This document shows positions 1 to 35,555 of a stretch of DNA of 35,555 bases, in pieces. Position 1 is the stretch's first letter; the number at the start of each line of letters is the position of its first letter. Location of the stretch: assembly GCA_022545545.1 (NCBI GenBank), contig JACZQV010000008.1, positions 1-35,555 of the forward strand, read 5' to 3'. The DNA is from Pseudomonadota bacterium (GTDB lineage Bacteria > Pseudomonadota > Alphaproteobacteria > SMXQ01). The notes below the pieces were generated by a model. The model was not told where the DNA came from, ran no database searches, and saw nothing but the letters and a program-made list of their open reading frames with translations. The position numbers were made by a program, and so were the translations under genes.

Positions 1-536
1 TCCATCATCGGCGTCGACTCGTCCACCCGCCTGCCGACGCTCGAGACGATCTTGTCGATGATCCGCATCAGGTGCCGGTCGTCCTTGAACCGGACCTCGG
101 TCAGCTCGAGCCGGCCGTTGCGTTCGACATAAACCGTCCCATGGGTGTTGACCAGGATGTCCGAGGTCGTGGTGTCCTTGACCAGCGGCTCGATCGGCCC
201 AAGCCCGGTCAACTCGTCCAGGACCTCCGATACGATCCGGTTCTGCTGCTCGAGGTTCAGCGGCGTTTGCACGTCGGCCTTCAGAAGATCGACGATCGTC
301 GACCCGACCTCGCGGCGGATGTCCTCGGCCCCCATCTTCTCGAGCGCCGAGAGATTGATCACGTCGAGCAACTGCTGGTGCAGCCGCACCTTCAAATTGG
401 TGTAACGCGACGAGAAGTCGCTGGCGACGGGTTGGAGCGAGGTTCGGTTGGGAGCCTGAAGGGACTGCTCCTCACCCGTATCGCTGCGGGCGGTGGCCGC
501 ACTACCGCGCCCTTTGGAGAAACTACGCAGAACCAT
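1..536 (-). CDS. cpaF: CpaF-family type II/IV secretion ATPase, N-terminal part (cut by window edge)
   Basis: ATPase thought to power assembly of Flp/Tad-type pili from the cytoplasmic face of the inner membrane. The 178 visible residues begin MVLRSFSKGRG, run through a polar linker, and then match the CpaF amino-terminal domain: RLHQQLLDVINLSALEK, then LTGLGPIEPLVKDTTTSDIL, then FKDDRHLMRIIDKIVSSVGRR and DESTPMM, where the frame leaves the window. The Walker motifs lie outside the window. The ATG at 536-534 is preceded by GGGAG at a normal distance, which fixes the start. Known family feature: the domain seen here caps the hexameric motor. No other tad/cpa gene is visible, because the rest of such a locus would lie to the left. 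Confidence 0.93.
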   Translation of the reverse strand, partial: MVLRSFSKGRGSAATARSDTGEEQSLQAPNRTSLQPVASDFSSRYTNLKVRLHQQLLDVINLSALEKMGAEDIRREVGSTIVDLLKADVQTPLNLEQQNRIVSEVLDELTGLGPIEPLVKDTTTSDILVNTHGTVYVERNGRLELTEVRFKDDRHLMRIIDKIVSSVGRRVDESTPMM

Positions 537-879
537 GGTGTACTCCCTGCAAAAGGTTACGAGCCGGTTTTTTATGGTTAGGGGTCTGGCGCCTAGCGCG
601 CCCGGGCCCTTCCTTATGCGCGTCGGCTCGAAGAGTACACCTGAACCCCCTTCGCGCCGGCGCCGGCTCTTTGCTGTTATCTCCTACCCGCGGCCCTCCC
701 CCTCAAGGGCCGCGAAAATCCCTTATAGCCGATCTCCGTGCGGCAATCAAATCGGCTCGTCAGCCCTCATCCACCAATTTTCGGCGCAACCGGGAAGGTG
801 AGGGCGGTTTTTTATGCCAATTCAGACCTTTTTCAGGTCTCAGACGGTCCCGAGGCCTTTCGGGCGGCTAACATCCCGG
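537..879. other. Intergenic stretch, no gene recognised
   Basis: 343 bases between the start of cpaF and the stop of the sugar dehydrogenase, both on the minus strand. It should hold the cpaF promoter and the end of the dehydrogenase transcript. Two small inverted repeats lie near the dehydrogenase stop: CCCGA/TCGGG at 849-864 and AGACC/GGTCT around 826-840. Neither is followed by a clear T run on the minus strand, so a terminator is possible but not shown. The open frames here do not resemble proteins. Confidence 0.5.
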
Positions 880-2040
880 CTATTTTACCGCCTCGATCCT
901 GAGGATGCGGTCGTCGCCCTGGCGTCGGTCGCCCCGCCCGTCCCGGTTGTTGGTCAAAACGTAAAGCGCGCCATCGGGCCCGACGACGGCGTCGCGCAGG
1001 CGTCCGAACCGGCCGCTTCCCCGCCCGCGGGCGAACCATCGCTCGATGAGCGTCGCCCGCCAACCCTTCGGCGTCCTTTGGAGGCCGACGCGGATGAGCG
1101 CCTCGCTCCTGAGCGTGGCGACGAACAGATGGCGGCGCCAAAACGCCATGCCGCTCGGCGGCGTGGTCACGCGAGGCCACGCCACCACGGGATCGGTGTA
1201 AGGCGCCGCGCCCGGCGCGCCGACGGCGGCCGGCCAGCCGTAGTTGGCGCCCGGCCGGATGGCGTTGATCTCGTCGAACGCGCCGAAGCCGAACTCGCCG
1301 GAAGGGCCGTGCTCGGAGATGAACATGGCGCCTGTCGCCGGGTGCCAGGCAAGCCCCTGGATGTTGCGATGGCCCGAGGTGAACACCGGCGATCCCGGCG
1401 TCGGATTGTCCGCCGGCACCTTGCCCTCGGGCGTAACGCGAAGGAGCTTGCCGCCGAGCGACGCCGGATTCTGGGCGAGCCGCGCTTCGAATGTCTCGCC
1501 GGTGCCGATGTAAAGCATGCCGTCGGGCCCGAAGCCGATGCGTCCGCCATTGTGGTAGCCGGCGCCCGGGATCCCCGGCACGATGATGCGGTCGAATCGC
1601 GCCGTTTTGCCCGTGATCTTGAGCCGGATGACGCGGTTCGTGGTGCGGCCGCCGGCCTCGAAGGTGTGCATGGCATAGAGATAGGGCTGGGCGGGAAACC
1701 GCGGGTGCAGTGCCAAGCCCATGAGTCCGCCTTCGCCGCCCCGGGCGACATCGATCCGCGCCAACGGCCTGGTCCGCAGCTTTCCGTTCTCGATCAACCG
1801 GATTCGTCCCGGACGCTCGCTGACGAGGGCGTCGCCGTCGGGCAGAAAGACGAGGGACCAGGGCGCTTTCAGATTTTCGACCCAACTCGTGACGCGAATG
1901 CCCGCCGGTGCGTAAACATAGCGATCCTCCACCGCCTGGGGCCGGGGCCCGATGTTGACGTCGGCGGAGGAGGCGCATGCCGGGGCCATGCCGGTGGCGC
2001 CGAGAATGGCGATCAGTGAAATGGCGAGACGGCGTTTCAT
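880..2040 (-). CDS. PQQ-dependent soluble sugar dehydrogenase (glucose/sorbosone dehydrogenase family)
   Basis: Predicted periplasmic six-bladed beta-propeller that oxidises aldose sugars with pyrroloquinoline quinone (GSDH family, like E. coli YliI). The 386-residue product starts with a signal peptide (MKRRLAISLIAIL, cleavage probably near ACASS). Family motifs appear in order: APWSLVFLPDGDALVSERPG, GGEGGLMGLALHP, YHNGGRIGFGPDGMLYIGTG with the catalytic-type histidine, LGGKLLRV, SGHRNIQGLAWHP, EHGP, DEINAIRPGANYGWP and GPDGALYVLTNNRDGRG. Length fits the family. The start codon context is duplicated in tandem, but an upstream ATG in the second copy runs into TGA at once, so 2040 is the usable start. 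No convincing Shine-Dalgarno sequence precedes it. It appears monocistronic, and no PQQ synthesis genes are visible. Confidence 0.93.
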   Translation of the reverse strand: MKRRLAISLIAILGATGMAPACASSADVNIGPRPQAVEDRYVYAPAGIRVTSWVENLKAPWSLVFLPDGDALVSERPGRIRLIENGKLRTRPLARIDVARGGEGGLMGLALHPRFPAQPYLYAMHTFEAGGRTTNRVIRLKITGKTARFDRIIVPGIPGAGYHNGGRIGFGPDGMLYIGTGETFEARLAQNPASLGGKLLRVTPEGKVPADNPTPGSPVFTSGHRNIQGLAWHPATGAMFISEHGPSGEFGFGAFDEINAIRPGANYGWPAAVGAPGAAPYTDPVVAWPRVTTPPSGMAFWRRHLFVATLRSEALIRVGLQRTPKGWRATLIERWFARGRGSGRFGRLRDAVVGPDGALYVLTNNRDGRGDRRQGDDRILRIEAVK

Positions 2041-2069
2041 CAGGGCGTTCGGCGTTTCATCAAGGCGTT
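2030..2069. repeat. 20-bp tandem duplication across a start codon
   Basis: CGGCGTTTCATCAGGGCGTT (2030-2049) is repeated directly at 2050-2069 with one mismatch. The unit carries the ATG and first codons of the sugar dehydrogenase, so an ATGAAACGCCG sequence occurs twice. The upstream copy meets a TGA after six codons. Confidence 0.9.
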
Positions 2070-2197
2070 CCCAGAAAGGGGCGGGCGGGATGGTGGGCCG
2101 GAAACACTATAGCGCCGCGCCCGAGGCGTACAACAGGCGGCGGACGCCCCGGGGCGCGTCACCGATCGCAGGGGCCGGCGGGGCGGGTCCCCACACC

Positions 2198-2465
2198 AGT
2201 ACTTACTTTCATAGGAGGGTGATACATCTGACGGCCTTGCAGGCTCTTCGGCTAGGAGCGTGGTCCGCCGTGATGCTGGCGCATCACAAGGGCCGCGCGA
2301 CGAGAGCGTAAGGGCCTGCAAGGCCGCCCGAAGGGTCGCTTTTCGCGGCCACCGGAGGGCGTATGCGCCGCTTGACGATGTCCAGACATCGCCGGCGCGA
2401 CGCCTCCACCCCGGAGGCCGCGAAAAGACGATCATATGTCGCACCCTTCTATGAAAGTAAGTACT
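2198..2465. mobile_element. MITE-like inverted-repeat element, copy 1 (268 bp)
   Basis: Both ends carry AGTACTTACTTTCATAG followed by RAGGGTG and a looser match to about 34 bp, in inverted orientation (2198-2231 and 2432-2465). Inside are further perfect inverted repeats: a 13-bp arm at 2232-2244 and 2314-2326, GTGATGC/GCATCAC at 2270-2287, a 12-bp arm at 2339-2350 and 2416-2427, and CGATGT/ACATCG at 2376-2391. The whole element could fold into nested hairpins. A second copy at 5384-5653 is similar over its full length. It has no transposase frame, and the one continuous frame inside looks like no protein. No clear target duplication is visible. It lies between the divergent sugar dehydrogenase and gnnA. 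A structured non-coding RNA is the alternative reading. Confidence 0.85.
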
Positions 2466-2508
2466 GGGCCCGGCGCGGGGACGGGGTTGCTTAGGAGAGG
2501 TTCCTTAG

Positions 2509-3483
2509 ATGAAAAGAATCCGCACGGCGGTCGTCGGTGTCGGCCATTTCGGCCGGTTCCACGCCGAGAAATATGCCGGCCTCGCGGCGGCGGAGTTGGT
2601 CGCGGTGGTCGATACAGACCGGGCCCGCGCCGAGCTCGTGGCCAAGGAATTGGGTGTCCGGCCGGTGTTCGAATATCGTGAGATTCTCGGCCGGGTCGAC
2701 GCCGTCAGCATCGTCGTCCCCACCGCCCTTCATTACGAGGTGGCCAAGGCGTTTCTCGAGCACGGCCAGCATGTGCTGGTCGAGAAGCCGATCACCGACG
2801 ATCTCGCCCAGGCGGACGAACTCATCGGGCTTGCCAGGGAGAACGGGTTGACGCTTCAGGTCGGGCACGTCGAGAGGTTTTCCGCGGTGCGCCTCGGTAT
2901 CGAGGGGATCGTCGAGGACCCCGTGTTCATCGAATGCAACCGGCTGGCGCCGTTTCCGGCGCGGGGCGCGGACATCGACGTCATATTGGATCTGATGATC
3001 CACGACATCGATATCATTCTCGATCTCGTCGGCGCCCCGGTGGTCGAGGTCCATGCGGTAGGTGTCCCCGTGCTGACCGACCAAGTGGATATCGCCAACG
3101 CCCGGGTTCGTTTCGCCAACGGCTGCATCGCCAACATAACCGCGAGCCGCGTCAGCATGAAGGACGAACGCAAGATGAGGATTTTCCAGCGCCACGCCTA
3201 TCTTTCCGTCGATTTTCTCAACAACTCGGTGGTGATCGCCGGCGTCCCCGACGCCGAGACCTTCGCCGGCCCCGGCTCGGTCAAGGTCGACGAGCGCCGT
3301 TTCGAGGAGGGCGACAAGCTTGCCCGCGAGATCGAGGCGTTCGTCGGTGCGGTGACCGATGGATCCCCCCCGCTGGTTAGCGGCGAGGACAGCCGCCGGG
3401 CGCTCGAGGCGGCGTTGATGATCAGGAGTTGCCTTGAATCTTCCCCGAGGCCCGCCGACGAAGCGGCCTCGCGCCTGGCCTGA
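2509..3483 (+). CDS. gnnA: Gfo/Idh/MocA-family NAD(P)-dependent sugar-nucleotide oxidoreductase, probable GnnA
   Basis: 324-residue oxidoreductase with an amino-terminal Rossmann fold (VVGVGHFGRFH, residues 8-18), the family EKP motif (92-94) and the HDID segment (165-168) usual near the active site. In GnnA the reaction is oxidation of the 3-hydroxyl of UDP-GlcNAc, giving the 3-keto sugar that GnnB aminates; the product lets lipid A carry an amide-linked acyl chain. Assignment to GnnA is inference from the next gene, a DegT-type aminotransferase 12 bases downstream. WlbA/WbpB-type UDP-GlcNAc-uronate dehydrogenases are the main alternative. No lpx gene is in the window to settle it. AGGAGAGG lies upstream of the ATG. 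Transcription may start near or inside the inverted-repeat element that ends 43 bases upstream. Confidence 0.72.
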   Translation: MKRIRTAVVGVGHFGRFHAEKYAGLAAAELVAVVDTDRARAELVAKELGVRPVFEYREILGRVDAVSIVVPTALHYEVAKAFLEHGQHVLVEKPITDDLAQADELIGLARENGLTLQVGHVERFSAVRLGIEGIVEDPVFIECNRLAPFPARGADIDVILDLMIHDIDIILDLVGAPVVEVHAVGVPVLTDQVDIANARVRFANGCIANITASRVSMKDERKMRIFQRHAYLSVDFLNNSVVIAGVPDAETFAGPGSVKVDERRFEEGDKLAREIEAFVGAVTDGSPPLVSGEDSRRALEAALMIRSCLESSPRPADEAASRLA

Positions 3484-3495
3484 CCGCTCCCGGAC

Positions 3496-4626
3496 GTGAA
3501 GCCGCCTACCATCCCCTTCGTCGATTTGAAGGCGCAGCAGCAGCGCCTGAAGGGCCGTATCGAGGCCCGCATCGCCGCCGTGTTGGATCACTGCGAGTTC
3601 ATCCTCGGGCCCGAGGTAACCGAGCTCGAGGCCGCGCTCGTCCGCTTCACCGGCGCCGCCCACGCGATCGGCGTTTCCAGCGGCACCGATGCGCTGTTGA
3701 TCGCCCTCATGGCCGAAGGCATCGGCGCCGGGGCCGCCGTCTTCATGCCCGCTTTCGGCTTCGCCGCCACCGCCGAGGTCGCCCTGGCGCTGGGCGCTCG
3801 GCCTGTGTTCGTCGATGTCGAACCGGAAAGCTTCAACATCGACGCGGAAGACCTTGACCGGCGCATCGGCGCGGTGCTGACGGCGGGACGCCTTACGCCG
3901 GCGGCGGTGATCCCGGTCGATCTTTTCGGCCTGCCGGCGGATTACGCCGCAATCGAAAACGTCGCCGGGCGTCACCGCCTGTTGGTGCTGGCCGACGCCG
4001 CCCAGAGCTTCGGAGGGGGTATCGGCGAGGTGCCGGTCGGCCGGCTGGCGCCGGTCACGGCGACGAGCTTCTATCCCTCCAAGCCGCTCGGGTGTTACGG
4101 CGACGGCGGCGCCATTATCACCGGCGACGATGAACGCGCGGCCCGGATGCGCGCGATCCGCGTCCATGGCCAGGGCGCCGATCGCTCGGACATCGTCCGC
4201 CTCGGCGTCAACGGCCGCCTCGACACCATCCAGGCGGCGATCCTGCTCGCCAAGCTCGAGGTGTTCGCGGAAGAGTTGGCCGCCCGCGAATCGCTCGCCG
4301 CTCTCTACGACCAGGGACTGAAGGATCTGGTGGCCACGCCGGCGCGCGTCCCGGGCCGGCGATGCGCGTGGGCCGTCTATTCGATCCTTACCGATAGACG
4401 CGATCACCTGCGCCAGGCCCTGGCGGGCGAGGGGATCCCGACCATGATCTATTATCCGCGCCCGCTGCACCTTCAGCCGGCGTTCGAACGATTCGGCGAT
4501 GGGATGGGCTCGCTTCCGGTCAGCGAGGGGTTGAGCGCCAAGATCCTGAGCCTTCCCATCCACCCCTACATGGACCGCGACGTCGCCGAGCGCATCATCG
4601 ACGCCGTCGCCCGCGCGCTCGGCTAG
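3496..4626 (+). CDS. gnnB: DegT/DnrJ/EryC1-family PLP aminotransferase, probable GnnB
   Basis: 376-residue sugar aminotransferase. Visible features: opening FVDLKAQQQRLK, SSGTDALLIAL for cofactor phosphate binding (61-71), the aspartate in LADAAQSFGG (about D167), and the cofactor lysine in YPSKPLGCYGDGG (about K196). LGVNGRLDTIQAAILLAKL and YYPRPLHLQPAF follow, all typical of this family. The start is a GTG at 3496, 12 bases after the gnnA-like stop, so the two form an operon. The expected role is transamination of UDP-3-keto-GlcNAc to the 3-amino sugar for lipid A. Substrate specificity cannot be read from the sequence; other 3-keto or 4-keto sugar nucleotides are possible. Confidence 0.75.
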   Translation: MKPPTIPFVDLKAQQQRLKGRIEARIAAVLDHCEFILGPEVTELEAALVRFTGAAHAIGVSSGTDALLIALMAEGIGAGAAVFMPAFGFAATAEVALALGARPVFVDVEPESFNIDAEDLDRRIGAVLTAGRLTPAAVIPVDLFGLPADYAAIENVAGRHRLLVLADAAQSFGGGIGEVPVGRLAPVTATSFYPSKPLGCYGDGGAIITGDDERAARMRAIRVHGQGADRSDIVRLGVNGRLDTIQAAILLAKLEVFAEELAARESLAALYDQGLKDLVATPARVPGRRCAWAVYSILTDRRDHLRQALAGEGIPTMIYYPRPLHLQPAFERFGDGMGSLPVSEGLSAKILSLPIHPYMDRDVAERIIDAVARALG

Positions 4627-4690
4627 GGCATGATCCGGCCGGAGAGTGCTCGTCAGCCTTATCCGATCGGCTTAACCCTTCCCGCCGGTG

Positions 4691-4820
4691 CGGCCGACCC
4701 TGGCTCCGCCGGAGGCTTCGCCGAGGCGAGTGCCGCTCTCGCCACGCTTCGCTGGCGTAGCGGGTCGCCTGCCCTCCGTACGACTTCGGGAGGCGGGGCG
4801 TGGCGACGGCCCGCTCCGCC
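4691..4820 (+). repeat. Dispersed GC-rich intergenic repeat, copy A
   Basis: This block shares long matches with the reverse complement of 6271-6370: the GACCCTGG-CCGCCGGAGGCT segment, GCCGAGGCGAG, and TGCCCTCCGTAC followed by TTCGGGAGGCGG. Copy A has about 30 extra bases around 4738-4768. The CCTCC/GGAGG pair forms a small hairpin in each copy. It lies between the gnnB stop and the stop of the convergent small gene. Frames through it translate as low-complexity R/A/P sequence. Confidence 0.75.
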
Positions 4821-4831
4821 GGCGGGCGCCG

Positions 4832-5278
4832 TCAGTCGAACTGCTTGGGCAGCAGGAAGTTCTGGCGAAAGGTGGTTCCGCCGGCGAACTTCATCAGCCA
4901 CCAGTGCGCTTTGTAGAGGTGCACGATGCCCCGTTTCCTCTCGGCCCCGGTACGCTTCCTGAGGCCCGCCTTGACGGAGACCTTGCCGGCGGCGCCTCCG
5001 GTCTTGCAGGACCAGTTGCGCGAGCTCAGGATGGCGCAATTCTTCAATCGCGTGAGGTTCGCCTGATCCGAATCGAGGCGCCAGGAAACCACCTCGGTCG
5101 ATCCGAGCTCGATCTTGTAGACGGTCCGCCCGAGGGGGATGAAGCCGGGGCAGGTCTTCGCCGATCGGCCCTTTTCGATGCACATCGCCGGGTAGACGGT
5201 AAGCTCGTCGGTAATCCTCTCCCACGGCACGAAAACGAACCCGGCGACGATGACCAAGATCCAGAGGAGCGCCGCCAT
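4832..5278 (-). CDS. Hypothetical membrane-anchored protein
   Basis: 148 residues, not recognised. An amino-terminal hydrophobic helix (MAALLWILVIVAGFVFV) should act as a signal anchor. The remainder is polar with five cysteines (CIEKG, CPGF, NCAIL and WSC), which suits an exported domain with disulfides. FIPLGRTVYKIELGSTEVVSWRL may form a small beta domain. The carboxyl end is rich in basic and aromatic residues (HLYKAHWWLMKFAGG). The gene stands alone between two repeats, convergent to gnnB. It has the codon pattern of a real GC-rich gene, but no function can be assigned. Confidence 0.7.
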   Translation of the reverse strand: MAALLWILVIVAGFVFVPWERITDELTVYPAMCIEKGRSAKTCPGFIPLGRTVYKIELGSTEVVSWRLDSDQANLTRLKNCAILSSRNWSCKTGGAAGKVSVKAGLRKRTGAERKRGIVHLYKAHWWLMKFAGGTTFRQNFLLPKQFD

Positions 5279-5383
5279 GGCTCAGCCTTTCCTATTGGCA
5301 AGGTGGGGGTGGCGCCGGTGTGCTGTCGTTGGCATCAATATCTCCTTTTCATCGGCGAGGGCCAGGGTTCATGGGCGGGGGTT

Positions 5384-5653
5384 AGTACCTACTTTCATAG
5401 GAGGATGGCACATCTGACGGCCTTGCGGGTTTTTCAGGCCCGGAGCGTGGTCCGCCGTGATGCTAGGCGCATCACAAGGGCCGCGCGAGGAGAGCGTAAG
5501 AGCCTGCAAGGCCGCCCGCAGGGTCGCTTTTCACGGCCGCCGGAGGGCGTATGCGCCGCTTGACGATGTCCGGAGAACGCCGGCGCGCCGCCTCCACCCC
5601 GGAGGCCGCGAAAAGACGATCATATGTACTATCCTCCTATGAAAGTAAGTACT
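5384..5653. mobile_element. MITE-like inverted-repeat element, copy 2 (270 bp)
   Basis: Same orientation and architecture as the element at 2198-2465. The left tip is AGTACCTACTTTCATAG and the right tip, read inward on the other strand, is AGTACTTACTTTCATAG. The interior matches copy 1 closely, including CTGACGGCCTTGC, GTGGTCCGCCGTGATGCT, GGGCGTATGCGCCGCTTGAC and the CGCGAAAAGACGATCATATG right end. The inner 13-bp arm is imperfect here and the CGATGT hairpin is lost. The last two bases of the right tip form part of the TAG stop codon of the gene at 5652-6005. No clear target duplication is visible. Confidence 0.85.
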
Positions 5654-6005
5654 AGGGGAGGCGCGCCCTAAATCTTCTTCTCTTTTTCATCGTCTTGAGC
5701 CAGTGAAGGCCGCGGCCCATGATTCCGCCCACCCTGACCAGGACCAACAGCACGACGATCCACACCACCGCCGAGATGAAGGCGGAGAAGGTGCCGCCGT
5801 ACCACTCCGGCTTGATCTCGAAATGCCGGGCGAGGCCGAGGGTCGCGTCATACCTCAACAGGAACGAGATGAAGGAGTCGCCGGGATAGAAATAGGCCTG
5901 CGCCGCCCAGTCGGGTAGCCGCGCCAGGACCGCCCGGGCGTCGTCAAGCGTAAGCGCGCCGTCGCCATCCATGTCCAGTGCGAGCCTGGTCGGCGGCTTG
6001 GCCAA
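5652..6005 (-). CDS. Small single-span membrane protein with an EF-hand-like motif
   Basis: 117 residues from a TTG at 6005-6003 that follows GGGAGGA at a usable distance. No ATG or GTG is available before an upstream in-frame TGA. LDMDGDGALTLDDARAVL (about residues 9-26) matches the calcium-binding EF-hand loop D-x-D-x-D-G. A hydrophobic span FISAVVWIVVLLVLVRVGGI (about 75-94) precedes a very basic end (KTMKKRRRFRARLP). The TAG stop is shared with the tip of the inverted-repeat element, so the native carboxyl end may have been altered by its insertion. Function unknown; calcium binding is inferred from the loop only. Confidence 0.68.
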   Translation of the reverse strand: MAKPPTRLALDMDGDGALTLDDARAVLARLPDWAAQAYFYPGDSFISFLLRYDATLGLARHFEIKPEWYGGTFSAFISAVVWIVVLLVLVRVGGIMGRGLHWLKTMKKRRRFRARLP

Positions 6006-6270
6006 ACCTGCTTCCTCCCTCGGGATCCGGCGCCGGCATCCCCACCAGCCCTCTCATACACTCACCGATCCCTTGGACATCATTGCGCCGCCGGAGCGAA
6101 TCCGGCGCGGCGCGAGAGAGGATCTGACTGATTTTGGTCCAAGGTCCACATGCAGATCAGTGCCTGGCGCCATGATAAAGCGCCGGGCGAAGGTTTTCAA
6201 ATGGATCGGAGGGCCCAGGCGGGGCGGTTCCGGAGATGGCCTGGAATCAACGGCCGAGGGTTGGGGAGGG
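6006..6270. other. Intergenic stretch, no gene recognised
   Basis: Together with the repeat at 6271-6370 this fills the 420 bases between two minus-strand genes. The repeat-free part is less GC-rich around 6120-6200. I see no convincing reading frame, RNA gene or strong hairpin in it; it probably carries the promoter of the EF-hand gene. Confidence 0.4.
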
Positions 6271-6370
6271 GCGGGCCTTCGCCACGCCCTGCCCTCCGTA
6301 CAAATTCGGGAGGCGGGCGGAGCGGCTCTCGCCTCGGCGTAGCCTCCGGCGGCGCCAGGGCCGGCCACGC
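6271..6370 (-). repeat. Dispersed GC-rich intergenic repeat, copy B
   Basis: Inverted relative to 4691-4820 and about 30 bases shorter. It includes the TGCCCTCCGTAC and TTCGGGAGGCGG pair (a short hairpin) and GCCTCGGC near 6331-6338. It lies just downstream of the stop of the dioxygenase gene. The two copies flank the hypothetical gene, the second inverted-repeat element and the EF-hand gene. Confidence 0.75.
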
Positions 6371-6425
6371 AGGCGGGCGTGACCCAAGGGCGCGCTCGGC
6401 CCTTGACCTGTTTCACTCCGGGCGT

Positions 6426-7220
6426 TTATTCCGCCGCCTGCGACGCGAGTTCGAGCAGGCAATCGTCGGCCAAGCACTGGATCGGGGTGAAATCGCGGTG
6501 CGCGATCCATTCGGGTCGCTTGAAACGCCGGATGTGGTTATCCACGTGGCACAGGCTGACGTAGACGATGGTGCGATCCCACGGCGAGATGTTGGCCGGC
6601 GAGGCATGCACGAGGTTGCTGTGGAACAGGATCAGCGCGCCGGCGGGGCCCTTGGGCGCGACGAGCCCACCGGCCTCGACCAACTCCCTCACGGTGGCCC
6701 TGTCCAGGGTCCACAGGGGATAGGACGTGGTGGCGAGGTCGTGGCCGGCCTTCAGGGTGCCGTGGGTATGGCTCTTGGGGATGAAAATCAAGGGGCCGTT
6801 AAACTCGTTCACGTCGCTCAGGAACACGGCGATGTTCATGGCCCGCGCCTCGGGCATCGCATCGTCGCGCGCCCAGGTGCCGTAATCCTGGTGCCACTGC
6901 CACACGTCGCCGTCGAAGGCCTGCTTGCCGTTGATCTTGAACTGATGGACGTAGACATCGCCGCCCAGCATCTGGCGCACCGGCCCGACCATGCGCGGGT
7001 GGGCCGCCAGGCGCCGAAACGCTTCGTTATAGGTGTGCGCGGCGAAGGCGGTGCGCACCGCCTTGCCGTCCCGCTCGCGCCACACCTCCTGGCGCTCCTG
7101 GGCGAAGATGCCCGGCACCTCGCGCGCCAGTACGGCCACCTCGGCGGCGCTGAATACCTCGGGCAGGAACAGATATCCTTGCTCGTCGAAGGTCGCGATC
7201 TGGTCGTCGCCGAGGCGCAT
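6426..7220 (-). CDS. Phytanoyl-CoA dioxygenase family protein, EctD-like Fe(II)/2-oxoglutarate hydroxylase
   Basis: 264-residue PhyH-fold dioxygenase. The iron ligands are recognisable: H110 and D112 in WQWHQDYGTW and H205 in FHSNLVHASPANIS, with the 2-oxoglutarate-binding arginine R216 in SPWDR. The surroundings (MPEARAMNIAVFLSDVNEFN then GPLIFIPKSH) resemble ectoine hydroxylase EctD more than phytanoyl-CoA hydroxylase. No ectABC genes are near, so ectoine as substrate is unproven. I chose the ATG at 7220 because AAGGGGAG precedes it; a longer frame to 7310 adds 30 unlikely residues. It appears monocistronic, with an 8-bp inverted repeat and a decayed mobile element end upstream. Confidence 0.85.
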   Translation of the reverse strand: MRLGDDQIATFDEQGYLFLPEVFSAAEVAVLAREVPGIFAQERQEVWRERDGKAVRTAFAAHTYNEAFRRLAAHPRMVGPVRQMLGGDVYVHQFKINGKQAFDGDVWQWHQDYGTWARDDAMPEARAMNIAVFLSDVNEFNGPLIFIPKSHTHGTLKAGHDLATTSYPLWTLDRATVRELVEAGGLVAPKGPAGALILFHSNLVHASPANISPWDRTIVYVSLCHVDNHIRRFKRPEWIAHRDFTPIQCLADDCLLELASQAAE

Positions 7221-7350
7221 GGCATGCACTCCCCTTGCCAGGCTGTCGCAGGCTCCGGAAAGTCCAGCAGGCGGCGCCAGATGGCGCCTTTGCTCGATAC
7301 TGCCCGCCAAGCCCCACCCTAGCGCATTATCCGGCCAGAGGGAATCGTTT

Positions 7351-7376
7351 GACCACGGTGAATTTGCGCCGTGGTC
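7351..7376. repeat. Perfect 8-bp inverted repeat
   Basis: GACCACGG (7351-7358) and CCGTGGTC (7369-7376) enclose a 10-base loop. It lies upstream of the dioxygenase gene and touches the first tip repeat of the element remnant. It could be an operator or a transcript hairpin; no T run follows on either strand. Confidence 0.6.
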
Positions 7377-7495
7377 CAGTGCTTACTTTCATAGGCCAGT
7401 ACTTACTTTCATAGGCCAGTACTTACTTTCATAGGAGGGTGCGACATATGATCGTCTTTTCCAGGCTTCCGGGGTGGAAGCGTCGCTGCGCTCCT
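7376..7495. mobile_element. Decayed end of the MITE-like element with triplicated tip
   Basis: Three direct 20-bp units CCAGTRCTTACTTTCATAGG occupy 7376-7395, 7396-7415 and 7416-7435. The last runs on into AGGGTGCGACATATGATCGT and TTCCGGGGTGGAAGCGTCG, which matches the right end of the full elements in reverse orientation for about 75 bases. The opposite end is not found before the neighbouring gene, so this is a solo, truncated end. The units have no spacers, so this is not a CRISPR array. The stretch 7221-7558 holds no gene. Confidence 0.8.
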
Positions 7496-7558
7496 TGCCC
7501 GAAAAGCCGTATGGGGCCCATCGAATCGCTTCCACCTTTCCATGGTGAGATATCCGGG

Positions 7559-8296
7559 CTAGCCCTTGATGGCCTCATCGGTCGGCGCGGCCGGCGCGTG
7601 CCCGCCGTCGCCTGCCTGCGCGAAGCCGATGCTTCGCTTCGGCGAAGGCAGGCCGTCGGCCAGCACTTCCCAGCCCCGGTCCCTGGCGACGCGGGCGAGG
7701 GTACGGTCGGGGTAGGCGGCCACCGGCCGGCCGACCCCCTCCAGCAGCGCCAGGTCATAGGCCGAATCGGCGTAGGCCCAGCATTCCGATAGGTCCCAAC
7801 CGTTCTGGCGGCAGATCTCCCCGGCGAATTCGAGCTTGGCCTCGGCGAAGGGATGCACGGCCGGGGGATCGGCGGTATAGACGCCTTCCCTCGCCACGCA
7901 CTTCGTCGCGCACCAGTCATCGGCGCCGAGGCGCTCGCCGAGCGGCCTGGCGATGAAGTCCGGCGCGCCGGTGAGAAGCACGATGGTCTCACCGCTGCTC
8001 TTATGGATTTCGAGGCGTTCGATCAGCCGGCGGCGCAGCCTGGGCACCAGCACCTCATCGACGAAGGCCCCGGCGAGCCCGGCCACCGCCTCGACCCCGA
8101 GCCCGGCGAGGTAGGCCTTGTTCTTCTTGAACACATGGCGGCCGTAGCGGATGAGGCCGCGCGGCACGAAGGCGGCGGCGCGGGCGAGCTGATAGGGGCC
8201 GAGCCGCCCGCGCTTCAGGAGATAGAGGGCGAACCGGCCCTCGCAGCTAGGCCCGCCGATCAGGGTTCCGTCGATGTCAACGAATATGCACGCCAT
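7559..8296 (-). CDS. HAD-superfamily (IB-like) phosphatase, possibly acting on a phospholipid-phosphate intermediate
   Basis: 245-residue haloacid-dehalogenase phosphatase. Motif I is FVDIDGTL with nucleophile D7 and acid D9; motif II is VLLTGAPDF; motif III lysine is in PFAEAKLEF; motif IV is YADSAYDLALL. The ATG at 8296 puts motif I at the amino end and overlaps the upstream gene by 20 bases, so I prefer it to the 12-residue-longer frame. Coupling to a CDP-alcohol phosphatidyltransferase suggests removal of the phosphate left by that enzyme, as phosphatidylglycerophosphatase does; this is inference. The carboxyl tail after GWEVLADG contains a palindromic DNA insert (7610-7653), apparently repeat-derived. 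Confidence 0.82.
   Translation of the reverse strand: MACIFVDIDGTLIGGPSCEGRFALYLLKRGRLGPYQLARAAAFVPRGLIRYGRHVFKKNKAYLAGLGVEAVAGLAGAFVDEVLVPRLRRRLIERLEIHKSSGETIVLLTGAPDFIARPLGERLGADDWCATKCVAREGVYTADPPAVHPFAEAKLEFAGEICRQNGWDLSECWAYADSAYDLALLEGVGRPVAAYPDRTLARVARDRGWEVLADGLPSPKRSIGFAQAGDGGHAPAAPTDEAIKG
7610..7653. repeat. Palindromic insert within the HAD gene tail
   Basis: GCCTGCCT (7610-7617) pairs with AGGCAGGC (7646-7653), and the DNA between holds further CGAAGC/GCTTCG pairing. It encodes the tail LPSPKRSIGFAQAGDGG and lies beyond the last catalytic motif, as expected for a repeat tolerated inside a coding region. Confidence 0.6.
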
Positions 8297-8927
8297 CGTC
8301 AATGCCCTCGTCCTCCCCCATCTTACCAACAATCCCCTCCTTGGCCATGAACTCGATGATGACCGGCGCGCCCCGCACCAGGCAGATGGCGACGCAGAGA
8401 TAGATCAGGATATCGGTGAGGACGCCGATGGTCCCGGCCCAGGCGGCCCAGGGCCCGGGCCACAGCGCCGGGAAGGGCTGGAAGAAGAAGATCCAGGCGA
8501 AGGTCCCGGCCTTGAGGACGCCATAGAAGGCGCGCATGAATGGCCCGGCGACGATGAACCGGCCCCAGGACGTGCGCATCATGCCGAACGCCGTCTCGCC
8601 CTTGGAGATGGCGGCGTAGCGGATCGAATCGACGATCGAGCCGCGGACGATGAAGAGGATGGCGACCCATACCGGCACCAGGTCGAGATCGGCCAGCACC
8701 ACCCACAGCACGATCTCCACCACCCGGTCGATGGCGACGTCGAAGATCGAGCCGAACACCGTCGCCTCGTCGCGCTTGCGCGCGACGTAACCGTCGAGGC
8801 CGTCGAGCGCCATGATGAGGATCAGCAGCGGCGCGTCGATCAGCTGCCACTCGGGCGGCGCGACGTACGCCATGACGATCAGCGGAAACAGCAGGACGAA
8901 ACGAACGAGGGTGATCAGGTTGGCCAT
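8277..8927 (-). CDS. CDP-alcohol phosphatidyltransferase family membrane enzyme
   Basis: 216-residue integral membrane enzyme that should transfer a phosphatidyl group from a CDP-lipid to an alcohol. The full signature DGYVAR-x8-G-x3-D-x3-D is present (DGLDGYVARKRD, then GSIFDVAID, about residues 42-65). Five to six hydrophobic spans follow the family pattern. The acceptor alcohol cannot be read from the sequence; phosphatidylglycerophosphate synthase is plausible because a HAD phosphatase overlaps its 3' end by 20 bases. The Asp/Glu-rich end KMGEDEGIDDG is unusual but harmless. Start ATG at 8927. Confidence 0.87.
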   Translation of the reverse strand: MANLITLVRFVLLFPLIVMAYVAPPEWQLIDAPLLILIMALDGLDGYVARKRDEATVFGSIFDVAIDRVVEIVLWVVLADLDLVPVWVAILFIVRGSIVDSIRYAAISKGETAFGMMRTSWGRFIVAGPFMRAFYGVLKAGTFAWIFFFQPFPALWPGPWAAWAGTIGVLTDILIYLCVAICLVRGAPVIIEFMAKEGIVGKMGEDEGIDDGVHIR

Positions 8928-9104
8928 GCCGTCAAAGTCCGGTTTTTGACGCCGGGCCTGGGTCTCGCGCGCCCGCCGCGGCCACCTTCCGGGGTTCGGC
9001 GGAACCGAGGGGCCACGGGCGCAAAACCCGGCGCAGGGGCTAAATATGCGCCATCCCGGGCGGTTAACAAAGCCATTTCACCGGGATTTGGGGCGAATCC
9101 GGAC

Positions 9105-9128
9105 GCGCGATAATCGTACTTATCGCGC
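9105..9128. promoter_or_regulatory. 9-bp inverted repeat between fetB and the phosphatidyltransferase gene
   Basis: GCGCGATAA (9105-9113) and TTATCGCGC (9120-9128) enclose TCGTAC. It lies 28 bases past the fetB stop and about 180 bases before the next gene on the same strand. No T run follows, so it may be an operator for the downstream pair or a transcript end hairpin. ACTTATCG also occurs just upstream of fetA (10555-10562). Confidence 0.45.
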
Positions 9129-9156
9129 CACCCCGCGCCCGCCAGCCCGCCGCCGC

Positions 9157-9954
9157 CTATTTCACCGTCAGGCGGTCGAGGCGCAGGCGGTGGCGGGCGT
9201 CGGTCAGCCGGGCGGCCATGGCGTAGATGGCGCTGCCGGCGCCGATGCCGGTGGCGCCGGCGATCAGGAACATCACCAGCAGTTGGTATTTGATGGCGTC
9301 CCAGGGATCGGCGCCGGCGAGGATCTGGCCGGTCATCATGCCGGGTATCGACACCAGCCCGGTCGCCGACATCGAGTTGATGATCGGGATCAGGCCGTTG
9401 CGCACGGATTCCCTGATCAGCGGCCTGAAGGCCTCGGCGCGGTCGTAGCCGAGCGCCAGCATGGTCTCTATCGCCGAGCGTTCGCGCCCGACGTTGGTCG
9501 CCAGCGTGTTGAGCCCGAGCGCGATGCCGGTCATCATGTTGCCGAGGATCATGCCCAAGAGCGGCAGCGCATAGCGCGGATGGAACCACGGCTCGGGCTG
9601 CAATTGCGTGGTCAGCGCGAAGACGGTGACGATGGTGCCGCCGAACAGCATGCAGCCGGTGCCGACGCCGTAGCTCCACCAGCCCGCAAGCCGGCGTTCC
9701 TGGCGTCCCATGACCTCGTAGCCGGCGAACAGGATCATCACCAGCGCCGCGGCGGCGGTGAAGGGGAGAGACACGGTCTCGAACAGCACCTTGAGCACCA
9801 GGCCGAGGAGTCCGAGCTGCACCACCATGCGGCTCGCCGCGATCAGCAACTGGCGCTCCAGCGACAGGCGCAGACGGATCGACAGCGCCGCGTTCACCCC
9901 GATCAGCAGGGCGGCGATGACGAGGTCCCCGTAGCTCAGCGTGATGTAATTCAC
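9157..9954 (-). CDS. fetB: FetB/YbbM-type ABC transporter permease (metal exporter)
   Basis: 265-residue membrane subunit of the UPF0014/FetB family with several hydrophobic spans. Family features: LERQLLIAASRMVVQLGLLG near the start, ALPLLGMILGNMMTGIALGLN in the middle, and the coupling loop ERSAIETMLALGYDRAEAFRPLIR followed by LIPIINSMSATGLVSIPGMM. It partners the ATPase encoded just upstream, with a 4-base overlap. In E. coli FetAB exports iron and protects against oxidative stress; the same role here is by homology. Confidence 0.92.
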   Translation of the reverse strand: MNYITLSYGDLVIAALLIGVNAALSIRLRLSLERQLLIAASRMVVQLGLLGLVLKVLFETVSLPFTAAAALVMILFAGYEVMGRQERRLAGWWSYGVGTGCMLFGGTIVTVFALTTQLQPEPWFHPRYALPLLGMILGNMMTGIALGLNTLATNVGRERSAIETMLALGYDRAEAFRPLIRESVRNGLIPIINSMSATGLVSIPGMMTGQILAGADPWDAIKYQLLVMFLIAGATGIGAGSAIYAMAARLTDARHRLRLDRLTVK

Positions 9955-10550
9955 AAGTCCCCCTGGCGCACCTTGCCGGCGTCGACGTAGAGGGCGCGTT
10001 TGGCCAGGCGCTTGCCCTGTTCGATGTCGTGGGTGACGAACAACATGGCGGCGCCGTCACCGAGGCGGGCGCCGAGCACCGCCTCGACCGCCCGGGTGGT
10101 GTCGGCGTCGAGACCCGAGGTCGGCTCGTCGAGCAACATCACCCTCGGCGCCCGCTCCAGCACCCGGGCCAGCGCCAGGCGCTGCTTCTCGCCGGTGGAA
10201 AGGCGCGCCAGGGCCCAGCCCATGGCGTCTTCCGGCAGCTTGAGCGGCGGCAGGAGCTTGCGGCCGCTGTCCGGGTCGGCGAAGTGATCGCCGACGCGAT
10301 CTCCCCACCAGCCCGGCTCCGCCGCCATATAGGTCACCAGACGCCGCCAATCGGGCGCCGGCATGTCGTCGCGGCGGGCATCCCCGAGGGCGCAGGCGCC
10401 GTCATTGGGGTCGAGATCGGCGATGGCGCGCAGCAATAGGGTCTTGCCGGCGCCCGACGGGCCGAACATGGCGACGGCCTCGCCGGGGGGAAGGTCGAAG
10501 TCGAAGGGCTCGAGACCGGGACGGGTAAGGCCACGGATGCGCAACATCAC
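9951..10550 (-). CDS. fetA: FetA/YbbL-type ABC transporter ATP-binding protein
   Basis: 199-residue ATPase. Walker A GPSGAGKT (about 30-37), signature LSTGEKQRLALARVL, Walker B VMLLDEPTSGLD and switch histidine in FVTHD are all intact. The short length and the overlapping FetB-type permease identify the family. The first codon is a GTG at 10550 followed at once by an ATG at 10547; either could be used, and the ribosome site is weak. It forms a two-gene operon with fetB. Confidence 0.92.
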   Translation of the reverse strand: MMLRIRGLTRPGLEPFDFDLPPGEAVAMFGPSGAGKTLLLRAIADLDPNDGACALGDARRDDMPAPDWRRLVTYMAAEPGWWGDRVGDHFADPDSGRKLLPPLKLPEDAMGWALARLSTGEKQRLALARVLERAPRVMLLDEPTSGLDADTTRAVEAVLGARLGDGAAMLFVTHDIEQGKRLAKRALYVDAGKVRQGDL

Positions 10551-10851
10551 CTACACTTATCGTGAAAGACCCGCCACGCCCAGATTTATCGTCGGGGAGG
10601 CGCCGGGTGCGCCGGCGGCGTCGCGCCGGGGTTCGATCGTGCCCGGGCCGCCGGCCTGACCAAACCTTCCCTCCCGGCGCCGAAAGGACCGGTCGCCCTT
10701 CCCACCGATCCCGCCGCCGGGGTCATTATCAAGGTCCTTTGGTATAAGCTGGGAGGATTGCTCACCGGTCCGTGTCCCGCGGCGAATTCGAGCTTGGCCT
10801 CGCCGAAGGGAGGCTCGGCCGGGGGCCCGGCATTTTCGACGATAGGTTTCG
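10551..10851. other. Divergent intergenic region with a duplicated HAD-gene segment
   Basis: 301 bases between fetA (minus) and the MFS gene (plus), expected to hold both promoters. About 10780-10826 (CGGCGAATTCGAGCTTGGCC onwards) matches 7822-7868 inside the HAD phosphatase gene with roughly four mismatches in 46 bases. Reverse translation gives GEAKLEFA, like the HAD motif III region. The rest shows no recognisable gene. Confidence 0.6.
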
Positions 10852-12081
10852 ATGCGGAACTACCTGACATTCGTGCTCGAGAACCGCAGGTTCCTCGCCT
10901 ACGGCCTGCTGTTCACCATGACCTCGAGCGTCGGCCACACCTACTTCATCGGCCTTTTCGGCGCCGAGATCCGCGCCGAGTTCGCCCTGTCCCACGGGTC
11001 GTTCGGATCGATCTATTCGCTGGCGACGCTTGGCAGTGGGCTCGCGGTCATATGGCTCGGCCGCAAGATCGACGATGTCGATCTGCGCCATTACACGGCG
11101 ATGGTCTGCGCCGGGCTGGTGGCGGCCTGTTTCTTCATGGCGTTGGCGCCCGGCGTGGCGCTTCTCGCCCTCGCCCTGTTCTCGCTCCGCCTCGCCGGGC
11201 CGGGGCTGACGGTTCATGCCGCGACCACCAGCATGGCGCGCTATTTCGGCGGCCAGCGCGGCAAGGCCGCGGGCATCGCCTCGCTCGGCCAGACCGTGGG
11301 CGAGGCCGCGCTGCCGCTGATCGCCGTGGCGCTGATCGCCGCCATCGGCTGGCGCTTGACCTGGGGGGTGTTGGGCACGGCGGTGGCGATCCTCATCGTG
11401 CCGGCGGTGCTGTGGATGCTCAGGGGCCATGGCGAGCGCCACCGGCGTCTACTCGAAGATCCGCCGGCGGAACCGGCGCGGCGCGGGCCTTCCGGGCGCC
11501 AATACACCCGCCGGCAGGTCCTTCGCGATCCCCGCTTCTACCTGATCCTGCCGGCGACCCTGGCCCATCTCGTCATCCTCTCGGGCCTCTTCTTCCATCA
11601 GGTGCACCTCGCCGATACCAAGGGGTGGTCGCTCACCTGGCTCGCCACTTGTTTCGTCGGCTATGCCGTCGCCAAGGTGGCGTCGGTGCTGGTCCTGGGG
11701 CCGCTGGTCGATCGCCTCGGGGCGCAGCGGATACTGCCCTATTACATGGCGCCGACAGGGATGGCGCTGTTGGCGCTGGCGCTCTTCGACCCTCCGGGCA
11801 TCGCCCTTTTCTATATGATGGCCATGGGGGCGAGCACCGGCGCGTGGATCACCATCAGCGGCGCCTTGTGGGCGGAGATCTACGGCATCGCCCATCTCGG
11901 CGCGGTCAGGGCGCTGGTGCAAGCGCTGTTGCTTTTCTCGGTGGCGCTGGCGCCGCCGGCCATGGGGTGGCTCATCGATCGCGGCATCGGCATGGAGGCG
12001 ATCGCGGTGATCTGCTTGGGCTTCGGCGCCGGCTGCACGGCGCTGCTCTTCGTCCCGGCGGCCCGCCAGCCCGGCAACTAG
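10852..12081 (+). CDS. Major facilitator superfamily transporter
   Basis: 409-residue polytopic membrane protein with about twelve hydrophobic spans in two halves separated by a basic loop (RGHGERHRRLLEDPPAEPARRG, about 190-215). MFS-like signatures include WLGRKIDD after helix 2 and GPLVDRLGAQR in the second half. The SLRLAGPGLTVHAATTSMAR and FGGQRGKAAGIASLGQ segments resemble the monocarboxylate/oxalate-type (OFA/MCT) branch. The substrate is unknown. It runs convergent to the next gene with only 7 bases between stops. Start ATG at 10852. Confidence 0.88.
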   Translation: MRNYLTFVLENRRFLAYGLLFTMTSSVGHTYFIGLFGAEIRAEFALSHGSFGSIYSLATLGSGLAVIWLGRKIDDVDLRHYTAMVCAGLVAACFFMALAPGVALLALALFSLRLAGPGLTVHAATTSMARYFGGQRGKAAGIASLGQTVGEAALPLIAVALIAAIGWRLTWGVLGTAVAILIVPAVLWMLRGHGERHRRLLEDPPAEPARRGPSGRQYTRRQVLRDPRFYLILPATLAHLVILSGLFFHQVHLADTKGWSLTWLATCFVGYAVAKVASVLVLGPLVDRLGAQRILPYYMAPTGMALLALALFDPPGIALFYMMAMGASTGAWITISGALWAEIYGIAHLGAVRALVQALLLFSVALAPPAMGWLIDRGIGMEAIAVICLGFGAGCTALLFVPAARQPGN

Positions 12082-12088
12082 AGGACTA

Positions 12089-13444
12089 TCAGGCGGCGAA
12101 CAGCAACGAACAGATCAAGACGGCGGCGATGATACCGGCGGCGTCGGCGGTCAGCCCGGCCCACAGCGCGTGGCGGATGCGCTTGATCTGCACCGCCCCG
12201 AAATAGACGGCGATGACATAGAAGGTGGTTTCGGTCGATCCCTGGAAGGTGCTGACGAGGTAGCCGACATAGCTGTCGGGCCCGACCGCCGGGTCGTTGA
12301 TGATCGAGGCCAGCACCCCATAGGCGCCGGAGCCCGAAAGCGGGCGCAACAGCGCCATCGGCAGGGCCTCTCCCGGCAGCCCGAAGAGCGTCGTCACCGG
12401 GCTGATGGCGGCGACCATGACGTCGAGCGCGCCGCTTGCCCGGAACATGCCGACGGCGACCAGGATGGCGACGAGATAGGGGATGATGCGGACGGCGACG
12501 AGGAAGCCGTCCTTGGCGCCGTCGACGAAGACCTCATAGACGCGCACCTTCCTGGCGGCGCCGAAGCCAAGCAGCCCCACCATGATGCCGGGAATGATCC
12601 AGGGCGATATGACCCTGCCGTAAATCACCGATATCGGGATCAGCGCCACGATACCGCCGAGCGCCAGCACCGACACCCAGGTCGGGTAGGCGGCGGTGCC
12701 TTCGCCTCGCGGGTGCGGAGCCCCATCGGCGGGCGCCACCAGGGGATCGTCGGCGCCAGGCCCGGCGCTTGCGGTGCCCATCGCGGCGCCGAGCGCGTCG
12801 TCCTCTCGCGCCGCGTCCGCCGGCATATCCGCCGGCACTCGCGAGAATCGCTGATAGATCTTGGCGGCGATGATCGCCAGGGTGGTCGAGCAGATGGTGG
12901 CGAACAGCGTAGTGGGAACGATCGCCGCCGGATCGGCGGAACCGGCGGCGGCGCGAAGGGCGATGACGCCGGTCGGCAGAAGCGTCACCGAGGAGGTGTT
13001 GATGGCGAGGAACAGCACCATGGCGTTGCTCGCCGTGCCCTTGTGGGGGTTCAGCGTATCGAGCTCCTGCATGGCGCGGATGCCGAACGGGGTGGCGGCG
13101 TTGCCGAGCCCCAGCGCGTTGGCCGAGAGATTGAGCACCATCGCCCCCATGGCCGGGTGATCGGCCGGGACGTCGGGGAACAGGCGCACCATCAGCGGGC
13201 GGATGGTCTTGGCGATGATGACGAGAAGCCCGCCGGCCTCCGCCACCTTCATCAGACCGAGGAACAGGGCCATGACGCCGATGAGGCCGATGGCAAGGGT
13301 CACCGAACTCGTCGCCGAATCGATCATCGCCATGCCCAGCGCCTGCATCGGCGCCGTCTGGTCCGCGGGCCCGGTCCAGCTCAGCTCCCGGTAGCCGGTG
13401 ACCAGGAAGGCGATGACGACGATGGCGAAGAAGATGGCGTTCAC
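12089..13444 (-). CDS. Nucleoside-recognition (Gate) domain membrane protein, SpmA-SpmB fusion type
   Basis: 451-residue membrane protein in which SpmA-like and SpmB-like halves are joined. First half: MNAIFFAIVVIAFLVTGYREL, then MIDSATSSVTLAIGLIGVMA, and NLSANALGLGNAATPFGIRA with LFLAINTSSVTLLPTGVIAL. A charged linker at about 205-250 (DMPADAAREDD onwards) leads to the second half, with a Gate segment VRIIPYLVAILVAVGMFRAS and FQGSTETTFYVIAVYFGAV near the end. Such fusions are common outside spore formers and their role is not settled. The start is a GTG at 13444 with GGAGG ahead of it. A 53-bp copy of this start region occurs at 15827-15879. Confidence 0.85.
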   Translation of the reverse strand: MNAIFFAIVVIAFLVTGYRELSWTGPADQTAPMQALGMAMIDSATSSVTLAIGLIGVMALFLGLMKVAEAGGLLVIIAKTIRPLMVRLFPDVPADHPAMGAMVLNLSANALGLGNAATPFGIRAMQELDTLNPHKGTASNAMVLFLAINTSSVTLLPTGVIALRAAAGSADPAAIVPTTLFATICSTTLAIIAAKIYQRFSRVPADMPADAAREDDALGAAMGTASAGPGADDPLVAPADGAPHPRGEGTAAYPTWVSVLALGGIVALIPISVIYGRVISPWIIPGIMVGLLGFGAARKVRVYEVFVDGAKDGFLVAVRIIPYLVAILVAVGMFRASGALDVMVAAISPVTTLFGLPGEALPMALLRPLSGSGAYGVLASIINDPAVGPDSYVGYLVSTFQGSTETTFYVIAVYFGAVQIKRIRHALWAGLTADAAGIIAAVLICSLLFAA

Positions 13445-13634
13445 GGGCCTTCCGCCTCCGGCAACCCGTGCCCGGTGTACCGCCGCGATTGATCAGGCGA
13501 TCGGTGGGGAGAGACTGTCACGTCGCGTCGGTTTCCGCTCCCGTTACGCGCGGCGCGCCGGGACCGTTGCCTGGCGCGGCCACGCTTGGGGCCATGGGTA
13601 CCATCGCCCCGGCCCGTCGGGCAACCGGTTCTTT

Positions 13635-14738
13635 TCACTGAAGGGCTGAAAATCCGCGCCCCTTGCCGCCATCGGCCTTCGCCGATCGCCCGGCCTTCGC
13701 AGCCGAAGTGACTGCTTCGGCGGAGTGGGCAAAGTCGGCTTCGGCCGACTGAAGGTCGGGGGCGTCGAACGTAGCGACGTTCCCAGGGATGGTGACGATT
13801 CCGTGGGGGTGGGCGCCCGCCGGCAAGCGACGGACCTCGCGTCTGGCGGCGACGTCGATGACGGAAACGTCGTTCGATCCGCTGTTGGCGACGTAGGCCC
13901 AGCGGCCGTCGCGCGAGAAGGCGACATGGTGGGGCGCGTCGCCGACGGCGATGCGCGCAACCTCGCGCCGCCTGGCGGTGTCGATGACGCTGATGTCCTC
14001 GGACCCGTGATTGGTGATCCACGCCCCGGCGCCATCGGGCGTGAGCGCCACATGATGGGCCTCGCGGCCGCCGATCTTGACGGTCAGGAGCCGTGGCGGG
14101 TCTCCCTGGACGAGGAAGACGTCCGGGCTTCCCCAGTTCGTCACCCAGAGGGCGCCGCCTTGGCGGCTAAGGGCGAGGTCGTGGGGCATGGCCGGCGTGT
14201 CCAGGCGATGGACCGGCGCGCCGCTGCCGAGGTCCACCAGCCAAAGCGTGCTTCCCCCCTGGACCGTTATCCACGCCCGCCCGGTTGCCGTCACGGCCAG
14301 ATTGTGGGGCGCCGGTGAGAGCGCGAAGGCGCCGGCGAGTTCCAGCTTGGCGAGATCGAGGCGGTAAAGCCTGCGGCCGGTTTCGGCGCCGATGAAGGCC
14401 CAACGATCATCGGGACCGACGGCGACACCGTGCGGCCGGCCTGGAACCGCAAGACGCTTCAACACCTTTGGCAGCCGGGGGTCGATAACGCTCACCCTGC
14501 CGGCGGAAGGATGGGTGACGATGACCCGCCCGCCGCCGGCCGTCACCGCCAGGTTATGGGGGTCCCCTCCGACGGTGAGCGTCCGCGCACCGCCGGTTTC
14601 GCCGTCGATGATCGAAAGCGTGCCCGCGTGTTCGTTGGCGACGACGATCAACTCGGCCCGCGCGCCCGCCGCCGGGACCAGCGCCAGCAGCCAGGCGCAG
14701 AGGAGAATCCTCGATGGAATTTTGGCCAACAGACTCAT
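13635..14738 (-). CDS. Secreted YVTN-type beta-propeller protein
   Basis: 367 residues with a signal peptide (MSLLAKIPSRILLCAWLLALV, cleavage near ARA). Repeated blades of about 40 residues follow the pattern IxVAN..A-T-LSIID....TLTVGGDPHNLAVT; later ones include WITNHGSEDISVID and WAYVANSGSNDVSVIDV. Such proteins are periplasmic or extracellular and often ligand-binding or scaffolding; no enzymatic residue can be named. After the last blade, the tail from about residue 325 (SAEADFAHSAEAVTSAAKAG) is low-complexity and encoded by palindromic DNA (13675-13765). It looks repeat-derived. Confidence 0.85.
   Translation of the reverse strand: MSLLAKIPSRILLCAWLLALVPAAGARAELIVVANEHAGTLSIIDGETGGARTLTVGGDPHNLAVTAGGGRVIVTHPSAGRVSVIDPRLPKVLKRLAVPGRPHGVAVGPDDRWAFIGAETGRRLYRLDLAKLELAGAFALSPAPHNLAVTATGRAWITVQGGSTLWLVDLGSGAPVHRLDTPAMPHDLALSRQGGALWVTNWGSPDVFLVQGDPPRLLTVKIGGREAHHVALTPDGAGAWITNHGSEDISVIDTARRREVARIAVGDAPHHVAFSRDGRWAYVANSGSNDVSVIDVAARREVRRLPAGAHPHGIVTIPGNVATFDAPDLQSAEADFAHSAEAVTSAAKAGRSAKADGGKGRGFSALQ
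13675..13765. repeat. Palindrome-rich segment encoding the propeller tail
   Basis: Contains multiple inverted pairings such as GTCGGCTTCGGCCGAC (13734-13749), CGGCCTTCG repeated at 13674 and 13691, and CCGAAG/CTTCGG around 13704-13720. It lies entirely beyond the propeller blades and resembles in style the insert at 7610-7653. Confidence 0.5.
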
Positions 14739-14929
14739 CGCCTAACGATTGGACCAGATATCGGGAAGCGGCACAACCGGGCCGCTCGCCGGCGAAAAGA
14801 ATTTGACCGTCGCGGCGATCCTGGCGCGGCTTGCGCCAAGTTGGCCGGAAATCCGCTTCAGTGCCAGGAGGGGCGGGGTGCGCCGGCCCAGTTTCGCGGC
14901 TCGGCCGACATCGGCTAGTATCGCCGCCA

Positions 14930-15802
14930 ATGATGGGTGGAGCCGTGAAATATCTGGCGGTGGGTTTCTTGGCCGTGGCGCTCGCCGCGATGGCTTTCTG
15001 GGAAGCCGGCGTGGCGGCGGAAGGGAGGCTGCCGGTCTTCGATACCCATGTCCATTACAGCCAGGAGGCCTGGCAGCCTTTCAGTCCCGGCGCCATCCTC
15101 GATAAGTTGACCGCGGCGGGTGTCGCCAGGGCGCTGGTCTCCAGCACGCCCGACGACGGCACGCTCAAGCTCTACCGCGCCGATCGAGAGCGCATCGTGC
15201 CGATCCTCAGGCCCTATCGCGACAGGGCGGACATGGACCGGTGGTTCCGCGACCGGGGGGTCATCGACTATGTCGCGGGGCGGCTCGGGCGGGGCGTCTA
15301 TCGGGGCATCGGCGAGTTTCATCTGCTCTATGAAAGCGAGGCCCGAACGCCCGAGATCAGGCGGTTGATCCGGATGGCGGTGGCGCGGGATATCGTGCTC
15401 CACGTCCATTCCGGGGCCCGGCCGGTGCGCGCCCTGTTCGCGATCGAGCCGAAGCTCAAGGTGTTGTGGGCCCATGCCGGCATGGCGGCGCCGCCCGGGA
15501 TGATCCGCCGACTCCTGGAGAGTTATCCCCTCCTTTGGACCGAAGTGTCGTTCCGCGCCGACGACATCGCGCCCGACGGGCGCCTCGATCCGGCTTGGCG
15601 CAAACTGTTCCTCGACCATCCCGACCGTTTCATGGTCGGCACCGACACCTATGTCAATGCCCGCTGGGATATCTATCGCGGGTTGGTGGAGGAACACCGC
15701 CGATGGCTCGCCCAGCTTCCCCGTAAGGTCGCGAAGGCGATCGCCCATGGCAATGCCGTAAAGCTGTTCGGCGCCGGCAGGGGGACGGGCCTCGGGGATT
15801 GA
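14930..15802 (+). CDS. Exported amidohydrolase-like TIM-barrel protein
   Basis: 290 residues from the ATG at 14930. A hydrophobic start (KYLAVGFLAVALAAMAFW) acts as signal peptide or anchor. The metal-site motif of the amidohydrolase superfamily is visible as FDTHVHYS; later histidines lie in IVLHVHSGARP and VLWAHAGMA, and an aspartate in FMVGTDTYVN. The protein resembles the amidohydrolase_2 (ACMSD/TIM-barrel) group; substrate unknown. A GTG at 14945 is an alternative start, and the frame extends upstream to 14831 without sensible protein. It stands alone, divergent from the propeller gene. Confidence 0.8.
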   Translation: MMGGAVKYLAVGFLAVALAAMAFWEAGVAAEGRLPVFDTHVHYSQEAWQPFSPGAILDKLTAAGVARALVSSTPDDGTLKLYRADRERIVPILRPYRDRADMDRWFRDRGVIDYVAGRLGRGVYRGIGEFHLLYESEARTPEIRRLIRMAVARDIVLHVHSGARPVRALFAIEPKLKVLWAHAGMAAPPGMIRRLLESYPLLWTEVSFRADDIAPDGRLDPAWRKLFLDHPDRFMVGTDTYVNARWDIYRGLVEEHRRWLAQLPRKVAKAIAHGNAVKLFGAGRGTGLGD

Positions 15803-15826
15803 CGCCGGCCCGCCGGGGCGGCGCGA

Positions 15827-15879
15827 AAGGCGATGACGACGATGGCGAAGAAGATGGCGTTCACGGGCTTTCCGCCTCC
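15827..15879. repeat. 53-bp duplicate of the SpmA-SpmB gene start
   Basis: Identical to 13407-13459 except for one base. It carries the GGAGG ribosome site, the GTG and about twelve codons, then diverges. The copy abuts the phnX stop codon (15880) exactly, marking a recombination or insertion boundary at the left edge of the phosphonate island. Confidence 0.9.
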
Positions 15880-16692
15880 TTAAGGCCGTGACCCCCGGCC
15901 GGGCGTCTCGCCCCTCATCAGCCTCGGTTGAATCTCGGTAAATATTAATTCTGGCAGGTACTTGGCAGAGGGAATTAAATAATCGGGCCGTGCACTCAAC
16001 AGTCTCTCGTAACCATGGTCGCCGCTAGCGTAGAACCCCACCGTCCAGGCTCCGGAAGTGCGGCCCTCGTGCACGCCCGCCTCGATGTCATCGCCCTTGA
16101 CCACCGCCTCGGGCGGGTAAACGTTGGCCTTGCTCATGCAGTCGTAGACCAAGAAAGGCGAGGGTCGTCCCGGAACGGATTCGGAATCGGCGGTCACGTC
16201 GAACTCAATCCCATGCTTCTCCGCCAGCGTCTTGTAAATCGCCTCGTACGCCTCTTTCGGATAACCGGTGTCACATCCGATCTTGATACCCGCCGCCCGC
16301 AACTGGTCTACGCATTCTTTGACGCCATCAATGGGCCTCACGAGCTCCTCCGTGACGACTACTTTTGCCACCGTCGGCCGGAACTGGGCGAACATCTCCT
16401 CGAGATCGTCTTCCGTCCAGTCGCGGCCCTGCATCTTGGTGAATTGGTCAGCCACGTCTTCGTCTTCGAGCAGTTTGCGAAGATGCTCTTTCTTGAACAC
16501 CCCCATAGGCTTTCTGATGGTCGCCCAATCGACATCCATCTTGTAATTCTGAAATATTTTCTCGAAGGCGATGACGGGCCCTTTCACGGCCCTGCCATCA
16601 TCGTTGGAATACAGGTGGGACAAGTCCTGGTGGCCATCGCACACGGTGCCCGCGATATCCAAAATTACCAGTTTGATCGGTCCAGCATACAT
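15880..16692 (-). CDS. phnX: Phosphonoacetaldehyde hydrolase (phosphonatase) family
   Basis: 270-residue HAD enzyme of the phosphonatase group, which splits phosphonoacetaldehyde into acetaldehyde and phosphate. Nucleophile D12 and the hallmark alanine are in LDIAGTVCD. The cap-domain lysine that forms the Schiff base is K67 in RKPMGVFKKEH. IGCDTGY gives the motif II threonine, GRPSPFLVYD the motif III arginine, and VVKGDDIEAGVHEG the metal acids. AGGAG precedes the ATG at 16692. Specificity could differ from classical PhnX, because a closely related phosphonatase-like family exists near other phosphonate genes. Its DNA is visibly less GC-rich than the flanks, suggesting transfer. Upstream on the same strand lies a fragment of the LysR regulator. 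Confidence 0.82.
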   Translation of the reverse strand: MYAGPIKLVILDIAGTVCDGHQDLSHLYSNDDGRAVKGPVIAFEKIFQNYKMDVDWATIRKPMGVFKKEHLRKLLEDEDVADQFTKMQGRDWTEDDLEEMFAQFRPTVAKVVVTEELVRPIDGVKECVDQLRAAGIKIGCDTGYPKEAYEAIYKTLAEKHGIEFDVTADSESVPGRPSPFLVYDCMSKANVYPPEAVVKGDDIEAGVHEGRTSGAWTVGFYASGDHGYERLLSARPDYLIPSAKYLPELIFTEIQPRLMRGETPGRGSRP

Positions 16693-16804
16693 AGATATCT
16701 CCTGAGTCCCTTGACTGATTGCTACGACACCTCACGAATGCAACAGACCCGAGAATTTCCGTGAAAAACCAATCCGCTACGGCATTAGGTTCGGCAAACG
16801 TCTG

Positions 16805-17070
16805 TCACGCGACATAAGCATATATGTGCATCCGGGCATTGGATACCCTGAGCGTCTTCAGGCGTTCGTGGGAGGCGAACTCGGATTCCGACACCACGCC
16901 GATACCGAGACCCCGGATCACGGCCTCTCGGGCGGCTTCACGGTCCTTGATCTCCATGACGGGGCGGATCTTGACGCCCGCCTGATCGAGCGCCGACATG
17001 AATGCCTTCGGGTGGTGGAGCCGGCGCCGCGCAACACCAACTCCTGGCCATCGAGTTCCTCGATGGCGGG
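16805..17070 (-). pseudogene. 3' fragment of a duplicated LysR-family regulator gene
   Basis: Nearly identical to 28011-28272 of the intact regulator gene at 27479-28363. It encodes KTFMSALDQAGVKIRPVMEI-like sequence and continues to MHIYAYVA. The amino-terminal two thirds, with the DNA-binding domain, are absent. A one-base deletion before the CATTCATG of the MSALD segment breaks the frame, and the end is replaced by a TGA after the YVA codons. It cannot make a regulator. It lies 112 bases upstream of phnX on the same strand, so a full regulator gene may once have stood here. Confidence 0.93.
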
Positions 17071-17260
17071 CGTCAGTAGCCGTCCATGTAACCGCCCCTA
17101 CGCCAGGCATTTAAAACGTTAACTGACTGACTTAAACTTTGGTACAACTTCCGGGGCTAGGTCATCCGGGAACTGTCGGAGTTCAAGAGTTGAGCGCCTT
17201 TGAGACCGCCCAGCCTGTGGATGCGAGTGTGACATTCGTCATATGGGAGGACACGCCGAG
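17071..17260. promoter_or_regulatory. Upstream region of the SDR gene
   Basis: AT-richer 190-base stretch (TTTAAAACGTTAACTGACTG, then ACTTAAACTTTGGTACAA) that probably holds the SDR promoter. GTGACATTCGTCAT just before the gene contains an imperfect GACATTCGTC symmetry. No defined operator can be named. Confidence 0.4.
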
Positions 17261-18043
17261 ATGTTGAAAGGAAAGAGCGCGGTTGTCACGGGAGCAACCA
17301 GCGGCATCGGTCTCGTGATCGCGAAGGCCTTGGCCGCCGAGGGTTGCAATCTCGTGTTCAACGGCTTGGGAGACTCCCAAGAGATCGAGAATCTCCGGCG
17401 CGGCATCGCCGAGGATTTTGCAGTGAAATCGATCTATCACGGCGCCGACCTGAGGAAGCCTGAGGACATTCCCGCGTTGATCGAGGCCGCCGAGGAAGCG
17501 TTCGGCCGTCTCGACATCCTGATTAACAATGCGGGCATCCAACACGTGTCGCCGATCGAGACGTTCCCATCCGAACGCTGGGACGCGATCATCGCGACCA
17601 ACCTGTCGGCGGCCTTCTACACGATCCGCGCCGCCTTGCCGGGGATGAAGCGGCAAGGTTGGGGGCGCATCATAAACATCGCCTCGGTGAACGGCCTTGT
17701 CGCCTCTATCCACAAGACGGCCTACGTCGCCGCCAAACACGGCATCCTCGGCCTGACCAGAGCGGTGACCTTGGAGATCGCCGAGTTCGATATCACCTGC
17801 AACGCCATCTGCCCCGGCTTTGTGCGCACCCCTTTGATTGAAAGGCAGATCGAGACGAGAGCCGCGGATCATGGCATTTCCATCGAGGCTGCCGCCGTCG
17901 AGCATGTGGAAGAGAAACACCCCTCGAAAAAATTCGTTACCACCGATGAGGTCGCGGCGCTCGCCGTGTTCCTGTGCGGTGAACATACCGCCAGCATAAA
18001 CGGAGCCGCGCTTCCCGTGGACGGCGGCTGGCTCGCCTGGTAG
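17261..18043 (+). CDS. bdhA: 3-hydroxybutyrate dehydrogenase-type short-chain dehydrogenase
   Basis: 260-residue SDR. The NAD-binding motif is TGATSGIG, followed by NNAGIQHVSPIETF (a hallmark of D-3-hydroxybutyrate dehydrogenase), the catalytic serine in NIASVNG, and YVAAKHG with the active Tyr and Lys. It ends VDGGWLAW, while classical enzymes often end GGWTAQ. Length equals the family norm when starting at ATG 17261, which has GGGAGGA nine bases ahead; the frame also opens at 17243 but that ATG overlaps the ribosome site. Placement inside a phosphonate island is unexpected. It may oxidise 3-hydroxybutyrate for carbon flow, or a hydroxy-phosphonate; the latter is speculation. Confidence 0.83.
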   Translation: MLKGKSAVVTGATSGIGLVIAKALAAEGCNLVFNGLGDSQEIENLRRGIAEDFAVKSIYHGADLRKPEDIPALIEAAEEAFGRLDILINNAGIQHVSPIETFPSERWDAIIATNLSAAFYTIRAALPGMKRQGWGRIINIASVNGLVASIHKTAYVAAKHGILGLTRAVTLEIAEFDITCNAICPGFVRTPLIERQIETRAADHGISIEAAAVEHVEEKHPSKKFVTTDEVAALAVFLCGEHTASINGAALPVDGGWLAW

Positions 18044-18057
18044 CAGCGGGGTCCGGA

Positions 18058-18651
18058 TCAGTCCTCGATCAGGTCCTCGATCAGCCGGCGGTAATGCGCG
18101 AAGTCCGGCGTTGCAAGACCCGGCACGATGCCCCCTTCGTCCCAGCGCCTGAGCTTCACCGCGGCCTCGGCGCCAACGTTGGCCTCGAACGCCGCGACCT
18201 CGTCCGGCGACATCGGACCGCCCTGAAGGTCGAGCGTGTGCGCCGTTTGCGGCGGCAGCTTGTCGAGGAAGCCGGGCTCCACCGCGCAAAGGTAACGCTT
18301 GGCGGCCACGTGCAGGCGGATCGGCTCGGTCACCTCGGGTCCGAAGAAGGGCGCCAGCAATCGGGCCCCCATTTCCTCGTGCCGGTGGTCGGTCTCGGCC
18401 CCCAGCATGGCCGCGTGGCTCCCTTCCAGGTAGGTCTCCGGGAAATCGGTGCCGAAGTGGCCGACGTCGTGAAGCAGGGCGGCCGCGACCAGATGTCCCG
18501 CCGCGGCCGCGCGCTCGGCCAGGGCGGCGGTCTGCAACATGTGCTCCGACATGGTCACCGCGCTGCCCTGATAGGGGCGCGAGCCCGCGCGGACGAAGAT
18601 GCCGGATAACACATCGATGATATTTTGTTTGCTCGCCGATGTTCCGATCAT
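18058..18651 (-). CDS. PhnZ-like HD-domain protein of phosphonate degradation loci
   Basis: 197 residues matching the HD family found in phosphonate operons, which includes the mixed-valence diiron oxygenase PhnZ (cleaves 1-hydroxy-2-aminoethylphosphonate to glycine and phosphate). Likely metal ligands: H37 in SEHMLQTA, H61-D62 in LLHDVGH, H91 in HRHEEMG, H114 in RLHVAAK and D171 in RRWDEGG; K118 and H65 are also conserved. Y27 matches the gating tyrosine, but the residue corresponding to PhnZ Glu27 is Ser30 (PYQGSAV). This suggests a substrate other than the free-amine compound. A dedicated partner dioxygenase is not adjacent. It runs convergent to the SDR gene and lies upstream of no overlapping gene; ALDH lies behind it on the same strand. 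Confidence 0.82.
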   Translation of the reverse strand: MIGTSASKQNIIDVLSGIFVRAGSRPYQGSAVTMSEHMLQTAALAERAAAAGHLVAAALLHDVGHFGTDFPETYLEGSHAAMLGAETDHRHEEMGARLLAPFFGPEVTEPIRLHVAAKRYLCAVEPGFLDKLPPQTAHTLDLQGGPMSPDEVAAFEANVGAEAAVKLRRWDEGGIVPGLATPDFAHYRRLIEDLIED

Positions 18652-18702
18652 GCCGGCGCTCCCGCCAATTTCGCCCGCTATGCCTGGCCGGCGGGGCCGG
18701 CG

Positions 18703-20154
18703 CTACCAGGCGAGGTTGATGTTCTTGATCTGGGTGTAGCTCAGCAACTCATCCAGCGATTCCTCGCGGCCCAGACCGCTCTGCTTCCAGCCGCCATAGG
18801 GAGCGCCCAAATAGCGGCCCGATGAGTTGATCCACACGTAGCCGGCCTGGATCCTGTCGGCGGTCTGCATGGCGAGCTTGAGATCGTTGGTGACGATGGC
18901 GGCGGTGAGCCCGTACATCACGCCGTTGACGATCTCCATCATTTGCTCGTAATCGCGCCACGAAAGGACGGACATCACGGGGCCGAAAATTTCCTCCCGC
19001 GCGATGCGCATCTCGGGCGTCACCGCATCGAACACCGTCGGTGCGATGAAGAAGCCGCGGGCAAGTTTCTCGCCGTCGGGGCGGCCGCCGCCGGTCAGCA
19101 GTTTTCCGCCTTCCGCCTTGGCCGATTCGATGAAGCCCATGACCCGGTCGTACTGCTCTTCGGAGACCACCGGGCCGACGTCGGTGTCCTCCTCCCAGGG
19201 CAGACCGACCCGATACTTCCGGGCGCCCTCCACCAGCCGTTCGATGACCTCGTCGTGAAGGCTCTCGTGGACGAAAACGCGCGAGGTCGAGCTGCACGAC
19301 TGTCCCTGGCGGTTGAGGTTCATGCCCTTGAGCACCAGGGACGCCGCCTTGGTGGCGTCGGCATCGGCGAAGATGATGATCGGGTTCTTGCCGCCGAGTT
19401 CGAGGGAAACTTCCTTGATCCCCTCGGCGGCCTCGCGCGCGATGATGCGTCCGGTCTCGACGGAACCGATGAAGGCGATCCTCGGGACATCGGGGTGGCG
19501 CACCAGGGCCGAGCCGGCGATGGCGTCGCCGGTGATGACATTGACGACGCCGGGTGGAAATATGCCGTCGCAAAGCTCGGCGAAGCGCAAACCCCCGAGC
19601 GGCGTCTGCTCCGGCTGTTTGACGACGACGCAGTTGCCGGCGGCGAGTGGCGCCGCCACCTTTTCGGCGCAGAAACGGAAGGGATGGTTGAAGGCCCCGA
19701 TCTTGGCGACCACCCCGTAGGGTTGGCGCAGGGTCATGTTCAAATGATCGGGGCCGTTGATGAAGGTGGTTCCCTTGATCTCCCTCACCAGGCCGGCGAA
19801 ATAGCGCAGCGTATCCGCCGACCAGGTCATGTCGCCGCGCATCCCCGATACCGTGTTTCCCGAATCATAGGCGTCGATGAGGGCCAGCTCCTCGCTGTTG
19901 GCGAGGATGCTCTCGGCCAGCGCCTCGAGGCACCTGGCGCGTTCCGCCGGCGGTGTCTTGCCCCAATCGGGCGCCGCGCGCTTGGCCGCCTGGACGGCGA
20001 GGTCGACGTCTTCCTCGCCGGCCCAGGGGACCTCGGCCAGCCGTTCGCCATTCGAAGGGTTGATCGAGACCAGGCTCTTGCCGGCGGCGCCGGGCGTCCA
20101 CTCGCCGCCGATGTAAAGCCCCTTGGGCGTGTAGCTGATTCCGGCTGAACTCAT
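18703..20154 (-). CDS. NAD(P)-dependent aldehyde dehydrogenase, candidate phosphonoacetaldehyde dehydrogenase
   Basis: 483-residue ALDH with intact active site: IGAFNHPFRF with the oxyanion asparagine (N156), the catalytic glutamate in LELGGKNP (E252) and nucleophile C287 in GQSCSSTSR. EEIFGPVMSV and SSGRYLGAPYGGWKQSGLGRE complete the fold. It resembles betaine-aldehyde-type enzymes. Position in the island suggests oxidation of phosphonoacetaldehyde to phosphonoacetate, the substrate of the PhnA domain encoded nearby, as PhnY does in rhizobia; this is inference from context. GGGAGAGG precedes ATG 20154. The frame opens 19 codons earlier, but that part encodes the tandem repeat VLDDG-VLDDG and is unlikely to be translated. 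Confidence 0.87.
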   Translation of the reverse strand: MSSAGISYTPKGLYIGGEWTPGAAGKSLVSINPSNGERLAEVPWAGEEDVDLAVQAAKRAAPDWGKTPPAERARCLEALAESILANSEELALIDAYDSGNTVSGMRGDMTWSADTLRYFAGLVREIKGTTFINGPDHLNMTLRQPYGVVAKIGAFNHPFRFCAEKVAAPLAAGNCVVVKQPEQTPLGGLRFAELCDGIFPPGVVNVITGDAIAGSALVRHPDVPRIAFIGSVETGRIIAREAAEGIKEVSLELGGKNPIIIFADADATKAASLVLKGMNLNRQGQSCSSTSRVFVHESLHDEVIERLVEGARKYRVGLPWEEDTDVGPVVSEEQYDRVMGFIESAKAEGGKLLTGGGRPDGEKLARGFFIAPTVFDAVTPEMRIAREEIFGPVMSVLSWRDYEQMMEIVNGVMYGLTAAIVTNDLKLAMQTADRIQAGYVWINSSGRYLGAPYGGWKQSGLGREESLDELLSYTQIKNINLAW

Positions 20155-20179
20155 GGACCTCTCCCTGCGCGGTTCGTCG

Positions 20180-20209
20180 CCATCGTCCAAGACCCCATCG
20201 TCCAAGACC
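20180..20209. repeat. 15-bp perfect tandem duplication
   Basis: CCATCGTCCAAGACC occurs twice in tandem (20180-20194, 20195-20209), 26 bases upstream of the aldehyde dehydrogenase start codon. Confidence 0.9.
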
Positions 20210-20406
20210 ATGGAACGCCCCGACCCGTAGGCTTGCTTGAACGATTATCACGGCGCATCAGATCGATCCAATATCAAAAATAGCGTTGACCATTGAACCG
20301 ATCGATAGATAGCTCGGCGCCATAAAGGCCAATCGCCGGGGCGTGGATGACGGTGGACCGGCGGTTAGTGACGCGGCGGCGCCCGGGGCCAGGTGGCCTT
20401 GACCGC

Positions 20407-21144
20407 TCAGCGCCCCAGGCGGGTCAGGGCCTTGGCGGCCTCCGCCGCGATCGCCGCGTGTTCCGGTAAGCTTGCGGTGAGCTTGCGGACCTTCCTCCAG
20501 GCGGCGGCGGCTTTGTCCCGCTTGCCCCATTCATCGTAAGTCTTGGCGAGCTCATGATTGGCGACGATGTGATCGGGAGCGATCTCGACCGCGCGCACGA
20601 GGTTCAACTCGGCGCGTTCGAAACCCGCTTCGGGGTCGGGGTTGACGAAACGCCCCAAGGCCTCGCCGTCTTTGGGCGGTGGGCGCGGCAGGCGGGAAAT
20701 CTTCCCCAAATTCACCAGCGCCTTGATGTTGAAAGGATCCAACTCGATGGCGTGGTTGAGCTCCTCGATCGCCGAGTCTATGTCACCCACCTCCACCCGC
20801 AACAGAGCGTTTTCGATGTGGGGCGCGGCGACGTAGCGGTCGACCTTCTTGGCCGCCCGATAGGCCGCGAAGGCCTTATCGTAATCCTTTAGCACGCGAT
20901 AGGTGTTGCCGAGCAACATCCTCGGCTCCATGGCGTCGATGTCGAGCTTCGCCGCCTCCTCCAGTTCTATCGTCGCCGCCTTGTACTGGCCCTTGGCGAT
21001 CAGGGCCTTTCCTTGCTTGAGATGTTCCGCCGAGCGTTCCTCATCGCTGGGGCCACAAGACGCCGCGCCAAAACCGATGGCGAGGAGCAGGCCGATGTAA
21101 ATTAAAGCGGTGAATTTCCGCCCGGCTACCGGTTTTGTCGTCAT
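20407..21144 (-). CDS. TPR-repeat lipoprotein
   Basis: 245 residues. An amino-terminal hydrophobic segment ends in a lipobox-like GAASC (about residue 30), so it is probably lipidated and periplasmic. Tetratricopeptide helices follow: AEHLKQGKALIAKGQYKAAT, then LGNTYRVLKDYDKAFAAYRA, then AIEELNHAIELDPFNIKALV and LVRAVEIAPDHIVANHELAK. TPR proteins mediate protein contacts; no partner is known. It lies between the aldehyde dehydrogenase and the importer genes on the same strand, but about 200 and 70 bases separate it from them. Start ATG 21144; an ATG in the upstream repeat copy hits TGA after five codons. Confidence 0.8.
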   Translation of the reverse strand: MTTKPVAGRKFTALIYIGLLLAIGFGAASCGPSDEERSAEHLKQGKALIAKGQYKAATIELEEAAKLDIDAMEPRMLLGNTYRVLKDYDKAFAAYRAAKKVDRYVAAPHIENALLRVEVGDIDSAIEELNHAIELDPFNIKALVNLGKISRLPRPPPKDGEALGRFVNPDPEAGFERAELNLVRAVEIAPDHIVANHELAKTYDEWGKRDKAAAAWRKVRKLTASLPEHAAIAAEAAKALTRLGR

Positions 21145-21167
21145 GCCATTACCGTCATGCCATTACC
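21140..21167. repeat. 14-bp perfect tandem duplication at a start codon
   Basis: GTCATGCCATTACC at 21140-21153 and 21154-21167. The first copy contains the start codon of the TPR lipoprotein gene on the minus strand. Confidence 0.92.
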
Positions 21168-21200
21168 GGAGGCATCCCCCGATGCCGATGCATTCTTGCC

Positions 21201-21215
21201 ATGAAAGTAAGTACT
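21201..21215. mobile_element. Solo tip of the MITE-like element
   Basis: ATGAAAGTAAGTACT equals the outermost 15 bases of the right end of the elements at 2198-2465 and 5384-5653. No internal element sequence remains on its left. Its last two bases plus the flanking A make the TAG stop of the phnE gene that follows. Confidence 0.75.
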
Positions 21216-22077
21216 AGATGACCTTCGCCCGCCACTTCGAGCAGACCCAGTCGGTCGCCCAAACCAATAAGAAGATAACCAGAATGCAGGTCGCTGTCTC
21301 GTGGTATCTGAAGAGCTTCAGGGTCTTGATCAGGGAAAAGCCGAGACCGCCGGCGCCGACGAGCCCCAAGACGGTCGCCGAGCGGATGGAGACGTCGAAA
21401 CGGAAGATCGAATAGCTGATGAAGGCGGGAATGGCCTGGGGGATGACGGCGAAGAGAATGACCTGCATCTTCGAGGCGCCGGTGGCCTGCATCGCCTCGA
21501 CCTGGCCGCGGTCGACTCCCTCGATCTCCTCGCCGCAGAACTTCGACAGCATGCCGGTGGCGTGCACGGCGATGGCAAGGACACCGGCGAAGGGACCGAG
21601 GCCGACGGCGCTGACGAAGATCAGGGCGAAAATCAGTTCGTTGATCCCGCGAAGGACGTTGAGGAACATTCTCGTGACGTGAAAGACCAATAGGTGGAGG
21701 CCAAGCCGCTCCCAATGCTCGTTGAACCAGGGGATCCTGATCAATGGCGTGGTGTTGCGCGCCGCCAGCAGGGACAACGGGATGGAAAACACCACCGCCA
21801 GCAATGTTCCCCAGACCGCGATCTGGATGGTCTCGACCGTCGCCCGTCCGAGAAAGAGAATGTAACTCAGATCGGGTGGGAACATGCGGGTGAGGAAGTC
21901 CCACATGTGGTCGGCTCCTTGGACCAGGGCGAAGGGATTGAGCCCGATTTCCCTGGCGGTGAACCAGAGAACGGCGAGGGCGAGGCTGCCCCAGCCGAGT
22001 GCCTTCACCAACCGGCGCCGGCGGCGGATGGCCTCCAGTTGCAGGGCGGCGGCGACGGATTCGTCAACCGTCGTCAT
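21214..22077 (-). CDS. phnE: Phosphonate ABC transporter permease, second subunit
   Basis: 287-residue inner-membrane permease of the PhnE family. The EAA coupling loop is clear (VDRGQVEAMQATGASKMQVI then FAVIPQAIPAFISYSIFRFD), followed by VRSATVLGLVGAGGLGFSL, characteristic of phosphonate permeases. About six hydrophobic spans. It is encoded last in the importer operon and overlaps phnC by 14 bases. With the other PhnE it would form the heterodimeric channel. The stop codon falls within the tip of a mobile element, so its last residues (WRAKVI) may be non-native. Confidence 0.93.
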   Translation of the reverse strand: MTTVDESVAAALQLEAIRRRRRLVKALGWGSLALAVLWFTAREIGLNPFALVQGADHMWDFLTRMFPPDLSYILFLGRATVETIQIAVWGTLLAVVFSIPLSLLAARNTTPLIRIPWFNEHWERLGLHLLVFHVTRMFLNVLRGINELIFALIFVSAVGLGPFAGVLAIAVHATGMLSKFCGEEIEGVDRGQVEAMQATGASKMQVILFAVIPQAIPAFISYSIFRFDVSIRSATVLGLVGAGGLGFSLIKTLKLFRYHETATCILVIFLLVWATDWVCSKWRAKVI

Positions 22078-22828
22078 CGGCCGCCTCCGGGTCCCGGTAA
22101 TAAATTTGTTGCAAGATGTCGTCCGTCAACTTGCCCGACGGCCCGTCGAAGACGACGGTGCCCTGTGACAGGCCGACGACCCGTTCGGCATATTCGCGGG
22201 CGTATTCGACCTGGTGAAGGTTACAGAGCACGGTGATGCCGAGTTCGCCGGCGATCTGCTTGAGATAGGTGAGCACCTGGCGCGCGATCTTGGGGTCGAG
22301 GCTCGCCACCGGTTCGTCGGCGAGGATAACTTTCGGTTCCTGGGCAAGCGCCCGGGCGATGGCGACCCTTTGCTGCTCGCCGCCGCTTAAGGTGTCGGCG
22401 CGCTGGAACGCCTTGTGCTCCATGTTCACGCGCGTCAGACATTCTATGGCGACGCGCTTGTCGTCTTGGTCGAATTTGTAAAGCAGGCTGGGCCAGAAGG
22501 TATGGTAGGCAAGCCGTCCGCTGAGGACATTCATCAGCACCGATAGCCGTTTGACCAGGTTGAACTGCTGGAAGACCATGCCGATATCCCGCCGCGCGGC
22601 GCGGAGTTGGCGCCTGCGGCTCGTCACCTCGCGGCCGTCGAGAAGGATTCTCCCGCTGGTCGGCTCCACCAGCCGGTTGATGCAGCGCATCAGGGTCGAT
22701 TTGCCCGCCCCGGATGGGCCCAGGATCACCAGGAACTCGCCCTCCTTGACGTGGATGCTGACGTCCCTGAGCGCGACGATCCCGCTGGTGCCTCCATAGG
22801 TCTTGCTTACATTCTCGAGCGTGATCAT
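22064..22828 (-). CDS. phnC: Phosphonate ABC transporter ATP-binding protein
   Basis: 254-residue ATPase starting [13 protein letters not shown]. Walker [10 protein letters not shown] (37-45), Q-loop in VFQQFNLV, signature [15 protein letters not shown] (147-161), Walker B VILADEP (167-173) and switch H205 in NLHQVEYA. The [20 protein letters not shown] segment with the [10 protein letters not shown] insertion is typical of PhnC. It energises uptake of phosphonates by the two PhnE permeases. The reading frame stays open far upstream, across the neighbouring permease gene in another frame, but family alignment and a GGGA site support the ATG at 22828. Confidence 0.95.
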
Positions 22829-22917
22829 CGATCGGTCCCGTTCAAGGCGCGGCGGTGAACATTCGGTGATTTCCTCGAACACATACCTTAATTCCCTCTC
22901 ACACCCGTATCCGGGCC

Positions 22918-23733
22918 TCAGTAGATTCTGCTTCGGATCAACGATGAGGCCACATCGATGATCGTCACCATGGCGAGGATGATAAGCAAGACAACCGCGG
23001 TCTCGCGGAACTCGAACAGCCTGATGGTCGTCACCAACTCGAATCCGATGCCGCCGGCGCCGACCATGCCGAGCACGGTCGCGGAACGGACCCCGACCTC
23101 GAACCAATAGAGCATGTAGGTCACGAACTGCGGCAGCACCTGGGGAAAGATGGCAAAGAGGATGACCTGGATGCGCCCCGCCCCGGTGGCCTGGATGGCC
23201 TCGACCGGTCCCGGGTCGATGTTCTCCATCGCCTCGGCATAGAGCCGGCCGAGGATGCCGGCGTAGTTCATGCCGAGCGCCACGGCGCCGGGGAAGGGGC
23301 CCAACCCCACCGCGGCGACGAAGAAGATCGCCCAGATCAGTTCCGAGATGCTGCGAAACAGGTTGAGGGTCCCCTTGGCGAAGAACCGCACCGGCGCCAG
23401 CCGGGTGATATTGCGGGCCGCCAGCACCCCGAGGGGAAGACCGATCAGCGTCGCCAGTACGTTTCCCCAAATGGCGATATAGACGGTCTCGATCGCGGGC
23501 TGCCAGACGGTATCGGCGAAGACCCACTTGGGCGGCACCATCAGGGCGAAATATTTGGCGATCTTGGGGATGCCGTCGGCAAGCTCCTTCGGACTCAGGT
23601 CGACGCCGTCGGCGGCCCAAGCGAGGAACGCGATTCCCACCGCCATGAATGCGATGTGGTGGAACCGCCACTTCTTGCGCGCGACCAGCGCGGCAAGCAC
23701 ATCGTCCTGGGCCGCTTGAACAGGGTCAGCCAT
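22918..23733 (-). CDS. phnE: Phosphonate ABC transporter permease, first subunit
   Basis: 271-residue PhnE-family permease. After a cytoplasmic start and first helix it has GNVLATLIGLPLGVLAARN, then FRSISELIWAIFFVAAVGLG, and the coupling loop PGPVEAIQATGAGRIQVILF with FPQVLPQFVTYMLYWFEVGV and RSATVLGMVGAGGIGFEL. It is a paralogue of the other permease, and the pair flanks phnC. The gene order phnD-phnE-phnC-phnE differs from the common phnC-phnD-phnE. Confidence 0.94.
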   Translation of the reverse strand: MADPVQAAQDDVLAALVARKKWRFHHIAFMAVGIAFLAWAADGVDLSPKELADGIPKIAKYFALMVPPKWVFADTVWQPAIETVYIAIWGNVLATLIGLPLGVLAARNITRLAPVRFFAKGTLNLFRSISELIWAIFFVAAVGLGPFPGAVALGMNYAGILGRLYAEAMENIDPGPVEAIQATGAGRIQVILFAIFPQVLPQFVTYMLYWFEVGVRSATVLGMVGAGGIGFELVTTIRLFEFRETAVVLLIILAMVTIIDVASSLIRSRIY

Positions 23734-23854
23734 GATGAGTTCGCCTGCGCTGTTCGCCGCCAGCGACGGTCCGTCGGATAAAGGTTGAGAAACGCGGGCG
23801 GCGGCGGGGCGGGAAAAGCGTCACCCGCCCCGCGCTAACCGCGACGTTATAAAA

Positions 23855-24772
23855 TTACTTCTTCTTTTTCTTCTTCTTTTTCTTTTTGCCCTTCTTCGTG
23901 AGATCCAGATTCAACGCCGAAGCAATTTGCCGGATCACGTCATAGGTCTTGTCCGTGGCCGGATCGAAGCGGGCGACCGTGCCCATCTCGCCGAATGCCA
24001 GGTTCTTGAAGCCGAAAAAGGCGTCGCGGATTTTCTTCTTCAAGCCTTCCGACAGGGCCTTGCGGTAAAGCATCGGATTGTTCGGGATCAGATCCGACTG
24101 CCAGATCACCTTGATCTTCTTGCGGTCGGCCAGACCCTTGGCGAAAGCCCGCTCGAGGATGCGGTCGGCTACCGACGCCGCCTCGACCTTGCCCTCGGCC
24201 ACGGCGACGATGCTGGCGTCATGACCGCCCGAGTACATCACCTGCTTGAAGTCCTTCTCGGGCACGATGCCGGCCCTTACGAAGAAGGCGGAGGGCACCA
24301 TGTAACCCGAGGTCGAGCCCGGATCGACGAAGGCGTAAGTGCGGCCCTTGATGTCCATCAGCGAATTGATCGGGCTGTCTTTCTGCGTGATGATGATCGA
24401 GTGGTAGCCGGGCTGCATCGTCTTCGCCGTGACGGTGATGGCGAAGGCCTCGACGTCCGCCTGGGTGGTCGCCAGGACGTACGAGAACGGGCCGAGCAGG
24501 GCCACGTCGATGTGGCCGGCACGCAGCGCCTCGATGGTGGCGTTGTAATCGGAACCGACGAACAACTCCACCTTCATGCCGATCGCCTTGGCAAGTTTGT
24601 CCGCGATGGGTTTCGATTGGCGGATCATCGCCCGCGCGTCCTCGGCCGGGATGAAGCCGACCATGAGAACGCCAGGTTTGGCCGTTCCGTCGTCCTTTGC
24701 GGCCATCGCTCCGGGAATCGTTCCCAGCGCCAAGAGCAGCGCCGAGACCGCTAAAGTAAGTATGCGTTTCAT
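23855..24772 (-). CDS. phnD: Phosphonate ABC transporter periplasmic binding protein with poly-lysine tail
   Basis: 305-residue PhnD-type binding protein that captures phosphonates in the periplasm. A signal peptide (MKRILTLAVSALLLALGTIP, cleavage near AMA) precedes VGFIPAEDARAMIRQSKPIA, the PhnD opening. ALLGPFSYVLA, YAFVDPGSTSGYMVPSAFF and VMYSGGHDASIVAVAEGKVE are family motifs. The protein ends LTKKGKKKKKKKKKK: ten consecutive lysines after a glycine, encoded by mixed AAA/AAG codons. Such a tail is not a normal PhnD feature. GGGAGGA lies just before the ATG. First gene of the importer operon. Confidence 0.94.
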   Translation of the reverse strand: MKRILTLAVSALLLALGTIPGAMAAKDDGTAKPGVLMVGFIPAEDARAMIRQSKPIADKLAKAIGMKVELFVGSDYNATIEALRAGHIDVALLGPFSYVLATTQADVEAFAITVTAKTMQPGYHSIIITQKDSPINSLMDIKGRTYAFVDPGSTSGYMVPSAFFVRAGIVPEKDFKQVMYSGGHDASIVAVAEGKVEAASVADRILERAFAKGLADRKKIKVIWQSDLIPNNPMLYRKALSEGLKKKIRDAFFGFKNLAFGEMGTVARFDPATDKTYDVIRQIASALNLDLTKKGKKKKKKKKKK

Positions 24773-24951
24773 TTTGTCCTCCCGTGTTCGGTTGAAGTGC
24801 CGGGCTACCCCGCCCGGCTATTATGGTTCTGTTTTGTTAGGCGTTCATGATCTTCCAAACATACCATTTCCACCGTTTCTTGCAATCGGCCAGTTACAAG
24901 GTCGTTAACTTTTGCCGGCCGGTCGCCAAGCCGTCCCCGGCCATATGCCGG

Positions 24952-27348
24952 CTAGGGGACAATGGCGGCGCGCAGAACCTGACGCTCCGCCGCCTGTTTG
25001 AAGGCCGTATCCAGATCATCGAGGCTGAAACGGCCGTTAACGAGCTCATTGAATGGAAAGACGCCGCGGTTGCGATAGACGAAATCGAGCGCCTCGACGA
25101 GATGCCGCGGGTGGTAGTTGTGAACGCCGCGGATGGTGATCCACTTGGTCAGTATCAGGTTGGCGTCGACATTGACGTTGGCGTCGGGGAACACGATCCC
25201 GGCAATGACGTAGCGGCCACCCTTGCGCAACATGCGAAGTCCGTCCGGGATCACGTCCGGCACGCCGCAGACCTCGATGACCGCGTCCGGGCCGTCCACC
25301 GGGCAGGCGTCACGCACCTCCGCGACCACCGCCTCGGCCGACATCTCGCTTACGTTCAGCACCAGATCGGCGCCGAACTTCTCAGCCATTTCAAGGCGGT
25401 CGGGGACCGTATCAAGGCCGATCACGAAACGTGCGCCCTTGGCCCGGGCGAGGGCGACACCGAAGATCCCGAGTAAGCCGAGGCCCTGCACCACCACCGC
25501 GTCGCCGATGCCAATCGCGGCCGCCTCGGTGACACACACCATGGTCGCGGCGGCGCAATTCAAGGGCGTCGCCTCCTCGTCGCTCAGATCGTCGGGAAGC
25601 CGCAGGATGCCGGTGCCCGGCTGCAAATAGCAGTACTCGGCGAAGCCGCCGAGAAGGTGGGGGGGGACGTCGGAGGCGTCGTGACCGTATTTGCGCAGGC
25701 TCACGCACCTTTGGGGCATGTCGAGGACCCGGCAGTAGTAACAGTGGCCGCAGTAAATCCCCAAGGTCCAGGTCACGCGGTCGCCCACCGCCAGGGGCGC
25801 GCCCCGCATGTCGTCGCCGTCGCCGTCGCCGATCTCCTCGATGGCGCCGATGATCTCATGGCCAAGGATGCCGGGACAGGGATTGTGCCTCTTGCCCTCC
25901 CAGGAGTGGATGTCGGAGCGGCAAATGGTGGTCATCTTCACCCGCACCAATATCTCGCCGGGACCGGCCGGCGGAAGCGGGTAATCGCGCATGACGAAGG
26001 GCGCGTTCGGGGCCTCGAACACGGCCGCCCGCGCCGTGCGGCTCATGACGTCGCTCCCAATCTTGGGCAATTCTTCGGGTGCGTCCGCGCTCACCTCGGC
26101 GCCGTTGATGGCGTAGTCGAAGATCTCATAGTTGTTGACGACACCACCGGCGGCGCGGGCGCGGTAGGTTTCGTTCAGGGGGGCGGAGATGATGAACGGC
26201 ACCCGGCGCTCGGAGACGCCGCCATGGGTGCGCAGCCGGTGCCCTTCGAGGCCCGAGAGATCGTGGTTCGCCGCCGACGCGCCGATGCAGGTCCCGGCGT
26301 CGCTGATCACCACCACGTCGCCCTCGCGGTCCGGCGGAAGGTCGAATTCCGCCGCCGCCGCTTGCTTGTCATGGACCGATTCGATGCCGGGGATGGCGGC
26401 GGCGAATTCGATCACGCTTTCGGGCGTCACGGCGCCGGTACAGTAGACCCGGACGAAGCCGCCAAGGGCGCCGTGGTGGCCGACGAAAGCATCGGTGATG
26501 GGGCAGATGACCGTCGTCGAGGAGGCGCCGAACTTCTCATCCAGCAGGTCCTGAAGCCAGATCACGTTAGGTGTGCCGTCGGCCTTGGATTTGTCGTTCA
26601 TGCCGTGGTCCGCGGTGAGCCCGACGACGGCGCCGAGCGCGGCCAAGCGGCCGAACCTCTCATCCAGGTCCTTATAGAAGGCGTCCGCCTCGCCCTCGCC
26701 CGGCGCGTATTTGTGCTGGATGAAATCGGTAAGGGAGAGATACATGATGTCGGGCTTGCGCGCCTGTTCCATGAACCTGATGCCGGCGTCGAGCACGAAC
26801 AGGGACAGATCGGCCGAGTACATGTCGGGCAAGGGCCGCCCGACGAAATCGAGCACGTCCTCGATGCCGTTCTCCTCCCTGGTGCACCTGTCGGCGTACT
26901 GGGACGAGAAGCAGATGGCGCCGCCGGCGATGTCCATCCCCTTTCCCAACTGCTGGCGCAGCTTGTCCTTGGCGGTGATGGCGATGACCTTTGCCCCGGC
27001 GACGGAAAATTTTTCGAAGAGGGTGCTCGAGCGCATAAGCTCCGGGCTGGTCATCACCACTTCCTCGCCGGTGTCGGGATCGAGGTAGTAATTGCCTGAA
27101 ATGCCGTGGGTCGATGGCGGGCTGACGGTGGCGATCGATATGTTGTTCGGGCAGGTGAAGGTGGGAACCACCGCGTTGGCGACGGCGCCGAACCCCTCCT
27201 CGATGAAGCGCGCGACATTGGGGACGATGCCGTCGGCGATCGCCCGGTCGAAATAGGCCGGATCGCCGCCGTCGATGCAGACGACGACGACGGGCCGAGA
27301 CGGCCAGCGGTAACCAACCCCATTGAGTTCGACGCTTTTTGCGCTCAT
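24952..27348 (-). CDS. phnA: Phosphonoacetate hydrolase fused to a zinc alcohol dehydrogenase
   Basis: 798-residue two-domain protein. Residues 1 to about 415 are PhnA (alkaline phosphatase superfamily), which hydrolyses phosphonoacetate to acetate and phosphate: D26 in VCIDGGDP, nucleophile T65 in PTFTCPNN, the metal site in LTDFIQHKYAPGE, ADHGMND, and THGG. From about 435 a medium-chain zinc dehydrogenase follows: catalytic Cys in ICRSDIH, GHEIIG, structural zinc cysteines in CGHCYYCRVLDMPQRC and the VVQGLGLLGIFGVALA nucleotide fold. This half resembles the alcohol dehydrogenase class associated with phosphonate loci. The linker has an internal ATG (26046) with GGGAG seven bases ahead, so a free dehydrogenase could also be made. 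AGGAGAGG fixes the start at 27348. Confidence 0.9.
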   Translation of the reverse strand: MSAKSVELNGVGYRWPSRPVVVVCIDGGDPAYFDRAIADGIVPNVARFIEEGFGAVANAVVPTFTCPNNISIATVSPPSTHGISGNYYLDPDTGEEVVMTSPELMRSSTLFEKFSVAGAKVIAITAKDKLRQQLGKGMDIAGGAICFSSQYADRCTREENGIEDVLDFVGRPLPDMYSADLSLFVLDAGIRFMEQARKPDIMYLSLTDFIQHKYAPGEGEADAFYKDLDERFGRLAALGAVVGLTADHGMNDKSKADGTPNVIWLQDLLDEKFGASSTTVICPITDAFVGHHGALGGFVRVYCTGAVTPESVIEFAAAIPGIESVHDKQAAAAEFDLPPDREGDVVVISDAGTCIGASAANHDLSGLEGHRLRTHGGVSERRVPFIISAPLNETYRARAAGGVVNNYEIFDYAINGAEVSADAPEELPKIGSDVMSRTARAAVFEAPNAPFVMRDYPLPPAGPGEILVRVKMTTICRSDIHSWEGKRHNPCPGILGHEIIGAIEEIGDGDGDDMRGAPLAVGDRVTWTLGIYCGHCYYCRVLDMPQRCVSLRKYGHDASDVPPHLLGGFAEYCYLQPGTGILRLPDDLSDEEATPLNCAAATMVCVTEAAAIGIGDAVVVQGLGLLGIFGVALARAKGARFVIGLDTVPDRLEMAEKFGADLVLNVSEMSAEAVVAEVRDACPVDGPDAVIEVCGVPDVIPDGLRMLRKGGRYVIAGIVFPDANVNVDANLILTKWITIRGVHNYHPRHLVEALDFVYRNRGVFPFNELVNGRFSLDDLDTAFKQAAERQVLRAAIVP

Positions 27349-27478
27349 GGCCCTCTCCTGATCGATGGCGCTTCCCAGCCGCCGCGGTACGCGGCCGGGG
27401 CGTTTGCCTTGATGCAAAATATCACCGGGCCTATTATCAGTGAAATTGTAAAAATGTCAGTACCTATTGATCTGAACG
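27349..27478. promoter_or_regulatory. Divergent promoter region of the PhnA fusion and LysR regulator
   Basis: 130 bases between two divergent starts, with an AT-rich core at about 27415-27470 (TTATCAGTGAAATTGTAAAA). LysR-type regulators usually bind T-N11-A sites in exactly such a region, controlling both genes. Several candidates exist but none can be chosen by eye. Confidence 0.55.
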
Positions 27479-28363
27479 ATGTATGAAAAGTGGCTTCAGG
27501 CGTTTCACATGGTCGCCAAGGAAGGCGGCTTCACCGCCGCGGCCAGGGTCCTGAATGTGGGTCAACCAACGGTTTCGACCCACGTGCGCTCGCTCGAGAA
27601 TTACTTCGGCGTTGAGCTGTTCCACCGGCGCGGACGCGATGTCGCATTGACCGGCGTTGGACGTTCGTTGCTGATCATCACCGATGGATTGTTCGGTCAC
27701 GAAGAAGAGGCCGTGAAATTCCTTCGCGCGGCCCAGGAACTCCAGGCCGGTGAGCTGAACTTCAGCGCCATCGGCCCGTATGACGTGATGGAGCTGTTGG
27801 AGGTGTTCGGCGCCAGCTATGCCAAGCTGCGGTTCTCCGTGGTTCTGGGAAGCACCGATGAGGTTCTGAAGAGCCTGCTGGAATTCGATAGCGATATCGG
27901 GATTCTCGGACACGAAGAGCGGGACCCGCGCTACTTCTGCAAGTTCTATAACCGGCACGAGGTGCTGGTGATGGTGAATGCGGCACATCCTTTGGCCGAT
28001 CGGCGCGCGATCGCCATCGAGGAACTCGACGGCCAGGAGATGGTGTTGCGCGGTGCTGGCTCCACCACCCGAAAGACCTTCATGTCGGCGCTCGACCAGG
28101 CGGGCGTCAAGATCCGCCCGGTCATGGAGATCAAGGATCGTGAAGCCGCCCGAGAGGCCGTGATCCGGGGTCTCGGTATCGGCGTCGTGTCGGAATCCGA
28201 GTTCGCCTCCCACGAACGCCTGAAGACGCTCAGGGTATCCAATGCCGAGATGCACATCTATGCTTACGTCGCTTGTCTGGCGGAACGCCGGAACCGGCCG
28301 TTAATAGCGGCCTTTTTCGAGACGGTGAACACATTGGTGGGCAAACGCACCGTGAAGCCCTAG
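27479..28363 (+). CDS. LysR-family regulator of phosphonate catabolism
   Basis: 294 residues. The winged helix-turn-helix is at the start (FHMVAKEGGFTAAARVLNVG, then QPTVSTHVRSLENYFGVELF). The effector domain includes YDVMELLEVFGASYAKL and GIGVVSESEFASHERLKTL. It matches the LysR group tied to aminoethylphosphonate-type loci, and it is divergent from the PhnA fusion, the usual arrangement. It probably senses a phosphonate intermediate and controls the island. The last third is duplicated as a broken copy beside phnX. Confidence 0.9.
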   Translation: MYEKWLQAFHMVAKEGGFTAAARVLNVGQPTVSTHVRSLENYFGVELFHRRGRDVALTGVGRSLLIITDGLFGHEEEAVKFLRAAQELQAGELNFSAIGPYDVMELLEVFGASYAKLRFSVVLGSTDEVLKSLLEFDSDIGILGHEERDPRYFCKFYNRHEVLVMVNAAHPLADRRAIAIEELDGQEMVLRGAGSTTRKTFMSALDQAGVKIRPVMEIKDREAAREAVIRGLGIGVVSESEFASHERLKTLRVSNAEMHIYAYVACLAERRNRPLIAAFFETVNTLVGKRTVKP

Positions 28364-28442
28364 CGCCAATGTGCGGACGCCATGATGAGGGGTTTCGGCG
28401 GCGCTGGGAAGCGAGAGTGCAGGGCCGACTGAAAGGAAGAAG

Positions 28443-29429
28443 ATGGCGGACAAGACGCGTATCGCGATTCTAGACGATTTCCAGAACGTGGCCCTGGAGG
28501 TTGCGGACTGGTCGGCCGTGGCCCAAAGGGCCGATATAACCGTGTTCGACGACCATCTCGCCGATCCGGACGCGGTCGCCGAACGGCTGAGGGGTTTCGA
28601 CATCGTCGTGATCATGCGCGAGCGCACGCCGTTTCCGGCCGCCTTGATCGATAACCTGCCCAACCTCAAGCTGCTGGTCACCACCGGGATGCGCAACCTC
28701 TCCATCGACCTCGATGCGGCGACGGCCCGGGGCGTCATCGTCAGCGGCACGGATTCCGTTGGCTACTCGCCGGCGGAGCTGACCTGGGCGCTGATCCTCG
28801 CGCTCATGCGCAACATTCCGAAAGAGGACAGGGCGACCCGCGAGGGCCGCTGGCAGACGGCGCTTGGCAGGGCGCTCAATGGCAGGGTGCTGGGGGTGAT
28901 CGGTCTCGGCAAGATCGGCGCCAGGGTGGCCGCCGTCGGCAAGGCGTTGGAGATGGACGTCGTCGCCTGGAGCCAGAACCTGACCGGGGAGCGCTGCGCC
29001 GAGGCCGGCGTCAGGCAGGTGGGCTTCGAGGACCTGCTCACGGCCGGCGACGTGATCACCATCCACACCGTGCTGAGCGACCGCACGAGGGGGCTCATCG
29101 GCGCCGGCGAGCTCGCCAAAATGAAGCCGACGGCCTACCTCGTCAACACCTCCCGTGGTCCCATCATCGAGGAAGCGGCACTGATAACGGCGCTGAAGGA
29201 CGGAACCATCGCCGGCGCCGGCCTCGATGTCTACGATGTCGAGCCCTTGCCCCTGGACCATCCGTTGCGGAACCTCGAGAACACGGTGATCACCCCGCAT
29301 CTCGGCTACGTCACGGACGACAATTACCGGGTCTATTTCGGCCACGCGGTGGAGGACATCGGCGCCTACCTCGACGGCGGCCCGGTCCGCGTTCTCAATC
29401 CCGAGGTGGTGGAAAAGACGACCGCTTGA
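28443..29429 (+). CDS. D-2-hydroxyacid dehydrogenase family protein
   Basis: 328-residue NAD-dependent enzyme of the phosphoglycerate/hydroxypyruvate dehydrogenase type. The NAD motif is VIGLGKIGARV, the active-site arginine is in NTSRGPIIEEAAL, the glutamate in DVYDVEPLP and the histidine in ITPHLGYV. The substrate is not evident; hydroxypyruvate, glyoxylate or another 2-keto acid is possible. AAGGAAGA precedes the ATG. It is followed by a strong terminator, so it is transcribed separately from the next genes. Confidence 0.9.
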   Translation: MADKTRIAILDDFQNVALEVADWSAVAQRADITVFDDHLADPDAVAERLRGFDIVVIMRERTPFPAALIDNLPNLKLLVTTGMRNLSIDLDAATARGVIVSGTDSVGYSPAELTWALILALMRNIPKEDRATREGRWQTALGRALNGRVLGVIGLGKIGARVAAVGKALEMDVVAWSQNLTGERCAEAGVRQVGFEDLLTAGDVITIHTVLSDRTRGLIGAGELAKMKPTAYLVNTSRGPIIEEAALITALKDGTIAGAGLDVYDVEPLPLDHPLRNLENTVITPHLGYVTDDNYRVYFGHAVEDIGAYLDGGPVRVLNPEVVEKTTA

Positions 29430-29529
29430 AGCCTCTGCCTGGAGGGGCCGCCGAACAGTTGAAGGGCGAAGTCGAAAAGTTCCCGGACAACGTTGGGGTG
29501 GCGAGTTTGCCCAACCTTCCATAACCACG

Positions 29530-29563
29530 AGGCCCGCGGGGAGACCCCTCGCGGGCCTTTTTT
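29530..29563 (+). terminator. Rho-independent terminator
   Basis: AGGCCCGC pairs with GCGGGCCT (29530-29537 with 29551-29558), with an inner GGGG/CCCC pair and AGA loop, followed by a run of T to 29563. It lies 100 bases after the D-2-hydroxyacid dehydrogenase stop. Confidence 0.93.
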
Positions 29564-29699
29564 GTCCGGCAAAACGGTTCTTGTCGCGCCCAAGCGGTTG
29601 GGCATTTTCCTTGGCGCCTGACTACCGGGCTTGCCGCCGCTTTCCTCGCGCCCGCCGGGGGCGCGGTTGGGGTATTATGGCGGCGGGAGGGCCTATGGC

Positions 29700-30095
29700 A
29701 TGGCGAGGATGACGCTTTCAGGCGTGGTGGCGAGCGGACAGGGCGAGGGGGCCTTCTTTACCCGGACCGAATGGGCGCGCCGCCGGTTCGTCGATCTCTT
29801 CGCCATCGATCCCTATCCCGGCACCCTGAACGTCATCCTCCGGGACCTGGCCGCGAGGTCGGCCTGGCGCCAGGTCAAGGCGTCCAGGGGCCGAATCCTC
29901 GAGCCCCCGGACGCCGGCTGGTGCAACGCCAGGTGCTACCCGGTGACGGTCTCGGGCGCCGTCAGGGGCGCCGTGGTCTTGCCCGAGGTCGCCGGCTATC
30001 CCGCCGATCAGATCGAGATCGTTGCCGCCATCGGCATCCGCGAGCGCCTCGGCTTGGCCGACGGCGACCGGGTGACGCTCGAGATCGAGATCTGA
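29700..30095 (+). CDS. DUF120 protein, archaeal-type CTP-dependent riboflavin kinase family
   Basis: 131 residues from the ATG at 29700, which follows GGGAGGG. The family signature is clear: SGVVASGQGEGAFF near the start, FAIDPYPGTLNVIL, and a carboxyl end IAAIGIRERLGLADGDRVTL-like sequence. In archaea this fold (RibK) makes FMN from riboflavin using CTP. Bacteria normally use RibF, so the role here may be the same reaction in a special pathway or phosphorylation of another small alcohol. A dioxygenase gene follows 100 bases later on the same strand. Confidence 0.85.
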   Translation: MARMTLSGVVASGQGEGAFFTRTEWARRRFVDLFAIDPYPGTLNVILRDLAARSAWRQVKASRGRILEPPDAGWCNARCYPVTVSGAVRGAVVLPEVAGYPADQIEIVAAIGIRERLGLADGDRVTLEIEI

Positions 30096-30195
30096 CCGCC
30101 GGCGGCTTTTGCCGTCACGGGCGCCTGGCGATGGATGGCGCGGCGGTGGGAATTCGATTATCATTGGGTTGGGATAAGCGGAGGAAAGCCGGGAG

Positions 30196-31026
30196 ATGGC
30201 GATAGCCGTAGAACCGCTGTCGGACGCCTTGGGCGCCGAGATCGCCGGCGTCGATCTCCGTCAGGACCTCGATGGGGAGACGTTCTCGAGGATCGCCGAT
30301 GCCTGGCGCGAACATCTGGTTCTGGTGTTTCGGGGCCAGCGGCTCTCGACCGAAGAGCAGATCGCTTTCGCGTCGCGATTCGGCGAATTGCAGGAGGTGC
30401 GCACGGCGCCCGGCGTCAGCCATGCCAACCCGTTCGTGATGATGGTCTCGAACGTCGAGGAGGAGGACTGGAAAGGCGTGCTGCCCGACGGCGAGATGCA
30501 ATTCCACTCGGACCAGTGCTACTACGAGGTTCCCTGCAAGCTGACGATGCTCCATGCGCTGGAGGTGCCGCCGGCCGACGGCGACACCTTGTTCGTCAAC
30601 TGCTATTCCGCCTACGAGTCGCTCACCAGCGAGATCAAGTCCGATATCGCCGGTCTCGAGGCGCTGAATGTCTATGATTACGACGCCAACGCCACCATCA
30701 GGGAAATGGAGATCAGTCCCGACGCACCGCGTTTCACCCATCCCGTCGTCACCACCCATCCCGAAACCGGCCGCAAGGTGCTTTACGTCAACCGGCTGAT
30801 GACGGATCACATCGTCGGTCTCGGTCGGGAGGAGGGCAGGGCGCTCTTGGATACGCTGATCGAGACCGCGGAACGGCCCGACTTCATCTACACCCATGTC
30901 TGGCGGGTCGGCGATGTGGTCATGTGGGACAACCGCTGCACCCTCCATGGGCGCACCGGCTTCGATCCGTCGCACCGCAGGATGCTGCGCCGGGTCGCGG
31001 TCAAGGGCGAACGGCCCTCTCGGTGA
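30196..31026 (+). CDS. TauD/TfdA-family Fe(II)/2-oxoglutarate dioxygenase
   Basis: 276-residue dioxygenase. Iron ligands: H104 and D106 in FHSDQCYYEVP and H251 in CTLHGRTGFD; the 2-oxoglutarate arginine follows in SHRRMLRRV. It opens with ALGAEIAGVDLRQDLD, typical of the TauD group. The substrate could be a sulfonate, carboxylate or other small molecule. Because a phosphonate island lies nearby, hydroxylation of a phosphonate for the PhnZ-like protein is imaginable, but nothing in the sequence shows it. GGAGGAA lies upstream of the ATG. Confidence 0.9.
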   Translation: MAIAVEPLSDALGAEIAGVDLRQDLDGETFSRIADAWREHLVLVFRGQRLSTEEQIAFASRFGELQEVRTAPGVSHANPFVMMVSNVEEEDWKGVLPDGEMQFHSDQCYYEVPCKLTMLHALEVPPADGDTLFVNCYSAYESLTSEIKSDIAGLEALNVYDYDANATIREMEISPDAPRFTHPVVTTHPETGRKVLYVNRLMTDHIVGLGREEGRALLDTLIETAERPDFIYTHVWRVGDVVMWDNRCTLHGRTGFDPSHRRMLRRVAVKGERPSR

Positions 31027-31177
31027 GGCAGGGGCGGGCTTCGGTGTCACCCGAACCTATCCGCCGCCGCTCCCCAAAGCCTGGGAATGGCGTCGCCCAA
31101 CACGATAATTTGATTATGAATTCCCCTCCTTTTCGGGTAGAGGATGCAGCCTTGCCGGCAACGATCCATTCGAAGCG

Positions 31178-32137
31178 ATGACTGAAACAGCCCTTGCACC
31201 AGCGACGACCCGGGCCAACGCAAAGTTCCGCGACCCGGACGTCACCGCCGACGGCGCGCGCCGCGCCGGGGTCGATCTCGTCGCGCTCAGGACGCTCTGG
31301 ATCAACACCGGCACGCTCTGCAATGTGACCTGTAGGAACTGTTATATCGAATCGAGCCCGCTGAACGACGCCCTGGTTTACTTCACCCTTGGGGACCTTC
31401 GGCCCTATCTCGATGAGATCGCGCGGGAAAAACTGCCCACCGAGGAGATCGGCTTCACCGGCGGCGAGCCGTTCATGAACCCCGAAATCATCCCGCTCAT
31501 CGAGGAAAGCCTGCGGCGGGGGTTCCGCGTCCTGGTGCTGACCAACGCCATGGCGCCGATGGCGCGGCTGAAGGCGCCGCTTCTCGCCCTCAAGGAGCGC
31601 TTCGGCGCCGGCCTTGCCATTCGCGTCTCACTCGACCATTACGGCCAGAGCCTGCATGAGACCGAGCGCGGCCCCAGGAGTTGGGCGCCCGCCATCGACG
31701 GGCTTCGGTGGCTCGCCGATAGCGGCTTCAACGTCCACGTCGCCGGCCGCACCCGCTGGGGCGAAGGGAAGGATAGCCTGCGCCGGGGCTACGCCGCCCT
31801 GTTCGCCGAGCTCGGGGTCGGCATCGACGCCGGCGATCCCGCCGCCCTGGTGCTGTTCCCGGAAATGGACGGGGACGCCGAGGTGCCGGAGATCACCGAG
31901 GCGTGCTGGTCCATCCTCGGCGTTTCGCCCCAAGACATCATGTGCGCGACCTCGCGCATGGTGGTCCGGCGCAAGGGCGCCGACCGGCCGGCGGTCGTGT
32001 CGTGCACCCTGCTGCCCTATGAGGCGGCGTTCGAGATGGGGCATAGCCTCGCCGAGGCCTCGGGCCGCGTCAGCCTCAACCATCCCCATTGCGCCAGGTT
32101 CTGCGTCCTTGGCGGCGGATCCTGTTCCAGCACGTGA
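31178..32137 (+). CDS. Radical SAM protein of unknown function
   Basis: 319 residues. The iron-sulfur motif C48-x3-C52-x2-C55 (TLCNVTCRNCYIES) and the SAM-binding FTGGEPFMNPE are intact. VLTNAMAPM and IRVSLDHYGQSLHE fit the barrel. Extra cysteines near the end (HCARFCVLGGGSCS) and in VSCTLLPY could hold a second cluster. No substrate peptide or known pathway partner is adjacent. A weak ribosome site precedes the ATG. It may be co-transcribed with the TauD-type gene about 150 bases upstream. Confidence 0.87.
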   Translation: MTETALAPATTRANAKFRDPDVTADGARRAGVDLVALRTLWINTGTLCNVTCRNCYIESSPLNDALVYFTLGDLRPYLDEIAREKLPTEEIGFTGGEPFMNPEIIPLIEESLRRGFRVLVLTNAMAPMARLKAPLLALKERFGAGLAIRVSLDHYGQSLHETERGPRSWAPAIDGLRWLADSGFNVHVAGRTRWGEGKDSLRRGYAALFAELGVGIDAGDPAALVLFPEMDGDAEVPEITEACWSILGVSPQDIMCATSRMVVRRKGADRPAVVSCTLLPYEAAFEMGHSLAEASGRVSLNHPHCARFCVLGGGSCSST

Positions 32138-32218
32138 AATCCGCCCTGTGTTGACGGAGGCTAAAGGCAAGGTCTCGCCATCACCCGGCGTGACGGAGGG
32201 CGTCCGGCGGGGGGCCGA

Positions 32219-33853
32219 TCAGCCGTCGACCCGGTCCATGCGCAACTCGATGACCGCCGCGGTCCTCGCCGCCAGCGCGCGCTCGAAGGCCGGGGCGAAT
32301 TCCTCCGTCTCGGTCACGGTCTCGCCGAAGGCGCCATAGGCCTTGGCGAGGGCGGCGAAGTCCGGGTTGGTAAGCTCGGTGCCGATGGTCCGGCCGGGGT
32401 AATGGCGCTGCTGATGCAGGCGGATGGTGCCGTAGGTGTTGTTGTTGAACACCAGGAAGATGGGGTCGAGGCCATAGTGCATCGCCGTGGCGAGCTCGTT
32501 TTCCGACATCAGGAAGCCGCCGTCGCCGGAACATCCGACGACGACCCGGTCGGGGTGGACGAATTTGGCGGCGATCGCCGCCGGCACACCGTAGCCCATG
32601 GCGCCGCTGGTCGGGCCAAGCTGGGTGTTGAGGCGCCGGAATGTCAGGAAACGGTGGGTCCAGCCACTGAAATTGCCGGCTTCGGTGGTGATGATGGCGT
32701 CTTCCGGCAGCCTCTCGCGCAGGCTCACCATGATCCGGCCGAGATCGAGTTTGCCGTCATAGGCCTCGGGCTCCAGGGATCGTAGAAAATCCCGGCGCGC
32801 GGATTCGCACCAGTCGCGCCACGGGGGGGCGGATATGGGCTCGAGCGCCGCCGCCGCGCCGGCGAACGCCGCCATGCCGGACTGGATTCCGAGGGCCGGC
32901 TGGTAGACACGGCCGATCTCGTTGGCATCGGCGTGGACGTGGATGAGGGTCTGCTCGGGCGTCGGCGCCGAGATCAGGTCGTAACTCTGGGTCGTCATCG
33001 AGCCGAGCCGGGCGCCGACGGTCAGGATGAGGTCCGCCTCCCGGATCCGTTGCACCAGGGCCGGCGTGGCGCTGAAGCCCAGCGTGCCGGCGTAGCTCGG
33101 ATGGTCGTTGTCGAAGATGTGTTGACGGCGGAACGAGCAGCACACGGGAAGCGCGTTGGCGCCGGCGAATTCGACGACGCCCCGGCAGGCTTCCTCGCTC
33201 CAGCCGCTGCCGCCGACGATCACCACCGGGCGGGCCGCGGCCCCGAGCAGGGCGCGCAACTTCGCCATGTCGCCATCGCCCGGATGGGCATGGGTGGCTT
33301 CATAGCGCGGGGTGTCGGGGACGTCGCACATCTCGGACAGCATGTCCTCGGGCAACACCACCGCCACCGGACCGGGCCGGCCCGAGGTCGCGGTACGAAA
33401 CGCCCGCGCCATCAATTCCGGGATGCGCCGGGGCTGGTCGATGCGCACCACCCACTTGGCGAGCGGCGCATACATGAGGCCGTAATCGACTTCCTGGAAG
33501 GATTCACGCTCGATCTCATGGCGCGGCACGTCACCGATCAGCAGGATCATCGGCGTCGAGTCCTGGAACGCGGTATGGACCCCGATGCTGGCGTGGCAGG
33601 CCCCCGGACCGCGGGTGACGACGCAGATGCCGGGCTTGCCGGTCAGCTTGCCATAGGCCTCGGCCATGTTGGAGGCGCCGGTTTCCTTGCGGCAGGTGAT
33701 CAGGCGGATTTCGTTCTGGACGTCATAGAGCGCGTCGAGGAGCGCGAGATAACTTTCGCCGGCGACGGAAAAGACGGTGTCGGCGCCGTGAATCCTGAGC
33801 GCATCGACGAGGATGCGCCCACCGGTCCTGGCATTGGCATAATCATTCGTCAT
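32219..33853 (-). CDS. Thiamine diphosphate-dependent enzyme, acetolactate synthase-like
   Basis: 544-residue ThDP enzyme with the three usual domains. The pyrimidine-binding half has the catalytic glutamate, probably in CRKETGASNMAEAYGKLTG, and VVTRGPGACHASIGVHTAF. The central domain includes PVVIVGGSGWSEEACRG. The ThDP motif is GDGGFLMSENELATAMHYGL ending in FNNN. Known relatives include acetolactate synthase, glyoxylate carboligase and sulfoacetaldehyde acetyltransferase; the residues seen do not decide between them. No small regulatory subunit gene is adjacent, which argues against biosynthetic acetolactate synthase. Convergent to the radical SAM gene. Confidence 0.87.
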   Translation of the reverse strand: MTNDYANARTGGRILVDALRIHGADTVFSVAGESYLALLDALYDVQNEIRLITCRKETGASNMAEAYGKLTGKPGICVVTRGPGACHASIGVHTAFQDSTPMILLIGDVPRHEIERESFQEVDYGLMYAPLAKWVVRIDQPRRIPELMARAFRTATSGRPGPVAVVLPEDMLSEMCDVPDTPRYEATHAHPGDGDMAKLRALLGAAARPVVIVGGSGWSEEACRGVVEFAGANALPVCCSFRRQHIFDNDHPSYAGTLGFSATPALVQRIREADLILTVGARLGSMTTQSYDLISAPTPEQTLIHVHADANEIGRVYQPALGIQSGMAAFAGAAAALEPISAPPWRDWCESARRDFLRSLEPEAYDGKLDLGRIMVSLRERLPEDAIITTEAGNFSGWTHRFLTFRRLNTQLGPTSGAMGYGVPAAIAAKFVHPDRVVVGCSGDGGFLMSENELATAMHYGLDPIFLVFNNNTYGTIRLHQQRHYPGRTIGTELTNPDFAALAKAYGAFGETVTETEEFAPAFERALAARTAAVIELRMDRVDG

Positions 33854-33956
33854 ACATTCTTACGGCCATGCGATCGACCGTTCCCATTTCATTTACCGCT
33901 GGCACCAATTTATTTACGGCGGGCAAAGGTATCGCAACCGGCGGGGCGAGATACGA

Positions 33957-33982
33957 GATGCCCTCACGCGATGCCCTCGCGC
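33957..33982. repeat. 13-bp tandem duplication
   Basis: GATGCCCTCACGC (33957-33969) and GATGCCCTCGCGC (33970-33982), one mismatch, in the divergent region upstream of the ThDP enzyme gene. Confidence 0.85.
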
Positions 33983-33994
33983 CATGACCGATCA

Positions 33995-34057
33995 TAGTCT
34001 AGACTACGGGGGAGTATTGGTCGATGGTTAGGGCGGTTCTTGGTAGATAGGAACCGC
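33995..34057. promoter_or_regulatory. Palindrome and hairpin upstream of the alpha/beta hydrolase gene
   Basis: TAGTCTAGACTA (33995-34006) is a perfect 12-bp palindrome that could bind a dimeric regulator. GCGGTTC (34033-34039) pairs with GAACCGC (34051-34057) around an 11-base loop, 29 bases before the hydrolase start. It may shape the leader transcript; no T run follows. Confidence 0.5.
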
Positions 34058-34085
34058 TCTGGGTCGCCCAAGTCCGGGAGAAACG

Positions 34086-34895
34086 GTGAGAGTGTATAAA
34101 ATCCTGGCCGTCGGTTTCATCACCTATGGCGCTCTGGTCGGCGCACTCTCCGTCTTCCAGCGCCATCTGATGTATTTCCCCGCCACCGACAAACCCTCGC
34201 CGGCGGACTTCGGCGTGCCGGAGATGGGCGAGGTAAGCTTGAAGACCAAGGACGGTCTCGACCTTTTGGCCTGGTACCGGGCGCCGCAATCGGACGCGCT
34301 GCCGGTGATCCTCTACTTCCATGGCAACGCCGGACATATCGGCTATCGCGCCGGCAAGGTCCGCCCCTATATCGACGCCGGCTTCGGGGTGCTGCTGGTG
34401 AGCTACCGGGGTTACGCCGGCAATCCCGGAAGGCCGACGGAAGAAGGTCTTTACCAGGACGGCCGGGCGGCGGTGGCGTTCGTGGCCGGGAAGGGCATCC
34501 CTGCCCGGCGGACCGTGTTCTACGGCGAATCGCTGGGCTCCGGCGTCGCCGTGCAGCTGGCCACCGAGGGGACGCCGGGCGCCGTCGTGCTCGAGGCGCC
34601 CTTCACCTCCACCGCCGACATCGCCGCCAAGCACTATCCCTTCGTGCCGGTACGCTATCTGGTATGGGACCGCTTCGATTCGATGGACAAGATCGCCGGC
34701 GTCCAGGCGCCGTTGCTCTTCCTCCATGGCGAGCGCGACCGGATCGTGCCCGTCGGCTATGGCCGAAAGCTTTTCGAGGCCGCTGCGGAGCCGAAGTCGG
34801 CGCGGTATTTTGCCGAGGCCGGCCATAATGATTTGTACACGCACGGGGCGGCGGGAGAGGTGATCGACTTCATCCGCAAAACCTTTAGGGATTGA
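34086..34895 (+). CDS. Membrane-anchored alpha/beta hydrolase
   Basis: 269 residues. An amino-terminal helix (YKILAVGFITYGALVGALSV) anchors or exports it. The catalytic triad is readable: serine in YGESLGSG, aspartate in HGERDRIVP and histidine in EAGHND. ILYFHGNAGHIGYR gives the oxyanion region. It resembles the BEM46/ABHD13-17 type serine hydrolases; substrate unknown. The start is a GTG at 34086 with GGAG ahead; a second GTG lies two codons later. Confidence 0.88.
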   Translation: MRVYKILAVGFITYGALVGALSVFQRHLMYFPATDKPSPADFGVPEMGEVSLKTKDGLDLLAWYRAPQSDALPVILYFHGNAGHIGYRAGKVRPYIDAGFGVLLVSYRGYAGNPGRPTEEGLYQDGRAAVAFVAGKGIPARRTVFYGESLGSGVAVQLATEGTPGAVVLEAPFTSTADIAAKHYPFVPVRYLVWDRFDSMDKIAGVQAPLLFLHGERDRIVPVGYGRKLFEAAAEPKSARYFAEAGHNDLYTHGAAGEVIDFIRKTFRD

Positions 34896-34968
34896 TTTTA
34901 TGAGACTTTTCCAAGCAGCTCGAGCAAGGGGAACTATCCGGTTGACGTACCATATCCTGGAGATATGA

Positions 34969-35181
34969 TTGGAAGACACTGTAAACGTTGATAATCCCGA
35001 GATCGAGGTCACGCCGGTTGAGCATCTTGCGACTGTGCTTCATGACAAGATGGAGCATTTGGAGCCCACGGAAGATGGCGACTGGGAATGTCTGTCCGAA
35101 AGGCAGCGAGATTTTTACCGATTTTGTGTGAAACGGTTGCTTGTTGAGCGCACCGTGCTGACGGCGGCTATGGCGAGATAG
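34969..35181 (+). CDS. Small hypothetical protein, TTG start
   Basis: 70 residues, acidic first half (VDNPEIEVTPVEHLATVLHD) and a helical basic end (RDFYRFCVKRLLVERTVLTA). The TTG at 34969 has GGAG six bases ahead; an ATG five bases earlier is out of frame and stops after eight codons. Not recognised. Its stop overlaps the convergent gene at 35168 by 14 bases. DNA here is less GC-rich than most of the window. Confidence 0.6.
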   Translation: MEDTVNVDNPEIEVTPVEHLATVLHDKMEHLEPTEDGDWECLSERQRDFYRFCVKRLLVERTVLTAAMAR

Positions 35182-35555
35182 GGTTCGGCGGTCCTACGAC
35201 GACGTTATAGACTGGCGCGCCTTCATCGGCAAAGAGCCGTATCCTTGCTACCCAATAGCTGTCCTCGGCTACCTCGTACCGCCCAAGGCTGAGTTCGTGG
35301 AGATTATCGGTAGCCGGGACCGTGGAAAACTCGCCGCCGATCACGTAAGTGAACAACCAATCTGGTTGCCCGAGTATTAAATCGGGCAGGAGTGGCTGGA
35401 ATGTCCCGGCTCCTAGTTCGGCTACGGCAAATGAATGGGCTATTTTTGCGAGCATTCGTGCGAAAAAGAGTGGGTGCAGAGGTACTCTAGAGCGGGCCTC
35501 CCGCACGCCGTGACGCCTGGCCCACTGGCCGAGGTCCGTCTTCGCCCAATGACCA
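35168..35555 (-). CDS. Unrecognised protein, C-terminal part (cut by window edge)
   Basis: The frame is open from the window end to the stop at 35168, giving 128 visible residues: GHWAKTDLGQWARRHGVREA, then HPLFFARMLAKIAHSFAVAE, then FTYVIGGEFSTVPATDNLHE and YWVARIRLFADEGAPVYNVV. A GTG at 35506 could start a shorter form, but the open, protein-like sequence upstream suggests the true start lies outside. No family can be named. Moderate GC, like the small gene it overlaps. Confidence 0.6.
   Translation of the reverse strand, partial: GHWAKTDLGQWARRHGVREARSRVPLHPLFFARMLAKIAHSFAVAELGAGTFQPLLPDLILGQPDWLFTYVIGGEFSTVPATDNLHELSLGRYEVAEDSYWVARIRLFADEGAPVYNVVVGPPNPISP

Follow-up and report, generated by a model that had tools for sequence, protein, structure and literature searches.

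The element at positions 2198-2465 of the window (the whole stretch of 35,555 nucleotides analysed here) is MITE-like, and we put at roughly 70% the probability that it belongs to a large, apparently unrecorded superfamily, in which a conserved folded core is combined with exchangeable ends and is moved in trans. As a kind it fits a MITE: it is 268 bp long, has 34-bp terminal inverted repeats (TIRs) and no transposase gene, and its copies are dispersed at new sites. The features found in the window are listed in Table 1.

Table 1. Positions of the element and of related features in the window (family I, the family of the element; family II, another family)
Feature	Position	Strand	Remarks
Full element, copy 1	2198..2465	+	268 bp; from sequence comparison
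Left TIR, tip AGTACTTACTTTCATAG	2198..2231	+	
Hairpin module A, copy 1	2246..2312	+	67 nt; covariance model R1, 70.9 bits (one of the 8 training sequences of R1)
Central mini-hairpin CCCGAAGGG	2327..2335	+	read from sequence
Hairpin module B, copy 1, inverted copy of module A	2350..2416	-	54.6 bits
Right TIR	2432..2465	-	
Full element, copy 2	5384..5653	+	270 bp; 91% identical to copy 1
Module A of copy 2	5433..5500	+	41.2 bits
Module B of copy 2	5538..5604	-	28.6 bits
Probable remnant, family II left end	7321..7375	+	tip with 4/18 mismatches, following sequence similar; precedes family I tips
Three tandem 20-bp tip units	7376..7435	+	
Family I right-end fragment, inverted relative to copies 1 and 2	7418..7486	+	
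Lone tip	21199..21215	-	1 mismatch

Outer inverted repeats of about 34 bp with further inverted repeats inside them, pointed out in the earlier note, were confirmed. The terminal arms of copy 1 are complementary at 88% over 34 nt (84% over 43 nt), and its single-strand folding energy had a z-score of -14.2 as DNA, -13.95 as RNA of the + strand and -11.4 for the - strand; none of 200 shuffles matched this folding, either as DNA or as RNA. The limits of the copy could equally be placed at 2199-2464, and CA/TG would then be decayed TA flanks. The two large internal hairpins, A and B, represent one module of ~67 nt in opposite orientations; by eye, several other families also have the mini-hairpin that separates A from B, or its complement, close to their centre. 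The stated absence of a protein gene was borne out as well: none was seen in the element, and by eye the short frame that follows the left end changes register from copy to copy through 1-nt differences in length. An encoded peptide was rejected, as this frame is not conserved.

The two full copies and the fragments that the earlier note described in the window are real, but they undercount what is a high-copy family genome-wide. A search of the element's own genome, G000 (2.75 Mb, 196 contigs), returned 114 tips at ≤2 mismatches (61 on the + and 53 on the - strand) against 0 for the reversed-pattern control. BLAST of the element in this genome gave 125 HSPs, a count of HSPs and not of copies. 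Copies with both ends numbered 33 in ~353 kb of own-genome DNA, the window included; 13 of them measure 267-271 bp, nine 299-307 bp, three 342-344 bp, two 379 bp and six 45-169 bp. In the examples aligned, the longer copies carry additional sequence in the loop of hairpin B. Several G000 contigs end inside the element (e.g. C37:1, C189:1, C187:1 and C134:1). It therefore seems to break the assembly, and the copy counts are lower bounds. The sister genome G001 (JADFJG01, 'Proteobacteria bacterium B40T1L10') also bears many tips, and DNA searches with the element gave no match in the other nine genomes of the family.

The fragment at 7418-7486 is an inverted match to 2397-2467 (93% over 71 nt, starting at 7416). 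Two additional tandem 20-bp tip units at 7376-7415 precede it, and the composite fragment as a whole spans 7321-7486. Composites in which a family II flank (GCGCCGTGGTCC or a near variant) precedes family I were seen here, at L068:137-473 and in C73, C89, C111 and C181, and possibly spread as a unit. At four loci of G001 (L060, L063, L064 and L066), family I lies in either orientation at the centre of a short palindromic repeat (CCATAG.../CTATG). A GC-rich inverted repeat pair of the window (4681-4797 and 6270-6378) has relatives inside long family I copies (e.g. L068, G001 C54, C97), i.e. nested repeats.

Comparison with G001 gave information on the insertion sites. The site of copy 2 is near-empty in G001, where it reads CTAG and the neighbouring 36 nt are somewhat altered; contig C30 of G000, where the site is CTAG, lacks a 421-bp copy of G001 (L070); and a lone tip on C156 of G000 has a full copy at that place in G001. 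One flank of copy 1 is element-free in G001 and reads CTTAGG. In G001 the two flanks of this copy are found on separate contigs, next to sequence that in G000 flanks other copies (C32 in one case, C134 in the other), which suggests recombination between element copies at this locus.

No target duplication of 2-12 bp was found in 45 family I copies. In G000, the flanks of 109 tips, among them those of tandem and lone tips, had C/T at -2 in 106 cases and T/C at -1 in 97, and a TA becomes visible in them only if about half of the flanking Ts became C. The flanks of a related family in genome G536 are clean: among 17 copies (taken from 30 of 36 tip loci, with one nested pair sharing an end) TA was present at the left flank in 16 and at the right flank in 16, preceded by C in all 17, and the right-hand TA was followed by G in 12 and by A in four. 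In family I, the T/C ratio at -1 was 44/50 after C and 26/5 after T (Fisher p = 3e-4, on 144 flanks that are not all independent, two chance matches excluded), and CTAG occurs at 0.54 of expectation in the DNA sampled. From the clean TA in G536, the bias after C and the depletion of CTAG, we read the family I target as TA at CTAG with T-to-C decay, which might come about through repair of the very-short-patch type.

Folding with a covariance model, as the earlier note had proposed, revealed a conserved structure with strong covariation across families. A model built from eight modules of three families (R1) gave matches, often as +/- pairs, in 30 of 289 class genomes (27 of 224 genera), the own genome being one of them. 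A second model built from all 39 modules (R2) found the module in 21 of 398 genomes of the phylum, namely 15 members of the class, own genome among them, and six others. The threshold was E ≤ 1e-3 per genome, at which less than one false genome is to be expected; several single matches lie close to it. Among 29 example loci, 22 had the module as an inverted pair at E ≤ 1, with starts 100-120 nt apart, and four of the seven single-module loci are within 180 nt of a contig end. By-eye inspection covered the matches outside G053, G616, G516, G599, G647, G529 and G415.

The 39 modules were bounded by model matches and aligned by MAFFT on sequence alone, leaving out three of 38 model matches (L156, partial; the second ones of L157 and L170). 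Double changes were present in 19 of 20 base pairs against a shuffled mean of 13.3, paired cells made up 93.0% against 68.6% after shuffling and ≤46% when slid, and the covariation score was 0.62 against 0.19, with none of 500 shuffles as high; the pairing figures, like the strand-bias figures that follow, are partly ascertained and inflated because the modules were gathered with a pairing model, and modules from one element or from close relatives are not independent. On the sense strand of the module, all 20 pairs together had 70 G-U and 16 A-C, the 13 core pairs chosen by the analyst 28 and 3 (18:1 in + modules and 10:2 in - modules), and two pairs excluded from this core 7:7 and 3:3. The excess of G-U over A-C points to better folding on the sense strand of the module than on the other, which would fit single-stranded DNA or RNA, the latter as in the mobile structured RNA that the earlier note offered as its second option.

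Within family I, stems are more conserved than loops (Mann-Whitney p = 2e-8). G-U is in the majority in seven pairs and A-C in one; any G-U occurs in 24 pairs and any A-C in 16. Five of the six double-change pairs of this family lie in the TIR stem, where arm-to-arm copying could produce them. A rare change at column 14 of one copy (L011, G000 C193:3772-4038) recurs in complementary form at column 259, a sign of such copying.

The module is conserved across families and the outer ~20-25 nt differ. We compared 18 representatives with both ends readable (258-287 bp), which do not amount to 18 independent end types since some of the tips are related (an ATACC group; L157/L158; L149, L155, L164 and family I). 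Their 24-nt tips are 96% alike within an element and 39% between elements (33% when shuffled and aligned), and the modules are 51% alike between representatives (39% when shuffled and aligned). In most examples the layout consists of an inverted module pair with a short centre and TIRs ~47-50 nt outside the module, to a total of ~260-290 bp.

Two double-hairpin families have a ~20-nt CTAG tip matching insertion sequences (IS) of the IS5 and IS1182 families, with TA at the ends. The G536 tip CTAGGGTCTGGACCCATAAA (20 nt with CTAG) matched three plasmid records, all three at the ends of IS5-annotated elements of 844-846 bp; it is exact at one IS5 end in Azospirillum ramasamyi and has 1-4 mismatches of 20 at the remaining IS5 ends, in that species and in Nitrobacter hamburgensis. 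In one of these elements (L272), the first frame scores as IS5 family (NCBIfam transpos_IS5_3). The G193 tip CTAGGAGCCTGTCCGAGAAAT matched four records, one of them (20/21 nt) at the end of an IS1182-annotated element of Methylobacterium radiotolerans, which carries a tip of this type with CTAG at both ends; by annotation the other three are not at IS ends. The E-values of these tip matches are weak (0.4 to 3), and their weight comes from the position exactly at the ends of transposase-bearing elements. The double-hairpin elements differ from these IS in lacking a transposase gene. Beyond the tips they gave no alignment with the IS5/IS1182 sequences (the best local match was the tip alone), and the IS bodies had no model match to the hairpin module. 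Family I matches neither.

The interiors of MITEs are usually regarded as decayed IS remains. The families could be ordinary MITEs, internal-deletion relics of several IS with a functionless palindromic interior, the stems of which stay paired by arm-to-arm copying in replication. The TIRs, the mostly intergenic insertion and the tips matching IS5 and IS1182 ends agree with this explanation, and rare variants that occur together at the two ends of one copy (pairs 6/267 and 14/259) look like arm-to-arm copying. However, families with tips of unrelated transposases have the core in common, a search of the IS concerned did not reveal it, and the module motifs AGG, ACG and GATG/CATC are fixed beside freely varying yet paired stems, unlike the outcome of arm copying alone. 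We regard this explanation as unlikely. With covariation across families and no IS tip match in the loci and plasmids searched, the window element did not turn out to be simply a MITE from some described IS family, devoid of conserved structure, the finding that would have spoken against the earlier note.

The family I tip, which the earlier note could not link to a known IS, stayed unmatched in our searches. We found no partner at the loci of four transposase Pfam families in G000 and G001 or on plasmids, and hence no transposase gene flanked by the tip at those loci, a check that the note had suggested. Inward-facing tip pairs of transposase size were not seen by eye in the match lists of G536, G205, G017 and G089. 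The window element as an IS5-family MITE was rejected: the sole DUF4096-type gene found (in G001; none in G000) has other ends, and there was no plasmid match. An IS5-family element of G001 sits inside a family II copy, at that copy's CTAG.

A DDE_Tnp_1 element of G001 (L135, C120), presumably IS4-like, was rejected as the partner, as its ends start CTAGTGTCCGG yet do not match. It is a complete-looking transposon with these ends and the direct repeat GGGACACCAT outside, and the ends resemble those of the L151 element in G289 (CTAGTGTCCTGG). IS630-type elements of G001 have other ends and the IS1380 element of G000 C45 has no matching ends, and both were set aside. Archaeal and viral 18-20-mer matches (L074, L080 and L081), in which the tip alone matches within unrelated flanks, were judged to be chance, as were the 206 low-score records for the L157 tip, mostly one enterobacterial coding gene among the matches listed (E 1 to 4). 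The L164 tip had one match (87.5%, E 0.1), under an IS110-annotated transposase gene in Vibrio. Whole-element plasmid searches gave no match for L162, L153, L234, L233 and L224; for L219 there was one, in Phyllobacterium sp. 628, covering 54% of the element, in which one module was detected (E 2.6e-5) but not a second. From this related element and from the origin of the IS with matching ends (Azospirillum, Nitrobacter and Methylobacterium), we take the class to be probably Alphaproteobacteria.

In IS200/IS605 elements, a guide motif pairs with the target. TAGG of the module as a guide pairing with target CTAG was rejected, since the motif is constant when the tip changes (the ATACC families keep NNAGG or a near form). 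We also considered a REPIN-like reading, in which a RAYT (Y1) transposase would mobilise each module, as a large REP, in the form of single-stranded DNA. The element is indeed an inverted hairpin dimer, many modules have a 5' (G/C)TAGG motif, and there are Y1 genes, one in G000 and two in G001. Against this, related families show TA duplication and IS5/IS1182-matching tips, the Y1 protein of G000 scores 58.9 bits against a REP-transposase cut-off of 80, and no tip lies near any of the three Y1 loci. According to PMC3733652, REPs and REPINs with RAYTs (GTAG- and CGTC-tagged repeats) are likewise inverted hairpin dimers, high in copy number and intergenic, CGTC-type repeats occur mainly in alphaproteobacteria, and RAYT genes flanked by TIRs are described. 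The same paper gives REPs a length of 20-40 bp; the superfamily has a ~67-nt module with internal loops, elements of 258-287 bp and TIRs of ~24 bp. Membership of a REPIN/RAYT system was rejected on module size, on the TIRs and on the Y1 loci without tips; the reading was already disfavoured, and we consider it very improbable. The Y1 (RAYT-like) protein of G000 (L146:100-1080; 326 aa) has a DnaA-like C-terminal region, and similar frames of 316 and 329 aa occur at two places in G001.

Copy 1 is located between divergent genes, which by Pfam encode a glucose/sorbosone dehydrogenase (880-2040, -) and a GFO/IDH/MocA oxidoreductase (2509-3483, +). Among the 33 G000 copies, 13 were between divergent, 11 between tandem and five between convergent genes, one was inside a gene and three were unclassed, as counted with a crude, codon-based and unreliable gene caller; at copy 1 it passed over the real neighbours in favour of an antisense frame of 690 aa that matches no Pfam family, and called the context tandem. 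Some lone tips run, by eye, into a possible start codon with GGAGG just upstream.

These counts bear on another explanation, that the element is mainly a host structured RNA or a bidirectional terminator-like hairpin (REP/BRE-like), with mobility secondary. It is favoured by the G-U excess of the modules and by G626, outside the class, where single modules without paired TIRs were found (four matches) and where, in all three loci examined of the four, a long neighbouring frame ends 8-18 nt away. The 33 G000 copies had no clear gene-end preference (crude caller), which weakens an mRNA role; further, copies in the two relatives differ by insertion, four G536 copies are ~99% identical to one another, and no element had an Rfam match above the gathering threshold in the window and in sets of 20 and 15 loci. 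We hold this explanation to be quite unlikely. The match in G467 (L238), with no TIR or partner module by eye, may be false.

We therefore return to a MITE-like element with a conserved core and exchangeable ends. The non-autonomous transposon proposed in the earlier note is well supported by the dispersed copies, the TIRs, the empty sites and the related families with TA duplication or IS-matching tips, and mobility in trans is likely, judging from the sequences. A DDE transposase encoded elsewhere would bind the tips and move the element into CTAG/CTAA with TA duplication, and new families may arise when the core gains ends recognised by another transposase. The putative mobiliser of family I would be an IS with ends CTA-GTACTTACTTTC, to be sought in relatives of the genus.

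In a weaker part of this proposal, the module may owe its conservation to a function as a folded single strand. Both modules of an element point inward in the 5' to 3' direction, and a transcript or single strand from either side would thus meet a correctly oriented hairpin first. The role that we prefer is that of a bidirectional REP/terminator-like hairpin on read-through mRNA, which would make intergenic insertion tolerable; alternatively, the hairpin might aid transposition. We tentatively suggest, at somewhat less than even odds, that the folded core has been selected as a single strand (RNA or single-stranded DNA), is older than the ends, and survives across Proteobacteria by taking over, again and again, terminal repeats from unrelated transposons (IS5, IS1182 and others), being moved by whichever transposase is available. 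If the core is conserved while the ends change and match unrelated transposases, some small repeats would be lineages of their own that change vehicles. The result supplies a search model, a target rule (TA at CTAG/CTAA) and candidate transposases in two families.

Among known systems, QMITE1 and QMITE2 of Coxiella resemble the window element in being short, with TIRs, about 50 copies per genome and very stable folds, as far as the available parts of PMC5896051 describe them. Those parts report no relatives of QMITE1 in other genomes, whereas the present superfamily has a covarying core common to many differently ended families across a phylum. The Betaproteobacterial repeat element (BRE) is 75-91 bp, GC-rich and usually intergenic, and overlaps a detected small RNA (PMC3110155); the lone modules of G626 are of similar length, the comparison being one of size and not of sequence. 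We found no description of the element in the literature on bacterial MITEs, CTAG/stem-loop repeats and IS1182, as partially covered by sources that include PMC3733652, PMC5896051, PMC3110155 and PMC10969869.

Two further repeats were observed. An inverted duplication of ~270 bp in the window (16799-17068 and 28012-28282; 93-94% over two parts) looks like a piece of a coding gene, and no module was found in it. In G536, two subfamilies are joined in one 363-bp unit (L247, C18:372306-372674).

Follow-up and report, generated by a model that had tools for sequence, protein, structure and literature searches.

The closest described relatives of the two enzymes considered here are phosphonoacetate hydrolase, PhnA (TIGR02335; structures 3szy and 1ei6), and TIGR03366, a family listed as 'putative phosphonate catabolism associated alcohol dehydrogenase', for which the name HpnZ has been proposed. 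Two phosphonate-catabolism enzymes are known to share one chain in PhoF of the fungus Fonsecaea multimorphosa, where PhnY* is fused to PhnZ (PMC10574752), and accessory enzymes acting on other phosphonates have been described as PbfA, PbfC/D and PbfF (PMC8154272, PMC10590968, PMC12366243). 2-hydroxyethylphosphonate is a known natural phosphonate of the sea, where it occurs among the dissolved phosphonates (PMC9381506); the PbfF study examined its oxidation for a dehydrogenase of another family and excluded it in that case (PMC12366243). In the literature on phosphonate catabolism that we searched, no enzyme was found named for the oxidative entry of 2-hydroxyethylphosphonate, and literature searches returned no PhnA-dehydrogenase fusion.

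In the window (the whole stretch of 35,555 nucleotides that was analysed), phnA and the gene of a zinc alcohol dehydrogenase (adh) form one open reading frame on the minus strand, with the ATG start at 27348 and the stop ending at 24952; read on the plus strand, the same interval contains internal stops. The frame of 798 aa was recovered as a single open frame, with a 100% match, in its own genome, an assembly of 196 contigs. Its parts, compared with the single congeneric genome available to us, are as follows.

24952..27348, minus strand: fused open frame, PhnA (phosphonoacetate hydrolase) plus zinc alcohol dehydrogenase, 798 aa and stop
26104..27348, minus strand: PhnA half, residues 1-415 (TIGR02335, 569 bits; 3szy alignment; conservation among 101 relatives)
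26047..26103, minus strand: linker, residues 416-434, from the extended PhnA tail and the former intergenic spacer (congener alignment)
24952..26046, minus strand: zinc alcohol dehydrogenase half, residues 435-798, own ATG retained (TIGR03366, 311 bits; 1vj0; congener gene)
26054..26058, minus strand: GGGAG, ribosome-binding site of the dehydrogenase, retained and identical in sequence and spacing to that of the congener
26061..26070, minus strand: place where the window (GCCCAAGATTGGG) and the congener (GCCCCAAGAGTTGGG) differ by a net 2 nt, so that both halves share one frame in the window

The preliminary description had proposed a complete PhnA (about residues 1-415) and a complete zinc dehydrogenase (about 435-798) in a single frame, without naming the strand, and the family matches bear this out. 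The PhnA domain covers residues 6-417 (NCBIfam TIGR02335, 569.3 bits against a curated cut-off of 407.55, model positions 1-407 of 408), and the dehydrogenase domain covers about 439-798, with Pfam PF08240 (ADH_N, 75.0 bits) and PF00107 (ADH_zinc_N, 88.7 bits) both over the gathering score. TIGR03366 is the closest family for the second half, matching at 462-778, though the score of 311.0 bits falls below its curated cut-off of 328.1. The nearest solved structures are 3szy for the PhnA half and 1vj0 for the dehydrogenase half. An ATG in the linker region with GGGAG seven bases ahead had also been reported, and it lies where it was placed: Met435 is encoded by the internal ATG at 26046-26044, with GGGAG at 26058-26054, 7 nt upstream, as in the congener. 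Since each half can be aligned over its full length with a known family, and since the internal ATG and Shine-Dalgarno sequence are those of the congener's own dehydrogenase start, the fused frame is not a chance open reading frame.

In the alignment with 3szy, the PhnA residues D26, T65, D208, H212, D247, H248 and H375 are all present; we take these to be the dinuclear zinc ligands and the nucleophilic threonine, the site being assigned from the 3szy structure. The catalytic and structural zinc residues of the dehydrogenase are likewise in place (C476, H497 and E498; C533, C536, C539 and C548). The earlier claim that the active sites of both halves are intact therefore stands for the metal residues, but PhnA residue 75 is valine (codon 27124-27126, minus strand), where glycine occurs in 101 of 101 relatives. 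This G75V replacement either is genuine, and then possibly harmful, or reflects an erroneous base; as it concerns one site only, it lowers confidence in PhnA activity and not in family membership. When the fused protein was modelled with AlphaFold (mean pLDDT 76, pTM 0.50), the two domains were not packed with confidence, and confidence was low at residues 53-85 and 363-431; the likely cause is that one alignment combined PhnA rows with dehydrogenase rows.

The pairing of phnA with this dehydrogenase gene is in itself nothing new, since the two genes commonly stand together in an operon: among the loci fetched for comparison, a dehydrogenase gene follows phnA directly in 47 distinct ones, a count that excludes duplicate fetches of the window and of three relatives (G004, G054 and G131), and the two genes are fused only in the window. 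They are separate in the 46 other loci, the congener included, and overlap by 1-4 nt in 18 of these. Gene overlaps of 1-4 nt are usually associated with translational coupling. No second PhnA-dehydrogenase fusion appeared in about 1,250 genomes searched whole, 80 named genome loci, 116 PhnA plasmid records or the viral contigs searched. The whole-genome searches spanned the family, order, class and phylum, plus the order of a Limnohabitans genome; those of the class, phylum and order were draws from larger groups, and the 80 loci are those kept from 429 confirmed relatives in a genome scan, so that the samples are partial. The idea of an architecture with homologues elsewhere thus failed, and an established PhnA-ADH fusion family was rejected, the same arrangement being present in no other genome, plasmid or viral contig searched. 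Several long PhnA frames that resembled fusions (G859, G097, G300 and others) were also set aside: in those that were checked, PhnA ends within 4-17 codons, the additional length being upstream. In another candidate (L050/G397) both genes share a frame, yet one TAA separates them. One further locus, in the family member G007 (L117 4691-5785), carries a dehydrogenase homologue without the structural-zinc cysteines, and there PhnA is not directly upstream.

The sole other genome of the genus that we compared, G004 (JADFJG010000031.1; L005, L016), has phnA and adh as two open reading frames that overlap by four bases, ATGA: phnA, with 450 aa when the start is called at an upstream GTG, and adh, with 364 aa. 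The two genes are 92-95% identical to the window copies at the amino acid level, and the free dehydrogenase gene is 95-96% identical to the dehydrogenase half of the fusion. In the DNA alignment, the window lacks a net 2 nt immediately before the dehydrogenase ATG that it shares with the congener (GCCCAAGATTGGG; congener, GCCCCAAGAGTTGGG), the difference consisting of two single-base gaps no more than 5 nt apart, one of them in a C run. About 21 kb of sequence was aligned to the congener, mostly at 92-95% identity, and within it no coding indel other than that at the junction has a net effect on the frame.

The length of the PhnA tail suggests how the junction arose. Beyond residue 415, the tail has a median of 4 codons in 106 copies (some fetched twice), and the congener's tail of 20 codons is the longest among unfused copies. 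The genus therefore probably lost the original stop, and PhnA then extended across the spacer as far as the start of the dehydrogenase. With the tail already extended in the genus, merging needed only a small frame change, and the outgroup comparison indicates that separate genes are the ancestral state. The fused frame is thus probably a recent merger, in one genome, of a common operon pair and not a new enzyme class. At the genus stage, the PhnA stop would have drifted to the dehydrogenase start, giving the ATGA overlap; in the window species, a further net 2-nt change would then have removed the overlap stop and left one frame, with the dehydrogenase start and ribosome site unchanged. The preliminary description had two genes joined by loss of a stop, with the second ribosome site persisting. 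The unfused congener, with the same ATG and GGGAG spacing, agrees with the joining and the persistence, but the change is a net 2-nt frame change and not a simple stop loss. The merger is expected to yield an 86-kDa fused protein whose halves may work independently on a linker of roughly 20 residues, and some free 39-kDa dehydrogenase would still be made from the retained internal start. Read in this order, the locus would be a clear stepwise case, from separate genes to an overlap with an extended tail and then to one frame with the second start kept.

Against a merger stands the fact that the fusion occurs in one genome only, a single draft in 196 contigs, and that two small indels must separate the junction from the congener's sequence. 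The species might have two overlapping genes like those of the congener, with two bases missing near 26061-26065 through an error of sequencing or assembly. Two single-base gaps within 5 nt, one in a C run, would fit such an error, as would the separation of the genes in all relatives. However, it would be unusual for two indel errors to arise independently at a distance of 5 nt, and no other coding indel changes the frame in the aligned 21 kb. The other syntenic genes of the window and of contig C173 contain no frame break relative to the congener, which argues against a general indel problem on either contig. We therefore consider a sequence error unlikely.

A less probable explanation, and one that we doubt strongly, is that PhnA is decaying: the stop loss, the merger and G75V would be early changes of a pseudogene, and selection would keep mainly the dehydrogenase made from the internal start. 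The loss of an otherwise invariant glycine, the separate PhnWX route in the genome and a higher dN/dS against the congener for PhnA (0.38) than for the dehydrogenase (0.14) are in keeping with decay. However, all 415 codons of PhnA are still open, with every metal-site residue present, and both dN/dS values lie within the range of the contig's other genes; the comparison with the congener indicates purifying selection on both halves. Nor is the divergence specific to the window. At 28 rankable differing PhnA sites, the commoner residue is found in the window at 16 and in the congener at 12, and a window-specific relaxation of PhnA is thus unsupported.

The merged pair belongs to an operon in the order LysR (divergent), phnA-adh, phnD-phnE-phnC-phnE, a TPR gene and an aldehyde dehydrogenase gene.

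27479..28363, plus strand: LysR regulator of phosphonate genes, divergent (TIGR03339, 294 bits, cut-off 341)
23855..24772, minus strand: PhnD, phosphonate-binding protein of the ABC transporter (TIGR03431, 280 bits, over cut-off)
22918..23733, minus strand: PhnE permease 1 (TIGR01097, 286 bits)
22064..22831, minus strand: PhnC ATPase (TIGR02315, 342 bits)
21214..22077, minus strand: PhnE permease 2 (TIGR01097, 265 bits)
20407..21144, minus strand: TPR protein, conserved in operons of the phnA-adh type
18703..20211, minus strand: aldehyde dehydrogenase, proposed phosphonoacetaldehyde dehydrogenase (TIGR03250, PhnY, 249 of 636 bits, below cut-off)

The operon aldehyde dehydrogenase scores nearer to betaine-aldehyde dehydrogenase than to PhnY, and a profile search found no PhnY above the cut-off in the genome. 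In relatives, its homologue often directly follows adh, in the place where PhnY sits in other clusters, and among the fetched loci none was seen with both the adh-linked aldehyde dehydrogenase and a canonical PhnY. No phnW is present in the window operon. A complete second phosphonate system lies elsewhere in the same genome, on contig C173 (L119 5895-11790), with a PhnT2-PhnU2 AEP-type transporter, a LysR regulator, PhnW (542 bits to NF010006) and PhnX (295 bits). Most genomes carrying the phnA-adh pair have PhnW elsewhere, and in eight of them, most of which are draft assemblies, no PhnW scored above the cut-off. The dehydrogenase as an obligate partner of PhnW was rejected, given these eight genomes and the PhnW-free window operon.

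Several other genes lie near the operon. At 16806-17068, about 263 bp match a portion of the congener's LysR gene region at 94% identity and represent a duplicated fragment of the regulator gene, beside a gene for a PhnX-like phosphonatase (15880-16692, minus strand; 166 of 220 bits to TIGR01422, below cut-off) that has no counterpart on the congener contig. On either side of the operon lie genes for a TmpB/Phn-HD-like oxygenase (18058-18651, minus strand; below cut-offs at 199 bits) and for a TauD-like dioxygenase (30196-31026, plus strand), which could form an oxidative phosphonate route like that of TmpA/TmpB. A D-2-hydroxyacid dehydrogenase-like gene (28443-29429, plus strand) adjoins LysR, as it does in the congener; its product is apparently of the broad family pfam02826, which includes the HAEP racemase PbfF.

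From this neighbourhood, a pathway can be proposed in which 2-hydroxyethylphosphonate, or a hydroxyalkyl phosphonate close to it, would be oxidised by the dehydrogenase, giving phosphonoacetaldehyde; the operon aldehyde dehydrogenase would convert this to phosphonoacetate, and PhnA would release acetate and phosphate. The phosphonoacetaldehyde of the module probably comes from an alcohol and not from AEP, because the operon lacks phnW, the AEP system is on another contig, and no PhnW scored above the cut-off in eight genomes that carry the pair; judged from gene neighbourhood, 2-hydroxyethylphosphonate would be the simplest candidate substrate. The operon context is thus consistent with the earlier suggestion that the product of the dehydrogenase feeds the hydrolase directly or after one step, here one step removed, via the aldehyde dehydrogenase. 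With that step between the two reactions, the fusion would mainly equalise the dosage of PhnA and dehydrogenase, without direct substrate channelling. The wider lead is the PhnA-ADH-ALDH module, which comes with a dedicated transporter and regulator and in many cases lacks PhnW. It has the appearance of a pathway for phosphonates bearing a hydroxyl group, among them 2-hydroxyethylphosphonate, which forms part of marine dissolved organic phosphorus. On sequence comparison, it is possible, and we suggest it tentatively, that the fused frame would encode the first bifunctional PhnA-alcohol dehydrogenase, newborn from an overlapping pair, in a widespread PhnW-free ADH-ALDH-PhnA route degrading 2-hydroxyethylphosphonate. 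That selection favoured a bifunctional enzyme in which the dehydrogenase is set beside the hydrolase to channel phosphonate intermediates is very improbable: both domains are complete and under purifying selection, and PhoF offers a precedent (PMC10574752), but no fused homologue shows retention by selection, the internal start is retained, the model packs the domains without confidence (pTM 0.50), and a channelling benefit is unlikely for enzymes that the aldehyde dehydrogenase step keeps from being consecutive in the proposed pathway.

Compared with known systems, the PhnA half resembles described PhnA (TIGR02335; 3szy, 1ei6) in its full length, its score of 569 bits and all metal-site residues, and differs in its C-terminal fusion and in G75V at an invariant glycine. 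The dehydrogenase half has its best family match in TIGR03366 and the same genomic association, phnA being directly upstream of dehydrogenases of this type in 46 other distinct loci; unlike that family, it is fused and scores below the cut-off (311 against 328.1 bits). The congener's pair is orthologous, with the same order, dehydrogenase start, Shine-Dalgarno sequence, and LysR and PhnDECE-TPR-ALDH neighbours, but consists of two genes overlapping by ATGA, whereas the window reads through and is net 2 nt shorter. PhoF (PMC10574752) likewise carries two phosphonate-catabolism enzymes on one chain; its enzymes are unrelated to the window pair, and its steps are consecutive, whereas those of the window pair are not. 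PbfA, PbfC/D and PbfF (PMC8154272, PMC10590968, PMC12366243) belong to different protein families, none of them that of the window zinc dehydrogenase, but as accessory enzymes they feed other phosphonates into the phosphonoacetaldehyde route, the role that is proposed here for the dehydrogenase.
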